From positions 1-64,000 of the forward strand of contig OMZO01000019.1 of assembly GCA_900315525.1 (NCBI GenBank): DNA of 64,000 nt, written 5' to 3'. The notes under the pieces are model-generated. The model worked only from the letters and a program-made list of their open reading frames with translations, did no database searches and was not told where the DNA came from. How positions within the stretch are numbered: position 1 is the stretch's first letter; each line of letters opens with the position of its first letter. The DNA is from an uncultured Prevotella sp. GTDB taxonomy: Bacteria > Bacteroidota > Bacteroidia > Bacteroidales > Bacteroidaceae. Made by a program: the position numbers and the translations under genes. Positions 1 through 64,000 of this stretch are shown one piece after another.

Positions 1-57
1 CATCGCCTGCCTGTCTCCGCCCTGTATCGCTTCGATCAGCTGTTGCTCTGTCTCCAC
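1..57 (-). CDS. ECF-type sigma factor, N-terminal fragment (cut by window edge)
   Basis: Reading the complement from a GTG at 57-55 gives VETEQQLIEAIQGGDRQAM, which is open to the window edge. The core (LIEAIxxGDxxAM) matches the start of region 2 in Bacteroidota ECF sigma-70 factors, where it is normally followed by a run of aromatic and basic residues. The start lies 15 bases after the stop of the lipoprotein at 73-747 on the same strand, so co-transcription is plausible. Only 19 residues are visible, so the family call rests on a short motif. It could also be another helical DNA-binding protein. Confidence 0.5.
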   Translation of the reverse strand, partial: METEQQLIEAIQGGDRQAM

Positions 58-72
58 CAGTCTGTGTGTCTT

Positions 73-747
73 CTATTTCTTTCTGCCAGTTGTCTGAAAA
101 GTCATGTTAATGGGAGTGGCAAAGAACTTTTTCCAATGCTCTTCCGTCTTTTGGTTTATCAGTTCGAACTTATAGACAGGTGTGGCTCCAGACCACATGT
201 CCTTCATCGTATCATACATCAGCGACGTATGATGGTTTAAAGTAACACCATCCTCCAAATTCATAAATAGCAAGAACGAATAGTCTTCACCATTCACTTG
301 GAAAGAGACCTGCGGGGCCCAGACTGAATTCTGCAGATAAGAATTGTTTGCAGAGAAACCGACAACACCAACATCAAACTTCCAGTCTGACGCATCTTGA
401 GTATAAATGATATCTGCCGGATCAACCTTCTTACCTACTAAATTCAGGAAGTAGCTCATAGGGAAATGACTGATGCGCATATAGGTTGGAGTGCCACCGA
501 CAACTAGTGTCGCCGTATCCACTTCTTGTCTATCGACGACCCACGATACATTGTAGGTTCCTTTTAAACGTCTATCAAAGCCATAACCACCTTCCCCGGC
601 TATGGCACCCTGACTACCTTCCCCGGCTATGGCACCCTGACTATTGTTTGGGTCGAATTGAGGCGGTATCTCATCCCTATCATCTGGATTATTCGAACAC
701 GACGCCAACAGCCCGAGGCCTATGAGTATATAAAACAGTTTCCTCAT
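73..747 (-). CDS. Small lipoprotein with a duplicated 9-residue motif
   Basis: The 224-residue protein starts with a signal sequence ending in the lipobox LLASC (Cys17), so it is an SPII lipoprotein, probably at the outer membrane. After a Ser/Asn/Asp/Pro-rich linker comes a perfect double SQGAIAGEG-type repeat (about residues 35-52). A beta-rich globular domain (about 55-215) follows with no motif I recognise; it may be one of the lipocalin/calycin-like lipoprotein families of Bacteroides and Prevotella, but I cannot prove that. It sits 3 bases after the lipoprotein gene at 751-1512 and before the ECF sigma start, as the tail of a minus-strand run that includes a serpin. Function unknown. 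Confidence 0.8.
   Translation of the reverse strand: MRKLFYILIGLGLLASCSNNPDDRDEIPPQFDPNNSQGAIAGEGSQGAIAGEGGYGFDRRLKGTYNVSWVVDRQEVDTATLVVGGTPTYMRISHFPMSYFLNLVGKKVDPADIIYTQDASDWKFDVGVVGFSANNSYLQNSVWAPQVSFQVNGEDYSFLLFMNLEDGVTLNHHTSLMYDTMKDMWSGATPVYKFELINQKTEEHWKKFFATPINMTFQTTGRKK
590..643 (-). repeat. Perfect 27-bp tandem duplication inside a lipoprotein gene
   Basis: Two identical 27-bp units (590-616 and 617-643) lie head to tail and encode two copies of a 9-residue Gly/Ala/Glu-rich linker in frame. The unit is a multiple of three, so copy-number change would lengthen the linker without a frameshift. Confidence 0.9.
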
Positions 748-750
748 ATC

Positions 751-1512
751 TTAAAAATATAATGCCTTCTCCTTTGATTCATATTCCTCCTTCGAAGTGG
801 CTACCGCACAACTGTCATCGGCAATCTCACGCTGGCTTATCAGTTCCTCCAGCCTGATACGATAGTTATGCTTGGCAAAAACAGGCTCATCTGACGGGGT
901 GATACTCAGGCGCATACGACAGATGTATCGGTGGATTTCGTCAGTACACCAGCCGTATTTGCAGAACATCTCAGACTTGGCGCCATAGATTTCCTGCATG
1001 CCCATGTCAAGTGTTTCTCCGCCATCAACACTCTTTCCTGAAAGAAAGTAGAAACCTCGCGATGAAGTAGGATCAGGCGTCAGCATCAGCACCATCTGCA
1101 CGTCCATCGTAACTTCACGACGACCTTCTTTACTGATGCCAATGTACTCCTTACTTATTACCTCTATCAATTGAAAGTCATAGGCAGGTCCATCCATGAT
1201 TCCAGGATCGGTAGTGGTTGCTTCTATTCTCAGTTTGTAACGATAGCCTTCCTCAAAGGTAAATCCCTTAATTTCACCGGAATAAAACCTACCTATACGC
1301 TCTCCCTTTTCATTGAAGGCATCCATCTGCACACCTATCGAAGAATAGGCACCCCAGCTGGAATAGCCCATCACATACTCTGGTTCTATGATCACCGTCC
1401 ACGTCTCAGTCTTGGGCTTCCATTTTGTCTCTGACTCATCATCTAAGACGCAGGCTACTAATCCAAAAGCCATCATCAGCAATATCAAGAATTTCTGCTT
1501 CATACCATTCAT
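751..1512 (-). CDS. Lipoprotein, DUF4377-like N-terminal half
   Basis: A 253-residue protein whose signal peptide ends FGLVAC (Cys21), so an SPII lipoprotein. Residues about 38-115 (from WTVIIEPEY to the QLIEVISKE strand) resemble the small beta domain found in DUF4377-type lipoproteins, which report a residue-by-residue 'value plus error' beta sheet; this is a family impression, not a proof. The second half contains three cysteines (FCKYGWC and YIC) and a repeat of the 'xYRxRLEEL' type and ends without further domains. It lies 15 bases after the serpin gene and 3 bases before the next lipoprotein, in one transcriptional run. Function unknown. Confidence 0.75.
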   Translation of the reverse strand: MNGMKQKFLILLMMAFGLVACVLDDESETKWKPKTETWTVIIEPEYVMGYSSWGAYSSIGVQMDAFNEKGERIGRFYSGEIKGFTFEEGYRYKLRIEATTTDPGIMDGPAYDFQLIEVISKEYIGISKEGRREVTMDVQMVLMLTPDPTSSRGFYFLSGKSVDGGETLDMGMQEIYGAKSEMFCKYGWCTDEIHRYICRMRLSITPSDEPVFAKHNYRIRLEELISQREIADDSCAVATSKEEYESKEKALYF

Positions 1513-1527
1513 GTTTTTGTTATTACT

Positions 1528-2850
1528 TTACTCACCACGATAGGTTCCAAGAAAGAAGATGACACCCGAACTGGCCTCCTGGATGACATAGACAAACGGA
1601 CGGTTTGCGTGGAAATCAACATTCATGGGCTTCTCAATACCCCACGGACCACCTGCGCTATCCACTAAGCCTGCAACAGTGACAGCAGAGGCTTTCGTTC
1701 CTTCCTCATCGACCTCGATGGCCGCTTTCTGTTTCATCAAAAACACATAGATATCCTTCTTATAGTTACTGCAGATGTTGGGGAACTCTGCTACACTAGG
1801 CATAAACATAGTGGGAGCACCCAGTGCAGAGAGTGGCTCAATAAGATTAGTCTCAAAAGTTGTCTTGAAACGTGGTATCTCGATATCGACAATGGGACCC
1901 CATCCGCTATATCTGAGTTGTTGCCATGACTCTGCGTTAAGGCTGGCAATGACGTCATCGACTGTTTTTCCTTCACGAGGCAGCAGCACCTTCATACTCC
2001 ACTTGTCGCCACTTCCGTAGGGCAGGTTCAGCATCGTGCAAAAGTCATTCTCGCTATATTGTGCAAGAGCCTTGCGATGCATCATCGGTAGTGACAGAGT
2101 CTGTCCACCCTCTGTGGTAAACGTCTTGTCCCTCGTATCCGCTGGGTCAAACTTTTCCGTCCAGGTAGCCTTGAAGTAGATGGCATTCATCAGCAGGAGC
2201 AAGGCATTGGCTTTGAGTTCTGATTCTTTCAGGATCTCAGGTATCATGCCATGCGTCTTGTCATTACACCAGCCATTGACCTCCGCCAGCGTCTCGGTTT
2301 TCTGGCTGAAGTCAAGGTTAGTGATTTCTGCCCGATAGTAGTCCTGCATATCCCATTCATATTGCGGCTCAAAGCCCACATGGCGATAATCATTGCCAAT
2401 GACGATGTTGGCAATCTCGAGCGTCACGGAAGGATCCGTCTTTGGCGCCTCATCTATCAGTTTCTTGCAGAAATCATTCACCGCTTGCGTCTTGCCTTCT
2501 CCAAAACCAACGACAGAGGTAATCTCCTTAGCCGTATTACCAGAGGCTCCATCATTGAGCATCCCTAGTACATAGGTCACACTGATAGGAGAGACAATGC
2601 TACTCTTCTTTCCCTCAGGCATCTGACTAATCGCACGGAAGAGATTGAAAGAGAAATCAGTGTTCTTTCCAACAAATGCCCGCTGCTCCTGAGTCAATAC
2701 TATAGAGCGTGTCTCCGGCAACATGTCAATAACCATCTCAGGGTCTTTACCAGCTCTGTTGGGGTCTTCAGAGGGGTCTTCAGAGGAGCCATCACTGCAA
2801 CTCATGAGTGCAGCAAGGGCAGGGATCATCAATAGGAATAACTTCTTCAT
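1528..2850 (-). CDS. Serpin-family protease inhibitor, lipoprotein
   Basis: 440 residues: a lipoprotein signal (LMSC, Cys18), an acidic linker, then a full-length serpin fold (about 55-440). Recognisable serpin blocks are FNLFRAI, SPISVTYVLGML, NAIYFKATW, the hinge EEGTKASAVT (about 382-391) and the C-terminal HANRPFVYVI...IFFLG. The hinge has Gly-Thr followed by small residues, as in inhibitory serpins, so suicide inhibition of serine or cysteine proteases is likely. By counting from the hinge, the scissile bond falls near residues 397-398 (Ser-Ala), but this position is uncertain. Bacterial serpins of this type in oral and gut Bacteroidota protect against host or competitor proteases. It is 85 bases downstream of the beta-helix gene and 15 bases upstream of a lipoprotein gene. 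Confidence 0.93.
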   Translation of the reverse strand: MKKLFLLMIPALAALMSCSDGSSEDPSEDPNRAGKDPEMVIDMLPETRSIVLTQEQRAFVGKNTDFSFNLFRAISQMPEGKKSSIVSPISVTYVLGMLNDGASGNTAKEITSVVGFGEGKTQAVNDFCKKLIDEAPKTDPSVTLEIANIVIGNDYRHVGFEPQYEWDMQDYYRAEITNLDFSQKTETLAEVNGWCNDKTHGMIPEILKESELKANALLLLMNAIYFKATWTEKFDPADTRDKTFTTEGGQTLSLPMMHRKALAQYSENDFCTMLNLPYGSGDKWSMKVLLPREGKTVDDVIASLNAESWQQLRYSGWGPIVDIEIPRFKTTFETNLIEPLSALGAPTMFMPSVAEFPNICSNYKKDIYVFLMKQKAAIEVDEEGTKASAVTVAGLVDSAGGPWGIEKPMNVDFHANRPFVYVIQEASSGVIFFLGTYRGE

Positions 2851-2935
2851 CTTTTCTTTTGTCTAATTGATTCATCTACCTACTAAACTCCAAAAGATGA
2901 AAATCTTGCATCGAAGTCATTCATTTTAAATTTCT

Positions 2936-5179
2936 TTAACGGTCATAAGTGGCCACTAGATGATGAAGCATCGTAGTACTCTCACCACAAGAACCTGTAT
3001 GCTGGATGGCAATGCCGCCATAGGAATTAGGCATAATGTCGGCAGCAAGATCAACAACATGGGGTAACTGACTGCCTTCAGGCTGCGGCGTCTTGGTCTC
3101 TACGTGCGCTGTCAGTCGTTTACCTTTCACTTGTAAGTAAATGGTACAACCAGTGCGATAACAGGTCGATGAAATGGAGTCAGTAAGGGGTTTTATCTGT
3201 CCGTCTTGATATTCTATAAGGTAGAAATCCACTGCCCTTGCCGACTTCGTAGTACGGATGATACGCAGGCCATAGCCTGTCAACGTAATGGGATCAAATT
3301 TCAGACAGACGTCCATATACTGTCCCGTGGCAGAACCGAAGCCCTGTCCTGCCGTCTTGGTGGGGTCAACTTCAAGCGTCAGTGTCATATCATGATAAGC
3401 ACCTTCCAACGGCATATACATCAGACGAGCGCCACGCTGTGCCTGGAGGAGTCCTTTACCGACTGCCCCATTAAAGCCCTCACCATACTCCCACATCGGC
3501 TTGTTCGGATCAAAGGACCATTGAAATTCTGCCGTATCAGCAGGCTTATAACCATCTACTGTCCAGTAGCCAGGCAACAATTCTTTCTGCCACTGACAGG
3601 GGAAATCATGGAAGTCGGTTTCCACTACGCTCATTGGAGAAAAGTTAAGATTGCTCACATGCTTAGCCCTCTTAGCCTCACCATAATCACTGCGGTTGCT
3701 CTTGGGCCGTATCTCTGCCGTCATCACATGACCTTTGTCTGCTGCTGTCAGACGATAAGTACGCTGAGGTATTCCGTGACTGACACTGACAGGGATATCA
3801 TCACGATACCAAGTGATGGAAGACTCATCTCGAAGGCTGTCGAGCTGGAGATCATAATCAAGCTTCAACGTGGTAAAGCCAGAAATAGTGGGGGCAGTCC
3901 TCAGTACCGGTGGTGGCAATTGCGCAGGATAGACTTTAACCATACATACAGCACAGGCCTGACCCGCAAAAGCCATCACAGGGATTTCACAAACGTCATC
4001 AATCTGGTCACATGCCAAACTCACGACAACAGAATCACCCTGGGCCGCACTCACAGCAGCAACCAGATGATAAGGAGGACGAATCACCCATTGAATCTTC
4101 TGCCCATCAGCGAATGCCTGCAAGTGAAGCGTATCTTTCCCACCCACTTGCATCTCTGCCTCATGACGGCTGATCCATACATAAGGAGGAACAGTTTGCT
4201 TTTTAGCGTTGAAATCGGACAAAATGATGGTATTCTCTATCTGCTGATGACCGATGACATAAGGTTTGCCATTCAGTGTGAAATCCTGCTGATAACAACG
4301 AAGCCACTTCTGCGGATAGGGTGTCCAACCAATATAGAGACTATCTGATGGCGCATGATAGCGACAGTTAATCAGGGTTACAGGACCACCCTGCTTACAG
4401 AAGTACATCACCCGATTATCACTTTTTACGTTGAAATCACAATCAATAAACAAAGCCCCCTTGCCGAATGTGCTCCAGAAGGGTTTCTGCCCATAGAGAT
4501 CCACTTCGCAGTGCCGATAGACAGCCGTGCCATTAAGTGCATCGTCGGTACATTCGAAATGACAGTTTTCATAGTACGAATAATCCGCACCATTGAGCGG
4601 ATTAAGATTCAGACGACTGATGAAACGGACATTTTTAGCTCGCAGAGACTGTCCATGCACATACCCGACATGCGCTTGTGTGATGCTCTCACTCCGTTTC
4701 TTACGGGAAAGAGCAGGATCAAGCGGATAGTCAAGGTCCACATTGCAGAAGTTACCCAGCGTCATGTTTTCTACCGTCAGCTCGTCACACCAGAAATCGA
4801 ACATGGTGAAATTACCGACAGCGCCCTCCATCTGTCCACGTTGTGAGGCAAAAACCGTGTTCCGAGGATCCTTGTCAAGACCGATGAAATGGAGCTTTTT
4901 CGCCTTGACGACCATCCCAAATGGCTCACGTCCATCTGCACCGACTACGACCTTTGGTGTATCAGGATGATCCACCCAATACACACCCGGTGCTACATAT
5001 AGTGTCGTCTCATCGGTGAAATGGGCAACAGCCTCCTGCAGGGTACGAAAAGCATAACGTGATTTTGAGGATGCTTCAAGCCGACTGTCCAACAGCAGAT
5101 GATGTTTATCCAAGGACTGCGAAAAAGCACTGACACTGAAAAGCATCAGCACCACTGAAACACAAATTTTCATAGGCAA
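2936..5179 (-). CDS. Secreted right-handed beta-helix protein, pectinesterase-like
   Basis: 747 residues with a cleavable signal peptide (ends VSAFSQS). The region about 40-340 has the layout of a pectinesterase-type parallel beta-helix: an opening FRTLQEAV...LYVAPGVYWV, then repeated short rungs (LTVENMTLGNF, LRAKNVRFISR, SYYENCHFECTDDALNG, GALFIDCDFN). The canonical pectin methylesterase aspartates (QDTL, DFIFG) are not evident, so it may be a relative acting on another polysaccharide. Residues about 340-530 look like Ig-like or Big-type domains, and about 535-747 like a LamG/concanavalin sandwich. The gene follows glsB by 9 bases and precedes the serpin. Likely exported; substrate unknown. 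Confidence 0.7.
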   Translation of the reverse strand: MPMKICVSVVLMLFSVSAFSQSLDKHHLLLDSRLEASSKSRYAFRTLQEAVAHFTDETTLYVAPGVYWVDHPDTPKVVVGADGREPFGMVVKAKKLHFIGLDKDPRNTVFASQRGQMEGAVGNFTMFDFWCDELTVENMTLGNFCNVDLDYPLDPALSRKKRSESITQAHVGYVHGQSLRAKNVRFISRLNLNPLNGADYSYYENCHFECTDDALNGTAVYRHCEVDLYGQKPFWSTFGKGALFIDCDFNVKSDNRVMYFCKQGGPVTLINCRYHAPSDSLYIGWTPYPQKWLRCYQQDFTLNGKPYVIGHQQIENTIILSDFNAKKQTVPPYVWISRHEAEMQVGGKDTLHLQAFADGQKIQWVIRPPYHLVAAVSAAQGDSVVVSLACDQIDDVCEIPVMAFAGQACAVCMVKVYPAQLPPPVLRTAPTISGFTTLKLDYDLQLDSLRDESSITWYRDDIPVSVSHGIPQRTYRLTAADKGHVMTAEIRPKSNRSDYGEAKRAKHVSNLNFSPMSVVETDFHDFPCQWQKELLPGYWTVDGYKPADTAEFQWSFDPNKPMWEYGEGFNGAVGKGLLQAQRGARLMYMPLEGAYHDMTLTLEVDPTKTAGQGFGSATGQYMDVCLKFDPITLTGYGLRIIRTTKSARAVDFYLIEYQDGQIKPLTDSISSTCYRTGCTIYLQVKGKRLTAHVETKTPQPEGSQLPHVVDLAADIMPNSYGGIAIQHTGSCGESTTMLHHLVATYDR

Positions 5180-5188
5180 CGTGGAGTT

Positions 5189-6184
5189 TTAGTCTTTCTT
5201 CTCCTTATAGATGACCTTATTGGCACCACTCGTAATCTTCAAGGCTTCAGGATGCTCCTTAATGAAAGAATCGATGTGGCGCACACGCTTGTCTTCCAAG
5301 ATTTCATCGATAGAAATCAGGATACCCGTCTCTTCGACATCGCCAAAGCCATAGTTGATTGCCGTACCAAAGAGTTTCATCGTTGGCGAAAGACTCATAT
5401 AAGCATTGACAAGTGGCGGGATATTATAGCCGAGTTTCCGGATCTCGGTATTCAGGATCTTATAGTCTTTCTTGAAATCATCCTCATAGAAAATCTTGGC
5501 CAATTCAGTAAAGTCGGTTTCGATTTTCAACGGTTTCATCGGGATAATCAGCTTTTCCTTATCGTCGAAATGCTTTTTCAGGAAATAGAGAATCATGTCT
5601 CGTCCCTTACGGATATAGGAAGGATACATCGTCATCTTACCGAAGAAATATTTGACGTTCGGTTTGATGACTGTCAGCGCTCCCAGTCCATCCCAAAGGT
5701 TATCGAGAGCAAAAAGACTTTTAGCACCCATACGCGTGCTCTGATAAGGTAACGACACAAACGAACGTCCTAGTTCGATGGTATAGGGCATGTACTCCTT
5801 GATGAACTTTTCCGAGAAATGAAACATATGACTGGTAGCCAACTTGGGCTGACCATGCTCATCCATCTCCCAACTTGTACCCTCAAGATAACGATAGCCA
5901 CCGATAATCTCTTCAGCCTCGGGATTCCAGACAATCAACTGTTTGTAGCAGTTCTCGCAGGTATCAAATTCATCGATATCCATCGACTTGCCTGTTCCTC
6001 CTCCAGCTTCTCGGAAAGCGATCTCGCGCAGGCGTCCGATTTCTTTCATCACATTGGGCGCACTATGAGCCGTAATGACATAGATCTCATTATGGCTCTT
6101 GTTGGTCATGCGAAGCTGTAACTCTGGTGTTAGCTCACGCTTGAGAATTTCTTTCTCGATTGGCTGAATAATCTCCTGTTCCAT
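5189..6184 (-). CDS. glsB: GlsB-type N-acyltransferase for glycine lipids
   Basis: 331 residues resembling the OlsB-like GNAT acyltransferases: LREIAFREAGGGTGKSMDID, IVWNPEAEEIIGGYRYLEG, ELGRSFVSLPYQ and KYFFGKMTMYPSY are the family blocks. In Bacteroides thetaiotaomicron the homologous GlsB transfers a 3-hydroxy-fatty acyl group to the amino group of glycine, the first step of glycine-lipid synthesis. It is directly preceded (31 bases) by an HX4D-type acyltransferase that fits GlsA, the O-acyltransferase of the same pathway. The pair, in this order, supports the call. Cytoplasmic face of the inner membrane. The beta-helix gene follows 9 bases downstream, so it may share the transcript. Confidence 0.85.
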   Translation of the reverse strand: MEQEIIQPIEKEILKRELTPELQLRMTNKSHNEIYVITAHSAPNVMKEIGRLREIAFREAGGGTGKSMDIDEFDTCENCYKQLIVWNPEAEEIIGGYRYLEGTSWEMDEHGQPKLATSHMFHFSEKFIKEYMPYTIELGRSFVSLPYQSTRMGAKSLFALDNLWDGLGALTVIKPNVKYFFGKMTMYPSYIRKGRDMILYFLKKHFDDKEKLIIPMKPLKIETDFTELAKIFYEDDFKKDYKILNTEIRKLGYNIPPLVNAYMSLSPTMKLFGTAINYGFGDVEETGILISIDEILEDKRVRHIDSFIKEHPEALKITSGANKVIYKEKKD

Positions 6185-6215
6185 CAGTTCGGTTTTTTGA
6201 ATATTGGTTTATGTT

Positions 6216-7049
6216 TTACTCTTTTCCTAATAAATAGACCTGACGCTTGACAAATTGCGCCCATTCCATCGGTGTCTTGCTCTTATCAAAAGTCTGCCAG
6301 GGAATCGGCTTCCCGATCCTGATTTCGAAGGTCTTGTGCACATTCTTATACATCTCGTCAACCAAAAACAACATCGCCAGATTAAAGGGAAGGAATCTGT
6401 CGCTGAAATTGGCCAGACGATAGAAGAAATTGGAATTTTGTCCGCTAAAATGGATGGGCACCACATCACGCTGATATTCGACACTTTTGGATACAAAGGT
6501 CTTGGTCCAGCGGATATCCTCTATGACACCATGATGTTTTCTTGAACAAAGTCCCGCAGGAAACAATAGCATATGATGGTCACTCTTAAACCCAGCTTCT
6601 ACCATAGCAGGGAAATCACGCCCCTGCTTACCTGTCTTGTTGATAGGTATGCAAAGTGGAGCAAGTCCTGGCAGATTCATCAGCAGGTCATTGACAAGGT
6701 AACGGAACCGTCCGTCATAGTGCCGGCCTATCACAGCTCCTAAGGCAACACCGTCTTCACCCCCTAAAGGATGATTGCTGACAAAGGTGTAAAGCCGCTT
6801 GTCATCTGGACTCGGCAGATTTTCCTTACCTTCTATCTTCAAGGTCATATCCAGATACCTGACGCACTCCTCAAGCCAGTCCACACCGGTCTTGTCACGA
6901 CTTTCCCAAAGAAAAGCATTCACCTGATCCTGATGGGCAATCCGTTTCAGCCAGTTCACCAGAAACCCTGGCACAAATGGATACTTTGCACCCAATTTGT
7001 CCTTCAGGATCTGATCAATGTCGATTGTCTTTTCTGTAACAGCTACCAT
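6216..7049 (-). CDS. glsA: GlsA-type lysophospholipid acyltransferase (O-acyltransferase)
   Basis: 277 residues with the PlsC-like catalytic motif NHPLGGEDG (an HX4D variant; His at about residue 91) and the later blocks PINKTGKQGRDFP and LLFPAGLCSRK that bind the acyl acceptor. In Bacteroidota the homologue GlsA adds the second acyl chain to N-acyl-glycine to give diacylated glycine lipid. It is the first gene of the minus-strand unit glsA-glsB and starts 219 bases from divergent mraZ. A TAnnTTTG-type box (TATTTTTG) lies on the minus strand at 7079-7086. It could instead act on phospholipids, but the neighbouring glsB favours glycine lipids. Confidence 0.85.
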   Translation of the reverse strand: MVAVTEKTIDIDQILKDKLGAKYPFVPGFLVNWLKRIAHQDQVNAFLWESRDKTGVDWLEECVRYLDMTLKIEGKENLPSPDDKRLYTFVSNHPLGGEDGVALGAVIGRHYDGRFRYLVNDLLMNLPGLAPLCIPINKTGKQGRDFPAMVEAGFKSDHHMLLFPAGLCSRKHHGVIEDIRWTKTFVSKSVEYQRDVVPIHFSGQNSNFFYRLANFSDRFLPFNLAMLFLVDEMYKNVHKTFEIRIGKPIPWQTFDKSKTPMEWAQFVKRQVYLLGKE

Positions 7050-7078
7050 TTTTCTTTATAATAATCGCTAACAATCTG

Positions 7079-7086
7079 CAAAAATA
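7079..7086 (-). promoter_or_regulatory. Candidate -7 box for glsA
   Basis: The minus strand reads TATTTTTG, matching TAnnTTTG, 30 bases before the glsA start codon. No TTTG is seen at the expected -33 distance, so it is only a half match. Confidence 0.4.
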
Positions 7087-7194
7087 GCACATTTCTTTCA
7101 AATACGTGCAAGTTTTAAAGAAAAAAGTTTGTTTTTAAATGTCTTTTATACACACAAAGGGCGCAAATCAATAAAATAAAGTTAAAATCAAAAA

Positions 7195-7224
7195 AAAGTG
7201 GGGAAATGTGGTGTAAAGTGGGGA
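7195..7224 (+). promoter_or_regulatory. MraZ-box-like triple 10-bp repeats
   Basis: Three contiguous 10-bp units: AAAGTGGGGA (7195-7204), AATGTGGTGT (7205-7214), AAAGTGGGGA (7215-7224). MraZ proteins of other phyla bind G-rich repeats spaced by one helical turn just upstream of their own gene, e.g. TGGGA repeats in E. coli and AAAGTG repeats in Mollicutes. The array ends 8 bases before the mraZ -7 box, so bound MraZ would cover the -33 region and repress the dcw operon. Confidence 0.7.
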
Positions 7225-7232
7225 AAAATGCC

Positions 7233-7240
7233 TAACTTTG
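7233..7240 (+). promoter_or_regulatory. mraZ/dcw operon -7 box
   Basis: TAACTTTG matches TAnnTTTG exactly and ends 28 bases before the mraZ ATG. The -33 TTTG is missing; that position is occupied by the MraZ-type repeats. Confidence 0.6.
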
Positions 7241-7268
7241 TAACCGAAATCTATTAAAAGATGTACGT

Positions 7269-7724
7269 ATGCGTTTTTTAGGTAACATAGAAGCAAAGAC
7301 CGACGCTAAAGGAAGGGCCTTTCTACCAGCCAGTTTCCGCAAGGTGCTACAGGCATCTGGCGAAGAAAATCTGGTGCTGAGAAAGGACGTTTTCCAGAAG
7401 TGTCTGGTGCTCTATCCTGAAAGCGTATGGAACGGGCGACTCGATTTGCTGAAAAGTCAGTTGCGCCTCTGGAAGCATGATCACCAGCAGATCTTCCGGC
7501 AATTCGTTTCTGAGGCAGAAGTAGTAAACCTCGACGGCAATGGCCGTTTCCTGATTTCCAAACGTTTATTGAAAACAGCGGAAATAGAACAGGACATCCA
7601 GTTTATCGGCATGGACGACACCATTGAGATCTGGTCACCACAGAATCTGAAACAGACACTCCAGACAGAAGAGGAATTCGGTAAGGAATTTGAAAATATA
7701 ATGAACGCTGGCGATGCTCTATGA
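7269..7724 (+). CDS. mraZ: Transcriptional regulator MraZ
   Basis: 151 residues with two SpoVT/AbrB-like halves: MRFLGNIEAKTDAKGRAFLPASFR (DxKGR/xxP motif, about residues 9-21) and a second VNLDGNGRFLISKRL (about 90-105). MraZ is a DNA-binding ring-shaped repressor of the dcw cluster and here begins that cluster. The stop overlaps the rsmH start by ATGA. The G-rich 10-bp repeats upstream are its likely operator. Length and position match the family well. Confidence 0.93.
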   Translation: MRFLGNIEAKTDAKGRAFLPASFRKVLQASGEENLVLRKDVFQKCLVLYPESVWNGRLDLLKSQLRLWKHDHQQIFRQFVSEAEVVNLDGNGRFLISKRLLKTAEIEQDIQFIGMDDTIEIWSPQNLKQTLQTEEEFGKEFENIMNAGDAL

Positions 7725-8635
7725 TAAAGACGGCTGAGACATACCACATTCCAGTACTCCTTCAGGAGAGCATCGACGGGCTTGACATCAAGCCCGACGG
7801 TGTTTATGTTGATGTCACTTTCGGCGGAGGGGGACATAGCAGGGAAATATTGCGACATCTCTCATCCAAAGGACATCTTTATAGCTTCGATCAAGATGAA
7901 GATGCAGAGAAGAACATCATCGACGATGACAGATTCACCTTTGTCAGGAGCAACTTTAGATATGTCCGGAACTGGATGCGTTACTACGGTGTGGAGCATG
8001 TCGACGGACTATTAGCCGACCTCGGCGTCTCAAGCCATCATTTCGACGATGAGACACGCGGCTTCTCATTCCGTTTTGACGCGCCTCTTGACATGAGGAT
8101 GAACAAACGGTCTGGCTTCACAGCAGCAGAAGTCCTCAACAGCTACGACGAAGAGCAGCTCGCAGATATCTTCTATTTATATGGAGAACTAAAGAATGCA
8201 CGTAAGATAGCGGCAGCCATCGTGAAAGCCAGAACCGGAAGTCCTATCGCCACCACAGGCGACCTGATGAAGACCACTGAGAAGCTATTTATGCGTGAGC
8301 GTGAGAAAAAGGAGACTGCCAAACTCTTCCAGGCTCTGCGCATCGAGGTCAATCATGAGATGGTGGCACTGAAGGAGATGCTTCATGGCGCTTGTGAGGT
8401 GCTTGCTCCTGGGGGCAGGCTCTCTGTCATTACCTATCACTCCCTCGAAGATCGGATCGTCAAGAACATGATGAAGACTGGCAATACAGAGGGTAAATTA
8501 AAGAAGGACTTCTTCGGACGCTCGGAGGCTCCCTTCAAGCCAATAAGCAACAAGGTGATAATACCCGACGAAGAAGAACAGGAACGAAATCCACGCAGTC
8601 GCAGTGCCAAACTGAGAATTGCGGAAAAGATATAG
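7721..8635 (+). CDS. rsmH: 16S rRNA (cytosine1402-N4)-methyltransferase RsmH
   Basis: 304 residues. The SAM-binding loop DVTFGGGGHS (31-40), the HVDGLLADLGVSSHHFD and GFSFRFDAPLDMRM blocks, and a C-terminal PRSRSAKLRIAE are diagnostic for RsmH (MraW). It methylates C1402 in the decoding centre of the 30S subunit. Translationally coupled to mraZ through a 4-base overlap and followed by ftsL after 13 bases. Length agrees with the family. Confidence 0.96.
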   Translation: MIKTAETYHIPVLLQESIDGLDIKPDGVYVDVTFGGGGHSREILRHLSSKGHLYSFDQDEDAEKNIIDDDRFTFVRSNFRYVRNWMRYYGVEHVDGLLADLGVSSHHFDDETRGFSFRFDAPLDMRMNKRSGFTAAEVLNSYDEEQLADIFYLYGELKNARKIAAAIVKARTGSPIATTGDLMKTTEKLFMREREKKETAKLFQALRIEVNHEMVALKEMLHGACEVLAPGGRLSVITYHSLEDRIVKNMMKTGNTEGKLKKDFFGRSEAPFKPISNKVIIPDEEEQERNPRSRSAKLRIAEKI

Positions 8636-8648
8636 CATATTAAAGAAT

Positions 8649-9122
8649 ATGGCAACAAAAGACAATATAGGAAAAGAGCCTCAGGACGTATCACAAGAGG
8701 ATGTTGTTCTGAAAGAAGAGGCTTCCGAGATGAAGGAACAGGCTAAGAAAGCCATCCAGCTCATCAAGGAGAAGGCCAGCGAGGAAGACCCCAAGCTGAC
8801 ACCGGCCCTGACATTAAGGACCATTCTTGGCGGAGACTTCTTGACGGCCGACATGGTGCGACGCCAGATATGGCTCTTCGTACTGATGGTTGTTTTCTGT
8901 ATCGCCTATGTGGCTGTTCGGTACCAGTGCCAACAAGACCTGCTCACGATCGACAAGCTGGAGAACGAACTGATGGATGCCAAATACAAAGCACTGACCA
9001 GTTCAAGTACACTGACAGAGAAATGCCGCGAAAGCCATGTGCTCGACGCATTAAAGCAAAACAAAGACAGTCTGCTCCACATTGCTGACCAGCCACCTTA
9101 TATTATTAATGTACCAGAATAA
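8649..9122 (+). CDS. ftsL: FtsL-like cell division protein
   Basis: 157 residues from the ATG at 8649 (an in-frame start 30 bases earlier would overlap rsmH and is less likely). An acidic/basic cytoplasmic part of about 75 residues is followed by one membrane segment, IWLFVLMVVFCIAYVAVRY, and a short periplasmic coiled coil (LTIDKLENELMDAKYKALTSSS). This bitopic layout and the position between rsmH and ftsI identify it as the Bacteroidota FtsL, which joins FtsQ/FtsB-type proteins to activate septal peptidoglycan synthesis. Sequence similarity of FtsL is always low, so the call leans on topology and location. The N-terminal extension is longer than in E. coli. Confidence 0.85.
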   Translation: MATKDNIGKEPQDVSQEDVVLKEEASEMKEQAKKAIQLIKEKASEEDPKLTPALTLRTILGGDFLTADMVRRQIWLFVLMVVFCIAYVAVRYQCQQDLLTIDKLENELMDAKYKALTSSSTLTEKCRESHVLDALKQNKDSLLHIADQPPYIINVPE

Positions 9123-9131
9123 AGAGACGGA

Positions 9132-11327
9132 ATGAGTAAGTTTAAAAGCGATAAGGTAATGCCTCGCTACTTCGCCATCGCAGTAGTCATGACATTGATT
9201 GGTTTTGCCGTAGTTGGCAAGGCCATGTATATCATGACTGCCAAAAAGACCTATTGGACGCAAGTGGCAGATCGTCTGAAACGTGACAGCGTCAGCGTAA
9301 AACCGAGTCGCGGCAATATCCTGAGCTGTGATGGACAGTTGATGGCCAGCAGTATTCCGGAATATAAGATCTATGTCGATTTCCAGGCTGGAAGAAACGA
9401 TTCCATCGGTATCCGCAAGCGCGACTCCATCTGGGCTGAGAAGATTGACAGCATCTGTATCGGACTGAATCAGATATTCCCCAGCAAGACGGCAGGCGAA
9501 TTCAAGGAGCATCTTCTGGAAGGCAAGAACAAAGTCATGAAAAACGGTATTGCCGGTGCTCGTCACTGGGCAATATGGCCACGACGTATTGACTACAACA
9601 CCTTCTGTGAAGTCAAGAAACTCCCCATCTTCAAGGAATCCAAGAACAAGAGTGGCTTTCATTGGGATGAGTTCAACTCTCGCAACCATCCGTTTGGTAC
9701 CCTTGCCCAACGTACCATCGGCTCGATGTTCGGTGCAAAAGATAGTGCCAAGAACGGCCTGGAATTGTCATTCGACTCTCTGCTGAGAGGAACAAATGGT
9801 CTCATGCACCGCCGAAAGGTACTGAACAAATTTATGGACATTCCTGTACAGAATCCTATCGACGGTTATGACATCGTCACGACGATTGACGTCGGTATGC
9901 AGGACTTGGCAGAACGTGCACTCATTGACGAACTGAAAGACCCTCAGGTGAATGGTGAGATGGGTGTCGCCATCTTGATGGAGGTAAAGACGGGTGATAT
10001 CAAAGCTATTGTAAACATGTCGAAGGGCGCCGATGGCGAATACCATGAGATGGTCAACAATGCCGTCAGTTATCGATGCGAACCGGGATCGGTCTTCAAG
10101 GTAGCTTCCTTCTTGGTTGCACTCGACGACGGTGTGGTAGATACCAGCTTCGTGATTCATACCGGCTGTGGTGTCATGGAGATGCATGGCCGTCCGATGA
10201 AAGATCACAACTGGCGACGCGGCGGTTATCAGGACATCAACGTGGCTCGGGCACTTGAGGTCAGTTCCAACATTGGCGTGAGCTATGTCATTGATAAGTT
10301 CTATGGCAGCAATCCTACGAAATATGTTGAAGGCCTCTATCGAGTCGGTATTCATGAAGACCTGAAGATTCCTATCGTGGGCTATCATCCACCGATGATC
10401 CGCATGCCAGACACAAAGACCACCGACCGTTCCAAATACTGGAGTAAGACGACACTCCCATGGATGAGTATTGGCTACGAGACGCAGATAGCACCCATCA
10501 ATACAGTATCTTTCTATAATGCTATTGCCAACAACGGTAAGATGATGCAGCCGCGATTCGTCAAACAGCTCATGAAGGATGGTCAAGTCGTGAAAGAATT
10601 TGAACCTGTCGTCCTGAAAGAGCGGATTGCAAAGCCACAGGCTATCAAGACGATGCAGACTATCTTGGAACATGTCGTCAGCCAGGGTCTGGGCCGGAAG
10701 GCTGGATCTAAATCATTTAAAGTGGCAGGCAAGACAGGTACTGCTCAGGTGGCAGACCAATACGGCGGCTACCATTCGGGAACAACGCGCTACTGGCTGT
10801 CGTTTGCAGGATTCTTCCCGGCAGATAATCCTCGCTATACCTGCATCGTTTGTATTAAGAAATCAGGACTCCCAGCATCGGGTGGTGGTATGAGCGGTGT
10901 CGTCTTCCACCATATCGCTGAAGGTGTAATGGCACAACATCTGAAACGTAGCGTCGATGACGCACGCGACACGGCGTCTGTCTTCATTCCTGATGTGAAA
11001 AATGGCGACATCCTGGCTGCCAATAACGTCCTGAAAGACTTGGGCATGAAGGCAAACCACGATTGGGGTGGTTCTTATGTAGAAGGGAATCCTGTCTGGG
11101 GTATCGCTCAGAAAGACGGAAAAAGCGTTTCGCTCAAACATGTCAAGAGTGCTAAGAACACCATACCAAACGTCATCGGCATGGGTGCCAGCGATGCGGT
11201 CTATCTTCTGGAGAGCACAGGCGTAAAAGCCCGTCTCAGAGGTAGAGGAAAGGTGAAATCACAAAGTATCCATGCTGGGACAATAGCCAAGCAAGGCATG
11301 GTATGTGAACTGATATTGGAATACTAA
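9132..11327 (+). CDS. ftsI: Class B penicillin-binding protein (septal transpeptidase, PBP3/FtsI)
   Basis: 731 residues. One N-terminal membrane segment (about 12-33), a dimerisation/pedestal domain opening with [11 protein letters not shown], a transpeptidase domain with S320-VFK, SSN at 378-380 and KTGTAQ at 534-539, and a C-terminal PASTA domain (about 670-731, [13 protein letters not shown]). It crosslinks septal peptidoglycan and partners FtsW, encoded in the same operon. The PASTA tail is usual in Bacteroidota FtsI and absent from E. coli. It lies 9 bases after ftsL and 11 before murE. All active-site motifs are intact. Confidence 0.96.
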
Positions 11328-11338
11328 AAGGATACGAT

Positions 11339-12793
11339 ATGAAATTAAGTGAACTGCTGAAAAATGTTGAGGTTCTCAATATCCTGGGAAAGGATGACAT
11401 TGAGATAACGGGTGTCAATATCGACTCAAGGCGTATTGAAGACGGACATCTGTTCATTGCAATTCCGGGTACTCAGACCGACGGACACAAGTTTATCCCG
11501 AAAGCCATCGAACAAGGTGCAGCCGCAGTCTTATGCGAATACTTCCCCAACAAGCGGGAACCAGGCGTGACATACATTGCGGTGGCATCAACAGAAGACG
11601 AGGTTGGTAAAGTTGCCACGGCCTTCTACGGTGATCCTTCCAGGAAACTGAAACTTGTGGGTGTCACGGGCACCAATGGAAAGACCACCATTGCCACCTT
11701 ATTATATAATATGTTCCGCAAGTTCGGACATAAGTGCGGCTTGTTATCCACCGTTTGCAACTACATTGAGGACAAGGCCATCCCTGCCGACCATACCACA
11801 CCTGATCCTATCGAACTGAACCATTTGTTGGCACAGATGGTCGAAGCGGGTTGTGAGTATGCCTTCATGGAGTGCAGCAGCCATGCGATTGCTCAGAAGC
11901 GTATTGGCGGTTTGACGTTTGCGGGTGGTATCTTTACCAACCTCACACGCGACCATCTGGACTACCACGGGACATTCGAGAATTATCGTAATGCGAAGAA
12001 AGCATTCTTTGACGGTCTGCCAAAGGAGGCCTTCGCCATTACCAACGCCGACGACAAGAACGGGGCCGTCATGGTACAGAACTGCAAGGCTCAGATTAAG
12101 ACCTACTCGACGCGCACCATGGCCGACTTTAAGGCAAAACTCATCGAGTGTCATTTCGAAGGCATGTATCTCGACATCAACGGCAAGGAGGTCGGTGTAC
12201 AGTTCATCGGTAAATTCAATGTCAGCAATCTGCTCGCAGTATATGGTGCTGCAGTCATGTTAGGCAAGGCTCCCGAAGACATCCTGGTCATCTTAAGCAC
12301 ACTGAAGAGTGTCAGTGGACGACTGGAACCAATTCACGCCCCTGAAGGCTATACGGCCATTGTCGATTACGCACATACGCCTGATGCTCTGGAAAACGTA
12401 CTCAACGCCATCCACGAGGTACTGGATGGAAAGGGGAAGGTCATCACCGTCTGCGGTGCTGGTGGCAACCGCGACAAGGGTAAGCGCCCGCTCATGGCAC
12501 AGGAAGCTGTCAAGCAGAGCGACAGGGTCATCATCACCAGCGACAACCCCCGTTTCGAGGAGCCACAAGACATCATCAACGATATGCTTGCCGGCCTTGA
12601 TCAGAAACAGATGAAGAAGGTGATCAGCATCGTGGATCGTCGTGAAGCCATTCGCACAGCGTGCATGATGGCCGAGAAGGGCGACGTCATCCTCATCGCC
12701 GGCAAGGGACATGAGGACTATCAGGAGATTCAGGGCGTCAAGCATCATTTCGACGACAAAGAGGTGGTCAGGGAGATTTTTAATATTAAATAA
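11339..12793 (+). CDS. murE: UDP-MurNAc-tripeptide synthetase MurE (meso-DAP type)
   Basis: 484 residues, Mur ligase fold: N-terminal UDP-binding domain, ATP-binding GTNGKTT (111-117), central [10 protein letters not shown] block, YAHTPD (344-349), and the substrate motif DNPR (402-405). DNPR is the signature for meso-diaminopimelate, not lysine, so the wall is DAP-type. It adds the third residue to UDP-MurNAc-L-Ala-D-Glu in the cytoplasm. Tightly packed after ftsI (11 bases) and before mraY (8 bases). Confidence 0.97.
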
Positions 12794-12801
12794 GAGAGAT
12801 T

Positions 12802-14073
12802 ATGTTATACTATCTGTTCAGACTTCTTGACGAATATCATATTCCAGGATCGCACATGTGGTCCTATGTCTCGTTCAGGGCCATACTGACGCTCATCCTG
12901 GCACTATTGATTTCTGCATGGTTCGGTGAAAGGTTCATCAAATGGATGAAACGGAGAAAGATCTTTGAGACCGAACGCGACCCGAGCATCGATCCCTTTG
13001 GCGTGGAGAAGAAGGGTGTTCCCACCATGGGTGGCATCATCATCATTGTCAGCATACTGATACCCGTGCTCTTGCTCGGACGTATCCGGAATATCTACTT
13101 GATTCTCATGATCATCACGACCGTATGGTTGGGATTCCTCGGATTCTTGGATGACTACATCAAGATATTCCGTCGCAACAAGGATGGTCTGAAAGGTAAA
13201 TGGAAGATTGTCGGACAAGTCAGTATTGGCTTTATCGTGGGTCTGACGTTGTGGTTAAGCCCCGACGCCGTAGTGCGCGAGAACGTCAGCGTCAAACAAC
13301 AGAATCAGGAGATGGTCGTAAAACATAAAAGTGAGGCTGTCAAGTCTCTACAGACGACGATACCATTCTTCAAAAATCACAATCTGAACTACTCTGATAT
13401 CATGTCGTTCTGCGGAGAATACAAAGTGGCTGCCGGCTGGATGCTCTTCGTGTTCATCACCATCTTTGTGGTGACGGGCATTTCCAATGGAGCCAACCTG
13501 AACGACGGCATGGATGGTATGTGTGCAGGAAACTCGGCTATCATTGGTATCGCACTGGGCATTCTGGCCTACGTGTCTGCACACATAGGCTTTGCCTCTT
13601 ATTTCGACATCATGTACATCCCGCAGGCCGAGGAGTTGGTAGTCTTCCTCTGTGCCTTCGTCGGTGCCATGATCGGTTTCTTGTGGTACAACGCTTTCCC
13701 CGCCCAGATTTTCATGGGCGATACCGGCTCTCTGACCATCGGTGGCATCATCGGTGTCTGTGCCGTCATCATCCATAAGGAACTGTTACTGCCGATCCTA
13801 TGTGGCATCTTCGTGGTCGAGAACCTCAGCGTTATCATCCAGACCCAGTGGTTCAAGATTCAGAAACGCAAGGGTAAGCGCGTACGTGTGTTTAGGGCGA
13901 CCCCGATTCACGACACCTTCCGCAAACTCGATTCCCAACTGGATGCCACCAGTACTTATATCCTCAAGGGATGGCCGCATCGTCCATTCCACGAGTCAAA
14001 GATTACCTTCCGTTTCTGGATTGTATCCATCATCCTGGCCGCATTGACAATTATAACTTTAAAGATGAGATAG
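12802..14073 (+). CDS. mraY: Phospho-N-acetylmuramoyl-pentapeptide transferase MraY
   Basis: 423 residues, about ten membrane segments. Key blocks: TMGGIIII, LGFLDDYIK (catalytic Asp pair), GANLNDGMDGM and FMGDTGSL. The enzyme transfers phospho-MurNAc-pentapeptide to undecaprenyl phosphate, giving lipid I. It is longer than the E. coli protein because of a hydrophilic insert of about 50 residues (VRENVSVKQQNQEM onward, about residues 155-205), which is common in Bacteroidota MraY. Four bases separate it from murD. Confidence 0.97.
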   Translation: MLYYLFRLLDEYHIPGSHMWSYVSFRAILTLILALLISAWFGERFIKWMKRRKIFETERDPSIDPFGVEKKGVPTMGGIIIIVSILIPVLLLGRIRNIYLILMIITTVWLGFLGFLDDYIKIFRRNKDGLKGKWKIVGQVSIGFIVGLTLWLSPDAVVRENVSVKQQNQEMVVKHKSEAVKSLQTTIPFFKNHNLNYSDIMSFCGEYKVAAGWMLFVFITIFVVTGISNGANLNDGMDGMCAGNSAIIGIALGILAYVSAHIGFASYFDIMYIPQAEELVVFLCAFVGAMIGFLWYNAFPAQIFMGDTGSLTIGGIIGVCAVIIHKELLLPILCGIFVVENLSVIIQTQWFKIQKRKGKRVRVFRATPIHDTFRKLDSQLDATSTYILKGWPHRPFHESKITFRFWIVSIILAALTIITLKMR

Positions 14074-14077
14074 AAAA

Positions 14078-15409
14078 ATGAAAAGAATCGTTATATTAGG
14101 AGCCGGAGAGAGCGGTGCCGGAGCCGCTGTCCTCGCTAAGAAGGAAGGCTTCGACGTGTTCGTATCGGATATGTCGAAAATTGCCGACAAATACAAGAAG
14201 ATGCTCGACGACCGCCAGATTGAGTGGGAAGAAGGACATCATACGGAGGAGAAGATACTCAATGCCGACGAGATTATCAAGAGTCCCGGCATTCCCGAAA
14301 CAGCACCGATGGTCAAGAAAGCTACCGACAAGGGGATTCATATCATCAGTGAGATAGAATTCGCCGGGCGCTATACCAATTCCAAGATGATATGCATCAC
14401 GGGATCTAATGGTAAGACCACGACGACCTCGCTGATCTATCATATCTTCAAGGAAGCTGGCTATGACGTAGGTCTGGCAGGAAACATCGGTAACTCACTG
14501 GCGCTCCAGGTGGCTGAAGAGCCACATGAGTACTATGTCATCGAACTCAGTTCCTTCCAATTGGACAACATGTATGACTTCCGGGCCAACATCGCAATCC
14601 TTTTGAACATCACCCCCGACCATCTGGATCGTTACAACTTCGAGATGCAGAACTACGTGGATGCCAAGATGCGCATCATCCAGAACCAGACGCAGCAGGA
14701 TGCTTTCATCTACTGGGCAGACGACCCCATCATCAAACGCGAACTGGAGAAATACGATATCAAGGCTATCCAGTATCCGTTTGCCGAACTCAAGGAGAAA
14801 GGGGTGATCGGATACATTGAGGAAGGCCAGTATAAGATTGAGAAGCCCGAACCTTTCAACATGGAACAGGAGAGCCTCAGCCTAACGGGAAAACATAACA
14901 TCTACAACTCGCTCGCGGCAGGTATCGCATCTGATGTAGCTGGTATCAAGAAAGAGGAGATCCGCAAGAGCCTCAGCGATTTCCCCGGGGTAGAGCATCG
15001 TCTGGAGAAAGTTTGTACCGTTCGTGGTGTACAGTATATCAATGACTCAAAAGCAACGAATGTCGATGCCTGCTGGTATGCCTTGGAAGCAATGAAGACC
15101 AAAGTCATCCTGATTATAGGCGGCAAGGACAAGGGCAACGACTACGAGCCTATCAAACCACTGGTCAGGGAAAAATGCGCAGGACTGGTATATCTGGGCG
15201 CTGATAACCAGAAACTGCACGACAATTTCGACAGCCTGGGCATCCCTGTACGCGACACACATTCCATGAAGGATTGCATAGCGGCATGCTACGAGATGGC
15301 TAAGCCTGGTGAGACTGTTCTGCTGAGCCCATGCTGTGCTTCTTTCGACCTCTTCAAGAACATGGAAGATCGCGGTGAACAATTCAAGGAACTTGCACGT
15401 AACCTTTAG
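14078..15409 (+). CDS. murD: UDP-MurNAc-L-alanine:D-glutamate ligase MurD
   Basis: 443 residues with an N-terminal Rossmann-like ILGAGESGAGAA, P-loop GSNGKTT (109-115), the KSPGIP motif, HLDRY, and a C-terminal domain with NDSKATN and SPCCASFDLFKNMEDRG. It adds D-glutamate to UDP-MurNAc-L-Ala. Typical length and complete motifs. Within the dcw operon, 4 bases after mraY and 2 before ftsW. Confidence 0.97.
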   Translation: MKRIVILGAGESGAGAAVLAKKEGFDVFVSDMSKIADKYKKMLDDRQIEWEEGHHTEEKILNADEIIKSPGIPETAPMVKKATDKGIHIISEIEFAGRYTNSKMICITGSNGKTTTTSLIYHIFKEAGYDVGLAGNIGNSLALQVAEEPHEYYVIELSSFQLDNMYDFRANIAILLNITPDHLDRYNFEMQNYVDAKMRIIQNQTQQDAFIYWADDPIIKRELEKYDIKAIQYPFAELKEKGVIGYIEEGQYKIEKPEPFNMEQESLSLTGKHNIYNSLAAGIASDVAGIKKEEIRKSLSDFPGVEHRLEKVCTVRGVQYINDSKATNVDACWYALEAMKTKVILIIGGKDKGNDYEPIKPLVREKCAGLVYLGADNQKLHDNFDSLGIPVRDTHSMKDCIAACYEMAKPGETVLLSPCCASFDLFKNMEDRGEQFKELARNL

Positions 15410-15411
15410 AT

Positions 15412-16674
15412 ATGAATAAGAAAATTGGCAACCTATTCAAGGGTGACAAGGTCATCTGGATGGTATTCTTCTTCCTCTGTATGATCAGTATCGTCGAAGT
15501 ATTCTCTGCTTCGAGTAACCTGACATACAAGAGCCAGAACTATGTGGGTCCTATCGCCTTTCACACCATCACCATCATCATAGGTGCGGCGATGGCGGTG
15601 GTGACGCTCAATATACCATGCAGGTATTTCAAACTGATGACGCCGTTCCTGCTGGTCATCACTGGCATCACCTTGCTATGGGTACTGGTTGGAGGTGAGT
15701 CTATCAACGGTGCCAATCGCGTCATTTCGTTACCAGGAGGAGTCACATTCCAGCCTTCAGAGATAGCCAAGGGGACGATGGTCCTGATCACCGCCCAGAT
15801 CCTGAGTGCCATGCAACGTGAAGACGGGGCTGACAAGAAAGCCTTTAAGTACATTCTCTGGATTGTCATCCCTACAGCATTCTTGATAGGCATAGAAAAC
15901 CTCTCGACGGCAGCTCTGCTCTGTGCAGTCATCTTCCTGATGATGTTCATCGGCAGAGTTCCAATGGTACAACTGGGTAAACTCCTGGGATTTTCAGCCC
16001 TGCTGTTGGCTGCCTTTCTGACGCTGATCTTCACATTAGGTAGTATCGGAGAATCTGACGAAAACAACAAACAGACCGTTGAAGCTGTTACCAACAATGG
16101 CGAGACTGACACAAAGGTCATTAAAGGCGGAGGCGTCTTCCACCGTTTTGTCACTTGGCGCAACCGTATCGTCAAGCACCTCAACAAAAAGGATATCGCC
16201 CCTGATGAATACGACCTTGACAAGGATGCCCAGGTGGCTCATGCTAACATCGCCATAGTGTCGAGTAACATCATCGGCAAAGGCCCTGGACAGTCTGTCG
16301 AAAGAGACTTCCTTTCGCAGGCCTTCTCCGACTTCATCTTTGCCATCGTCATTGAGGAGCTGGGCATCTTTGGTGCTGCCTTTGTGGTGTTCCTCTACAT
16401 CGTATTGCTCTACAGGACGGCACGCATCGCCAGCCAGTGCGAAAACAATTTCCCGGCCTTCCTCGTCATGGGCTTGGCTCTTCTGCTAGTGCTGCAGGCT
16501 GCGTTCAATATGCTGGTTGCCGTTGGCATTGCCCCCGTGACAGGACAGCCGCTCCCCCTCATCAGTAAGGGTGGCACATCGACGATTATCAATTGTGCTT
16601 ATGTGGGTGTCATATTAAGTGTCAGCCGCTCGGCAAAAAAAAGAATGCCAAAAGTAGCGCTAAAAGAAATTTAA
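15412..16674 (+). CDS. ftsW: Lipid II glycosyltransferase/SEDS protein FtsW
   Basis: 420 residues, SEDS family with about ten membrane helices. Diagnostic: GANRVISLPGGVTFQPSEIAK, the FSDFIFAIVIEELG loop carrying catalytic Asp/Glu, and PLPLISKGGTSTI near the end. It polymerises glycan strands at the septum with FtsI. A hydrophilic insert of about 60 residues (DENNKQTVEAV to DEYDLDKD) sits between two mid-protein helices and is larger than in E. coli. Tightly coupled to murD. Confidence 0.96.
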   Translation: MNKKIGNLFKGDKVIWMVFFFLCMISIVEVFSASSNLTYKSQNYVGPIAFHTITIIIGAAMAVVTLNIPCRYFKLMTPFLLVITGITLLWVLVGGESINGANRVISLPGGVTFQPSEIAKGTMVLITAQILSAMQREDGADKKAFKYILWIVIPTAFLIGIENLSTAALLCAVIFLMMFIGRVPMVQLGKLLGFSALLLAAFLTLIFTLGSIGESDENNKQTVEAVTNNGETDTKVIKGGGVFHRFVTWRNRIVKHLNKKDIAPDEYDLDKDAQVAHANIAIVSSNIIGKGPGQSVERDFLSQAFSDFIFAIVIEELGIFGAAFVVFLYIVLLYRTARIASQCENNFPAFLVMGLALLLVLQAAFNMLVAVGIAPVTGQPLPLISKGGTSTIINCAYVGVILSVSRSAKKRMPKVALKEI

Positions 16675-16678
16675 TTTG

Positions 16679-16686
16679 TAATTTTG
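16679..16686 (+). promoter_or_regulatory. Possible internal promoter (-7 box) before murG
   Basis: TAATTTTG matches TAnnTTTG, lies right after the ftsW stop and ends 24 bases before the murG ATG at 16711. No -33 TTTG is present, so it may be weak or chance. Confidence 0.35.
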
Positions 16687-16710
16687 CACGCAATTAATAA
16701 AAACGAAGAT

Positions 16711-17850
16711 ATGAGTAAAGTCATCGACGAAGTCACATCACCACAAAAAGAGCTGAGAATCATCATCAGCGGTGGTGGAACAGGTGGTCACATCTTCCCC
16801 GCTGTGTCTATAGCCAACGCCATCAAGGCACAACGGCCTGATGCGAAGATCCTGTTCGTAGGCGCAATAGGGCGCATGGAAATGCAACGCGTACCTACCG
16901 CAGGCTATGAGATCAAGGGCCTACCTATCTGTGGCTTCGATCGCAAAAACCTGCTCAAAAACATAAAAGTGCTCTATAAGATCTGGAAAAGCCAGCGCAT
17001 GGCAAAACAGATTATCAGGGAGTTCAAGCCACAGGTGGCTGTCGGTGTCGGTGGCTATGCCAGTGGCCCGACGCTCAACAAGGCGGCCGCTATGGGCATC
17101 CCCTGTCTGATTCAGGAACAAAACTCATACGCTGGTGTCACTAATAAACTGTTGGCCAAGAAGGCAGAGAAGATCTGTGTAGCCTACGAGGGCATGGAGC
17201 GTTTCTTCCCGGCAGAGAAGATCATCCTCACGGGAAATCCTGTCCGTCAGGCATTGCTTGATGCCACGATATCGCGCGAAGAGGCCATCAAGGCTCAAGC
17301 GCTCGACCCTGCCAAGAAGACCATCCTGCTCGTTGGCGGAAGTCTGGGTGCCAGAACGATCAACGAGAGCGTGCTCCAGCACCTTGACCTCGTGCGTTCG
17401 TCGAATGTACAGTTTATCTGGCAAACGGGTAAATACTATAGTGCGGAAATAGCCAAGCGCTTGCAGGGCATGGAGATTCCCAACCTGAAGGTGACCGACT
17501 TTATCACCGACATGGGAGTTGCCTACCGTGCTGCCGACCTCGTCATCAGTCGTGCAGGCGCCAGCAGTATCTCGGAATTCTGTCTCATCGGAAAACCGGT
17601 CATCCTGGTGCCTAGCCCTAATGTGGCAGAAGACCATCAGACGAAGAATGCCCTCGCGCTATCTACTAAGGATGCCGCTATCTACGTCAAGGACAGTGAG
17701 GCGCCTTCGACACTGCTCGAACTGGCAGTCAAGACCGTCAATGATGAAGCTAGACTCAAGTCATTAAGTGAGAACATACTGAAGCTCGCCCTACCCGACT
17801 CGGCAAAGATTATCGCCGATGAGGTGATCAGACTGGCAGAAGGAAAATAA
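16711..17850 (+). CDS. murG: UDP-GlcNAc:lipid I GlcNAc transferase MurG
   Basis: 379 residues from ATG 16711; an earlier in-frame ATG at 16684 overlaps a possible promoter box and adds a charged stretch not typical of the family. Motifs: GGGTGGH (21-27), GVGGYASGP, IQEQNSYAGVTN, GGSLGARTIN, and RAGASSISEF...PSPNVAEDHQ. GT28 enzyme at the inner face of the membrane that makes lipid II. It may have its own internal promoter as well as read-through from the operon. Confidence 0.96.
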   Translation: MSKVIDEVTSPQKELRIIISGGGTGGHIFPAVSIANAIKAQRPDAKILFVGAIGRMEMQRVPTAGYEIKGLPICGFDRKNLLKNIKVLYKIWKSQRMAKQIIREFKPQVAVGVGGYASGPTLNKAAAMGIPCLIQEQNSYAGVTNKLLAKKAEKICVAYEGMERFFPAEKIILTGNPVRQALLDATISREEAIKAQALDPAKKTILLVGGSLGARTINESVLQHLDLVRSSNVQFIWQTGKYYSAEIAKRLQGMEIPNLKVTDFITDMGVAYRAADLVISRAGASSISEFCLIGKPVILVPSPNVAEDHQTKNALALSTKDAAIYVKDSEAPSTLLELAVKTVNDEARLKSLSENILKLALPDSAKIIADEVIRLAEGK

Positions 17851-17860
17851 GTTAAAAGTT

Positions 17861-19237
17861 ATGGATTTTAAAGATATTAAAGCAGTATATTTCGTAGGAG
17901 CCGGCGGCATTGGCATGAGCGCCATCGCCCGCTATTTCCTGAAAAAGGGTCTCGTCGTGGCAGGCTACGACAAAACGCCTTCCGACCTCACACATCAGCT
18001 TGAGAAGGAAGGAATGATGATCCACTACGAAGAGGACGTGGAAGGAATACCCTTTGCCTGCAAACAGCAGAAGACATGCCTTGTCATTTACACACCTGCC
18101 ATACCCGCTGATCATCAAGAACTGGTCTTCTTCCGAGAGAACGGTTTTGAGATCATGAAGCGAGCCCAGGTGCTTGGCATACTGACGCAAGCCCACAAAG
18201 GACTCTGTGTGGCTGGTACGCATGGCAAGACAACTACTTCCACCATGTGTGCCCACATCATGCACCAGAGCCATCTCGACTGCAATGCTTTTCTGGGGGG
18301 CATCTCCAAGAACTACGGCACAAACTATATCCTCTCTGATTCCGACTACGTCGTCATCGAGGCTGATGAATTTGACCGTTCCTTCCACTGGCTCCGTCCC
18401 TGGATGACTGTCATCACTTCTACTGATCCTGATCACCTCGACATCTATGGCACTAAGGAGGCCTATTTGGAAAGTTTCCGCCACTACAGTGAACTGATTC
18501 AGCCAGGCGGTGCACTCATGATCCACCGTGACCTGGAGATGAAGGAACATCTGCAGGAGGGAGTACGTCGCTATGACTATAGTCTCAATGAAGGCGATTT
18601 CCACGCTGAGAACGTCCGAATCGCTAACGGTGAGATCACCTTCGATTTCATCTCCCCCATCGAAAGCATCATGGATGTCCAGCTCGGACAGCCCGTGCCT
18701 ATCAACATCGAGAACGCGATAGCCGCCATGGCCATGGCACAGCTCAATGGTTGTACGGCTAAAGAACTGAAATACGGCATTCAGACCTATAGAGGTGTTG
18801 ATCGCCGCTTTGACTTTAAGATCAAGACCGACAAACTGGTCTTCCTGAGCGACTATGCTCACCATCCCAAGGAGATCTACCAGAGTGCGCGCAGCATCCG
18901 GGAGCTCTACAAGGATAAGCATATCACGGCAATCTTCCAGCCCCACCTCTATACCCGTACCCGCGATTTCTACAAGGATTTTGCCGATGCCCTGAGTCAG
19001 CTCGACGAAGTGATCCTCACCGAGATCTATCCGGCCCGGGAATTACCCATAGAAGGTGTCACCTCCAAGCTCATCTATGACCATCTGAAGCCTGGTGTAA
19101 AGAAGCAGATCATCCGCAAGGAGGATGTGCTCGACTTGGTCAAGTCACGCGACTTCGAAGTACTGATCGTACTGGGAGCCGGCGACCTTGACAATCAGGT
19201 CCCAAAAATCACAGAACTGTTAAAGAGTAAAATATAA
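17861..19237 (+). CDS. murC: UDP-MurNAc:L-alanine ligase MurC
   Basis: 458 residues. N-terminal VGAGGIGMSAIARY, P-loop GTHGKTTTSTM (119-129), the ADEFDRSFHWL and STDPDHLDIYG motifs, and the C-terminal DYAHHPKEI and IFQPHLYTRTRDF blocks are typical of MurC. It starts the peptide stem by adding L-Ala to UDP-MurNAc. Ten bases after murG, 16 before ftsQ. Confidence 0.97.
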   Translation: MDFKDIKAVYFVGAGGIGMSAIARYFLKKGLVVAGYDKTPSDLTHQLEKEGMMIHYEEDVEGIPFACKQQKTCLVIYTPAIPADHQELVFFRENGFEIMKRAQVLGILTQAHKGLCVAGTHGKTTTSTMCAHIMHQSHLDCNAFLGGISKNYGTNYILSDSDYVVIEADEFDRSFHWLRPWMTVITSTDPDHLDIYGTKEAYLESFRHYSELIQPGGALMIHRDLEMKEHLQEGVRRYDYSLNEGDFHAENVRIANGEITFDFISPIESIMDVQLGQPVPINIENAIAAMAMAQLNGCTAKELKYGIQTYRGVDRRFDFKIKTDKLVFLSDYAHHPKEIYQSARSIRELYKDKHITAIFQPHLYTRTRDFYKDFADALSQLDEVILTEIYPARELPIEGVTSKLIYDHLKPGVKKQIIRKEDVLDLVKSRDFEVLIVLGAGDLDNQVPKITELLKSKI

Positions 19238-19253
19238 AATAAAAAAGAACCAT

Positions 19254-20012
19254 ATGGCCATCAACTGGAAAAAGACCGTCTTTGTAGTTTGCGACATTGT
19301 CATTGCCGCCTACTTGCTGTTGGCCATAACTGCATTCAACAAACCCGGTGCCATCACCACTCACTGTACGGAGGTAAAGATCGACATTGAGCAGAATAGT
19401 GCCATCAGCGGTTTCATGAATGCCAACGAGATCAAGCGTATCTTAACTAGAGAACGCGTCTATCCACTCTCATGGGACATGGAGGATGTCAGTGTGCGCA
19501 AGATTGAAGAAGCACTTCAAAAGAGTCCCTTTATCGAGAAAGCTGAATGTCATAAGACGCAGAGCGGTCATGTCTGCATCAGCATCAAACAACGCATACC
19601 TGTTGTAAGAGTCATGGCAGATAATCAGGAAAACTACTATGTCGACACCCATGGCAGCATGATGCCTGAAAGCCGCTATGTTGCCAACCTGATTGTCGCC
19701 ACAGGCGCCATCAGCCGCAAATATGCGCAATCGACACTTACACGCGTAGCGAGTCAAATCTTGAAGAATCCATTCTGGAAGGACCAGATTGTACAAATCA
19801 ATATTCTGTCTGACGGTTCTGTAGAGCTGGTGCCGCGCGTAGGCGAACATATCATCTACTTGGGCCCGCCTTATGACGTGGAGAACAAACTGGAACGCAT
19901 GCGAAAGTTCTATCTCTACGGTCTTAATAAGGCTGGTTGGAACAAGTACAACTATATCAGCGTAGAATTCAGCAATCAGATTATATGTAAGAAAAATAAG
20001 AGAAAAAAGTAA
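19254..20012 (+). CDS. ftsQ: Cell division protein FtsQ
   Basis: 252 residues: short cytoplasmic start, one membrane segment (TVFVVCDIVIAAYLLLAIT, about 8-28), a POTRA-like domain (VRKIEEALQKSPFIEKAECH...SIKQRIPVVRV) and a beta domain ending IICKKNKRKK. It is the POTRA scaffold protein of the divisome. Conserved residues are few, as usual for FtsQ; the position between murC and ftsA makes the call safe. Confidence 0.9.
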   Translation: MAINWKKTVFVVCDIVIAAYLLLAITAFNKPGAITTHCTEVKIDIEQNSAISGFMNANEIKRILTRERVYPLSWDMEDVSVRKIEEALQKSPFIEKAECHKTQSGHVCISIKQRIPVVRVMADNQENYYVDTHGSMMPESRYVANLIVATGAISRKYAQSTLTRVASQILKNPFWKDQIVQINILSDGSVELVPRVGEHIIYLGPPYDVENKLERMRKFYLYGLNKAGWNKYNYISVEFSNQIICKKNKRKK

Positions 20013-20024
20013 ATATCAACGAAG

Positions 20025-21494
20025 ATGGCAGCAAAGGAATTTATCGTAGCAATCGAACTCGGTTCATCTAAAGTAACTGGTATCGCGGGCCAAAAGAATC
20101 TCGACGGCAGTATCCAGATACTCGCCGTAGTAAAGGAGGAGTCTTCCGCTTTTATCCGTAAGGGTGTGGTCTATAACATCGACAAGACCGCACAATGCCT
20201 CACCAGCATCATCAAGAAGCTGGAAACACAACTCAAGACTGAAATCAGACAGGTGTATGTCGGCATTGGCGGACAATCCATCCGCAGCGTCAGGAACGTC
20301 ATTGGCAAGGATCTCCCCAACGAGAGCATTGTCACACAGGATATGGTCATCGAACTGATGGACGCCAACCGTAACATGACCTACCCAGATCAGGAGATTC
20401 TCGACGCTGCCGTACAGGAATACAAGGTGGGCTCTCAGTTCCAGATCGACCCTGTCGGCATCCAGGCAACACGCTTGGAAGGCAACTTCCTCAATATCCT
20501 GGAACGCAAGGCATTCTATAAGAACCTGAACAAGTGCTTCGAGACAGCCGATATCAATATCGCTGAGATGTACCTGGCCCCGCTGGCTCTGGCCGACAGC
20601 GTGTTGACAGAAGCAGAGAAGCGCTCGGGCTGTGCACTGGTCGATCTCGGTGCTGACACGACGACGGTATCCGTCTATTCCAAGAACATCCTGCGCCATC
20701 TCGCCGTCATTCCCCTCGGTAGTAATAACATCACCAAGGACATCGCTACTTTACAAATGGAAGAGAGTGACGCTGAAAGGATGAAACTCAAATATGCTGC
20801 CGCCTATACGGATAACAATGACATCGATAACGACTTGAAATATTCCATCGACCCTGAGCGTCAGATTGAAAGCAGGAAATTCATCGAGATTGTCGAAGGA
20901 CGTCTGGAAGAGATTATCGAGAATGTATGGTATCAGATACCGTCTGAGTATTATGACAAGCTCTTGGGAGGTATCATCCTGACGGGTGGAGGATCCAACC
21001 TGAAGAATATCGAGAAGGCCTTCAACAATCACACACATGTCGATAAGATCCGCGTCGCCAAGTTCGTCACACAGTCCATCATCTCCAACAATGAGACCAT
21101 CAAGGCCCACGACGGCACGATGAACACCGTGCTTGGCCTGCTGGTTAAGGGTGATATCAACTGTGCTGGCAGCGCTGTTGACCTGAATGGTGATCTCTTC
21201 AGCACGCCTAAACAACCTACTGCAACAGGCTTCGACCCCCGCTCTCCCCGTACTGCTGGCGAGATTCCTGCAGGCGTCGTACTCACAGCCGCTGAGAAAA
21301 AGGCTGCTGAAGCCGAGAAGAAGGCCGCAGAAGAGCTCAAGCGTCGTCAGGAGGAGGAAGAAGAGCGCAAGAAAAGCGAGGAAGAAGCCCGTATCAAGGA
21401 AGAACAGGAACGCATCCGCAAGGAGAACAGTTTCTGGAACAAGGCCATCAAGGGCATCAAGAAATTCGGCAAACAGATTGTCGAGGAAGAATAA
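20025..21494 (+). CDS. ftsA: Cell division protein FtsA with charged C-terminal extension
   Basis: 489 residues, actin-like fold with VAIELGSSKVTGIAG at the start, IGGQSI, the DLGADTTTVSVY phosphate loop and GGIILTGGGSNL. The E. coli protein is about 420 residues; here a Lys/Glu/Arg-rich segment of about 50 residues (about 418-467) resembling a coiled coil precedes the last 22 residues, which form an amphipathic helix of the FtsA membrane-targeting type (SFWNKAIKGIKKFGKQI). FtsA tethers FtsZ to the membrane. Followed by ftsZ after 40 bases. Confidence 0.95.
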   Translation: MAAKEFIVAIELGSSKVTGIAGQKNLDGSIQILAVVKEESSAFIRKGVVYNIDKTAQCLTSIIKKLETQLKTEIRQVYVGIGGQSIRSVRNVIGKDLPNESIVTQDMVIELMDANRNMTYPDQEILDAAVQEYKVGSQFQIDPVGIQATRLEGNFLNILERKAFYKNLNKCFETADINIAEMYLAPLALADSVLTEAEKRSGCALVDLGADTTTVSVYSKNILRHLAVIPLGSNNITKDIATLQMEESDAERMKLKYAAAYTDNNDIDNDLKYSIDPERQIESRKFIEIVEGRLEEIIENVWYQIPSEYYDKLLGGIILTGGGSNLKNIEKAFNNHTHVDKIRVAKFVTQSIISNNETIKAHDGTMNTVLGLLVKGDINCAGSAVDLNGDLFSTPKQPTATGFDPRSPRTAGEIPAGVVLTAAEKKAAEAEKKAAEELKRRQEEEEERKKSEEEARIKEEQERIRKENSFWNKAIKGIKKFGKQIVEEE

Positions 21495-21534
21495 GTTTTT
21501 TTAATAAGTATGCATTTTAGATTGATAGGATAAT

Positions 21535-22875
21535 ATGGAAGAGAACAGAAATAACATACAGATTCTGGACTTCGGAGCACCGGAGAAGGAACACAGCATC
21601 ATCAAAGTGATTGGTGTAGGTGGTGGTGGCGGCAATGCTGTCAACCACATGTATCGTGAAGGCATCCACGATGTCACATTCGTGCTTTGCAACACCGATA
21701 ATCAGGCACTCAACGATTCTCCCGTGCCCGTGCATCTTCAGCTGGGCAAGGAAGGCCTCGGTGCTGGTAACAAACCTGAGAAAGCCCGCGAGGCTGCAGA
21801 AGAGAGCCTGGAAGACATACGCAACATGCTCAGCGACGGCACGAAGATGGCCTTCATCACCGCCGGAATGGGTGGTGGTACCGGCACTGGTGCTGCACCT
21901 GTCATCGCCCGTGTCAGCAAGGAACTGGGCATCCTCACCGTGGGTATCGTCACCATCCCCTTCCGCTTTGAGGGTGACCGCAAGATCGATCAGGCCCTCG
22001 ACGGTGTCGAGGAAATGTCTAAACACGTCGATGCCCTGCTGGTCATCAACAACGAGCGACTCCGTGAGATCTACCCCGAGCTCTCTGTGCTCGACGCCTT
22101 CGGAAAGGCCGACGACACGCTGAGCGTCGCTGCAAAGTCCATCGCAGAGATCATCACCGTCCACGGCCTCATCAACCTCGACTTCAATGATGTGAAGACC
22201 GTCCTGAAGGATGGTGGCGTTGCCATCATGTCAACAGGTTACGGTGAAGGCGAAGGCCGCGTCAAGAAGGCTATCGACGATGCCCTGACTTCTCCTCTCC
22301 TCAATGACAACGACATCTTCAATTCCAAGAAGATCCTGCTGAGCATCACCTTCGCAGCCTCAAAAGACGGTCAGCAGTCACTGATGATGGAAGAGATGAA
22401 CGACGTCAACGACTTCATGGCCAGATTCGGCAACGACTTCGAGATCAAGTGGGGACTTGCCACCGATCCCGAACTGGGCAAGAAAGTCAAGGTCACCATC
22501 CTCGCCACAGGCTTCGGCATCGAGGATGTCGATGGCATGAACGGCCATCTGAAGAAGCATAGCCAGGAGGACATCAACCGCATCGCCGAGGAACAAGAGA
22601 AGATTGCCCAGCGCCAGGACCGCCGCAACCGCTACTATGGAGGCGAAGGCACCACCAAGCGCTACAAGCGTCGCCCGAACATCTATCTCTTCCGTCCAGA
22701 AGACCTCGACAACGACGATGTCATCTCAGCCGTAGAGTCCACACCGACCTACAAGCGCACGCGTGATATCCTTGATAGCATCAACAGTCAGGCAAGCGGC
22801 GACCTGCTCAGCTCCGCCGCCGATAGTGCCCCCACCGATACCGCCGAAACGATCCAAGGCATGATCCGCTTCTAA
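21535..22875 (+). CDS. ftsZ: Cell division GTPase FtsZ
   Basis: 446 residues. The tubulin signature GGGTGTG is at 113-119; VIGVGGGGGNAVNHM opens the nucleotide-binding domain and PFRFEGDRKIDQA and NDVNDFMARFG follow. After the C-terminal domain there is a basic linker (RRNRYYGGEG, RYKRRPN), then a spacer and the short tail IQGMIRF, which would bind FtsA. Last gene of the dcw operon, closed by a terminator 17 bases on. Confidence 0.98.
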   Translation: MEENRNNIQILDFGAPEKEHSIIKVIGVGGGGGNAVNHMYREGIHDVTFVLCNTDNQALNDSPVPVHLQLGKEGLGAGNKPEKAREAAEESLEDIRNMLSDGTKMAFITAGMGGGTGTGAAPVIARVSKELGILTVGIVTIPFRFEGDRKIDQALDGVEEMSKHVDALLVINNERLREIYPELSVLDAFGKADDTLSVAAKSIAEIITVHGLINLDFNDVKTVLKDGGVAIMSTGYGEGEGRVKKAIDDALTSPLLNDNDIFNSKKILLSITFAASKDGQQSLMMEEMNDVNDFMARFGNDFEIKWGLATDPELGKKVKVTILATGFGIEDVDGMNGHLKKHSQEDINRIAEEQEKIAQRQDRRNRYYGGEGTTKRYKRRPNIYLFRPEDLDNDDVISAVESTPTYKRTRDILDSINSQASGDLLSSAADSAPTDTAETIQGMIRF

Positions 22876-22891
22876 ACAAACTACATATAAA

Positions 22892-22928
22892 AAAAGGCCC
22901 GTTCCCAATGGTTGAGAGCGGGCCTTTT
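22892..22928 (+). terminator. Rho-independent terminator of the dcw operon
   Basis: A perfect 10-bp stem AAAAGGCCCG / CGGGCCTTTT with a 17-base loop lies 17 bases after the ftsZ stop. The A and T runs make it work on either strand. Confidence 0.85.
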
Positions 22929-23080
22929 AATTCAAAATACTCGCCACTTATTCTGCAATACTCGTCACTTACTGCAAAATAAGTGTCTCTTAATCCGACA
23001 ACTTAAGCCGAAGAATTATTCCCACACTGGGAATAATTTGGTCCCAAGGTGGGAACATATTAGTCCCAGTGTGGGAATAA
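22929..23080. repeat. Converging-gene spacer with a palindromic TCCCA...TGGGA array
   Basis: Between ftsZ and recO, which run towards each other. An imperfect direct repeat (22936-22956 and 22957-22975, AATACTCGyCACTTA core) precedes an array of hairpin-forming words: TTCCCACACTGGGAA, TCCCAAGGTGGGA and CCCAGTGTGGGAA. The 18-base word at 23014-23031 is the perfect reverse complement of 23065-23082. This may be a REP-like intergenic repeat or a factor-independent stop for recO. Confidence 0.6.
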
Positions 23081-23806
23081 TTAACGATAAAGGTCCTGGA
23101 GGACGGCGACGGACTTGAGCTCGGGGAAGTCAGGGATATGAAGTCGATAATAGGCCAAAGTGACTTCCAACAGCCGATTGCGCTCCTGATGCGTCATGCG
23201 GAAAAGGTGCATCGTCGGATAGTCCATACGCATCATCAGTTGCACCTTCTCGGCCTCAACGGGATCCAAAAAATCGCGATGCACAGGAGGGGCAGCACAG
23301 AACACGCTCTCACGAAGATCAAAATAGTCACCTGGGAGATAGTCATCAAGATTAGGATAAAAACCCAGGAAACGGCTCAGGCGCATCAGAAAGACAAGAT
23401 GGAAGCTGGCAAAACTACTGGGCTGGCCATCAAACCACTGAAGGCTATTGACGATATAGTCGAACAAAGGCTCATTGCGCTGCTCTGAGCGAAGCGCATG
23501 ATAGAGAAACTCCGACAAAAAAAGCGAGATGGCAAGTTTGTGAGCATCAAAGGGAATCGAGGAAAACGGTGATGACAGGCGGACGTCTGCTAACTTCTGC
23601 AACTGAAGCTTGGGGCGCACATCGGTCTCTATCTCCAACAGCGTGAGGGGCTGGAAAAACTGCTTCTTGAATTTCGACTTCGACGATTTTGGTATGTTGA
23701 CGATAAACGACAGATGACCATGACTCCTGGTGAACATATCCACGATGAGTCTGGTCTCACCATACTTAAGAGAATGAAGCACAATGGCTTGGGTTTTATT
23801 CAACAT
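23081..23806 (-). CDS. recO: DNA repair protein RecO
   Basis: 241 residues from the ATG at 23806 (an in-frame TTG 9 bases earlier would fall inside the promoter box). N-terminal OB domain (TQAIVLHSLKYGETRLIVDMFTRSHG) and a helical C-terminal domain with FLGFYPNL; the four zinc cysteines of some RecO proteins are missing, as in many Bacteroidota. RecO helps RecR load RecA on SSB-coated DNA. A TACTTTTG box (23820-23813) ends only 6 bases upstream of the start, suggesting a leaderless or nearly leaderless message. The gene ends in the palindromic repeat. Confidence 0.9.
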   Translation of the reverse strand: MLNKTQAIVLHSLKYGETRLIVDMFTRSHGHLSFIVNIPKSSKSKFKKQFFQPLTLLEIETDVRPKLQLQKLADVRLSSPFSSIPFDAHKLAISLFLSEFLYHALRSEQRNEPLFDYIVNSLQWFDGQPSSFASFHLVFLMRLSRFLGFYPNLDDYLPGDYFDLRESVFCAAPPVHRDFLDPVEAEKVQLMMRMDYPTMHLFRMTHQERNRLLEVTLAYYRLHIPDFPELKSVAVLQDLYR

Positions 23807-23812
23807 ACGATG

Positions 23813-23820
23813 CAAAAGTA
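23813..23820 (-). promoter_or_regulatory. recO -7 box, almost touching the start codon
   Basis: Minus strand TACTTTTG (TAnnTTTG). Transcription from it would begin within a few bases of the ATG at 23806. Confidence 0.5.
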
Positions 23821-23860
23821 CAAAAAAAATTAGTAAAATAGCATTTTTTTATTAGAAAAT

Positions 23861-23891
23861 TTTGTCAATTGGAAAAATAGCTGTACCTTTG
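23861..23891 (+). promoter_or_regulatory. tRNA-Glu promoter, TTTG-N19-TACCTTTG
   Basis: TTTG at 23861-23864 and TACCTTTG at 23884-23891 are separated by exactly 19 bases, the classic Bacteroides -33/-7 arrangement, and the -7 box ends 19 bases before the tRNA. A stable RNA gene with this match is one of the best promoter calls in the window. Confidence 0.85.
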
Positions 23892-23910
23892 CACCCGCAA
23901 AAATGGCGAC

Positions 23911-23985
23911 GGTCCCTTCGTCTATCGGTTAGGACGAGAGATTTTCATTCTCTAAAGAGGAGTTCGACTCTCCTAGGGACTACCA
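23911..23985 (+). tRNA. tRNA-Glu (anticodon TTC)
   Basis: Cloverleaf reads without gaps: acceptor GGTCCCT/AGGGACT, anticodon stem AGAGA/TCTCT around loop TTTTCAT with anticodon TTC, T stem AGGAG/CTCCT with loop TTCGACT, and an encoded CCA at 23983-23985. Confidence 0.95.
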
Positions 23986-24134
23986 CTTAAATCTGCCATC
24001 TGCACAGCCAAGTGCTACCTGCGCAATCGGGGACAAGGTGACAGAAGGCTTCACCAAGAAGCCTGCCCAGGGCGGCCATAGCGGCGCAAGACCCATAAGC
24101 TTTAAATTAACAATTAAAAATTAAGAATTAAAAA
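23986..24134 (+). other. Leader between tRNA-Glu and rpsT
   Basis: 149 bases, no gene called. It carries a perfect 7-bp hairpin (AGGCTTC/GAAGCCT, loop ACCAA; about 24038-24056), a GC-rich stretch GGCGGCCATAGCGG (24071-24084) that resembles the 5-prime end of 5S rRNA, and an AT-rich run just before rpsT. Cotranscription of tRNA-Glu with rpsT is possible, since no promoter box is seen. Confidence 0.4.
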
Positions 24135-24389
24135 ATGGCAAATCACAAGTCAAGTGTGAAGCGTATCCGTCAGGACAAGAAGAAGGCACTTCACAACCAC
24201 TACTACGCAAAGACAATGCGTAACGCTGTACGCAAGCTCCGCGCAATGGAGAACAAGGAAGAGGCAATAGCTCTGTATCCGAAGGTACAGAAGATGCTCG
24301 ACAAGCTGGCTAAGACCAACATCATCCACAAGAACAAGGCAGCCAACTTGAAGTCAAGCCTCGCTCTGCACATCAACAAGCTGGGATAA
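24135..24389 (+). CDS. rpsT: 30S ribosomal protein S20
   Basis: 84 residues, very basic: [17 protein letters not shown] start, [30 protein letters not shown] end. Typical length. It binds 16S rRNA early in 30S assembly. A strong hairpin terminator follows directly. Confidence 0.97.
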
Positions 24390-24412
24390 TCAACAGATTG
24401 AGACTAGCATAC

Positions 24413-24452
24413 GCGGGTCATTTGCAAAATGCAGATGATCCGCTTATTTTTT
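24413..24452 (+). terminator. rpsT terminator
   Basis: A 14-bp stem with two G.U pairs (GCGGGTCATTTGCA / TGCAGATGATCCGC), a loop AAA and then TTATTTTTT. It lies 24 bases after the rpsT stop. Confidence 0.8.
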
Positions 24453-24497
24453 GTAGTTTTTTAGCAGATAAACTACGTTTATCTGACAAATTTTTCG

Positions 24498-24505
24498 TAA
24501 CTTTG
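24498..24505 (+). promoter_or_regulatory. gyrB -7 box
   Basis: TAACTTTG, 24 bases before the gyrB ATG at 24530, after the rpsT terminator. No clear -33 TTTG. Confidence 0.55.
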
Positions 24506-24529
24506 CACACAATTAGCAAAATTACAAAA

Positions 24530-26506
24530 ATGACAGAAGAACAACTGAATCAAGAACAAAATTATTCCGCGAGTAACATTCAGGTGCTCGAGGGATTGGA
24601 AGCCGTGCGCAAGCGTCCGGCCATGTACATCGGAGACATCAGTGAGAAGGGCCTGCACCATCTCGTCAATGAGACGGTGGATAACTCCATCGACGAGGCG
24701 ATGGCCGGCTATTGTACACATATAGAAGTAACCATCAATGAGGATAACTCTATCACCGTTCAGGATAACGGTCGTGGTATCCCTGTGGATGAGCATGAGA
24801 AGATGCACAAGTCTGCACTGGAAGTCGTCATGACCGTGCTGCATGCCGGTGGTAAGTTCGACAAGGGCTCTTACAAGGTATCAGGAGGTCTTCATGGTGT
24901 AGGTGTCAGCTGTGTGAATGCTCTTTCCACGCACATGATGTCGCAGGTGTTCCGCAACGGCCACATCTATCAGCAGGAGTATGAGAAGGGTAAACCGCTT
25001 TACGACGTGAAGATTGTGGGCGACACGGAGCTCACGGGTACGCGCCAGCAGTTCTGGCCCGACGGCAGTATCTTCACCACGACGGAATACAAATACGATA
25101 TCATTGCTCGTCGTATGCGCGAGCTGGCCTATCTGAATGCAGGTATTACCATCACGCTGACAGACCTGCGCCCTGATGAGGAAGGCAACCTGAAACAGCC
25201 AGAGGTATTCCACGCCAAGGAGGGCTTGAAGGAGTTTGTGCGCTACGTAGATCGTCACCGCCAGTCGATCATCGGCGACCCGATCTGCCTGAAGACTGAA
25301 AAGGACGGTGTGCCCATCGAGGTGGCACTGCTCTATAACAGTGACTATTCGGAGAATATCCACTCTTACGTGAACAATATCAACACCATCGAGGGTGGTA
25401 CCCACCTGACAGGTTTCCGTATCGCCTTAGCTCGTACACTGAAGAAATATGCAGATGAGGACGATCAGCTGCGCAAACAAATCGAGAAGGCCAAGATCGA
25501 GGTGGCACAGGATGACTTCCGCGAAGGTCTGACAGCTATCATCTCTGTGAAGGTGGCTGAGCCTCAGTTTGAGGGACAGACCAAGACAAAACTGGGTAAC
25601 TCTGAGGTAAACGGTGCCGTACAGAAGGCTGTAGGTGAGGCTATGACCAACTATCTGGAGGAGCACCCGAAAGAGGCACATACCATCTGTGAGAAGGTGA
25701 TTCTGGCTGCCACAGCGCGTATCGCTGCCCGCAAGGCGCGTGAGAGCGTACAGCGCAAGAACCCGATGACAGGTGGTGGACTGCCCGGCAAGCTGGCAGA
25801 CTGCTCCAACAAGGATCCTAAGGACTGTGAGATCTTCCTCGTCGAGGGTGACTCCGCAGGTGGTTCTGCAAAACAGGGTCGTGACCGTCATTTCCAGGCT
25901 ATCCTGCCCTTGCGCGGTAAGATCCTGAATGTGGAGAAAGTGCAGTGGCACCGCGTGTTCGAGGCTGAATCTGTAATGAATATCATCCAGAGTATCGGTG
26001 TACGCTTCGGTGTTGATGGCGAGGATTCCAAGGAGGCTAACATCGACAAGCTGCGCTACGACAAGATTATCATCATGACCGACGCCGACGTCGATGGCTC
26101 GCACATCGACACGCTGATCATGACACTCTTCTACCGCTTTATGCCTCAGGTGATCCAGGGCGGACATCTCTATATCGCTACACCGCCTCTCTACAAGTGT
26201 ACCTATAAGAAGAACTCGGAATACTGCTACACCGAGCAACAGCGCCAGGCCTTCATCGACAAGTACGTGGCTGGCAACGTCGATGACAAAGGTCTGCACA
26301 CACAGCGCTACAAAGGTCTTGGTGAGATGAATCCGGAACAGCTTTGGGAGACGACCATGAATCCCGAGAACCGTCTGCTGAAGCAGGTGACCATCGAGAA
26401 TGCCGCTGAGGCTGACGAGATCTTCTCTATGCTGATGGGTGACGACGTAGAGCCACGCCGTGAGTTCATTGAGAAGAACGCGACCTACGCCAACATCGAC
26501 GCATAA
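24530..26506 (+). CDS. gyrB: DNA gyrase subunit B
   Basis: 658 residues from ATG 24530. A longer open frame reaches 24398, but it runs through the rpsT terminator and the promoter box, so the later start is preferred. GHKL ATPase domain (EAVRKRPAMYIGD, NETVDNSIDEA, QDNGRGIP, GLHGVGVSCVNALS), transducer, TOPRIM domain (VEGDSAGGSAKQGRDR, DADVDGSHI) and C-terminal YKGLGEMNPEQLWETTM. GyrB, with GyrA elsewhere, introduces negative supercoils. Length and the short acidic-free C-terminus fit Bacteroidota GyrB better than ParE. Confidence 0.95.
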   Translation: MTEEQLNQEQNYSASNIQVLEGLEAVRKRPAMYIGDISEKGLHHLVNETVDNSIDEAMAGYCTHIEVTINEDNSITVQDNGRGIPVDEHEKMHKSALEVVMTVLHAGGKFDKGSYKVSGGLHGVGVSCVNALSTHMMSQVFRNGHIYQQEYEKGKPLYDVKIVGDTELTGTRQQFWPDGSIFTTTEYKYDIIARRMRELAYLNAGITITLTDLRPDEEGNLKQPEVFHAKEGLKEFVRYVDRHRQSIIGDPICLKTEKDGVPIEVALLYNSDYSENIHSYVNNINTIEGGTHLTGFRIALARTLKKYADEDDQLRKQIEKAKIEVAQDDFREGLTAIISVKVAEPQFEGQTKTKLGNSEVNGAVQKAVGEAMTNYLEEHPKEAHTICEKVILAATARIAARKARESVQRKNPMTGGGLPGKLADCSNKDPKDCEIFLVEGDSAGGSAKQGRDRHFQAILPLRGKILNVEKVQWHRVFEAESVMNIIQSIGVRFGVDGEDSKEANIDKLRYDKIIIMTDADVDGSHIDTLIMTLFYRFMPQVIQGGHLYIATPPLYKCTYKKNSEYCYTEQQRQAFIDKYVAGNVDDKGLHTQRYKGLGEMNPEQLWETTMNPENRLLKQVTIENAAEADEIFSMLMGDDVEPRREFIEKNATYANIDA

Positions 26507-26532
26507 GAATCATCACTCATCTATAATTTCAG

Positions 26533-26571
26533 CCCACCCGATACAAGTTACATCTTGTCGGGTGGGTTTTT
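26533..26571 (+). terminator. gyrB terminator
   Basis: Stem CCCACCCGA/TCGGGTGGG with an inner CAAG/CTTG pairing, followed by TTTTTCT. It lies 26 bases after the gyrB stop and just before the convergent lipoprotein gene. Confidence 0.8.
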
Positions 26572-26574
26572 CTA

Positions 26575-27135
26575 TTAATTCCAAGCTCGTAGGATAGTAC
26601 CGTCGAAAAAAGCGTTGTAGGTAAGCAGACGGTCATGATTACCTGCATCCCCACGGGCTCTGATGCCACTGTTCACATCATAGCTGCGGTCACACTTGGC
26701 ACAATGGAGCAACTGGCCATTGTTCTGCCATGTCAGGGGGTAATTGATACCAGTATAGTCAGCCAGACAGTTCGGACATTGTCCATCGTAGGCAACGAGC
26801 TTGCCAATTTCATAACTACTCACACCAATGATAATGCAATCGTTGGCCCCTAGGTAAAAGGCTACTTGGGTCTCTCGCTGGGTAGTCAGGGAGATATCCT
26901 CTGTCGCATTATCAAAGTTACGGGTGGTCTTCAGATGACGCACACCCTTATTATCGACATAGGTCTGAACTTTACAGAAATGACCACTGTTGCCCAAGAT
27001 GCCTGTCAGATGGCATGGCAGCGGATGGAGAGAGGTGTCGAAGAGGAAACTACAACGATAGGCACGACTAATCGTGTCATCAGCGTTACAGGCTGCCAAC
27101 AACACACCTACCAGAACTGCCAATAACCTTTTCAT
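26575..27135 (-). CDS. Rieske-like lipoprotein with a double CxxC site
   Basis: 186 residues: lipoprotein signal (LLAAC, Cys16) and a domain ending in AYDGQCPNCLAD (CxxC 120-123) and LLHCAKCDRSYDVNSG (CxxC 145-148). The spacing and the surrounding 'YPL-W-G-L-C-C-R-YD-SG' pattern mimic the Rieske [2Fe-2S] fold, but each CxH/CxxH motif is replaced by CxxC. Four cysteines would bind zinc or an iron-sulfur cluster. Related 'nitrite reductase/ring-hydroxylating ferredoxin-like' lipoproteins are common in Bacteroidota and their role is unknown. It overlaps argH by ATGA, so the two are translationally coupled. Confidence 0.7.
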   Translation of the reverse strand: MKRLLAVLVGVLLAACNADDTISRAYRCSFLFDTSLHPLPCHLTGILGNSGHFCKVQTYVDNKGVRHLKTTRNFDNATEDISLTTQRETQVAFYLGANDCIIIGVSSYEIGKLVAYDGQCPNCLADYTGINYPLTWQNNGQLLHCAKCDRSYDVNSGIRARGDAGNHDRLLTYNAFFDGTILRAWN

Positions 27136-28466
27136 CGGCCTAACAAGGCTCGCTCTGCCTCAGTCATACGTTCAAAGTGGAATCCGTCGAGTGTCAGCTG
27201 CATCAACTGCTGAATCTCTTCGTTACAGAGATTGCCGATAGAGCCCTCATGGGTGTGGTGGATATGCTTGTCGGCCTTGAACTGACCTGCCTCAATATCC
27301 AAGCCCACTTTCTTATAGGCATCGCGGAAAGGCATGCCAGCAGCAGCCAGGCGATTCACCTCCTCGACGGAGAACATTGGGTCGTACATCGGGTTATCGA
27401 GGATATGCTCGTTAACCTCTATCTTATTAATAATGTAGGCAGCCATCTGCAGACAGTCTTTCAGCTCTCCGAAGGCTGGCAGGAACACTTCCTTGATAAT
27501 CTGGAGGTCACGGAAATAACCGACGGGCAGATTGTTCATGATCAAGGTCACCTGCTGGGGCAGTGACTGCAACTTATTCGACTTGGCACGGATGAGTTCG
27601 AAGACATCCGGATTCTTCTTGTGGGGCATAATCGACGAACCTGTCGTACATTCCTTCGGAAGCTTCACAAACGAGAAGTTCTGGGAATTGAAGAGACAGG
27701 CATCGAAGGCCAGCTTTGCCAGTGTGCCGGCGATGGTAGCAATAGCGAAGCCTACGTTACGCTCCATCTTGCCGCGACCCATCTGGGCATAGACCACGTT
27801 ATAATCCATCGAGTCGAAACCCAACAAACGGGTCGTCATCGTGCGATTCAGGGGGAAGGAAGAACCATAGCCTGCTGCAGAACCAAGTGGATTGCGATTA
27901 GTCATCTTATAGGCTGCCTGCAAGAAGAGCATATCATCAGCAAGGCTCTCTGCATAAGCACCAAACCACAGGCCGAAACTGGAGGGCATGGCTATCTGGA
28001 GATGGGTGTAGCCTGGCATGAGGATATCCTTATACTGATTGCTCTTCTGAATCAGCTCGTCAAAGAGGCTCTTCACCTCCTGCGCAATCTCCATCAACTC
28101 ATGGCGGGTAAAGAGTTTCAAATCAACAAGCACCTGATCGTTGCGGCTACGGCCGGAATGTATCTTCTTGCCCATATCGCCAAGACGGCGCGTCAACAGC
28201 ATTTCAACCTGTGAGTGCACATCCTCCACATCGTCTTCAATCACGAACTCACCTCGCTCACAGAGCTCATAGATAGCTTTCAGCTCTGCCAACAGCTGAT
28301 GGAGTTCATCTTTCTCCAACAGACCGATGCTCTCGAGCATCGTGATATGTGCCATCGAACCCAACACATCGTATTTGGCCAGATAGAGATCCATCTCACG
28401 GTCTCTGCCGACGGTAAAGCGCTCTATCTCCTTATTGATCTCAAAGTTCTTTTCCCAGAGTTTCAT
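27132..28466 (-). CDS. argH: Argininosuccinate lyase
   Basis: 444 residues with the fumarase-superfamily signature GSSIMPHKKNP (276-286), HSGRSRNDQV, and YTHLQIAMPSSFG. It splits argininosuccinate to arginine and fumarate, the last step of arginine synthesis. It lacks the extra N-acetylglutamate synthase domain of some fusions. Coupled at its end to the Rieske-like lipoprotein; about 25 bases separate it from the SRPBCC gene upstream. Confidence 0.95.
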   Translation of the reverse strand: MKLWEKNFEINKEIERFTVGRDREMDLYLAKYDVLGSMAHITMLESIGLLEKDELHQLLAELKAIYELCERGEFVIEDDVEDVHSQVEMLLTRRLGDMGKKIHSGRSRNDQVLVDLKLFTRHELMEIAQEVKSLFDELIQKSNQYKDILMPGYTHLQIAMPSSFGLWFGAYAESLADDMLFLQAAYKMTNRNPLGSAAGYGSSFPLNRTMTTRLLGFDSMDYNVVYAQMGRGKMERNVGFAIATIAGTLAKLAFDACLFNSQNFSFVKLPKECTTGSSIMPHKKNPDVFELIRAKSNKLQSLPQQVTLIMNNLPVGYFRDLQIIKEVFLPAFGELKDCLQMAAYIINKIEVNEHILDNPMYDPMFSVEEVNRLAAAGMPFRDAYKKVGLDIEAGQFKADKHIHHTHEGSIGNLCNEEIQQLMQLTLDGFHFERMTEAERALLGR

Positions 28467-28490
28467 CTTAACCCCTTTTATTGTTTCATG

Positions 28491-28922
28491 TTATACGTAA
28501 TGCACCTGTGCCAAGGCGTCGGCAATCTTCTCGACACCATCTTGCAAGGGTTTCTCAACCATTTTCTTGATAAACGGATTCAGCTCTGCCTTCACCGTCA
28601 CCTTCATCTTGGAGTTGTTCTCATCAACAGGCAAGACCTGCACCCAGACATTAAAAGGTACAGGAGACTGAACCGTCTCGAACTTCACGCACTTAGGCTC
28701 CTCGCGGTCACAGATACGGAGTTTCAGTTCTCCGACGGGTGGCACATTAAGCGACACGGTATCTTGATCGAAGCTAAAGTCGTTGACTTTGTCCTCTGGC
28801 ACACGGTCGCGCACCTTCTCTAAGTTTCTCAAGTCGCAGATATTGTTATAGACGGCCTGCTGAGAATAGGGCACGAACTTCACGCTACTCTCGAATTTGC
28901 TCTCATCTCCGAATAATCCCAT
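28491..28922 (-). CDS. SRPBCC-fold protein
   Basis: 143 residues from ATG 28922 (a GTG two codons earlier is possible). Pattern: FESSVKFVPYSQQAVYNNICDLRNLEKVRDRVPED, then beta strands and a C-terminal helix (NPFIKKMVEKPLQDGVEKIADALAQVHYV) as in START/polyketide-cyclase folds, which bind hydrophobic ligands. The same family in Bacteroides sits near pyrE. No catalytic residues can be named. It lies between argH and pyrE on the same strand, 30 bases after pyrE. Confidence 0.7.
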   Translation of the reverse strand: MGLFGDESKFESSVKFVPYSQQAVYNNICDLRNLEKVRDRVPEDKVNDFSFDQDTVSLNVPPVGELKLRICDREEPKCVKFETVQSPVPFNVWVQVLPVDENNSKMKVTVKAELNPFIKKMVEKPLQDGVEKIADALAQVHYV

Positions 28923-28952
28923 AATCACAATTAATTAAATGAGCATTGATCA

Positions 28953-29582
28953 TTATTGCTTCCAGGTATCAGGACTCTTGCGCCACTCAGCGAGCACGGC
29001 CTTGTCCTCTTCCTTGATATAGCCTGTCTTGGCAGCTTCCTCAATCACAGCATCATAGTTGCTAAGCGTAATGAGCTTGACACCGGCTTCCTCAAAGGCT
29101 TTCTCTGCCACTGGGAATCCATAGGTAAACGAAGCCACCATACCTATCACCTCTACGCCATAGGCACGAAGCGCAGCAACGGCCTTCAGCGAGGAACCAC
29201 CCGTAGAAATCAGATCCTCTACCACCACCACCTTGGCACCTGGCTTGATCTCACCTTCTACTTGATTTCCCATACCATGGTCTTTGGGCTTCGGACGCAC
29301 ATAGCTATAAGGCAATCCCAGCTGGTCTGCAACAAGTGCTCCCTGTGCAATGGCGCCCGTTGCCACACCAGCTACAGCCTCGGCCTCAGGGAAATATTCC
29401 TGGATAGCATGGCAGAGTTCCAGCTTCACAAACGAACGGAGCTGCGGGAACGACAATGTCTTACGATTATCTGTGTAGATGGGTGACTTCCAGCCTGAAG
29501 CCCAAGTGAAGGGCTCGTTGGGCTGCAGCTTGATGGCTTGGATGTCCATCAGCTTTCTGGCAAATTGATTCTTGATTTCCAT
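28953..29582 (-). CDS. pyrE: Orotate phosphoribosyltransferase
   Basis: 209 residues. The PRPP loop VVVVEDLISTGGSS, the GVATGAIAQGALVADQLGLPYSYVRPKPKDHG block and the opening KLMDIQAIKLQPNEPFTWASGWKSPIYTDNR are typical. It makes OMP from orotate and PRPP in pyrimidine synthesis. It has its own good promoter upstream (29605-29635). Confidence 0.95.
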   Translation of the reverse strand: MEIKNQFARKLMDIQAIKLQPNEPFTWASGWKSPIYTDNRKTLSFPQLRSFVKLELCHAIQEYFPEAEAVAGVATGAIAQGALVADQLGLPYSYVRPKPKDHGMGNQVEGEIKPGAKVVVVEDLISTGGSSLKAVAALRAYGVEVIGMVASFTYGFPVAEKAFEEAGVKLITLSNYDAVIEEAAKTGYIKEEDKAVLAEWRKSPDTWKQ

Positions 29583-29604
29583 ACCTATTTATATTATTTG
29601 AGTG

Positions 29605-29635
29605 CAAAGATAGTGCAAATCGAGCGAAATGCAAA
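29605..29635 (-). promoter_or_regulatory. pyrE promoter, TTTG-N19-TATCTTTG
   Basis: On the minus strand, TTTG (29635-29632) is exactly 19 bases from TATCTTTG (29612-29605), which ends 22 bases before the pyrE start. Confidence 0.8.
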
Positions 29636-29701
29636 ATAAATGCCCATTTATTTTCATTTCCGAGATGCCGTCTATCTTCGAGACAAAGTCTCAAAGGTAC
29701 G

Positions 29702-29749
29702 AAAAAAAGTAAAAAGGTAAAAAAGTAAAAAGGTAAAAAAGTAAAAAAA
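29702..29749. repeat. A-rich 16-bp tandem repeat at the comF stop
   Basis: Three near-identical units of the form AAAAAAGTAAAAAGGT in the gap between pyrE and comF, ending next to the comF stop (29750). Read on the minus strand it is a T-rich tract, which may help end comF transcription, but no stem precedes it. Confidence 0.6.
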
Positions 29750-30451
29750 CTAAGATTTTGCGAAGCCGAGGGAGAGAACACTGACTTTTACACCGCCTGC
29801 TTGAAGCAGTTCCTTGGCACAGGCTATCACCGTTGCACCCGTTGTGACAACATCGTCGATCATCAACAAATGCCTGTCATGGACGACACTGGGGTCATGA
29901 AGCACAAAGACGGACTCGACATTCTCATTGCGCTCCCAGCGACCCTTATTAGTCTGACTCCCCTCGAAACTCTTCCGCCTTACGGCTGTATCAAGAATCG
30001 GCAAACCAGTCACCTCACTGACTCCTCGGGCAATCTCAAGACTCTGGTTATAACCGCGCTGACGTTCTCGTTTCCTGGCAAGGGGAATAGGCACAATACC
30101 ATCGATACCGTCGAAAAAACCTGAACGCTGGACTTCCATGGCCACCATCCGCCCTATCGTCTCCCCTATCTCTGGATGGTTCTTGTATTTCAGTTCATAG
30201 ATGAGATTGGCAGGCTCAGAATGGGCTTCGTAAAAGAAGAAAGCGGTAGCGCGCTCTATGGGAATCTGACCCCAGAAAAGCTTGGCCATCTCGTTCTCGT
30301 AGGCATTCTGATGATAGCCAGTTCTCGGGAGATGAAGGTTACAACGTGCACAAATGACTTCCTCCGTCACTGACAGGCGCTGACCACACACCACACAGAG
30401 GCGTGGAGAAATCAGATCAAGCAGGCGATGCCAAAAACTAATCGGTTTCAT
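29750..30451 (-). CDS. ComF family phosphoribosyltransferase-like protein
   Basis: 233 residues from ATG 30451; this start overlaps recX by 14 bases and begins KPISFWHRLLDLISPRLCVVCG. Features: two CxxC zinc pairs (CVVCG...CARC), and the phosphoribosyltransferase pattern LMIDDVVTTGATV near the C-terminus. ComF helps DNA uptake in some naturally competent bacteria, but most homologues are uncharacterised. Here it is in a recX-comF unit. Confidence 0.85.
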   Translation of the reverse strand: MKPISFWHRLLDLISPRLCVVCGQRLSVTEEVICARCNLHLPRTGYHQNAYENEMAKLFWGQIPIERATAFFFYEAHSEPANLIYELKYKNHPEIGETIGRMVAMEVQRSGFFDGIDGIVPIPLARKRERQRGYNQSLEIARGVSEVTGLPILDTAVRRKSFEGSQTNKGRWERNENVESVFVLHDPSVVHDRHLLMIDDVVTTGATVIACAKELLQAGGVKVSVLSLGFAKS

Positions 30452-30929
30452 CCCCGTCATCCATCTCTTCATCCACATCCAGGCACTGGCGAATGATATC
30501 GAACGTGAAACCACGCCCGAGCGCAAAGCGCACCAGCTTCTGATTCAACTCATAATCACTCGCCGCCTTCGTGCTCTTACGCTTCTGCTTGAGTAGGAGG
30601 CGCAGCACTTCAAGATACTCATGATCGTCCACTTCATCGAGCACCCGGCGCTGGATATCTACATCTATCCGCTTCATCCAAAGACCCTGTTGTACCTTTC
30701 TGCGCCCCCACTTATTATAGTGGACTTTATCTTTCACAAAGGCTCTGGCATAACGTTCGTCATCGACAAAGCGTTCCTTCACCAGACGAGCAACCACACG
30801 TTCTTGCACCTGCTCGTCAAGGCCCCAGCGCCTCATCTTGTCACGCATCTCCTGCTGGCAATGCTCGGCACGTGCACAAAGCGCAGCCAGCTGCAGATAG
30901 GCTTCCTGCTCGGTCATTTCTTGTTTCAT
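30438..30929 (-). CDS. recX: Regulatory protein RecX
   Basis: 163 residues, made of three-helix repeats (LCARAEHCQQEMRDKMRRWGL, RFVDDERYARAFVKDKVHYNKWG, YELNQKLVRFALGRGF). Acidic tail DVDEEMDDGDETD. RecX limits RecA filaments. It overlaps comF (14 bases) and the upstream methyltransferase by 4 bases, so these three form an operon. Confidence 0.88.
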   Translation of the reverse strand: MKQEMTEQEAYLQLAALCARAEHCQQEMRDKMRRWGLDEQVQERVVARLVKERFVDDERYARAFVKDKVHYNKWGRRKVQQGLWMKRIDVDIQRRVLDEVDDHEYLEVLRLLLKQKRKSTKAASDYELNQKLVRFALGRGFTFDIIRQCLDVDEEMDDGDETD

Positions 30930-32437
30930 ATCTTCTTAGCTTTAAGGAATCTGTTCTTGCCAAACTGGTCTTTCCGAATCTCAATATCCTGAAATCCCGA
31001 TTTCCGAAGATAGTCTGCCACTGCCTCGGCTGTCAATGGGTTCAGTTCAAAGTAGAGGTATCCATGGGGGTTGAGTGCCTGTTGCGCGTAATCAGCGATC
31101 TTGTAATAGAAGATAGCAGGCTCTTCTTGTGGGGCAAAGAGGGCTATCCCGGGCTCATGGTCGAGCACGTTCTTCTCCATGCCATCACGCTCTTCTGGCT
31201 TGATATAGGGGGGATTGCTCACGATGATATCCCAACGTCGTGCATCTGACTGTAGGTGCAAAGCATCTTGCTGCTCAAAAGTCACATGAACACCGATGCG
31301 CCTGGCATTCTCGCGGGCCATCTCAAGGGCCGCTTCAGAGATATCCCATCCCACAACCTCTGCTCCTGACAGCTCTGCGGCCAGCGTCACGGCGATACAC
31401 CCACTACCAGTGCCTATATCAAGAATTGAACAGGGGGACACGCTCGTCAGACGTTGTGTGATCCACTGACACAGTTCCGCAGTCTCAGGGCGCGGGATAA
31501 GCACCCCTGGAGCAACATGGAACTGCCGTCCACAGAAATCGGCCACACCTAACACATACTGCACAGGCTCACCACCCTCAAGGCGGTGCATCATCGCATC
31601 CAACGACTTCTTGTCTGCATCAGAGAGTGACGCAAGCTTTCCGCTAAGGATATCTGCTAATGAAAAACCGAAACACTCCTCAAGTACCAAACGCACAATA
31701 GCTTTCGCCTCACCTGCTTCATACAAGACCGTCAGTCTGTGCCAGAGACTCTCATAATCCATCGCAGAAGGGACGCAGTCAACGACTGTCAGTACCTGTC
31801 CAGAGACCTTGAAACGGACGTCGTAATCCGCAAAGGGCATCCCATAAACGCGCTCAGGATCTTCTTGATAACGGGGACGGGGATCGAGGGCCAGCACTTT
31901 TCTTAGGGAAGCGAGTTCTTCATCAGAGAAGGATTCACAAAGGTCTTCCGGCATGAGTACTTCCAGTTCCTGCCACGCCGTCTTGTCCACAAAACCACTG
32001 CGTGCCTCTGGATGACTATCAGCATAGGCAACGTATGGCTTGATATCATAAATCGGGGTTCCGTCCATCAGATCCGCCCCTTTCACGTAGATCAGCGGAC
32101 CTTGCTTCTGGTCGTCCACAATACGGTCGATACGCACACAGGAGAGTCCAAGACCATTAGGGCGAAAGGGTGAACGAGTGGCGAAGACACCCATCCGCTT
32201 GTTACCGCCTAGACGTGGAGGACGCACCGTCAGACTCGTCTGCTGCCCATTAGCCGAGAACTCCCAGATAAGCCACAGATAGTCGAAGTCCTCCAGACCA
32301 TGGATAGCTTCCATACGCCTGTAAGCAGGTTCAAAAACAATACACCCCGTCAGTTCACTGACGAGCCCACTCTGCCGCGGGATGCCGAACTTCGACTTCA
32401 TGGGCGAACGGAAATAGGCTATGGGTTGTATCTCCAT
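30926..32437 (-). CDS. prmC: Fused TrmO(TsaA)-type tRNA methyltransferase and PrmC release-factor methyltransferase
   Basis: 503 residues from ATG 32437, chosen because the longer frame overlaps ribD and because a TACCTTTG box ends 14 bases before this ATG. Residues 1-about 225 are a TsaA/TrmO domain (MEIQPIAYFRSPMKSKFGIPRQSGL, GGNKRMGVFATRSPFRPNGLGLS, IYDIKPYVAYADS), which N6-methylates t6A37 of tRNA-Thr. Residues about 230-503 are PrmC (ILDIGTGSGCIAVTLA, NPPY at 408-411), which methylates the Gln of the GGQ loop in release factors. Both halves look complete. The two activities are normally separate proteins. RecX follows by a 4-base overlap. Confidence 0.9.
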   Translation of the reverse strand: MEIQPIAYFRSPMKSKFGIPRQSGLVSELTGCIVFEPAYRRMEAIHGLEDFDYLWLIWEFSANGQQTSLTVRPPRLGGNKRMGVFATRSPFRPNGLGLSCVRIDRIVDDQKQGPLIYVKGADLMDGTPIYDIKPYVAYADSHPEARSGFVDKTAWQELEVLMPEDLCESFSDEELASLRKVLALDPRPRYQEDPERVYGMPFADYDVRFKVSGQVLTVVDCVPSAMDYESLWHRLTVLYEAGEAKAIVRLVLEECFGFSLADILSGKLASLSDADKKSLDAMMHRLEGGEPVQYVLGVADFCGRQFHVAPGVLIPRPETAELCQWITQRLTSVSPCSILDIGTGSGCIAVTLAAELSGAEVVGWDISEAALEMARENARRIGVHVTFEQQDALHLQSDARRWDIIVSNPPYIKPEERDGMEKNVLDHEPGIALFAPQEEPAIFYYKIADYAQQALNPHGYLYFELNPLTAEAVADYLRKSGFQDIEIRKDQFGKNRFLKAKKI

Positions 32438-32451
32438 CTGTGTTTTTGCAG

Positions 32452-32459
32452 CAAAGGTA
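32452..32459 (-). promoter_or_regulatory. trmO-prmC -7 box
   Basis: Minus strand TACCTTTG (TAnnTTTG), 14 bases before the start at 32437. No -33 TTTG at the usual distance. Confidence 0.5.
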
Positions 32460-32499
32460 CAATAAAAAGTTGAGAAACTGCGAAAATGGAGCTGAAAGT

Positions 32500-32530
32500 T
32501 TTGTAGTCTCGGAGATTCTGTGTACTTTTG
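32500..32530 (+). promoter_or_regulatory. ribD promoter, TTTG-N19-TACTTTTG
   Basis: TTTG (32500-32503) and TACTTTTG (32523-32530) are separated by 19 bases; the box ends 21 bases before the ribD ATG. It is divergent from the trmO-prmC promoter within 50 bases. Confidence 0.8.
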
Positions 32531-32551
32531 CCACAGATAAAACGGTAATAG

Positions 32552-33484
32552 ATGACAGACGACGAGAAATATATGAGACGATGCATACAGTTGGCAAAGA
32601 ATGGACAACTGAATGCGAAGCCCAACCCTATGGTGGGAGCAGTCATCGTGAGTGCTGAAGGGCGCATCATCGGCGAAGGGTATCATGTACGTTGTGGCGA
32701 GGGCCATGCCGAGGTGAATGCCTTTGCCTCGGTAAGACCTGAGGATGAGCACCTGCTGCCTTCTGCCACGATATATGTCTCGCTGGAACCTTGTTCCCAC
32801 TACGGGAAGACGCCACCATGTGCAGACCTAATTATTAAGAAAGGTGTACGTCGGGTGGTCGTGGGCTGCATCGATCCTTTTGCCGAGGTACAAGGACGAG
32901 GAATCCAGAAGTTACGCGATGCCGGCATCGAAGTGGAAGTAGGGGTGCTGGAAGCAGAATGTCAGGCTCTGAACCGCCGTTTCTTCACCTATCACCGCGA
33001 ACAACGCCCTTACATCATCCTGAAATGGGCACAAACGGCCAACGGATTCCTCGACGACCATTTCAAGGCCACGCAGATCTCCAGCGACTTCACCAAGATG
33101 CTCTCCCATAAGCTCCGTGCCGAGGAGGATGCCATCCTCGTGGGCCGTGTCACGGAGGAGCGCGAACACCCACAGCTGAATGTCCGCGACTGGTATGGTC
33201 CTGATCCTAAGCGTCTGATTGTCGATCATGCACACCCCCTGAATCTCAATAGCCTGCACGCCCATCGTATCCAGTCACTCATCGTGGAAGGTGGTGCGAA
33301 GACACTGAATACCTTCTTGGCAGACGGTCTCTGGGATGAGATCCGTGTGGAGACTCATCTGAAGAAAACCGTCAGCGACGGCACAAGGGCTCCCCAGATT
33401 CCACCGCAGGCGACGACCGTCTCTGTAGAGACCTACGATACCCAGCAGATCATCCGCTACCATAAAATAATCCCCGAAAGCTGA
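32552..33484 (+). CDS. ribD: Riboflavin biosynthesis deaminase/reductase RibD
   Basis: 310 residues. The deaminase domain has HAEVNAF (H52, E54) and PCSHYGKTPPC (C81, C90) as zinc ligands; the reductase domain (about 150-310) has VGRVTEEREHPQLNVR and VEGGAKTLN. It does the second and third steps of riboflavin synthesis: deamination then reduction of the pyrimidine intermediate. Alone here, ending in a terminator that overlaps the stop codon. Confidence 0.95.
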   Translation: MTDDEKYMRRCIQLAKNGQLNAKPNPMVGAVIVSAEGRIIGEGYHVRCGEGHAEVNAFASVRPEDEHLLPSATIYVSLEPCSHYGKTPPCADLIIKKGVRRVVVGCIDPFAEVQGRGIQKLRDAGIEVEVGVLEAECQALNRRFFTYHREQRPYIILKWAQTANGFLDDHFKATQISSDFTKMLSHKLRAEEDAILVGRVTEEREHPQLNVRDWYGPDPKRLIVDHAHPLNLNSLHAHRIQSLIVEGGAKTLNTFLADGLWDEIRVETHLKKTVSDGTRAPQIPPQATTVSVETYDTQQIIRYHKIIPES

Positions 33485-33504
33485 TGGCTTCCGGGGATTT
33501 TTAT
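33470..33504 (+). terminator. ribD terminator overlapping its stop codon
   Basis: AATCCCCG...CGGGGATT stem with inner AAGC/GCTT pairing, then TTTTTATT. The ribD stop TGA lies in the loop. Confidence 0.8.
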
Positions 33505-33518
33505 TCTTCAGCTAAAGC

Positions 33519-34325
33519 TTACTTTGCGAGAGCTGCACGAGCTGCAGCAATCTTATCCTGAGCGTCAGCGATCTGGTTCTTCAGCTCCTGCACTGATGTA
33601 GCATTCAGCACATCCAGGGGAGCCAAAGCCTCAGCAACGGGCTTGATGTCAGCATCATACTCAGAGAGACGATCCAGAGCGTCGAGGATCAGCACTACGC
33701 GGAAGGTCGTGTTAGCAGCGGTCTCGTCGGTGAAAGAAGCAAGGAACTTGTCAGTGTTCTGACTAGCCACATACAGCTGCTCTACCATGCTTGAAGCAGC
33801 AAGCTGCCAGAAGTAGTTGATACGGCCATTCTCATTCATAGAGTTGTAGAGAGTCTGTGAGGTCTCAGAGATAGTGTTGGTATCATCCAGATTCTTGAAT
33901 GAAGGATCGTCGATGTCAGCAGCCAACTTAGTGATAACCTTGTCATAGTCCTCTGTAGGCATCTCATAGAGCTTAGCGACTCTTCTGTCGATGTCAAGGG
34001 CAGACAGCAGACGATACTTCTCTGCAAGGGTGGTAGCGTTCTCTGCTACTGAAGGATTCAGGAGGTAGTCAGGCTTTACCTGGAGCTCTTCCTTCGTCAG
34101 CTTCACAGTACCATCAGCATTTGACTGCATGAAAGGCATGTGCTTCAGCTTACCGATTTCGCTAGCGAGACTATCAACATGCATCTTGATGCTAGCCTCA
34201 ATCTGCTCCTGTTCGAAAGTCTTTACTACTGAATCAGCCGATTCAGCATTCTTTGCATTTTTGTTTCCGCATGCTGCGAATGCGAGTGCTGCAAATGCTA
34301 CAGCGAGAATTGATAATTTCTTCAT
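33519..34325 (-). CDS. Alpha-helical lipoprotein of unknown function
   Basis: 268 residues with a lipoprotein signal (LAFAAC, Cys19) and an almost fully helical body, rich in Ala, Asp and Glu, with no cysteine after Cys19. Blocks such as LSALDIDRRVAKLYEMPTED and AEALAPLDVLNATSVQELKN suggest a four-helix or coiled-coil bundle. No family recognised. It lies 66 bases after the ABC transporter gene, so it may be read from the same transcript and be its periplasmic partner, but this is a guess. Confidence 0.8.
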   Translation of the reverse strand: MKKLSILAVAFAALAFAACGNKNAKNAESADSVVKTFEQEQIEASIKMHVDSLASEIGKLKHMPFMQSNADGTVKLTKEELQVKPDYLLNPSVAENATTLAEKYRLLSALDIDRRVAKLYEMPTEDYDKVITKLAADIDDPSFKNLDDTNTISETSQTLYNSMNENGRINYFWQLAASSMVEQLYVASQNTDKFLASFTDETAANTTFRVVLILDALDRLSEYDADIKPVAEALAPLDVLNATSVQELKNQIADAQDKIAAARAALAK

Positions 34326-34391
34326 TGTTTTTTTGAATTGATAGTTATTAATAAAAGTAATGTTTATATTTCTTGTTGCTTCTGTCTCCGA

Positions 34392-37289
34392 CTATTTCCT
34401 TAAGACCTTGCCAGGCCAGTCTGTGAAGAGGAAGATGGCGACGACGATACTCATCAAGAGCATGATGCCCAGGTTAAACCAGAGCGTCTTGATATGCCAG
34501 CTACCCAGTATCTTCTCACTGCTGTAGAATGGTGCCCGTCCTACCTTACTCTTGGGGGTGAGGTAGATAATACCGGTGCGGGCCACGATGTGATTGTCAA
34601 TGACATCCAGCATCCGCTTCTGATTAGCGCCGATGACACAATCCTCAAGATTGAGGTTATAGTGATCGCGCTTCAGTTCGATGATGGTTTCCTTACCCTG
34701 CTCGCGCACCATCTCCGACATGAGCTTGTCTGCCTTGAGCGTCGTCTCATTACTACGCTTCGATAGTATCTGCTCTGCTTCCTTCATATACTGGCGCAGG
34801 GACTCATACGAGTAGTCACCCTGATAGGCCTTCATCCCACAGTACGCCGTCAGCTCCGGCAGGTTCATGCGGATAGTCTCCATATGTGAGGGATCCACTT
34901 CCTTACCGCGCTTTTTCTCATCTTTCATGGTCTCCAGCTGTGACTGCAGTTCGTCGAGGAATCCCATGTTGTAGTATTGGTTCTCGTATTTCTTTTTGTC
35001 GAGTTCAAAGAACGGTGCCTTGTAGGCATTGTCGGTGAATGAGGTGACGGCCAGTGCCTCATAAGCCCATCGCGACGGGATAAGATCACCGATAACAGGC
35101 ACATTACCTGTGGTGCTCTTCGGTGTCAGGTCTGAGAAACTGACCACAAGACCACAAAGCAGTATCTGAGGTATGAGCAGTATGGGGATACTGATATAGA
35201 TAGCCACAATGGAGCTGAGGCATTGCGACAGCAGCAAACCCACAAGACTCGATAGCAGGGCGGTAATGAAGAGGATCAGCCACCATGTGCCGAAGAGCCC
35301 TTGCAGTCCCATCACGAAATTACCGATGAGGATGAAGAGCAATGTCTGTATCATGCAGACGATGGCCATATAGATGATCTTCGAACCGATATAGCTGGCA
35401 TAAGAGAGTTGCAGGAACTTCTCGCGCTTCAGCAATGCCCTGTCCTTGATGATCTCCTCTGCGCTACCACTCATACCCAGGAAGGTAGCCACGATGATGG
35501 CCATGAAGAAGTAGCTCACCAGGTTCTTGTTGTCCATCACGGTATAGCCTTCTGGTGGCGCATAGCGCGTCAGCAGTGCACAGACGAGTGCCAGCAGGGG
35601 TGCCTCCAGCAGCGTGATGCAGAGATACTGTACATTGGTGATCTTGGTGCGGATATTACGGTGCAGGAAGATACCCAACTGCTTCAGGGCACCGGGCTTC
35701 TTCTGGTCTGAAGGGGGCACCGTACCCACAGCAGGCTTTGGCAGTTCTTCCCTGTTCTTCAGATAGAGCTCATGCCACTCCTGCGGCGTCATCTTTCGCT
35801 CATCTGAGATCTCACCACTGTTATTGAGTGCCTTCTCGTCGATGATGTTCAGCACAATCTCAGGATTCACATTACCACACGTCGGACAGGCGCTGGTCTC
35901 GGCATCTGCATAGTTCGCAGCTTCCTTGAAATAGGTGATGGCATCGATGGGATTACCGTCGAATACGGGGTAGCCACCTTTATCCAGCAGCCACAGACGG
36001 TCGAAGAGCTTATAGACATCACTGGATGGCTGGTGGATATTCACGATGATCAGCTTACCCTTGAAGGTCTGCTCCTTCAGCAGGTTAATCACCTTCTCCG
36101 TGTCTGCAGATGACAGACCTGACGTAGGCTCGTCAAGGAAGAGCACGGCTGGTTCTCGGATCAGTTCCAGGGCGATGTTCAGGCGCTTGCGCTGTCCACC
36201 AGAGATATATTTGTTGATAGCCGAACCTACCTTCAGGTCCTTGGCAGCGTCGAGACCCAGATCTTTCAAGGTCTTCATCACACGACGGTCTAACTCTGCG
36301 TCGCTCATCCCCTCAAAGCAGAGCTTCGCCGTGAACCAAAGGTTCTGATAGACGGTCAGCTCCTCTATCAGGAGATCATCTTGCGGCACAAAACCTATGA
36401 GGGCCTTGGCTTCGGGCTCCGTGATGCTGTGCCCATTGATGGTGATGGTGCCTTCCTGCGGCGTCAGTGAACCATTAAGCAGTGAGAGCAGCGTGGTCTT
36501 ACCTGTTCCGGAACCACCCATGATGGCCAGGAGTTCTCCCTGATGGAGGGTGAAGCTCAGGTCATGCATGCCGTTATCACTGTTGGGGAACCTGAAGTTG
36601 ATGTCACGTCCACAGAACTCCACCGTCTCCTGCTTCTCATTATCCTCACCACGGGCCTTCTTATAGGCTGCGATGATGTTCGAGAAATAGACGGGCGAAC
36701 CGTTCTTGCCTTTGAGCACACTACTCTGCAGCCATACCTGGAACGATCCTGAGAGCACGGGCACATCATTCAGCATCACCTTGTCATTACCCGTATAGGT
36801 GAAGAGCAGGGTTCCTGCGGGTGAAAGCAGGGTCTTCAGGGTACCATCGGTATCCGGAAGCTTGTGTACCAGCACGTCACGGCTTTCTTTTCCTGCGACG
36901 AAATCCACGAAGTTCTCAAAGGTGGCGTCAGATACCTGGAAGGTCTTAGCCATGGTCTGGAATAGTTCGTCGGAATGTCCAGGCCTGTAGTTACAGAACT
37001 CCATCAAGCGCAAGAGAAGCATGGTAGCCTCGCTTTGACGAATCTTTCCGTGGAGTTCAGAACAGATGGACGTCACGATACTTTGCGTGTCCAAAGCGTC
37101 ATCGTCCATCATCTCGTAGGCACCTCTCATATCATCGTAGAGACCGAGGTAAGTATCGATGTTTCTGATACCGAAATGATGGCGCAAAAAGCTGATAAGC
37201 ATGGTCTTAGCCCATGCTTCATCCACCTGCTCCTTTTTTCCAAATAAAGCAAATAAACTTAGGAAACTGGATAACAGAATGTCGGTCAT
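34392..37289 (-). CDS. ABC transporter, TerB-like plus ABCG-type ATPase and permease in one chain
   Basis: 965 residues. Order: a helical N-terminal domain about 1-115 resembling TerB-type domains; a beta-rich part about 130-215; an ABC domain with Walker A GGSGTGKTT (258-266), signature YISGGQRKR (361-369), Walker B VLFLDEPTSG (382-391) and switch His in IVNIHQPSSD; a hydrophilic zone with CPTCGNVNPE; then an ABC-2 permease with six membrane segments (FFMAIIVATFLGMSGSAEE, SSIVAIYISIPILLIPQILL) and a last one near the C-terminus. This half-transporter order (ATPase then permease) is that of the ABCG/White type. Substrate unknown; may export lipid or cell-surface material. Upstream is a TATATTTG box (37346-37339). 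Confidence 0.85.
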   Translation of the reverse strand: MTDILLSSFLSLFALFGKKEQVDEAWAKTMLISFLRHHFGIRNIDTYLGLYDDMRGAYEMMDDDALDTQSIVTSICSELHGKIRQSEATMLLLRLMEFCNYRPGHSDELFQTMAKTFQVSDATFENFVDFVAGKESRDVLVHKLPDTDGTLKTLLSPAGTLLFTYTGNDKVMLNDVPVLSGSFQVWLQSSVLKGKNGSPVYFSNIIAAYKKARGEDNEKQETVEFCGRDINFRFPNSDNGMHDLSFTLHQGELLAIMGGSGTGKTTLLSLLNGSLTPQEGTITINGHSITEPEAKALIGFVPQDDLLIEELTVYQNLWFTAKLCFEGMSDAELDRRVMKTLKDLGLDAAKDLKVGSAINKYISGGQRKRLNIALELIREPAVLFLDEPTSGLSSADTEKVINLLKEQTFKGKLIIVNIHQPSSDVYKLFDRLWLLDKGGYPVFDGNPIDAITYFKEAANYADAETSACPTCGNVNPEIVLNIIDEKALNNSGEISDERKMTPQEWHELYLKNREELPKPAVGTVPPSDQKKPGALKQLGIFLHRNIRTKITNVQYLCITLLEAPLLALVCALLTRYAPPEGYTVMDNKNLVSYFFMAIIVATFLGMSGSAEEIIKDRALLKREKFLQLSYASYIGSKIIYMAIVCMIQTLLFILIGNFVMGLQGLFGTWWLILFITALLSSLVGLLLSQCLSSIVAIYISIPILLIPQILLCGLVVSFSDLTPKSTTGNVPVIGDLIPSRWAYEALAVTSFTDNAYKAPFFELDKKKYENQYYNMGFLDELQSQLETMKDEKKRGKEVDPSHMETIRMNLPELTAYCGMKAYQGDYSYESLRQYMKEAEQILSKRSNETTLKADKLMSEMVREQGKETIIELKRDHYNLNLEDCVIGANQKRMLDVIDNHIVARTGIIYLTPKSKVGRAPFYSSEKILGSWHIKTLWFNLGIMLLMSIVVAIFLFTDWPGKVLRK

Positions 37290-37338
37290 CTTTTCTTAGT
37301 GCCCTTTACAAATAATCTTAAAATTGCAATTTTGCTTG

Positions 37339-37346
37339 CAAATATA
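37339..37346 (-). promoter_or_regulatory. ABC transporter -7 box
   Basis: Minus strand TATATTTG, 49 bases before the start codon. No -33 match at the expected distance. Confidence 0.4.
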
Positions 37347-37399
37347 GGCAAAATTTCAGAGTAAAGGCCCGTCGTTAGAGTTAAAAAGAATTAAAGATG

Positions 37400-37867
37400 T
37401 CATTTGCGCCCAAAGTCGGCAGGTACTTCACCCCATTTCTGGGTCTCCCACTTGACGATTGGATTACGATAGTTGTGTGTCTGCAACCATTGCTCTGCAC
37501 GGGCAATCACCTGAAAGAGGGGCTCCGTCGCAGGGGTATGCTCGAGCTTGGTCTTACACTTCCGCTTCGACACCCAGAGGATGGCATTATAGCTGTCGGA
37601 GTAGATGGTCTTGTCGTGGAGTCCCTGATTCCAGCAGAGTGCCAGGGCATGGACGATGGCGAGGAATTCTCCGATGTTGTTCGTGCCATGCACAGGACCA
37701 TAGTGGAACACGCGGGCACCTGTCTGCAGGTCTATGGCCTGATATTCCATCGGTCCCGGATTTCCTGAACACGCCGCATCCACCGCCCAAGCATCCGCCC
37801 GTACCTCCAATGGTAATGGAAGTACGGTGTCATGGCGGTTAGTGGGGGGATTCACAAGCTTATCCAT
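37400..37867 (-). CDS. rnhA: Ribonuclease HI
   Basis: 155 residues with the RNase H carboxylates: D in VDAACSGNPGP, E in GEFLAIVHAL, D in YSDSYNAI, and a final D in the EVPADFGRK tail. It cuts RNA in RNA-DNA hybrids. It is the short type without an N-terminal hybrid-binding domain. It follows the argS remnant by 16 bases on the same strand. Confidence 0.88.
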   Translation of the reverse strand: MDKLVNPPTNRHDTVLPLPLEVRADAWAVDAACSGNPGPMEYQAIDLQTGARVFHYGPVHGTNNIGEFLAIVHALALCWNQGLHDKTIYSDSYNAILWVSKRKCKTKLEHTPATEPLFQVIARAEQWLQTHNYRNPIVKWETQKWGEVPADFGRK

Positions 37868-37883
37868 AGGGAGGCTTCGGCTT

Positions 37884-39573
37884 TTACATCCTTTCGGGCA
37901 CTTCGATGCCGAGGAGGCTCATGCCGTTCTTGATGATCTTGGCCACGTTCTTGGCAATGACGAGGCGCACGGCCTTCTTCTGCTCGTCGGGCTCATTGAG
38001 GATAGAGTAGTCGTGATAGAATTGGTTGAACACCTTCGTGAGCTCATAGCAGTAGTTGGCGATACCCGAGGGTGAGTAGTCCTTACCTGCCTGCTCCACA
38101 GCTGCACCAAACTCACTCATCTTCTGAATCAGTTCAATCTCTTTCTCAGAAAGAGGAGCCTCAGAGCCAGCGGTTGTCTCCTTTTGGGAGGCTTTCCTTA
38201 GGATGCTCCGTATGCGCGCATAGGTGTACTGTATGAAAGGTCCTGTATTACCGTTGAAGTCGATACTCTCCTCAGGATTGAAGAGCATGTTCTTACGGGC
38301 ATCGACCTTCAGGATGAAGTACTTCAGGGCACCCATACCCACGATACGGGCCACCTCCTGGCGCTCTGCCTCACTCATATCGTCGAATTTACCCAGCTCC
38401 ATCGAGGTCTTCAGGGCATCATCAACCATGAGCTGCATCAGATCGTCGGCATCGACGACGGTAACCGTAGGAGAAGTGCACGAGTTCTTTACCCCACTTG
38501 AAACCTAAACGGTCGAGCAGGATGGAGAGCACCTGAAAATGGTAGTTCTGCTCGTTGCCCACCACGTAGATCATCTTGTCGATGGGATAATCCTGGAAGC
38601 GCATCTCGGCAGTACCGATATCCTGTGTCATATAGACACTGGTGCCATCACTGCGCAGCAGCAGCTTCTGGTCCAGTCCCTCCTTGGTGAGGTCTGCCCA
38701 CACGGAGTTGTCCTCATGACGCTCGAAGAGTCCTTTGGCGAGACCTTCCTCGACCTTGGCCTTACCCTTCAGGTAGGTCTGGCTCTCGTAGTAGATCTTA
38801 TCGAAGGCGACACCGAGTTTCTTGTAGGTCTCATCGAAGCCGGCATACACCCAGTTGTTCATCTTCTCCCACAGGGCGCGCACTTCGGGATCGTTCTGTT
38901 CCCACTTCACGAGCATCTCGTGGGCTTCCTTGATGAGCGGTGCCTCCTGCTTGGCTTTCTCCTCGTCCATGCCCTGGGCCACGAGTTCCTTCACCTCTTC
39001 ACGATAGTGCTTGTCGAAGGCCACATAGTAGTCGCCGATGAGGTGGTCACCTTTCTTACCACTGGACTCTGGTGTCTCACCGTTGCCGTATTTCAGCCAT
39101 GCCAGCATAGACTTGCAGATATGGATACCACGGTCGTTCACGATGTTGGTCTTCACCACCTTACGCACATGTCCGAGGTGCAGGGGCTTATTGGTATTGG
39201 GCGAAGAATACTCGATCATCACGAGGGGTGAATCCTCCGTGGCCTGCTTCATACCGAAATGCTCATCAGCGTCGATGGCCTTCAGCAGTTCCAGCCAGGC
39301 ACCACCGCCCACGCTGAGGTTCAGGAAGCCCTTCACCACGTTGAACTTCTCCACGGCAGAGCAGTTTGCCTGCAGATACTCACCTATCTCCTGTGCTGTC
39401 TGCTCAGGACTTTTCTTGGCAGCCTTCACAAAGGGGAACACCACGAGTGTCAGGTTACCCTCAAACTCACTTCTCGTCTTCTGCAGCTGCAGCATCTTCT
39501 CTGTGGCGTCCATGCCATAGAGGGCCTTCACGGCGTCGCCTGCTGCCTTGCTGATCAATGCTTCTATATTCAT
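37884..39573 (-). pseudogene. argS: Arginyl-tRNA synthetase gene with a frameshifting deletion over the KMSKS loop
   Basis: Two overlapping frames encode one ArgRS. The upstream part (39573-38422, 383 residues) carries the Arg-tRNA N-domain, the HLGH signature (HIGH motif, in SSPNTNKPLHLGHVRKVV) and runs to HFSYG, then ends in 13 foreign residues and a stop. The downstream part (up to 37884) resumes at TVVDADDLMQLM, in another frame, and continues to a normal C-terminus. Family members have about 14 residues between these points, including KMKSREG, the class I KMSKS loop needed for catalysis. About 41 bases are absent, so the frame shifts and the enzyme cannot be active as read. The break is at 38460-38466 and reads GGTTACC. 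See findings. Confidence 0.85.
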
Positions 39574-39601
39574 ATTCTTCTGATTATTCTGATTTTGGCT
39601 G

Positions 39602-39609
39602 CAAAATTA
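39602..39609 (-). promoter_or_regulatory. argS -7 box
   Basis: Minus strand TAATTTTG, 29 bases before the argS start. No -33 TTTG at 19-20 bases. Confidence 0.4.
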
Positions 39610-39642
39610 TAAAAAAAACGCGTAATCCGTGCAAAAAAACGA

Positions 39643-41049
39643 TTATTTCTTCTTCAGCGACGAGAGCCAGAGCCCTGTAAAGGTCAGGAGCCCATTGAGC
39701 ATCAGCAGTTCGTAGCCGAAGTGATAGTCCCAGAGGTGTTGTGTGGCGGTGTCGAGGGCATAGCAGAGCAGAGGTGATGCGATGCAGATAAGGGGCACCA
39801 GTGCGTCGTGGGGCTGGCGACGGGTGAAGAGTCCGAAGGTGAAGAGCCCCAGCAGCGGACCGTAAGTATAGCTGGCGATGGTATAGATGGCGTTGATGAG
39901 CGACGTGGAGTTCAGGGCGCGGAAGAGAAGGATGAAGAGCACGAAGAAGAGACACATCGCGATATGCGTCTGCTTACGGAGCCGCTCGTTGCCTGCCTGG
40001 CGGCTGATATCCACGCAGTAGCTCGTGGTGAGTGAGGTCAGTGCGGAGTCGGCACTCGAGAACGAGGCCGCGACGATGCCGATGGTGAAGAGCATCATGA
40101 GCAGCTGCGAGTGACTGTTGTTCTGGATATAGGCAGGCAGCATGGCATCGCCCTTCAGTCCTGTACCCAGCACCATCGTCAGCAGCACGCCGAGGGCGAG
40201 GAAGAGCAGATTGGCAGGCACGAAGGCCATACCATAGCTGCACATGTCCTTCTGGGCATCGCGCAACGACTTACAGGTGAGGTTCTTCTGCATCATGTCC
40301 TGATCCAGTCCTGTCATCACGATGGCGATGAAGGCACCACTCAGGAACTGTTTCCAGAAGTGGTGGGGCAACATCCAGTCGTCAAAGACGAAGATACGGC
40401 TCATGGGCGAGGCGGCGATGGCATCGATGGCTTCACCCACGGTGAAGTGCAAGTCACTGATCACCGTGAAGATGATCATGATGAGGGCCGTGAAGAGACA
40501 GACGGTCTGGAAGGTATCCGTAAACACCAGTGTGCCGATGCCGCCACGACGGGTGTAGAGCCAGATGAGGGCCACCATCAAGAGCACGTTCACGAGGAAG
40601 GGGATGCCCACGGGGTCGAAGACAAACTGCTGGAGGATGATACACACCACGTAGAACCTCACGGCGGCACCTGTCATCTTCGACAAGAGGAAGAAGCAAG
40701 CCCCCGTCAGATAGGAACGTTCCCCGAGCCTTTGCCCGAGGTAGCTGTAGATGGTGGTGAGGTTCAGACGGTAGTAGAGCGGCAGCAGCACGAAGGCGAT
40801 GGCGAGATAGCCCACGATGAATCCGAGGCACATCTGCAGATAGGTCATCTGCGACGTCAGCACCATGCCCGGCACCGAGACGAAGGTGACACCCGATATC
40901 GAGGCCCCCACCATACCGAAGGCCACCATATACCAGGGGGCGCGCCGATTCGCACGGTAGAACGTGTTATTGTCGGCGCGCCTGCTGGTGAGGTGGCTGA
41001 TGCCAAAGAGAATGGCAAAGTAAGCCAGTACGGTGAGGAGTATCATCAT
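39643..41049 (-). CDS. Sodium:solute symporter (SSS family)
   Basis: 468 residues, about 13 membrane segments. The N-terminal SGVTFVSVPGMV and YYRLNLTTIYSYLGQRLG blocks and the mid-protein IGIVAASFSSADSALTSLTTSYCVD match SSS transporters that bring in sugars, amino acids or sialic acid with Na+. It lies 31 bases after the GH127 arabinosidase on the same strand, so its likely load is arabinose or arabinobiose, by association only. Confidence 0.88.
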   Translation of the reverse strand: MMILLTVLAYFAILFGISHLTSRRADNNTFYRANRRAPWYMVAFGMVGASISGVTFVSVPGMVLTSQMTYLQMCLGFIVGYLAIAFVLLPLYYRLNLTTIYSYLGQRLGERSYLTGACFFLLSKMTGAAVRFYVVCIILQQFVFDPVGIPFLVNVLLMVALIWLYTRRGGIGTLVFTDTFQTVCLFTALIMIIFTVISDLHFTVGEAIDAIAASPMSRIFVFDDWMLPHHFWKQFLSGAFIAIVMTGLDQDMMQKNLTCKSLRDAQKDMCSYGMAFVPANLLFLALGVLLTMVLGTGLKGDAMLPAYIQNNSHSQLLMMLFTIGIVAASFSSADSALTSLTTSYCVDISRQAGNERLRKQTHIAMCLFFVLFILLFRALNSTSLINAIYTIASYTYGPLLGLFTFGLFTRRQPHDALVPLICIASPLLCYALDTATQHLWDYHFGYELLMLNGLLTFTGLWLSSLKKK

Positions 41050-41080
41050 CGGAGTCTGCTGTCAGCGACAGGCCGTGGCG

Positions 41081-43132
41081 TTAGTCCTCGAGTCCACTGA
41101 GACTGCGGGCGAGCCACACATCCATCTTACCGGCCCCACGATGGTTCCAGGCGTAATAGGGGATGAGCTTCACGGTGACGTCCTTGGCGGTAAGCTTACC
41201 CTCGGCGCTGACGCCTGCCTCCTGTGCCTTGGCGGTGATAGCCGTCACGTTGAAGGTCTTGCCGTCGCCCTCGGTGTTCTGGATACCGTAGGCAGGCACC
41301 ACGTCAAACTGAGGCTGGCGTGCGAGCAGCAGATGGTGGGGATTCACGCCCTCGTTGTCTGCCCACTCCGCACAATACACGAGTGGTCCGCGCTCCACGG
41401 CCACGCGCCCTCTGTCGTCGCTCACCTTACGGTTGGCAATCACGGTGCGCACAGGCATGTCGAAGTGGATACGGACGACGTCACCCTTCTTCCACGCGCG
41501 GTTGATGACGAGGTAGCCGTTCTGCAGCTCTCCGTCCACCTTCTTGCCATTCACGCTCACCTCGTAGCCTGAGAGGATATCGTCGCTGAAGGAGTAGAGG
41601 TCTGAGGGCACCACCTGGTTTCTCACCCACCCCGGGATGCGTATCATCATGTTGAAGGCCTTCGCCTTGTTCTGGATCACCTTGATGGCGATGTCACCGT
41701 CCCAAGGATACTGGGTGGTCTCTTCGAGTGTCACGTTCTTGCCGTTCACGGCGATGGTGGCGATGTTGGCGGCATAGAGGTTCACGTAGAGGTTGTTACC
41801 ATGGACACCGTACATATATCCCGGCATCGAGGGGATGAAGCGGCTGAGGTTCGATGGACAGCAGGCGCAGCCAAACCAGGGCTGGCGCGTCTTGGTGTTG
41901 TCGGCATTGAAGCAATAGTGCCCGTCGCTCGACAGTGGGTTCGGATAGAAGAACTTACCACCATCGACGCTCATGCCACTGATCACGCCGTTATAGAGTG
42001 TGCGCTCCAGACAGTCGATATACTTCGCGTCGCCGTGGAGCAGGAACATACGTTCGAAGAGATACACCATCGAGATGGCGGCACAGGTCTCGTTGTAGGC
42101 GGTGAGGTTCGGCAGCTCGTAGTCGGCACCGAAGGCCTCTCCCGCATGGCGCGCTCCGACACCACCCGTCAGGTAGTACTTCCTGCCGACGATGTTCTCG
42201 TAGATGGCGTCAATGGCCTTGATATAGCTCGAGTCACCCAGCAGTGCGGCGACATCCGCCATACCAGCATACATATAACCGGCACGCACGGCGTGACCCC
42301 AGGCTTCCTTCTGCTCCACCACGGGTTTGTCACTCTGTGAGTAGAGATCCCTGCGCCCCGTCTTGCCACGGTAGTCCAGCAGATACTTCGCCTCGTCGAG
42401 GTATTTCTTCTCTCCCGTGAGCACATACAGACGGGCGAGTGCCATCTCCGCAATCTGGTGTCCCGGCACGATGCAGGCCTGCCCCGCATTGGGACCCACC
42501 TCCTTCACCACGCAGTCTGCGTAGCGCTTGGCGATATCCAGGAACTTCGTCGAACCCGTAGCCTGATAGTGGGCACAGGCGGCGTCCACCATGTGTCCGA
42601 GGTTGTAGAGCTCATGACTCAGGAAGTCCTCCTTCTCCCAGCGCTTCTCGCCACTCCATCCGTGGGGATGCTTGGGGTTGATGGTGCGCGCGGTGTAGAG
42701 ATAGCCGTCAGGCTCCTGGGCAGCCCCCACCACGTCGAGCACGGAGTCGATATAGGCCTTGAGCTTCTGGTCAGGATAGGTCTGCAGCACGTAGCTGGCA
42801 CCCTCGATGGTCTTATACACGTCGGTATCGTCGAATGAGAATCCCATGAACTTCGCCACGTTCCACTCCGGCGTCTCCAGTCCGGCGTGCCCCGGATGCT
42901 GCAGGGTGTAGGCCGCCATCTCGAAGTTCTTGTAGCGGTGCTCGCTCTCGCACTTCGAGAATGCCAGGGGTATGGTCACCTCTCGGGCTGCCTGGATACG
43001 GTCGCCCCAGAAGGTGTTGGGCGTGATCTTCACTGAGGTGAAAGGAACTTGGGTATAAGGATAGCCACTCTGGGCAGCAACCGTACCTGCAAACAATGCA
43101 AATAAACAGAAAAGAACAGTTATTCGTTTCAT
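41081..43132 (-). CDS. GH127 beta-L-arabinofuranosidase, secreted
   Basis: 683 residues with a signal peptide (ends TVAAQS). Catalytic set as in HypBA1: Glu332 in GEAFG, Glu348 and Cys350 in NETCAA, and GCACCPSN (Cys422, 424, 425) with a Cys nucleophile and zinc site. The fold is an (alpha/alpha)6 barrel with a beta tail. It releases beta-L-arabinofuranose, found in plant extensin and arabinan side chains. It is the first gene of a unit with the SSS transporter, under a good TTTG-N19-TAAATTTG promoter. All the listed catalytic residues are present. Confidence 0.92.
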   Translation of the reverse strand: MKRITVLFCLFALFAGTVAAQSGYPYTQVPFTSVKITPNTFWGDRIQAAREVTIPLAFSKCESEHRYKNFEMAAYTLQHPGHAGLETPEWNVAKFMGFSFDDTDVYKTIEGASYVLQTYPDQKLKAYIDSVLDVVGAAQEPDGYLYTARTINPKHPHGWSGEKRWEKEDFLSHELYNLGHMVDAACAHYQATGSTKFLDIAKRYADCVVKEVGPNAGQACIVPGHQIAEMALARLYVLTGEKKYLDEAKYLLDYRGKTGRRDLYSQSDKPVVEQKEAWGHAVRAGYMYAGMADVAALLGDSSYIKAIDAIYENIVGRKYYLTGGVGARHAGEAFGADYELPNLTAYNETCAAISMVYLFERMFLLHGDAKYIDCLERTLYNGVISGMSVDGGKFFYPNPLSSDGHYCFNADNTKTRQPWFGCACCPSNLSRFIPSMPGYMYGVHGNNLYVNLYAANIATIAVNGKNVTLEETTQYPWDGDIAIKVIQNKAKAFNMMIRIPGWVRNQVVPSDLYSFSDDILSGYEVSVNGKKVDGELQNGYLVINRAWKKGDVVRIHFDMPVRTVIANRKVSDDRGRVAVERGPLVYCAEWADNEGVNPHHLLLARQPQFDVVPAYGIQNTEGDGKTFNVTAITAKAQEAGVSAEGKLTAKDVTVKLIPYYAWNHRGAGKMDVWLARSLSGLED

Positions 43133-43160
43133 AATAAGTAGTAATTTGATTATTTGGTGG

Positions 43161-43191
43161 CAAATTTACACTTTTTATTTGAAATAACAAA
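43161..43191 (-). promoter_or_regulatory. GH127 promoter, TTTG-N19-TAAATTTG
   Basis: On the minus strand TTTG (43191-43188) is 19 bases from TAAATTTG (43168-43161), 28 bases before the GH127 start. Confidence 0.75.
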
Positions 43192-43212
43192 GTATTTTCC
43201 AGAATTTATTCG

Positions 43213-43220
43213 TATCTTTG
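43213..43220 (+). promoter_or_regulatory. -7 box of the plus-strand GH51 gene
   Basis: TATCTTTG, 42 bases before the GH51 start codon. It is divergent from the GH127 promoter 22 bases away, so one regulator could act on both. Confidence 0.5.
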
Positions 43221-43262
43221 CGCCAGATATTAATTATTCATTCTTTAAACACCTCTAACTAT

Positions 43263-45275
43263 ATGAACAGACGAACAGCATTTACGGCCCTCTTCCTGGC
43301 AGCATCGCTGGGTCTCAACGCCCAGAAGCCCATGAAGGCCCCCGCAGGCGGCAAGGCCATCAGTGACGAACTCATCGGTATTTTCTTCGAAGACATCAGC
43401 AGCGCCGCCGATGGTGGTCTCTATGCCGAGCTCGTACAGAACGGCTCCTTCGAGTTTAGTCCCGTCGAGCGCGACGGCTGGGGCGCAGGCACCGCGTGGC
43501 GCATGATCCGCCCAGGCCACTCCACAGGATGGCTCGAGACCCGCATGGATCAGGGCATCCATCCCAACAACCCCACCTACATGCGCCTCCACATCGAGCG
43601 CACCCGTGAGTTCTACGACTATAAGGGCTGGCGAGGCTTCGGCCTTCAGAACGACGGCTTCGAGGGCATCTCCGTGAAAGCCGATGCGAAGTACGACTTC
43701 TCCGCCTTCCTCCGCAATGTCGATGGCAGTGAGAAGCAGGTACGCGTGGCCCTCGTCGAGCCTCAGGGCTGGGGCAAGGATCCCAAGCTGCTCGCCGACG
43801 CCATCCTCACCCTCAAGGGCGAGGGCTGGCAGAAATACGAGACCGTGCTCACCCCCGACTCCACCTGTCAGAAGGCCGCCCTCCAGGTGCTCGTGCTCAA
43901 TCCGGGTACCGTCGATGTCGATATGCTCTCCCTCATGCCCGAGGACACCTATAAAGGTCACGGTCTGCGCAAGGATCTCGCCCAGGCCCTCGCCGACCTG
44001 CAGCCCAAGTTCCTGCGCTTCCCCGGCGGCTGTGTCGTCCACGGTGGCGGCGACGGTTTCTGGAACACCTACCGCTGGAAGACCACCATCGGTCCCAAGG
44101 AGCAGCGCAAGCAACTCAAGAACACCTGGGGCTACCACCAGTCGATGGGTCTCGGCTACTATGAGTACTTCCAGTTCTGCGAAGACCTCGGCATGGAGCC
44201 GCTGCCCATCCTGCCCGCCGGTGTGAGCTGCCAGGGTGCCAACGGTGGTTGGGGCATGTGGCCCACACAGGCACAAGACGCCTGCCCGATGTCCGAGATG
44301 GACGAGTGGGTCTCCGAGGCCCTCGACCTCATCGAGTGGGCCAATGGCGATCCCGCCACCTCCAAGTGGGCCAAGCTCCGCGCCGAGCAAGGCCACCCCA
44401 AGCCCTTCGGTCTGAAGTACCTCGGCATCGGCAACGAGGAGAAGATCTCCCCCGAATTCGCTGAGCGCTTTAAATATATATATGAACGCGTGCGCGAGGC
44501 CTATCCCGACATTGTCATCGTCGGCACCGCAGGTCCTGGCTCCCACCCCGACAACCCCGATTTCCAGGCAGGCTGGAAGCTCGCTGAGGAGACCGCCATG
44601 CCCATCATCGACGAGCACTACTACGAGCAGCGCGACTACTTCCTGAAGAGCCGCCAGTACGACAGCTATCCCCGTGACCGCCAGACGAAGGTCTATCTCG
44701 GTGAGTATGCCGCCAAGGACAAGAAGCTCATCGATGCCCTCGCCGAAGGTCTCTACCTCCTCCATGTCGAGCGCAACGGTGATGTCGTCACCATGACGAG
44801 CTACGCCCCCCTCTTCGCCCGTAAGAACGCCACGAACTGGAATCCCGACATGATCTACTTCGACAACGAGCGCGCCTACCTCACCTGCAGCTACTATGTG
44901 CAGCAGCTCTTCGGCCAGAGCGCAGGCCAGTACTACTACGGCGACTGCGTCAGCTTCGAGGGCGATGCCCCCGGTGTGTGCCAGCCTCAGGAGGATGTCC
45001 ACTACGGACAGTCCGTCGTGCTCAATGCCAAGACACGCCGTCTCTATGTGAAGCTCTGCAACGCCTCTGCCGACGCCAAGAAGGCCCACATCGACCTCAG
45101 CCGTTTCTCTCTGAAGAAACAAGCCACGAAGACCGTCATCGCCGGCAATGCCGAGGATGAGAACAACTACGAGTCGCAGCCCATCGCCCCCGTGAAGTCA
45201 CAGTTCAAGGCTCAGAAGAAGTTCAGCCTCGACCTCGCACCTTACTCGATGGTGATGCTCGAATACGCCCTCTGA
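43263..45275 (+). CDS. GH51 alpha-L-arabinofuranosidase, secreted
   Basis: 670 residues from ATG 43263 (signal peptide MNRRTAFTALFLAASLGLNA); a frame 45 bases longer overlaps the promoter. An N-terminal beta domain (about 30-230; possibly CBM-like) precedes the (beta/alpha)8 barrel. FLRFPGGC, the acid/base Glu392 in GIGNE and the nucleophile Glu481 in YLGEYAA are intact. It removes alpha-linked arabinofuranose from arabinan or arabinoxylan. Divergent from GH127 and convergent with the second GH51. Codon use is strongly biased to C-ending codons, suggesting high expression. Confidence 0.94.
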   Translation: MNRRTAFTALFLAASLGLNAQKPMKAPAGGKAISDELIGIFFEDISSAADGGLYAELVQNGSFEFSPVERDGWGAGTAWRMIRPGHSTGWLETRMDQGIHPNNPTYMRLHIERTREFYDYKGWRGFGLQNDGFEGISVKADAKYDFSAFLRNVDGSEKQVRVALVEPQGWGKDPKLLADAILTLKGEGWQKYETVLTPDSTCQKAALQVLVLNPGTVDVDMLSLMPEDTYKGHGLRKDLAQALADLQPKFLRFPGGCVVHGGGDGFWNTYRWKTTIGPKEQRKQLKNTWGYHQSMGLGYYEYFQFCEDLGMEPLPILPAGVSCQGANGGWGMWPTQAQDACPMSEMDEWVSEALDLIEWANGDPATSKWAKLRAEQGHPKPFGLKYLGIGNEEKISPEFAERFKYIYERVREAYPDIVIVGTAGPGSHPDNPDFQAGWKLAEETAMPIIDEHYYEQRDYFLKSRQYDSYPRDRQTKVYLGEYAAKDKKLIDALAEGLYLLHVERNGDVVTMTSYAPLFARKNATNWNPDMIYFDNERAYLTCSYYVQQLFGQSAGQYYYGDCVSFEGDAPGVCQPQEDVHYGQSVVLNAKTRRLYVKLCNASADAKKAHIDLSRFSLKKQATKTVIAGNAEDENNYESQPIAPVKSQFKAQKKFSLDLAPYSMVMLEYAL

Positions 45276-45283
45276 TATCGAAT

Positions 45284-45321
45284 AAGCCCCCTGCCAATTG
45301 GCAAGGGGCTTCTTCTTTTCC
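45284..45321. terminator. Terminator between two convergent GH51 genes
   Basis: Stem AAGCCCCCTGCCAA / TTGGCAAGGGGCTT (one mismatch) with T-rich ends on both strands, three bases from one stop, close to the other. Confidence 0.8.
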
Positions 45322-45324
45322 TTT

Positions 45325-47856
45325 TTACAGACTCACGACGCGGATCGCATACGGCGGCAGCACCACGGTGCCACCCTCGATGGTCAGCGGCCCCATCGTC
45401 ACCTTCACCGCCTGCTGTTCCGGTTCCCCCTCGAAGCCCTCAGCCGTCGTGCCCTCGGGGATGGTGATGCCCTCCAGCGTCAGCCTCAGCGCCACGGGCA
45501 GCGCGTTCACCAGCTTCAGGTAGCGGCGCCCCGTCTTCGAGTCCTTCACGAGACTCGCCCCGAGACGGTGAGCCACCTTCGCGTCACTCTTCAGCGTCGT
45601 CTTCACGTAGCGGTCACCGCCATACACCGAGAAGAGCCTTTGCGTCTCGTATGCCGGTGTCGGCCTCACCTCCGTGTTCGAGAAGTAGATCATGTCCGGG
45701 TCCCAGTTGTGGTGTCCGTCCTTCGCCAGCAGCGGTGCGTAGCTCGTCATCGCCACCACGTCGCCGTTGCGCTCGATGTCCGTCAGGTAGAGTGCCTCTG
45801 CGAGTGCCGTCTCCACGTTCGGGCGTCGTGCCTTCGTCGAGGCCGCATACTCCCCGAGATACACCTTCGGCAGCTGCCTGTCGTAGCCGTCGTAGTAGTC
45901 CCGATGGTGCATGAACCAGCCCGTCGATTCGTAGTAGTGCTCGTCCACCATATCCTGCAGCTGCGGGTGCTTGCGGGTAAAGTCCCAGCCCTCGATATAG
46001 TCTGCGCTCGGCGTGTGGAAAGGCCCCACCGTGCCACAGATCCTGATCTCCGGATACCGCTCGCGGATGGCCTTGCAGATCATCTCGTAGCGCTCCTCGA
46101 AGACCGTCGAGATGATATCCTCGTTGCCGATGCCGATATACTTCAGGCCGAAAGGCTTGGGATGTCCTGCCTCAGCCCTCATCCTCGCCCATTTCGAGGT
46201 GGCCGGGTCACCGTTGGCCCACTCGATCATCGCCAGCAGCTCCTCGATATACTGCGGCATCTCCGCCATGGGGATGCCCCCCTGCTGTCCACCGACGCCG
46301 TGGCGGTCGTTGGCACTGTTCTGGCAGGGCACGCCCGCCGCCAGCACGGGCAGCGGCTCCGCCCCGATATCCTCACAGAACTGGAAATACTCATAGAATC
46401 CCAGTCCGCGAGTCTGGTGATAGTTCCAGATGTTGAAGTCCGGCTGTCGCTGTTCCAGCGGCCCTATGGTGTGGTGCCAGTGGTAGATGTTCGCCAGTCC
46501 CTGTCCGTGACTCATGCAGCCCCCCGGGAACCTCACGAACTTCGGCTTCAGTGCCGCGATGGTCTCCGCCAGATCCTTGCGCAGTCCGTTCTTGCGGCCC
46601 ATGAAAGTCTCCTGCGGGAAGAGACTCACCATGTCGATGCCCGCCCGCTGCGCCTTCAGGCCTATCAGTGCCAGGCGCGCACGGTCACACGAGCGCTTCG
46701 CCGTGAGCGTCGCCTCGTACTTCTGCCAGCCCTCGCCCTGCGTCTTCACCTTTGCCTGGGCAATCACCGTGCCCAGCGAGTCGGTGAGCTGCACGATGAA
46801 GTCCTTCTTCAGCGGGCGCCCGTCTTCCCGTGTCCGCACGTTCTGCACGAACATCGAGAAGTCATACTTCGCCCCCTCGGCGACGGCGATGCCGTCCCAG
46901 CCCTCGTTGTAGAGCGTGTCCTCGCCGATGACGGCGTAGTGCGGATTCTGCGGGCTCAGCGGATCCACCTGCACGATGTTGATAGGCTCCGAGGCGTGCC
47001 AGGCCGTCGTGGCGCCCCACCCCCGGTGATCCCTCGATGTGTATTCGAAGTCACGGTTCTGGATCAGTTCCGCGTAGAGACCTCCGTCCGCTGCATAGCT
47101 GATATCCTCGAAGAAGACGCCGATGAGGTCCCCACTGATCGCCTTCTCCTCCGTGGTGACGCTCAGCGAGGCCGTCACCGTCTGTCGCGGCATGTCCGGG
47201 TTCTGCGCGTCGTCGTGCATGCGCTCGCTGCTCCGCTGGGCGTCCGCCCGCAGCGCCTCGAAGTGCGCCTTCACCCGCTGCAGCTCCTGCGGAGAGAGCT
47301 CAAAGAGACAGCCCTCCCGCAGCACGCCACCCACGGTCGCCGTGTCGCGCGTCCACGCCGCATCGTCTATCAGGCTCCGCTCGTCCTTGGCGAAGTGCCT
47401 GAAGTCTGCCGAAGCCTCCACCCATCGTTTCTCGCCCCCCTTCGTCAGGAAGTAGATGTCGAAGGCGCCGCTGGCGTTGGCAAACACCACCGGTTTGAGG
47501 CACTCCCGCGTCGTCATCCTCGGGTAGTCCTGCGGGCGCCATGTCACGAGGTCCCGCGAGTAAGCCGTCGCCAGCATCGGCGTGCGGTCGTTCACCTGGA
47601 ACACCAGTCGCCACGTCCCGTCGTTGGCCCTTGCCAGCGAGGGGTGGTACATGCGTTTCTCCGCGCCCCACTGTCCGTAGTCACTGCTGCAGAGCTGCCC
47701 CAGGTCCTGCCATCCCTCAGCCGTCTGCTGGGCGATGTGCAGCCCCTCGCGCTCCCCTGGGCAGTAGATCAACACCTGCGGCATCGCCGCCTGCTGGGCG
47801 GTAGCCGTCAAGGCCGTCGCCGCCATCCATGTCAGCATCCATTTTCTCATCGTCAT
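45325..47856 (-). CDS. GH43-like/GH51 fusion, predicted alpha-L-arabinofuranosidase
   Basis: 843 residues from ATG 47856 (a frame to 47883 would begin upstream of the likely transcription start). Signal peptide (ends ATALTATAQQ). Residues about 26-170 look like part of a GH43-type five-bladed propeller (MYHPSLARANDGTWRLVFQVN, LATAYSRDLVTWRPQDYPRM, YFLTKGG), too short for a full one. From about 230 a complete GH51 domain follows, with GIGNE (acid/base) and YLGEYAA (nucleophile) and FVRFPGGC. The catalytic aspartates of GH43 cannot be confirmed. Convergent with the other GH51, about 45 percent similar to it by eye. Confidence 0.85.
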   Translation of the reverse strand: MTMRKWMLTWMAATALTATAQQAAMPQVLIYCPGEREGLHIAQQTAEGWQDLGQLCSSDYGQWGAEKRMYHPSLARANDGTWRLVFQVNDRTPMLATAYSRDLVTWRPQDYPRMTTRECLKPVVFANASGAFDIYFLTKGGEKRWVEASADFRHFAKDERSLIDDAAWTRDTATVGGVLREGCLFELSPQELQRVKAHFEALRADAQRSSERMHDDAQNPDMPRQTVTASLSVTTEEKAISGDLIGVFFEDISYAADGGLYAELIQNRDFEYTSRDHRGWGATTAWHASEPINIVQVDPLSPQNPHYAVIGEDTLYNEGWDGIAVAEGAKYDFSMFVQNVRTREDGRPLKKDFIVQLTDSLGTVIAQAKVKTQGEGWQKYEATLTAKRSCDRARLALIGLKAQRAGIDMVSLFPQETFMGRKNGLRKDLAETIAALKPKFVRFPGGCMSHGQGLANIYHWHHTIGPLEQRQPDFNIWNYHQTRGLGFYEYFQFCEDIGAEPLPVLAAGVPCQNSANDRHGVGGQQGGIPMAEMPQYIEELLAMIEWANGDPATSKWARMRAEAGHPKPFGLKYIGIGNEDIISTVFEERYEMICKAIRERYPEIRICGTVGPFHTPSADYIEGWDFTRKHPQLQDMVDEHYYESTGWFMHHRDYYDGYDRQLPKVYLGEYAASTKARRPNVETALAEALYLTDIERNGDVVAMTSYAPLLAKDGHHNWDPDMIYFSNTEVRPTPAYETQRLFSVYGGDRYVKTTLKSDAKVAHRLGASLVKDSKTGRRYLKLVNALPVALRLTLEGITIPEGTTAEGFEGEPEQQAVKVTMGPLTIEGGTVVLPPYAIRVVSL

Positions 47857-47880
47857 GGTCGTTACAGTTTGATTTGTCCG

Positions 47881-47888
47881 CAAAGATA
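47881..47888 (-). promoter_or_regulatory. -7 box of the GH43-like/GH51 gene
   Basis: Minus strand TATCTTTG, 24 bases before the start chosen at 47856. No -33 match. Confidence 0.45.
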
Positions 47889-47970
47889 CGACTTTTTTTG
47901 GTAATCGGCCTTTTTTTGTGCCTTTAATTTTATTTAAAGCCGTGTAGATCCGTGCCTAAATATATGCCTT

Positions 47971-48026
47971 GCGACACGATTCAGCCCCCTCGTCGGTGCT
48001 TTGTCGCAGATCGCCGCCCCTGTCGC
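47971..48026 (+). promoter_or_regulatory. TGTCGC motif array upstream of peptide copy 1
   Basis: Inverted GCGACA at 47971-47976, then TGTCGC at 48002-48007 and 48021-48026 (start-to-start spacing 31 and 19). The same three words with the same spacings occur before peptide copy 2. Located 54 bases before the -7 box. Possibly an operator. Confidence 0.5.
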
Positions 48027-48055
48027 CACAACCTCAGCCGAAAGTCCCCCAAATA

Positions 48056-48087
48056 TTTGCGTATCCCCCAAACTCGCCGTACCTTTG
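48056..48087 (+). promoter_or_regulatory. Peptide copy 1 promoter, TTTG-N20-TACCTTTG
   Basis: TTTG (48056-48059) and TACCTTTG (48080-48087), spacing 20, 53 bases before the ATG. Confidence 0.65.
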
Positions 48088-48103
48088 CATCGTCAAAAGG
48101 ACA

Positions 48104-48143
48104 ATTAATCAACAGTATAAACATTAAAAATTATAAGATTATG
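48104..48143 (+). repeat. Conserved 5-prime untranslated block, copy 1
   Basis: These 40 bases, ending in the ATG, are identical to 49316-49355. Part of the duplication that made the peptide pair. Confidence 0.9.
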
Positions 48144-48341
48144 AAGAAATTTTTATTGATAGAGACAACGCTTCTGAGTGCATTTGTTGCAGTATTAATG
48201 GTATGTGCATCCTTGTCAACGAGTCATGACGACACCATTTCTGCAGAGATCGACGTGCAGACCAGCGCCCAGGGCGCAACCCATGCTTCGACTTCTTATC
48301 ATAGTATTTATAAATTAGGTGGAGTCTATCCCGAACCATAA
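48141..48341 (+). CDS. Secreted or membrane-anchored small peptide, copy 1
   Basis: 66 residues. N-terminal hydrophobic stretch MKKFLLIETTLLSAFVAVLMVC, a variable hydrophilic linker (about 27-39), and a C-terminal block that begins QTSAQGATHA and ends YKLGGVYPEP (residues 40-66). The paralogue at 49353 has an identical 27-residue C-terminus. The N-terminus could be a signal peptide (processed near CAS) or a membrane anchor; the lipobox (LMVC) is poor because Gly/Ala is missing before Cys. The tail is rich in Ser/Thr/Tyr/Gly and would be exported. The start ATG 48141 is supported by a promoter and a 5-prime region conserved in both copies. No homologue or function recognised; I do not know what it does. 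Confidence 0.7.
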   Translation: MKKFLLIETTLLSAFVAVLMVCASLSTSHDDTISAEIDVQTSAQGATHASTSYHSIYKLGGVYPEP

Positions 48342-48356
48342 GGATACATTCCCCTT
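48258..48356 (+). repeat. 99-bp identical block, copy 1
   Basis: Covers the peptide C-terminus (27 codons), stop and 15 bases after it, and is identical to 49473-49571. It contains the palindrome GCGCCCAGGGCGC near its start. The linker coding region just upstream differs between the copies, so identity stops sharply at the block edge. Confidence 0.95.
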
Positions 48357-48382
48357 TTTATGGAATTTGCCAAAATAAAAGA

Positions 48383-48414
48383 GAGTTGACCTGTTAAAAT
48401 TAACCAGCCAACTC
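48383..48414. terminator. Imperfect hairpin between peptide 1 and the convergent lipoprotein
   Basis: GAGTTG.../...CAACTC with an inner TTAA/TTAA pairing and three mismatches. No long T-run follows, so its role in termination is uncertain. Confidence 0.35.
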
Positions 48415-48451
48415 ACTTACTTAAATCTTATGATTAGATAAATCGAGAGAT

Positions 48452-49015
48452 TTAATTAATTGCATCCTCAAATGACAGTAAGTTACCTTTACTGTCATAT
48501 ACCCCACTATTAAGTATTGCCGTACCACTTATTGTATGTTGAACACGTGTTATCTCATGCTCTAAAAGGAGATCATTGATTTGAATAGTCATTTCCATAC
48601 TTGTAATGCGTTTGATAGTAATATCCCCTTCAAGATCTCTCCAGTCATAGGTATTAACACTAATCTCAGTTGGTCTTCTAAATTCTTGAACTGAAAGTCT
48701 GTTAATGCCAAACACTTCACCTTCTTTTAGTTCTGAAACTTTGGATGGGGATATGTGTACCGTCAATTCATGACCTTTAAGTGGGAAATTGGGGTCAGTT
48801 ACAGCATTTACACATAAGTACATTCCATTTCTTTTTGTCTGCTCTGCCGTACAATTTACAGCATAGAATGATTCCCCATCCACTTTCATCGTCATCTGTC
48901 CTTTAGACGGATTACCACCATTGATCTCATCATCATCACTACTACCACTACACGTACTAGAACTTAATGCCACCATCATGGTCAGCATCATAATAGTTGA
49001 AAAAATCTTCTTCAT
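48452..49015 (-). CDS. Lipoprotein between the two peptide genes
   Basis: 187 residues. Signal sequence MKKIFSTIMMLTMMVALSSS then TC (Cys22), an acidic linker (SGSSDDDE), and a beta-rich domain (about 38-187) starting MTMKVDGESFYAVNC, with CVNAVTDPNFPLKGHELTVHISP. It resembles the DUF6252-type lipoproteins with a 'DGxxFxA' opening, but I cannot be sure. It faces peptide 1 (convergent) and lies back to back with peptide 2. A -7 box at 49045-49052. It may be linked to the peptides, but the sequence alone gives no direct link. Confidence 0.75.
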   Translation of the reverse strand: MKKIFSTIMMLTMMVALSSSTCSGSSDDDEINGGNPSKGQMTMKVDGESFYAVNCTAEQTKRNGMYLCVNAVTDPNFPLKGHELTVHISPSKVSELKEGEVFGINRLSVQEFRRPTEISVNTYDWRDLEGDITIKRITSMEMTIQINDLLLEHEITRVQHTISGTAILNSGVYDSKGNLLSFEDAIN

Positions 49016-49044
49016 ATTTTAATCTTGTTAATAGAATTAGAATG

Positions 49045-49052
49045 CAAAGGTA
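49045..49052 (-). promoter_or_regulatory. -7 box of the lipoprotein gene
   Basis: Minus strand TACCTTTG, 29 bases before the start codon. Confidence 0.5.
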
Positions 49053-49171
49053 GACAATAATCTTGAGAAAAACGAATCTTGCATAGAAAAGTTTATGTTG
49101 GAGGTCATTTGAGTTTGATGATGTCGCTCCATCTTATTGTGGAATAGCAAGCGTAAAAACAAAATTAATTT

Positions 49172-49227
49172 GCGACACACCTCCACCCCTTCGCCGGCAC
49201 TTTGTCGCAGATCCCTGCCCCTGTCGC
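49172..49227 (+). promoter_or_regulatory. TGTCGC motif array upstream of peptide copy 2
   Basis: GCGACA at 49172-49177, TGTCGC at 49203-49208 and 49222-49227: same orientation and spacing (31, 19) as copy 1. Between the words the two regions differ, which favours constraint on the words. Confidence 0.5.
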
Positions 49228-49256
49228 CACAACCTTAGGTAAATGTCTGCTAAATA

Positions 49257-49288
49257 TTTCTCCATCTCCCAAAACCGCCGTACCTTTG
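49257..49288 (+). promoter_or_regulatory. Peptide copy 2 promoter
   Basis: TTTC (49257-49260) and TACCTTTG (49281-49288), spacing 20. The -33 word is one base off TTTG. It ends 64 bases before the ATG. Confidence 0.55.
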
Positions 49289-49315
49289 CATCGTCGATAA
49301 GACAAAACGATATTA

Positions 49316-49355
49316 ATTAATCAACAGTATAAACATTAAAAATTATAAGATTATG
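49316..49355 (+). repeat. Conserved 5-prime untranslated block, copy 2
   Basis: 40 bases identical to 48104-48143, ending in the first ATG. Confidence 0.9.
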
Positions 49356-49556
49356 ATGAAGAAGTTTTTATTGATAGAGACGACGCTTTTGAGCGCATTT
49401 ATCGCAGTTTTAATGACATGTGCATCCTTGTCAACCAACAATAGTGACGAAAACCTTGCAGTCAATGACATACAGACCAGCGCCCAGGGCGCAACCCATG
49501 CTTCGACTTCTTATCATAGTATTTATAAATTAGGTGGAGTCTATCCCGAACCATAA
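49353..49556 (+). CDS. Secreted or membrane-anchored small peptide, copy 2
   Basis: 67 residues, with an extra Met at the start compared with copy 1 (ATGATG). N-terminal FLLIETTLLSAFIAVLMTC, linker of about 15 residues (TNNSDENLAVND) that differs from copy 1, and a C-terminal 27-residue block identical in protein and DNA to copy 1. The hydrophobic segment ends in C-A-S. The gene ends 21 bases before the yifB stop on the other strand. As with copy 1 the role is unknown. The pair look like precursor proteins with a conserved mature part; a structural or lipid-modified peptide is equally possible. Confidence 0.7.
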   Translation: MMKKFLLIETTLLSAFIAVLMTCASLSTNNSDENLAVNDIQTSAQGATHASTSYHSIYKLGGVYPEP

Positions 49557-49571
49557 GGATACATTCCCCTT
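49473..49571 (+). repeat. 99-bp identical block, copy 2
   Basis: Identical to 48258-48356. It ends 6 bases before the yifB stop codon at 49578. Confidence 0.95.
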
Positions 49572-49577
49572 GTGACA

Positions 49578-51125
49578 CTATAGTCCGCGCTCCGCCCAAT
49601 CTCCACGATCCAAGTTACGATACCCAATGGCCTCAGCAATATGATGGCCTTGTATCTGCTCTACACTCTCAAGGTCAGCAATCGTACGCGCCACCTTCAA
49701 GATACGACTATAGGCACGAGCAGAAAGCGACAGTCGTTCCATAGCCATGCGTAACATTTCCAGACTCTGGGTATCAGGCTCAGCAAACTGATGAACCATT
49801 CTCTCAGTCATCTGCGCATTACAGTGAATACTCTTAATATCGCTATACCGTTTCTCTTGAATCTGTCGCGCCTTGATAACCCGCTCACGTATCGTGGCAC
49901 TAGGTTCACCGGGCTGCATCTGTGCCAATTCCTTAAAAGGCACAACAGGTACCTCGCAGTGAAGATCAATCCTATCCAACAAGGGACCACTTATCTTAGA
50001 AAGGTAACGGCTGATTTGTCCAGGCGTGCAGACACAATGGTGAGTAGGATCGCCATAATAACCACAGGGACAGGGGTTCATTGAGGCTACAAACATGAAA
50101 GAACAAGGATATTCTACGGTGTATTTAGCACGAGAGATGGTTATCTTGCGGTCCTCAAGCGGTTGGCGCAGCACCTCTAGCGTGCTTTTACTAAACTCTG
50201 GTAACTCATCGAGGAACAGTACCCCATTGTGAGCAAGACTGACTTCACCAGGCTGGGCTTTATTAGTGCCACCCGTCATAGCTACTTGTGACACTGTATG
50301 GTGAGGACTTCGGAAAGGCCGTTGGGAGATAAGTGATGTACCACTTGATAGTTTGCCTGCTACAGAATGAACCTGTGTAGTCTCAAGACTCTCAGCCAGC
50401 GTGAGAGGTGGCAAGATGCTTGGCAGACGCTTGGCCATCATCGACTTGCCACTTCCAGGAGGCCCAATCATGATGATATTATGGCCACCGGCAGCCGCTA
50501 TCTCCAATGCACGCTTCACACTCTCTTGGCCTTTCACATCGGCGAAATCGAGGTCAAAGCTATATTGGTGTTCATAAAACTCCTTACGAGTATCGACAAA
50601 TGTAGGCTCTAAATGCGTATTGCCATTAAAAAAACTGATAACATCAGAAAGATTGTCCATGCCATAGACATCGAGGTTGTTAACGACAGCAGCCTCACGT
50701 GCATTCTCTCGAGGCACAATAAGGCCTTTGAACTGTTCCTTACGAGCACGGATAGCGACGGAAAGGACACCACTGACAGGTTTAAGTTTGCCATCGAGAC
50801 CAAGTTCCCCTATCATCATGTATTCGCTTAACATCACATCGTTGACCTTACCATGGGCAGCAAGGATGCCTATGGCCAATGGCAAATCATAGCCACTACC
50901 TTCTTTGCGAATATCGGCTGGAGAAAGATTAATAGTTAGTTCTGCCGTAGGCGGCTTGAAGCCTATATTGGTTATGGCAGCACGAATACGGTCATAACTC
51001 TCCTTGACAGCCGTATCGGCTAATCCAGAAAGATGGAACATGACACCACGTGTCATATTGACTTCGATAGTAATTGTGGTAGCCTCCAGTCCCATGACTT
51101 CGGCACAGAATGTTTTAACTAACAT
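49578..51125 (-). CDS. YifB/ComM family Mg-chelatase-like ATPase
   Basis: 515 residues: N-terminal Lon-like domain ([51 protein letters not shown]), AAA+ Mg-chelatase domain with [21 protein letters not shown] (Walker A), FLDELPEF (Walker B), [12 protein letters not shown] and a zinc-like CVCTP, and a C-terminal helical domain ([25 protein letters not shown]). The family helps DNA branch migration in natural transformation. No competence genes are near except comF. Confidence 0.92.
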
Positions 51126-51172
51126 AGTATCTTAGATTTAAAATTAGTGTTTCTCTTGCGTGGCCCTCCTTT

Positions 51173-52180
51173 CTACTCTTTCTTCTCGAGTATGCTTTCT
51201 ATCTTCTGCATGAGCTCGTAGGGGTTGAGGGAGTGGGCGATGATCTTGCCCTGGCTGTCGGTGACGATGTTGTCGGGGACATGGCTGAGGCCCGTGAGCT
51301 CGAGCAGGTGGGTCTCCCACATCTTGCCGTCGCAGACGGTGGTGGCCATCAGGGTGTCGCTCGATGCCTTGCGACGGATATTGCGCACATCGGCATCGAG
51401 GCAGATGCTGAGGAGCTTCAGATCGCCTCCGTAACGCTGGCGCTTGGACTGGAGCTGGCGCTCCATGCTCTGGCTCTCGTAGTTCTCGCTGCTCCACACG
51501 CTGATGACATTGCACTTGGCGTCGAGGTCGGAGGACTTGACGGGGCGCCCGAGGACATCGGTGACGGTGAAGGCGGGCAGACGGCCACCGTCGCGGAGGT
51601 AGCGCAGGCCTTCGAAGCGTCGGAGGAACTTGTCGAGTCCGGTGGTGTCGCGGTGGTTCTTCAGGATGGCTTGGGCGAGCTCGATGGCACGGGGGTAGTT
51701 GGGCGCGGGCGTCTGGACGAAGTAACGACGCAGGAGGTAGGTGGCGAAGGGCGACGCGGGGTTGTCCTTGATGAAATTGGCCACGGAGAGGGCGAACTCA
51801 GGGGGTGTCTGGTCGATGTTGCTCTTGCGGAACTTCGTGAACTCCTCGTTCTCACGGTTGCCGGTGACCTTGGCCTCGCGCAGGTGGGAGGCGTCGGCCT
51901 CGATGGTGATCTCGTCGCCCTTGGTGCCGAAGACGGGCAGCTCGGTGAAGTTGGGGAAGACGAGGACGAAGGTGGTGGAGTCTTCAAGGGGGATCTCGTA
52001 GTGGAAGCGCCCCTTGACGACGGCGATGGTATCCATCTCACGGTTACCATCGGCACCGTAGATGTAGAGCTCGCCCTGATTGAAGCCCTTGAAGGTGCCT
52101 TCGAGCAAGAACGTCTGTCGCTCTTCGCCACAGGCGGCGAGGAGCAACAGCGTGAGGAGGGCGGCCAGAAGGTGCTTCAT
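51173..52180 (-). CDS. DUF4369-type lipoprotein with a thioredoxin-like fold lacking CxxC
   Basis: 335 residues with signal LLLLAAC (Cys17). Residues about 22-115 are a DUF4369-like beta domain (FLLEGTFKGFNQGELYIYG, GRFHYEIPLEDST); about 205-330 is a TlpA/AhpC-like thioredoxin fold (LPAFTVTDVLGRPVKSSDLDAKCNVISVWSS). Where redox-active members have WCxxC, this one has VWSSENYESQ, so it is unlikely to do thiol exchange. Part of a minus-strand pair with the TPR lipoprotein (18 bases). Function unknown. Confidence 0.78.
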   Translation of the reverse strand: MKHLLAALLTLLLLAACGEERQTFLLEGTFKGFNQGELYIYGADGNREMDTIAVVKGRFHYEIPLEDSTTFVLVFPNFTELPVFGTKGDEITIEADASHLREAKVTGNRENEEFTKFRKSNIDQTPPEFALSVANFIKDNPASPFATYLLRRYFVQTPAPNYPRAIELAQAILKNHRDTTGLDKFLRRFEGLRYLRDGGRLPAFTVTDVLGRPVKSSDLDAKCNVISVWSSENYESQSMERQLQSKRQRYGGDLKLLSICLDADVRNIRRKASSDTLMATTVCDGKMWETHLLELTGLSHVPDNIVTDSQGKIIAHSLNPYELMQKIESILEKKE

Positions 52181-52198
52181 ACAGGTGACGAGGGGTTT

Positions 52199-53872
52199 TT
52201 ACTTCTGGATCTTGGCCAGCTCGATATCCTTGGCGGCGTAGTCGGCATAGGAGGCGTCGCGGGCGACGGCCTTGCGCAGGGCCTCGGCGGCATCGGCGGT
52301 GTTACCCATGCGGGCATAGAGGATGGCCTTGAGGTACTCGGTGGTGGCGTCGGGGTTCTTCACATAGCGCAGGGTGATGTCGGCAGAAGCGTAGTTCTTG
52401 TTGAGGATCTGCGCGAGGGCGGCGCTGTTGGAATAGACGTCGGCAAAGTCCTGCTCGGCCTGGGCGAAGTTGCCCTTGGCGAGGTTGAGGTTGCCGAGGA
52501 CTTCGTTGAGACCGTTGGCATCGGTGGCGCTGGCGATATACTGCTCGGCGGTGGCTATGTCGCCATTAGTGAGGGCGAGCATGCCGAGGTTGGCCTTGGC
52601 TTCGGCGAGGGCGGGAGCGACACGCTGGGCCTGCTGGATATAGTCGCGGGCGACGTCGTAGTTACCCTTGGCATAGGCGAGGGTGGCGAGGTTGTTGTAA
52701 GCGCGGCCATCGTTGGGATAGACCTGGGTGGCGAGCTTGTAGATCTGCTCCTTGCGGGCGGCATCATCGCTGATGGCCGCACCGTAGAGGAGCTCCTCGA
52801 TGCTAAGCTTGGTGGCGTCGGCCTGGATCTGATCGAGTATCTGGGCATCGCTACGACCGATGGTCTCGTAGTTGATCGTCAGGCGTGAACGGCGGAGCTG
52901 GGGCAGGATGCCGTCAGCGAGTTCACGGAAGGCGGCGGAGATGTTCTTGATCTGCTGCTCGCGCTCCTGAGGATCCTTATACATGGAGAGGACGCGCAGG
53001 ATGATGTCCTTGTCCTGGATGTCGCTGGCCTGGACGAGCTCCTGGAAGCCTTCCCAGTCCTGAGCGGTGTAACGGGCATCGACATTGGCGTCCATCTTGA
53101 TCTTCTTCAGTTCCTGATTGACATACTGCTCGGAAGCCTTCTGGCGCTGGTTGGCGAGCTTGTCGTTGATGCTGAAGCCACCATCGGGAGAGGCGTAGGC
53201 AGAGACTTCGACATTGTCGAGGTTAAGACCTTCGCGGTCGTCGTTGATCTGCTTGAGCATGCGGACGAACTCCTGGACGGAGTTGTTCTTGAGTTCGCTC
53301 TTGCGGATGTTGGCCTGCTGGATGAGGAACTTGATGTTGGCCTCCTGCTTCTTCTTCGTGATGCGCTGGTAGGCATCGGGAGCGATGGCGGCACTGGCGG
53401 TGGTGACGGTGCGGCGGTAGAGCTCGGAGGTGGCGATGATGCCATCGGCGACCTTCACAGCGGGGATCTCGACCTGCTTCTTGCCGAGGCGGGCATCGAA
53501 GGTGAGGTACATCTCGGCCTTGTTGTCGCCGACATAGGCGAAGTTGGTCTTCATCGTATAGTTACCACCGACACGGTAGTAGATGGTCTGGTCGTTGCCA
53601 TTGACGCCCTCGCCCTGGAAGGTGGCGGTGTTGCCACGGACAATCTGACCGTTGGAGTAACGGAGCTCGGGGATGACGGTGACGACGGCCTTCTTCTTCA
53701 TATACTTCTCGGGGAAGTGGCCATTGATGGTTGCGGGGACTGTGCCCGTCTGGGTTTCCAGAGGATTAGGCGTGACAGTGAAGTTGTCTGCGGAGAGTGG
53801 TCCAAGCTTGGAGCACGAAGAAAGGAGCATCAGGGATGCGGCAGACAAAAGGAGAAAATTTTTTTTCTGCAT
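52199..53872 (-). CDS. TPR/OmpA-like lipoprotein
   Basis: 557 residues. Lipobox LLSSC (Cys20). N-terminal beta region (about 25-160), an OmpA-like peptidoglycan-binding zone (about 215-290) with VEVSAYASPDGGFSINDKLANQRQKASEQYV, which is the motif for OmpA-type C-domains, and then tetratricopeptide repeats (about 375-557: YNNLATLAYAKGNYDVARDYIQQA, ANLGMLALTNGDIATAEQYI, LGNLNLAKGNFAQAEQDF). Probably an outer-membrane lipoprotein that binds peptidoglycan and recruits partners. It follows tRNA-Leu by 25 bases on the same strand. Confidence 0.82.
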   Translation of the reverse strand: MQKKNFLLLSAASLMLLSSCSKLGPLSADNFTVTPNPLETQTGTVPATINGHFPEKYMKKKAVVTVIPELRYSNGQIVRGNTATFQGEGVNGNDQTIYYRVGGNYTMKTNFAYVGDNKAEMYLTFDARLGKKQVEIPAVKVADGIIATSELYRRTVTTASAAIAPDAYQRITKKKQEANIKFLIQQANIRKSELKNNSVQEFVRMLKQINDDREGLNLDNVEVSAYASPDGGFSINDKLANQRQKASEQYVNQELKKIKMDANVDARYTAQDWEGFQELVQASDIQDKDIILRVLSMYKDPQEREQQIKNISAAFRELADGILPQLRRSRLTINYETIGRSDAQILDQIQADATKLSIEELLYGAAISDDAARKEQIYKLATQVYPNDGRAYNNLATLAYAKGNYDVARDYIQQAQRVAPALAEAKANLGMLALTNGDIATAEQYIASATDANGLNEVLGNLNLAKGNFAQAEQDFADVYSNSAALAQILNKNYASADITLRYVKNPDATTEYLKAILYARMGNTADAAEALRKAVARDASYADYAAKDIELAKIQK

Positions 53873-53897
53873 ACTTAAAGAGGTGTTATAGTATTAG

Positions 53898-53983
53898 TGC
53901 CGCGAGCGGGACTCGAACCCGCACGACCTTTTCGGGTCAAGGGATTTTAAGTCCCTCGTGTCTACCAATTCCACCATTGCGGC
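53898..53983 (-). tRNA. tRNA-Leu (anticodon TAA)
   Basis: 86 bases. Anticodon loop CTTAAAA between GGGA/TCCC stems, the long class II variable arm (TTGACCCGAAAAGGTCGT), T arm GCGGG/CCCGC. The acceptor GCCGCAA has one mismatch (A6 opposite C67). CCA is not encoded: the bases after the discriminator A are CTAA. Confidence 0.93.
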
Positions 53984-54008
53984 AAGCCAGAATGCTTGAT
54001 TTCGGGCG

Positions 54009-54040
54009 CAAAGGTAAGGCTAATTCTTGGAATAGCCAAA
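54009..54040 (-). promoter_or_regulatory. tRNA-Leu promoter, TTTG-N20-TACCTTTG
   Basis: Minus strand TTTG (54040-54037) and TACCTTTG (54016-54009), spacing 20; the box ends 25 bases before the tRNA. Confidence 0.75.
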
Positions 54041-54083
54041 TATTTTGCGGATATTTTCCAAGTTTTTCTACCTTATTAACGGT

Positions 54084-54920
54084 TCAGATGGCGGCAAGGG
54101 CCAGTGAATAGTACTTGGAGTCGGGGCTGTCGGCGCGCGATGGGAGCACACAACAGCACTGGGTGCCCTGGAGCACACCGGCGGTCTTGGCGTAGCCGAA
54201 GAGGGTGAGCGTCTTGTAGAAGACGTTGCCGGCGACGATATCGGGGAAGATGAGGGCATCGGCCTGACCGTCGATGACGGAGCGGATGCCTTTCTCACGG
54301 AGGCTCACGCTGTCGAGGGAGGTCTTGAGGTCGAGGGGACCGTCGATGATGCAGCGACCGAAGGCGCCCGTCTGGGCCTCGGCGATGATCTCGAGGTAAT
54401 CGACGGTATAGGGGAAGGTCTTGGCGCTGACCTTCTCGGCACAGTGGATGAGGGAGATGCGGGGCTCCTCGATGCCGAGGGCGTGGCAGACGTAGTTGAC
54501 ATAGTGGATCTGCTGGCGGCGCTGGGCCTCGGTGGGCACGGGGATGACGGCGGCATCGGTGAAGAAGAGGAGCTTCTCGTATTTGGGGATCTCGGCCATC
54601 GCGACGTGGGTGAGCACATGGCCGGGGCGCAGGATGCCATTCTCCTTGTCGAGGATGGCGCGCAGGAGGGTATCGGTGTTGATGAGTCCCTTCATGAGGA
54701 TGTCGGCCTCGCCGCGCTTGCAGAGATCGACGGCTCGGCGGGCGCACTCGTCCTTGTCGTCGCCATCGACGTAGATAGGTTCGATGAAGCCCATCTCCAC
54801 ACCTTTCTCTACGGCGTAGCGGGTGCTGGCATCACGGGCGCAGACGACGGCTACGCGCTTCTTGTCACCTCGTTTCTGAAGGAAGACGATCATGTCGTTC
54901 AGGGTCTTAATTGGTTGCAT
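54084..54920 (-). CDS. ptb: Phosphate butyryltransferase
   Basis: 278 residues. PTA/PTB fold: RVAVVCARDASTRYAVEKG, EADILMKGLINTDTLLRAIL, HVLTHVAMAEIPKYEKLLFFTDAAVIPVPT, IIDGPLDLKTSLD and GQADALIFPDIVAGNVFYKTLTLF. It exchanges CoA and phosphate on butyryl (or other short-chain acyl) groups. In Prevotella it is usually followed by butyrate kinase (buk); here the next gene is tRNA-Leu and buk is not in this part. A TATATTTG box lies upstream. Confidence 0.88.
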   Translation of the reverse strand: MQPIKTLNDMIVFLQKRGDKKRVAVVCARDASTRYAVEKGVEMGFIEPIYVDGDDKDECARRAVDLCKRGEADILMKGLINTDTLLRAILDKENGILRPGHVLTHVAMAEIPKYEKLLFFTDAAVIPVPTEAQRRQQIHYVNYVCHALGIEEPRISLIHCAEKVSAKTFPYTVDYLEIIAEAQTGAFGRCIIDGPLDLKTSLDSVSLREKGIRSVIDGQADALIFPDIVAGNVFYKTLTLFGYAKTAGVLQGTQCCCVLPSRADSPDSKYYSLALAAI

Positions 54921-54947
54921 AGGTTACTAATTTTTGGTTTTATGCTG

Positions 54948-54975
54948 CAAATATACGAAAATTTTTATATCTTTG
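54948..54975. promoter_or_regulatory. Facing -7 boxes between ptb and GH95
   Basis: Minus strand TATATTTG (54955-54948) for ptb; plus strand TATCTTTG (54968-54975) for GH95. Only 12 bases part them, so transcription from one may block the other. The minus-strand -33 word at N20 is CTTG, one base from TTTG. Confidence 0.5.
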
Positions 54976-55004
54976 CAAGCGAAAATGGCTAAAACCGAAA
55001 AAAT

Positions 55005-57350
55005 ATGAAGAAATATCTGATGAAGGCAGTGGTCGTCACGATGTGTCTGGCACCTTGCAAGGCAGGGGCTCAGCAGGCGCCGATGATGCTGCACTACGAC
55101 CGCCAGGCGGACTACTTCGAGGAGTCGCTGCCCATCGGCAACGGCAAGCTCGGCGCGCTCATCTACGGCGGTACCGACGACAACATCATCTATCTGAACG
55201 ACATCACGCTCTGGACAGGGAAACCCGTGGACCGCGACCTCGACAAGGACGCCCACCAGTGGATCCCGAAGATCCGCGAGGCCCTCTTCAGGGAGGACTA
55301 CCAGCTGGCGGACTCGCTGCAGCTGCGCGTGCAGGGACCGAACTCGCAGTACTTCCAGCCTCTGGGCACGCTGCACATCAAGGACCTCGGACTGGGCGCC
55401 ATCACCGACTACCAGCGGAGCCTCAGCCTCGACAGCAGCATCGTGAGAGACAGCTACCGGCGTGACGGCCGCAGGATCGAGCGCGAGTACTTCGCCTCGC
55501 ACCCCGACAAGCTCATCGCCATCCGACTGCGCGGTGACGTGGACTGTCAGATCGCGCTGACGGCACAGATACCCCACCAGACGAAGGCCATCCCCACGCA
55601 GATCACGATGACGGGACACGCCCTGGGCGACGCACGGGAATCGATCCACTTCTGCACGATGCTCTCGGTGAAGACCGACGGTGAGGTGACGGCACAGGAC
55701 TCGTCGCTCACCATCCGTCACGCCAAGGAGGCCATCGTCTATATCGTGAACGAGACGAGCTTCAACGGCTTCGACAAGCACCCCGTCGCTGAGGGCGCAC
55801 CCTATCTGGAAGAGGCCGCCAACGACCTGTGGCACACGCAGAACTACAGCTACGACGAGTTCTACCAGCGCCACCTCGCTGACTACCAGGCCATCTACGA
55901 CCGCGTGAAGCTGAGACTCGGCGGGCAGGACGAGGCCGTGCCCACAGAGACTACCGACGTGCTGCTGAAGGACTATACCGACAAGGGCGGGCAGAGCCGA
56001 TACCTGGAGGCACTCTACTTCCAGTACGGGCGCTATCTGCTCATCTCCTCGTCGCGCACCGCGGGCGTGCCAGCGAACCTGCAGGGACTCTGGACACCCC
56101 ACCTGAGGTCGCCCTGGCGCGGCAACTACACCGTGAACATCAACCTCGAGGAGAACTACTGGCCCGCATTCGTGGCGAATATGACGGAGATGGCCACACC
56201 GCTCGACGGCTTCATCCAGGCACTGGCGGCCAACGGACAATACACGGCACGCAACTACTACGGCATCGACGAGGGCTGGTGCTCGAGCCACAACTCGGAC
56301 ATCTGGGCCATGACGAACCCCGTCGGGGAGAAACAGGAGAGTCCGGAGTGGTCGAACTGGAACCTCGGCGGCGCATGGCTCGTGAACACGCTGTGGGAGC
56401 GCTACCAGTTTACGCAGGACAAGGACTATCTGCGCACCACGGCCTACCCGCTGATGAAGGGAGCGGCACGCTTCTGCCTGAAATGGCTCATCGAGAACCC
56501 GAAACAGCCGGGAGAGCTGATCACCGCACCCAGTACCTCGCCGGAGAACGAATACAAGACGGACAAGGGCTACCACGGCACCACCTGCTACGGCGGTACG
56601 GCAGACCTCGCCATCATCCGTGAGCTGCTGACGAACACCATCGCTGCCGGAAAACTGCTCGGAGAGAAAAACAAAGACATGGAACAGGCCCTCGCACGGC
56701 TGCACCCCTACACCATCGGACACATGGGGGATCTGAACGAGTGGTACTATGACTGGGATGACTGGGACTTCCAGCACCGTCACCAGAGTCACCTCATCGG
56801 ACTTTATCCAGGTTCCCACCTCTCCACCCCTCCATTGTTAAAGGCGGCGGAGCGGTCGCTGGAGATCAAGGGCGACAAGACCACAGGGTGGAGCACGGGC
56901 TGGCGCATCAACCTCTGGGCTCGGCTGCGCAACGCCCAGCAGGCCTTCCACATCTACCAGAAGCTGCTGACCTACGTATCTCCCGACAAATACAAAGGAC
57001 CAGACCGCAGGCGCAGCGGCGGTACCTACCCCAACCTCATGGACGCACACCCACCCTTCCAGATCGACGGTAACTTCGGCGGTACGGCGGGCGTCTGCGA
57101 GATGCTCATGCAGAGCGGCGACGGACGTATCGAACTGCTGCCCGCACTGCCCGAGGCATGGCAGGAAGGCAGCGTCAGCGGACTCTGTGCCCGCGGCGGC
57201 TACGAGGTGAGCTTCGAATGGAAAGGCGGCAACGTGAGAAAGTGTGACATCAAGGCCCAGAAAAACGGCACCGTCACCCTATTGTATAACGGCCAGCAGA
57301 AGACGGTGAAGTTGAAAGCCGGCAAAACACAAAGTATCAAGACGTGGTAA
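55005..57350 (+). CDS. GH95 alpha-L-fucosidase/galactosidase, secreted
   Basis: 781 residues, signal peptide (ends CKAGAQQ). N-terminal beta-sandwich begins EESLPIGNGKLGALIYGG (GH95 opening), then an (alpha/alpha)6 barrel with SSRTAGVPANLQGLWTP, INLEENYWPA, SHNSDIWAMTNP (family motif), GTTCYGGTADLAII and QIDGNFGGTAGVCEM. It takes off terminal alpha-L-fucose or galactose. Stop overlaps the AraC start. GC-rich, C-ending codons. Confidence 0.9.
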   Translation: MKKYLMKAVVVTMCLAPCKAGAQQAPMMLHYDRQADYFEESLPIGNGKLGALIYGGTDDNIIYLNDITLWTGKPVDRDLDKDAHQWIPKIREALFREDYQLADSLQLRVQGPNSQYFQPLGTLHIKDLGLGAITDYQRSLSLDSSIVRDSYRRDGRRIEREYFASHPDKLIAIRLRGDVDCQIALTAQIPHQTKAIPTQITMTGHALGDARESIHFCTMLSVKTDGEVTAQDSSLTIRHAKEAIVYIVNETSFNGFDKHPVAEGAPYLEEAANDLWHTQNYSYDEFYQRHLADYQAIYDRVKLRLGGQDEAVPTETTDVLLKDYTDKGGQSRYLEALYFQYGRYLLISSSRTAGVPANLQGLWTPHLRSPWRGNYTVNINLEENYWPAFVANMTEMATPLDGFIQALAANGQYTARNYYGIDEGWCSSHNSDIWAMTNPVGEKQESPEWSNWNLGGAWLVNTLWERYQFTQDKDYLRTTAYPLMKGAARFCLKWLIENPKQPGELITAPSTSPENEYKTDKGYHGTTCYGGTADLAIIRELLTNTIAAGKLLGEKNKDMEQALARLHPYTIGHMGDLNEWYYDWDDWDFQHRHQSHLIGLYPGSHLSTPPLLKAAERSLEIKGDKTTGWSTGWRINLWARLRNAQQAFHIYQKLLTYVSPDKYKGPDRRRSGGTYPNLMDAHPPFQIDGNFGGTAGVCEMLMQSGDGRIELLPALPEAWQEGSVSGLCARGGYEVSFEWKGGNVRKCDIKAQKNGTVTLLYNGQQKTVKLKAGKTQSIKTW

Positions 57351-58219
57351 CACCTACTATCAAAGAATCGGACCTGAACAAGGCCAAGACCTGGAGTGAA
57401 TCCGTCGTACTCGACGACGACCTCCTGCTGACAGAACATATCGACAAAGCCCCCATGCCGACGGAGCCCCGCCGCATGAACTTCATACTCATAGGCCTGT
57501 GTCTGCAGGGCGAGGTGATGTACGAGCTCGACACCCAGAAGCAGATCATCAAACCCGGTGACATCCTCATCGTCAGTGACCGTCATGTGGTGGACAGCTA
57601 CCGCTGTTCGCGAGACATGCGGGGACTGTGCATCATGATGTCGGTGAACTTCTTCCGGGAGATCATCCAGAACGTGAGTGACATCAGCTCGCTGTTCCTC
57701 TTCTCGCGCCTCAACCCCGTGATGCGCCTCGAAGAGAAGGAAGTAGAGACCTTCAAGGAGTACTTCCAGGTGATCAAGGAGAAGATCGGCGACGAGCGCA
57801 ACCACTTCCGCAAGGACCTTGTCAAGACGCTGCTGCTCGCGATGTTCTACGACTTGAGCAACATCATCTACCGCGTGAAGGAAGACAAGACGCCCAGATC
57901 GCGGTCGGAGGTGATCTTCACCGAGTTTATCATGCTCGTGGAGAAACACTACATCGTGGAACGCCGCGTGTCGTGGTATGCCAAGCAGCTCTGCATCACG
58001 CCGAAGTATCTCTCGGAGGCCGTGAAGGCCGTGAGCCGACGTACGCCTAACGAATGGATTGACGACTACATCATACTGGAGTTGCGCGTGCAGCTGAAGA
58101 ACACCACGAAGACCATCAAGGAAATCGCACGCGACCTGAATTTCCCCAATCAGAGTTTCTTAGGGAAATTCTTCAGGGAACATGTAGGGATCAGTCCGCT
58201 GCGCTACCGGCGGCAATAA
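57344..58219 (+). CDS. AraC-family transcriptional regulator
   Basis: 291 residues from GTG 57344, overlapping the GH95 stop by 7 bases; the next Met codons are far inside, so GTG is chosen. N-terminal cupin-like ligand domain (FILIGLCLQGEVMYELDTQKQIIKPGDILIVSDRHVV) and two helix-turn-helix motifs (RRVSWYAKQLCITPKYLSEAVKAVSRRTPNEWI and TIKEIARDLNFPNQSFLGKFFREHVGISPLRYRR). The coupling suggests it controls GH95 or the sugar pathway it serves. Confidence 0.9.
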   Translation: MVTPTIKESDLNKAKTWSESVVLDDDLLLTEHIDKAPMPTEPRRMNFILIGLCLQGEVMYELDTQKQIIKPGDILIVSDRHVVDSYRCSRDMRGLCIMMSVNFFREIIQNVSDISSLFLFSRLNPVMRLEEKEVETFKEYFQVIKEKIGDERNHFRKDLVKTLLLAMFYDLSNIIYRVKEDKTPRSRSEVIFTEFIMLVEKHYIVERRVSWYAKQLCITPKYLSEAVKAVSRRTPNEWIDDYIILELRVQLKNTTKTIKEIARDLNFPNQSFLGKFFREHVGISPLRYRRQ

Positions 58220-58224
58220 CCATC

Positions 58225-58854
58225 TTACTCGAGATAACCCTGCACACGGAGTTCGGTGACGGTATCGAGCAATTGCTGATACCAGTCATCGCCGAAGCGG
58301 CGTATCAGGGGGTCGCGGAGGAACTCATAGAGGCGCAGATCCTCCTGGATGCCCTTCGCAACTGCCATTTTGCACACCTGCCAGCGGTTGTAGTTGAGAC
58401 CTACGAGACCTCCGCCCAACTTCTTCTCACGAATCGGATAGAGCGCACAACTGATGGGCTTGCAGAAGGACGTCTTGCCCGCCCGGTAGGCCTTCTCCAA
58501 GGCACAGAGACAACAGTGGTGGATGGTGCCCTGCGGCAACGGGAGGGCATCGTAGTAGGTGAAGACACAATCCTTGCCACCGACGATGCTCGTCACGAGG
58601 TCTGCCTCATTATCGACATAGGCCACACCCTGTTTGTCGATGACGGCCTGTGCCGAGGCAGAGAGATCACCCCACACCGTATCGAGACACGCTTCTATCG
58701 CCGCCACCTCGTCGAGGGTGACGGGGGCGCCGGCATCGCCCTCGACACAGCATTCACCTTTGCAGACACTGAGGTCGCAGCAGAACTTCTCGGTGAGAAT
58801 CTCTGAGGAGAGCAGCACGTCGCCGACTTGGATAATTGGTGGAATATTTGGCAC
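58225..58854 (-). CDS. DUF3109 cysteine-rich protein
   Basis: 209 residues from GTG 58854 (the start lies in a short repeat). Cysteine motifs FCCDLSVCKGECC, CVFTYYD, CCLCALEKAYRAGKTSFCKPISCALYPIR and a final VCK fit DUF3109, a zinc or iron-sulfur protein of unknown role. The family in Prevotella starts a little differently, so the exact start is uncertain. It is convergent with AraC and upstream of ung's stop by 42 bases. Confidence 0.8.
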   Translation of the reverse strand: MPNIPPIIQVGDVLLSSEILTEKFCCDLSVCKGECCVEGDAGAPVTLDEVAAIEACLDTVWGDLSASAQAVIDKQGVAYVDNEADLVTSIVGGKDCVFTYYDALPLPQGTIHHCCLCALEKAYRAGKTSFCKPISCALYPIREKKLGGGLVGLNYNRWQVCKMAVAKGIQEDLRLYEFLRDPLIRRFGDDWYQQLLDTVTELRVQGYLE

Positions 58855-58880
58855 GGATTACACGGATTTACACGGATTAT
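58852..58880. repeat. CACGGATT repeat (three units)
   Basis: Three tandem copies of a 10-11-bp unit CACGGATTA/TA in the gap between DUF3109 and ung. Words of this kind are frequent in intergenic DNA of Bacteroidota. It covers the DUF3109 start codon. Confidence 0.7.
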
Positions 58881-58896
58881 AGTGAATAGGGAAGAG

Positions 58897-59562
58897 TTAC
58901 CAACGGATGGGGGCGAGGCCGTTTTGTTGGAGATATTGGTTACAACGGGAGAACTGGTGCTGTCCGAACCAGCCACCACGATTCGCACTCAATGGAGAGG
59001 GATGGACAGACTCGAGCACGAGGTTACGCTGGCGATCAATCATCGAAGCCTTGCCACGGGCATAGCCGCCCCAGAGCATATAGACAATATGTTCGCGATG
59101 GGTGGCGAGGGCGCGGATGGCGGCATCGGTGAACTGTTGCCACCCGAGGCGCGCATGACTGTTCGCCTCGTGGGCACGGACAGTGAGTGAGGCATTCAGC
59201 AGGAGCACACCCTGCTCTGCCCAGCGCGTGAGGTTGCCACTCTGGGGCACGGGGGTGCCGAGGTCATCGTGGATCTCCTTGAAGATATTCTGCAGCGAGG
59301 GCGGGAACTGTACCCCATCCTGCACCGAGAAACTCAGGCCATGCGCCTGCCCAGGCTCATGATAGGGATCCTGTCCGATGATGACCACCTTCACCTGATC
59401 GAAGGGACAGAGATTGAAGGCATTGAAGATGAGTTTGCCCGGAGGATAGCACACCGTATGCATGTACTCCGCGCGCACCGCCTCCGTCAGCTGTGCGAAA
59501 TAAGGCTTCTCGAACTCGGCGCTGAGATATGCCTTCCAACTCTCCTCAATCTGTACGCTCAT
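58897..59562 (-). CDS. ung: Uracil-DNA glycosylase
   Basis: 221 residues from ATG 59562 (a longer frame to 59661 would run through the promoter). GQDPYHEPGQAHGLSFSV (catalytic Asp and loop), LLLNASLTVRAHEANSH, and ESVHPSPLSANRGGWFGQHQFSRCN (His loop) are all intact. It removes uracil from DNA. Typical length. Confidence 0.95.
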   Translation of the reverse strand: MSVQIEESWKAYLSAEFEKPYFAQLTEAVRAEYMHTVCYPPGKLIFNAFNLCPFDQVKVVIIGQDPYHEPGQAHGLSFSVQDGVQFPPSLQNIFKEIHDDLGTPVPQSGNLTRWAEQGVLLLNASLTVRAHEANSHARLGWQQFTDAAIRALATHREHIVYMLWGGYARGKASMIDRQRNLVLESVHPSPLSANRGGWFGQHQFSRCNQYLQQNGLAPIRW

Positions 59563-59583
59563 AAACGCTTTTTTGAAAATTTG

Positions 59584-59615
59584 TTTGCAAAGGTAAGATA
59601 AAATTTGTATCTTTG
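59584..59615. promoter_or_regulatory. Overlapping divergent promoters, ung and the SpoIIE gene
   Basis: Plus strand: TTTG (59584-59587), N20, TATCTTTG (59608-59615). Minus strand: TACCTTTG (59595-59588) for ung, with a CTTG at N20. The -7 box of one lies next to the -33 box of the other; both cannot be occupied fully at once. Confidence 0.65.
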
Positions 59616-59634
59616 CAAGCAAAAACCTGAAATT

Positions 59635-61611
59635 ATGAATCTCTTCTTCAAGAAAAAACAAATAAAGGGCTACCCCAAATCCTTTGCCAAGCGCCTGACG
59701 TGGCGCATCATGCTCAGGATGACCATCATCATGGGTATCCCCATGCTCGTGGTGTTCTGGCTCGTCTATGGCATGGTGTCAGTGGGGGCAATAGGTATCT
59801 GCGAGTACATCCTCAAAGGTGAGAGAGAGGAGGTGAGGCGCATCACCTCAGACATCTACGTAGCCAGCACCAACACCGCACCTATCATCGAGGAGAATAT
59901 CCAGAACCCCGATAAGGTGCGGGACATCATCAACAGGATGCTCAGAATCAACCCGTATATGCGTAGCTGTGGCATCTACTTCGTTGAAGGATACTACCAC
60001 CAGAAAGGGCGCCTGTATGCCCCCTATACCAGTCGGCGTGACAGTATCGTCATAGAGTCGCAAGACGCCAGCGATCAAGGCAATGACTATGTGAAAGACC
60101 AGTGGTTCAAAGATGCCATTGCCAGTAAGCAAGGCTACTGGGCTAAGCCTTTCCACGACAATGACAGCGCCAAGACACCATTGGTTTCATACCTGCTGCC
60201 TATCCGCGACAAGAGAGACAGCACCGTGGCCGTGATGGGCGTAGATCTCTCACTGGAGTGGCTGAACGAGAAGATACAGTTTATAACCCCTACAAAGAAC
60301 GACTCCGTCGAATGGAAGGCCAACCATAACTTCTACTACTACATTACCGACAGCACGGGTACCTTCTTGGCACACCCAGAAACCAAGCGTATCGCCAACG
60401 AGCAGATAGAGCACTTCAGGAAGAAGATCGAAGATGTGGAAGACGGTTATTTGTCCATCGATGACAGCAAGGCAGATGAGTACCTGATGGACGGCGAGAA
60501 GGTAATCATCTGTAGACAGAAAGTGAAATACACTGACTGGACCATCGCCATCGTCATCCCTGAGTTCGTTCTCGAACTCGTCGGCTATATCTTTGCCGGA
60601 TTCTCCGTCTTCTTCATCGTGCTGGGGTTGCTGGTGGTGTATTTCTTCGGCCGCCGATCCATCAAGAAATCCGTGAAGCCCCTGCAGCAGCTGGCCATGA
60701 CCGCCGACGAGGTGGCGAAGGGAAACTTCAACACAGCTCTGCCGGAGGTGAATACCCACGACGAGATCCACCAGCTGCGCGACTCCTTCGCACAGATGCA
60801 GCTATCGCTGGCGCAGTATGTCGATGACCTGCGCAGCGCCACCGCCCAGAAGGCCGCTATGGAGAACGAGATGAAAGTGGCCCACGACATCCAGATGTCG
60901 ATGCTGCCCAAGACCTTCCCACCCTACCCGGAGCGCAGCGACCTCGACATCTTCGGTTCGGTGACGCCTGCCAAGGGCGTAGGCGGCGACCTCTTCGACT
61001 TCTACATCCGCGACGAGCAGCTGTTCTTCTGCATCGGCGACGTGTCGGGCAAGGGCATCCCCGCCTCACTCTTCATGGCCGTGACGCGCTCGCTGTTCCG
61101 TAATATCTCACAGCACGTATCGGAACCCGCACGCATCGTGAATGCCCTGAATCAGGCACAGTCGGAGGGTAACGACACCAATATGTTCGTAACACTCTTC
61201 GTGGGTGTGCTCGACCTGAAGACGGGTAAGCTGAGCTACTGCAATGCCGGCCACGACGCTCCGCTGCTCATGAACAGCGGCGTCACCCTGCTGCCCTGCG
61301 ACTGTAACCTGCCCATCGGCGTCATTGCCGACTTCAATTTCGAGCAGCAGGAGATCACGCTGGAGCAGACGACGACCATCTTCCTCTTCACAGACGGTCT
61401 GAACGAAGCCGAGAACATCGATCACGCGCAGTTTGGCGACGAGCGCATCATGGAGCTTGCCACCTCGCTGGTTACAGACCATCTGCTGCAGCCCACGCAG
61501 GTCACCAGGCACATGACAGACGCCGTGCACACCTTCGTAGGTACCGCTGAGCAGAGCGACGACCTGACGATGCTCGCCATCCAATACAAGAAAGAAACAG
61601 TCGCTGAGTAA
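59635..61611 (+). CDS. Membrane SpoIIE-type (PP2C) serine phosphatase with Cache and HAMP domains
   Basis: 658 residues from ATG 59635. Two membrane segments (about 27-49 and 315-338) surround a Cache-like sensor (about 55-310; DYVKDQWFKDAIASKQGYWAKPF). HAMP follows (about 339-395), a coiled coil (about 396-425), and a PP2C/SpoIIE phosphatase (about 430-655) with GVGGDLFDFY, GDVSGKGIPASLFMAVTRSLFR, GHDAPLL and SDDLTMLAI, holding the acidic metal ligands. The enzyme removes phosphate from an anti-sigma-factor antagonist or other protein. No anti-anti-sigma or RsbW-type kinase is in this window. Confidence 0.9.
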   Translation: MNLFFKKKQIKGYPKSFAKRLTWRIMLRMTIIMGIPMLVVFWLVYGMVSVGAIGICEYILKGEREEVRRITSDIYVASTNTAPIIEENIQNPDKVRDIINRMLRINPYMRSCGIYFVEGYYHQKGRLYAPYTSRRDSIVIESQDASDQGNDYVKDQWFKDAIASKQGYWAKPFHDNDSAKTPLVSYLLPIRDKRDSTVAVMGVDLSLEWLNEKIQFITPTKNDSVEWKANHNFYYYITDSTGTFLAHPETKRIANEQIEHFRKKIEDVEDGYLSIDDSKADEYLMDGEKVIICRQKVKYTDWTIAIVIPEFVLELVGYIFAGFSVFFIVLGLLVVYFFGRRSIKKSVKPLQQLAMTADEVAKGNFNTALPEVNTHDEIHQLRDSFAQMQLSLAQYVDDLRSATAQKAAMENEMKVAHDIQMSMLPKTFPPYPERSDLDIFGSVTPAKGVGGDLFDFYIRDEQLFFCIGDVSGKGIPASLFMAVTRSLFRNISQHVSEPARIVNALNQAQSEGNDTNMFVTLFVGVLDLKTGKLSYCNAGHDAPLLMNSGVTLLPCDCNLPIGVIADFNFEQQEITLEQTTTIFLFTDGLNEAENIDHAQFGDERIMELATSLVTDHLLQPTQVTRHMTDAVHTFVGTAEQSDDLTMLAIQYKKETVAE

Positions 61612-61660
61612 TCCCCAGCGACTGCCTTTCCTGATCATCTTTTTATCTTAATCCTAATCC

Positions 61661-63181
61661 TTAGTCCTGAATGAGGTTCTCACCCGTCATGTCAGAAGGC
61701 TGCTCCAGTCCCATGATGTGGAGGATAGAAGGAGCCACGTCTGCCAGACGTCCGTCCTTGACGGTGGCGGAGTTGTTGTTCGTGACGTAGATGAACGGCA
61801 CGGGATTCAGTGAGTGAGCGGTATTCGGCGTACCGTCGGGGTTGATGGCGTTATCAGCATTACCGTGGTCGGCGATGATGATAGCCTCGTAGTCGTTGGC
61901 CTTGGCAGCCTCGATGACCTCACGCACGCAGTTGTCAACGGCCCACACAGCCTTGGCGATGGCGTTATAGACACCCGTGTGACCCACCATATCACCATTG
62001 GCGAAGTTCACCACGATGAAGTCGTACTCCTGGGTGTTGATGGCACCGACGAGCTTATCCTTCACCTCGTAGGCACTCATCTCGGGCTTCAGGTCGTAGG
62101 TAGCTACCTTTGGAGAAGCGACGAGGATACGATCCTCACCCTCGTAAGGAGCCTCGCGGCCACCATTGAAGAAGAAGGTGACGTGAGCGTATTTCTCGGT
62201 CTCTGCGGTGTGGAGCTGCTTCAGACCTTTCTTAGAGAGGTATTCACCCAGCGTGTCCTCCACGTTCTCCTTCGGGAAGAGGATATGTACGCCCGTGAAT
62301 TTAGCGTCGTATGGTGTCATGCAATAATACTGCAGATTAGGAATGGTGTGCATGCCCTGCTCTGGCATATCCTCCTGCGTGAGAGCAATCGTCATCTCCT
62401 TGGCACGGTCGTTACGGAAGTTGATGAAAATCACGACATCGCCCTCCTCGATGCAGCCATTGACGCTGGCATTGTGGATAGGCTTGATGAACTCGTCGGT
62501 GACACCCTCGTCGTAGCTTTCCTGCATAGCCTGCACCATATCGGTGGCCTGCTTACCCTTGCCCTCGACGATGAGGTCGTAGCCCTCCTTCACACGCTCC
62601 CAGCGCTTGTCGCGGTCCATCGCGTAGAAACGACCTACGATAGAGGCGATAGCGGCATCATTGTCGGCACAGACCTTAGAGATCTGCTCAATGAAGCCCT
62701 TACCAGAGTGAGGATCGGTATCACGACCATCCATGTAGCAGTGAACGAACACCTGATCCTTCAGACCATAGGCCTTACCGATCTCGATGAGCTTGAAGAG
62801 ATGGTCGAGGCTTGAGTGCACACCACCATCGGAAGTCAGCCCCATCAGGTGGAGCTTCTTGCCCTTCTCCTTAGCGTAGCTGTAGGCAGCCTTCACCTGC
62901 GGGTTCTCCATGATAGAACCATCCTTGCAGGCACGGTTGATCTTCACCAGGTCCTGATAGACGATGCGCCCTGCACCGATATTGAGGTGACCCACCTCTG
63001 AGTTACCCATCTGACCATCGGGCAGACCTACGTCCTCACCAGAGGCCTGAAGCTGAGAGTGGGCTGATGTTGCTGTTAACAGATCAAGGTAAGGTGTCGG
63101 CGTGTTATAGATCACATCACCCTTACCATGCTTACCGATTCCCCATCCATCGAGAATCATCAAAAGTGCTTTCTTTGCCAT
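61661..63181 (-). CDS. gpmI: 2,3-bisphosphoglycerate-independent phosphoglycerate mutase
   Basis: 506 residues from ATG 63181 (45 bases inside the longest frame). [16 protein letters not shown] (metal ligands), [16 protein letters not shown] (catalytic Ser), [12 protein letters not shown] near the C-terminus and [10 protein letters not shown]. Interconverts 3- and 2-phosphoglycerate in glycolysis, with two metal ions. Intact. Convergent with the SpoIIE gene (50-base gap). Confidence 0.96.
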
Positions 63182-63223
63182 AAATCTATCTATTTTACGA
63201 TATAAATCCAATCTTTGCGGCTG

Positions 63224-63231
63224 CAAAGATA
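63224..63231 (-). promoter_or_regulatory. gpmI -7 box
   Basis: Minus strand TATCTTTG, 42 bases before the start at 63181. No -33 match. Confidence 0.5.
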
Positions 63232-63328
63232 CAAAAAATGTCGGATATGGAGATACTGAGGCTGAGGGAATTAATCTAAAAAAATTAAAAACGGAGGCGG
63301 GATTTGCAGGAAGTTCAATTAATTATAT

Positions 63329-63336
63329 TACCTTTG
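63329..63336 (+). promoter_or_regulatory. Carboxylesterase -7 box
   Basis: TACCTTTG, 50 bases before the ATG. The nearest TTTG is at 63303 (spacing 22), a little long. Confidence 0.5.
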
Positions 63337-63386
63337 CAATATCAATATATCAAAAACCAATATAACCTATCAACTTAAGAAAAAGT

Positions 63387-64000
63387 ATGAGAAAGACTTT
63401 ATTATCAACACTGCTACTGTGTGTGGGCATCGTGATGAGCTCGGCACAACCACTCTTGAAGACGCACGTGGAGACGGGCGACGTGGAAGGAATCCTCGAC
63501 GGCAAGGATCTGGCCGTCTATAAAGCGATCCCCTATGCGGCACCACCCGTGGGTAATCTCCGCTGGAAAGCACCGCAGCCTGCCAAAGCCTGGGAGGGCG
63601 TACTGAAGGCTGAGGACTTCGCGAAGTGGCCCCCACAGCCCACACGTCCTGGACTCACCACGGACATGATGAGCGAAGACTGCCTGTATCTCGGCATCGC
63701 TACCCCAGCGACCTCTGCCAGCGACCGTCTGCCCGTGATGGTATGGATTCACGGTGGCGGCTTCCAGACAGAGCACTATGGCGGTGACCTCTGGACAAGT
63801 CTGGCGCGCAGAGGCGTGGTCATCGTGAGCATCGAGTATCGCACGGGAGCCTTAGGTTTCATGGCGCACCCAGAACTGACGAAGGAGTCGAAGGACGGAC
63901 ACTCGGGCAACTATGGTCTGCTGGATCAGATCTTCGCCCTGCAGTGGGTGCAGCGTAACATCAAGAACTTCGGTGGCGACCCCTCGAAGGTGACGATCTT
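63387..64000 (+). CDS. Type-B carboxylesterase, N-terminal part (cut by window end)
   Basis: 204 codons are present. Signal peptide MRKTLLSTLLLCVGIVMSS then AQ; GILDGKDLAVYKAIPYAAPPVGNLRW (family opening), SEDCLYLGIATP (SEDCLxL motif), VMVWIHGGGFQ (oxyanion hole), QRNIKNFGGDPSKVTIF. The nucleophile elbow GxSxG is expected just after the window edge. Carboxylesterases of this type in Bacteroidota often cut acetyl or feruloyl esters on xylan, but the substrate is not shown here. Long frame with no stop at the edge. Confidence 0.9.
   Translation, partial: MRKTLLSTLLLCVGIVMSSAQPLLKTHVETGDVEGILDGKDLAVYKAIPYAAPPVGNLRWKAPQPAKAWEGVLKAEDFAKWPPQPTRPGLTTDMMSEDCLYLGIATPATSASDRLPVMVWIHGGGFQTEHYGGDLWTSLARRGVVIVSIEYRTGALGFMAHPELTKESKDGHSGNYGLLDQIFALQWVQRNIKNFGGDPSKVTI

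Follow-up and report, generated by a model that had tools for sequence, protein, structure and literature searches.

A tandem pair of small precursor genes in Prevotella carries a predicted three-box promoter in common with double-glycine peptide and type VI secretion genes

Introduction

The Phr/RRNPP precursors of Firmicutes are short Sec-type peptides in which a variable middle part is followed by a conserved, active C-terminus. The NVEALA-type peptides of Bacteroides are likewise made as small precursors, in Bacteroidales, and have a conserved C-terminal motif. To our knowledge, peptide signalling in Bacteroidetes has been little described.

Loci for bacteroidetocins and for type VI secretion are known from the same phylum. 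According to the accessible text of PMC6671954, bacteroidetocin loci hold a transporter, a transmembrane protein and mostly a thiol oxidoreductase. For Bacteroidales type VI secretion system (T6SS) loci, the accessible text of a 2016 survey gives TetR/AcrR regulators predicted nearby, and the word "promoter" is absent from its main text (PMC4714493).

Here, we analyzed a 64,000-nucleotide stretch (the window) of an uncultured Prevotella sp. (GCA_900315525.1, contig OMZO01000019.1, positions 1 to 64,000), in which an initial annotation made from the sequence alone had noted a duplicated gene for a small, putatively secreted peptide. The window is contig C94 of its own genome (G000), a 3.16-Mb assembly that is 93% complete. 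Other genomes (G), contigs (C) and loci (L) are given by our own handles where needed.

Results

Two small precursor genes are repeated in tandem

We found both open reading frames (ORFs) where the initial annotation had placed them, with 66 and 67 codons (Table 1). The layout that it had described for them, a hydrophobic N-terminus, a variable linker and an invariant tail, was confirmed. The upstream and leader DNA is also repeated, as had been claimed: the 136-bp upstream region is 79% identical between the copies, and a 46-bp stretch covering leader and start (48103-48148 versus 49315-49360) is 98% identical. The pair is best explained as a tandem duplication of a unit made up of three-box promoter, leader and small precursor gene. 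A 187-aa lipoprotein-like gene (48452-49015, minus strand) is located between both peptide genes. It has no family match over the cut-off in Pfam or NCBIfam and, by eye, is absent at the loci of the two homologues described below (G087 and G352).

Table 1 Features of the peptide gene pair (window positions) and hairpin units elsewhere in the same genome.
Feature	Position	Strand	Remark
Inverted box TTGCGACA, promoter 1	47969-47976	+	sequence
Promoter 1, TTTGTCGCA-N13-GTCGC and -7 box TACCTTTG (48080-48087)	48000-48087	+	0 mismatches
5' leader, gene 1	48088-48140	+	sequence comparison
Peptide gene 1	48141-48341	+	66 aa
Predicted Sec signal segment, gene 1	48141-48209	+	predicted cut after invariant Ala; alignment and hydropathy
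99-bp tract, copy 1	48258-48356	+	identical to 49473-49571; homogenised
13-residue constrained tail HSIYKLGGVYPEP, gene 1	48300-48338	+	substitution counts against G087
Inverted box TTGCGACA, promoter 2	49170-49177	+	sequence
Promoter 2, identical boxes and -7 box TACCTTTG (49281-49288)	49201-49288	+	0 mismatches
5' leader, gene 2	49289-49352	+	sequence
Peptide gene 2	49353-49556	+	67 aa
Predicted Sec signal segment, gene 2	49353-49424	+	predicted; alignment and hydropathy
99-bp tract, copy 2	49473-49571	+	identical to 48258-48356
13-residue constrained tail HSIYKLGGVYPEP, gene 2	49515-49553	+	substitution counts
Hairpin units in G000	C93:25427, 28101; C15:54780, 59335, 60596; C84:24132, 25524; C53:41459		

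The precursor is arranged in the order two lysines, hydrophobic stretch, Ala24, free linker and tail. In an alignment of all four family members, K3, K4, A24, S27 and the PEP end were invariant, and the residue at position -3 to a cut after Ala24 was T, V, S and S. The hydrophobic maximum of the four members is 1.9-2.3 as an 18-residue mean. A Glu at position 9 is also invariant and lies inside the hydrophobic stretch, which is unusual for a signal peptide and counts against the Sec reading. The predicted mature part is acidic, with a net charge of -4, -3, -1 and -1 in the four members. Cys23 is not conserved: the window copies have it, but G087 has Phe and G352 has Ser at this position. We therefore rejected the reading of the window peptides as lipoproteins. 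Their Gly-Gly sits 5 residues before the end, and there is no double-glycine leader.

Homogenisation and constraint act on different parts of the identical block

The DNA identity that the initial annotation had reported, running past the stop codon, is exact, and at 99 bp it is the longest identical stretch between the copies. The 27-residue block within it had been ascribed to either strong constraint or gene conversion. Nei-Gojobori counts by segment, made between the window copies and between the window and G087, showed that both apply, conversion to the first 14 residues and constraint to the last 13. Between the copies, none of the 19 synonymous sites in the block has changed, as against a pS of 0.38 in the N-terminal part and 0.81 in the linker, which indicates homogenisation or recent recombination. 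In the comparison with G087, residues 1-14 of the block differ with a pN of 0.47 and a pS of 0.68, whereas 3 synonymous and 0 nonsynonymous changes were counted over the final 13 residues (HSIYKLGGVYPEP). The constrained tail is therefore the last 13 residues only, in an analysis that rests on one informative species pair because the family was found in three genomes only. Residues 1-14 of the block are identical in the window through homogenisation of the paralogues. The N-terminal segment (pN 0.18-0.21, pS 0.55-0.56 against G087) is moderately constrained.

The peptide family is small

A first genus-wide protein search gave weak matches in 63 of 200 genomes at E up to 1, three of which were inspected. 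A three-row profile then matched in 41 of 398 same-genus genomes at E up to 0.1, with at most 15 candidates scored per genome. We accepted the family in 3 of the 398, own genome included (2 of 397 others). Homologues thus do exist outside the own genome, in two other species, with a single copy in each; the expectation of many genomes with 2-10 copies was not borne out. The third family copy (G087:C116:18269) is 64% identical. The fourth member (G352:C5:124169; 57 aa; profile E 7.9e-8) is more distant. It retains KKFL..ET.L.SA..A, Ala24, Ser27 and the ending L..ISPEP, of which only L..[VI].PEP is common to the family, and it was accepted because leader, promoter and ending match.

Several candidates were rejected. 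A 40% match in G124 overlaps a larger ORF on the opposite strand, and one in G006 sits within a larger ORF. The matches in G232 (4e-4) and G110 (8e-4) are confined to positions 1-44 and turned out to be the N-termini of lipoprotein-like proteins of 125 and 237 aa. The remaining profile matches were dropped on E-value, apart from one in G150, which was inspected at its locus.

Searches beyond the genus set added little. The genome contig collection gave one match, in the rumen MAG RUG069, which is probably the same genome as G087, while the plasmid and phage collections gave none. Among viral contigs, 600 stretches fitted the pattern and none was confirmed as a family member. As the initial annotation had stated, no known family fits: Pfam and NCBIfam gave weak or sub-threshold matches only, and the best PHROGs match (E = 0.0035) was to a group of unknown function and covered the N-terminus only. 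Judged by eye, the family genes lie next to the 187-aa lipoprotein-like gene in the own genome, Skp/OmpH-like genes in G087 and a hydrolase-like lipoprotein gene in G352; since these differ, no partner gene is conserved.

A three-box element with fixed spacing precedes the family genes

Searching the own genome by blastn with 191 bp of upstream DNA led to the promoter element, and double-glycine-leader peptides were found downstream of several matches. A 59-bp stretch, 48085-48143, is 97% identical to the one before the double-glycine peptide gene on contig C9. The full element reads TTTGTCGCA-N13-GTCGC-N53-TANNTTTG and is present at both window genes, where the Bacteroidetes -7 box TANNTTTG lies 80 bp from the start of TTTGTCGCA-N13-GTCGC. 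The TGTCGC-type motifs noted as repeated by the initial annotation are thus part of an element of fixed spacing, which has 2 matches in the window and 0 in 100 dinucleotide shuffles. The direct repeats have a period of 19 bp. All four family peptide genes carry the element.

The spacing was consistent. The -7 box was exactly at +80 in 18 of 21 distinct matches, at +81 in one and absent in two; the input was 22 of 30 element matches, after 8 with two mismatches had been set aside by eye, and a single site accounted for two of the 22. Across genomes, the intervening sequence varies, but not the boxes, their spacing or the -7 box. An inverted CGACA box is located about 27 bp upstream of the first direct box at both window genes. 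The search pattern did not contain CGACA, yet in 134 of 147 distinct instances of the promoter it precedes the first direct box by 26-28 bp. Because it is kept outside the search pattern, it lends independent support to a putative protein-binding site.

The element is widespread in Prevotella

At up to 3 mismatches, the own genome contains 24 matches to the element, and the reversed control gave 0. At up to 1 mismatch, it is carried by 88 of 398 same-genus genomes, own included, with none from the reversed control among the matches listed. In a set of 100 relatives searched at up to 2 mismatches, 17 were positive, counting the own genome. Of these, 16 were among the 60 relatives of the genus and one was among the 40 from elsewhere in the order, the latter being at the level of the 2 control matches. 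Judged from its sequence, the element is a genus-wide promoter in Prevotella, and its link to double-glycine peptides and type VI genes is the stronger clue to function. A literature search on the three-box motif (TTTGTCGC, and TGTCGCA with Prevotella), made mostly outside subscription literature, found no paper on the motif in Bacteroidetes.

Some copies are decayed. One of the 24 own matches (C28:4768-4855) is a promoter fragment that lacks the -7 box and is antisense to a 68-aa ORF. Another site, C15:95938 (L297), is a broken duplicate of the double-glycine unit on C47, in which the promoter start and the leader are fused. This indicates that the element also spreads by recombination, with units duplicating and decaying.

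Genes downstream of the element

To characterize the genes under the element, we surveyed 154 distinct promoters (own genome at up to 3 mismatches, others at up to 1), which cover only part of those in the genus count. First ORFs of at least 90 aa were found at 79 and classified at 77 after two duplicates were dropped; the ORFs were chosen mechanically and some may not be genes. Of these 77, 11 encoded TssD, one TssC, 10 PepSY_like proteins and 4 Peptidase_C11 (clostripain-type) proteins, so that 26 fell into four themed families. A further three encoded Cache-sensor proteins. One additional promoter-linked ORF was phage-hub (GPD)-like. Many units were seemingly off theme or had no recognizable product, with a Dcu transporter, topoisomerase III, MATE and EamA among the genes, and the theme is therefore a trend and not a rule.

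In the own genome, the targets include four double-glycine peptides (C9, C47, C55 and C89), a 43-aa peptide (C11), TssD on C35 and C65 and TssC on C65 (all Pfam-confirmed), and a TssD on C34 that is 98% identical to that on C35. The rest of a T6SS was recognized by eye around C65. A Dcu transporter, a MATE pump and a DUF6563 protein were also found.

The Cache-sensor proteins under the promoter are at L229, L246 and L291. Others are encoded next to the C11 peptide that is linked to the promoter (L147) and within the T6SS region on C65 (L183:4775-6292). A SpoIIE phosphatase domain was over the cut-off in L183 and L246, weak in L229 and not found in L147, where the frame is cut by the end of the locus.

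Ten ORFs with a double-glycine leader lay within the 330-bp zones downstream of the promoters (78,296 strand-bases) and 0 elsewhere in 2,171,316 strand-bases, in a scan that counted overlapping loci repeatedly, covered DNA mostly chosen for its promoter and used an ORF pattern that misses the broken C15:95938 unit. A profile search of the own genome for such peptides gave five matches that are not independent, four having trained the profile and the fifth being the same broken unit, so that the zone scan is the stronger of the two tests. The NCBIfam leader models TIGR01847 and TIGR03949 were over their cut-offs on one of three double-glycine peptides tested. By eye, the predicted cores of the promoter-linked double-glycine peptides are 5-31 residues long. 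A C-terminal pentapeptide, RRWCM, is common to the double-glycine peptides of L194 and L092/L105, which are from different genomes, and makes up the whole predicted core in one.

Other units lack an evident ORF. Eight own promoters have a GC-rich hairpin of the GGGCYYGCAGTGATGCRGGCCC type no more than about 120 bp downstream (Table 1). These units may encode small RNAs or be what is left of peptide units; Rfam gave no match in the seven loci scanned. A similar hairpin lies 3' of the 43-aa peptide gene on C11, and there is none at C93:28444.

We also observed two micropeptide families under the promoter. One ends in ..YGTLR/YAALR/YGALR (L155, L171 and L193, from G001 and G364), the other in ..PSMYTRHWYGYFAY (L158, L236 and L258, from G019, G363 and G182). 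Both combine a hydrophobic or amphipathic start with a fixed tail, as in the window pair.

Association with type VI genes, regulator and transporter

Among 200 genomes (G000-G199), the promoter was found in 11 of the 15 with an own-like TssC versus 35 of 185 others (Fisher p = 2e-5), where the subtype was set by E-value after the fact and the statistics ignore phylogeny. For any TssC the association was weaker (12 of 31 versus 34 of 169, p = 0.025).

In Gram-positives, bacteriocin regulons are driven from direct repeats that lie far upstream, and for this reason LytTR proteins were suspected as the regulator. The AgrA/PlnC repeats have a period of 21. The period of 19 bp seen here speaks against LytTR, and so does gene location, as none of the 5 LytTR genes in the own genome shares a contig with any of the 24 promoters. 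The Cache-sensor/SpoIIE targets were rejected as they are not DNA-binding. No regulator was found.

The own genome, in its 93% complete assembly, has a single C39 peptidase match (C36:24516), at a contig end. By eye, its neighbours are another ABC-like ORF and HlyD/TolC-like ORFs. The stretch examined around it on C36 contains no promoter match.

Discussion

The reading that we favor, and to which we give about even chances, is that the pair encodes Sec-exported precursors with a functional extracellular C-terminal tail, within a Prevotella regulon that joins peptide export and type VI antagonism. The precursor would be exported by the Sec pathway, as suggested by its N-terminal hydrophobic segment, the invariant Ala24 and the small residue at -3, and would then be processed. 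The active part would lie at the C-terminus, in the 13-residue tail ending in PEP. A putative activator probably binds the TGCGACA / TTTGTCGCA / GTCGC boxes at a fixed distance from a normal Bacteroidetes promoter, and would turn on the pair together with double-glycine micropeptides, type VI tube and sheath genes, exported proteases and PepSY-like proteins. Given the shared putative activator site, the peptides would belong to a competition or population-sensing programme. The tail would most likely work outside the cell, as a signal or an antagonistic peptide. The three-box promoter that these genes carry suggests a shared control circuit for competing with neighbours. A further step, in which the PEP tails and the promoter-linked micropeptides are pheromones of an undescribed Prevotella communication system, the promoter is its output, and type VI antagonism is turned on along with the signals in response to population density or kin, is speculative and in our view distinctly doubtful.

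The peptides could instead be single-span envelope or membrane proteins, with an uncleaved anchor and a periplasmic tail that docks on an envelope or type VI component. The hydrophobic maximum of 1.9-2.3 over 18 residues, with the invariant Glu inside it, would suit such an anchor, and the promoter-linked MKLT...YGALR and MKKY...YGYFAY peptides also have conserved ends and the look of short membrane or amphipathic peptides. We consider it somewhat unlikely, however, as Ala at -1 and T/V/S/S at -3 fit signal peptidase I, and the linker is free in both length and sequence, which suits a discarded spacer. A bacteriocin or toxin, or a hydrophobic peptide like those of type I toxins, in place of a signal would agree with tandem, homogenised copies and with a promoter common to double-glycine (bacteriocin-type) leaders and T6SS genes. 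The loci have no immunity-like neighbour in common by eye, and the predicted mature part is acidic, so we regard this as unlikely.

It is very improbable that the boxes are merely a dispersed repeat, spread by recombination, with no regulatory meaning. The decayed copies at C28:4768, with no -7 box, and C15:95938, a broken C47 duplicate, would be expected of such a repeat, as would the 59-bp stretch that different peptide genes have in common at 97%. Across genomes, however, only the boxes, their spacing and the -7 box are kept, the first genes are themed, and the reversed control gave 0.

Compared with described systems, the window peptides under the favored reading are closest in plan to the Phr/RRNPP precursors, with a predicted Sec-type N-terminus and a C-terminal end that is conserved by alignment and substitution counts. 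They differ in phylum, in a tail of 13 constrained residues, and in having a shared regulon promoter in place of a receptor operon; no adjacent receptor was recognized by eye in the neighbourhoods of the family loci. From the NVEALA-type peptides they differ in the tail, and they have no Pfam or NCBIfam match above threshold. With double-glycine peptides (bacteroidetocins, ComC/BlpC and class IIb bacteriocins) the likeness is that of small exported peptides, in Bacteroidetes, under a promoter common to the window pair. The LxxxELxxVxGG-type leader is absent from the window peptides, whereas ten promoter-linked peptides have it. Unlike in bacteroidetocin loci, the own genome's only C39 match is on a separate contig, C36. 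As in the Bacteroidales type VI loci surveyed previously (PMC4714493), TssC and TssD are present here, and they are promoter-linked. On how these loci are controlled, the accessible text of that survey gives a predicted TetR role and nothing more. The promoter described here, which a pattern search detects in 88 of 398 genus genomes, ties the T6SS tube genes to many unannotated micropeptides and makes both questions, type VI control and peptide signalling, testable.
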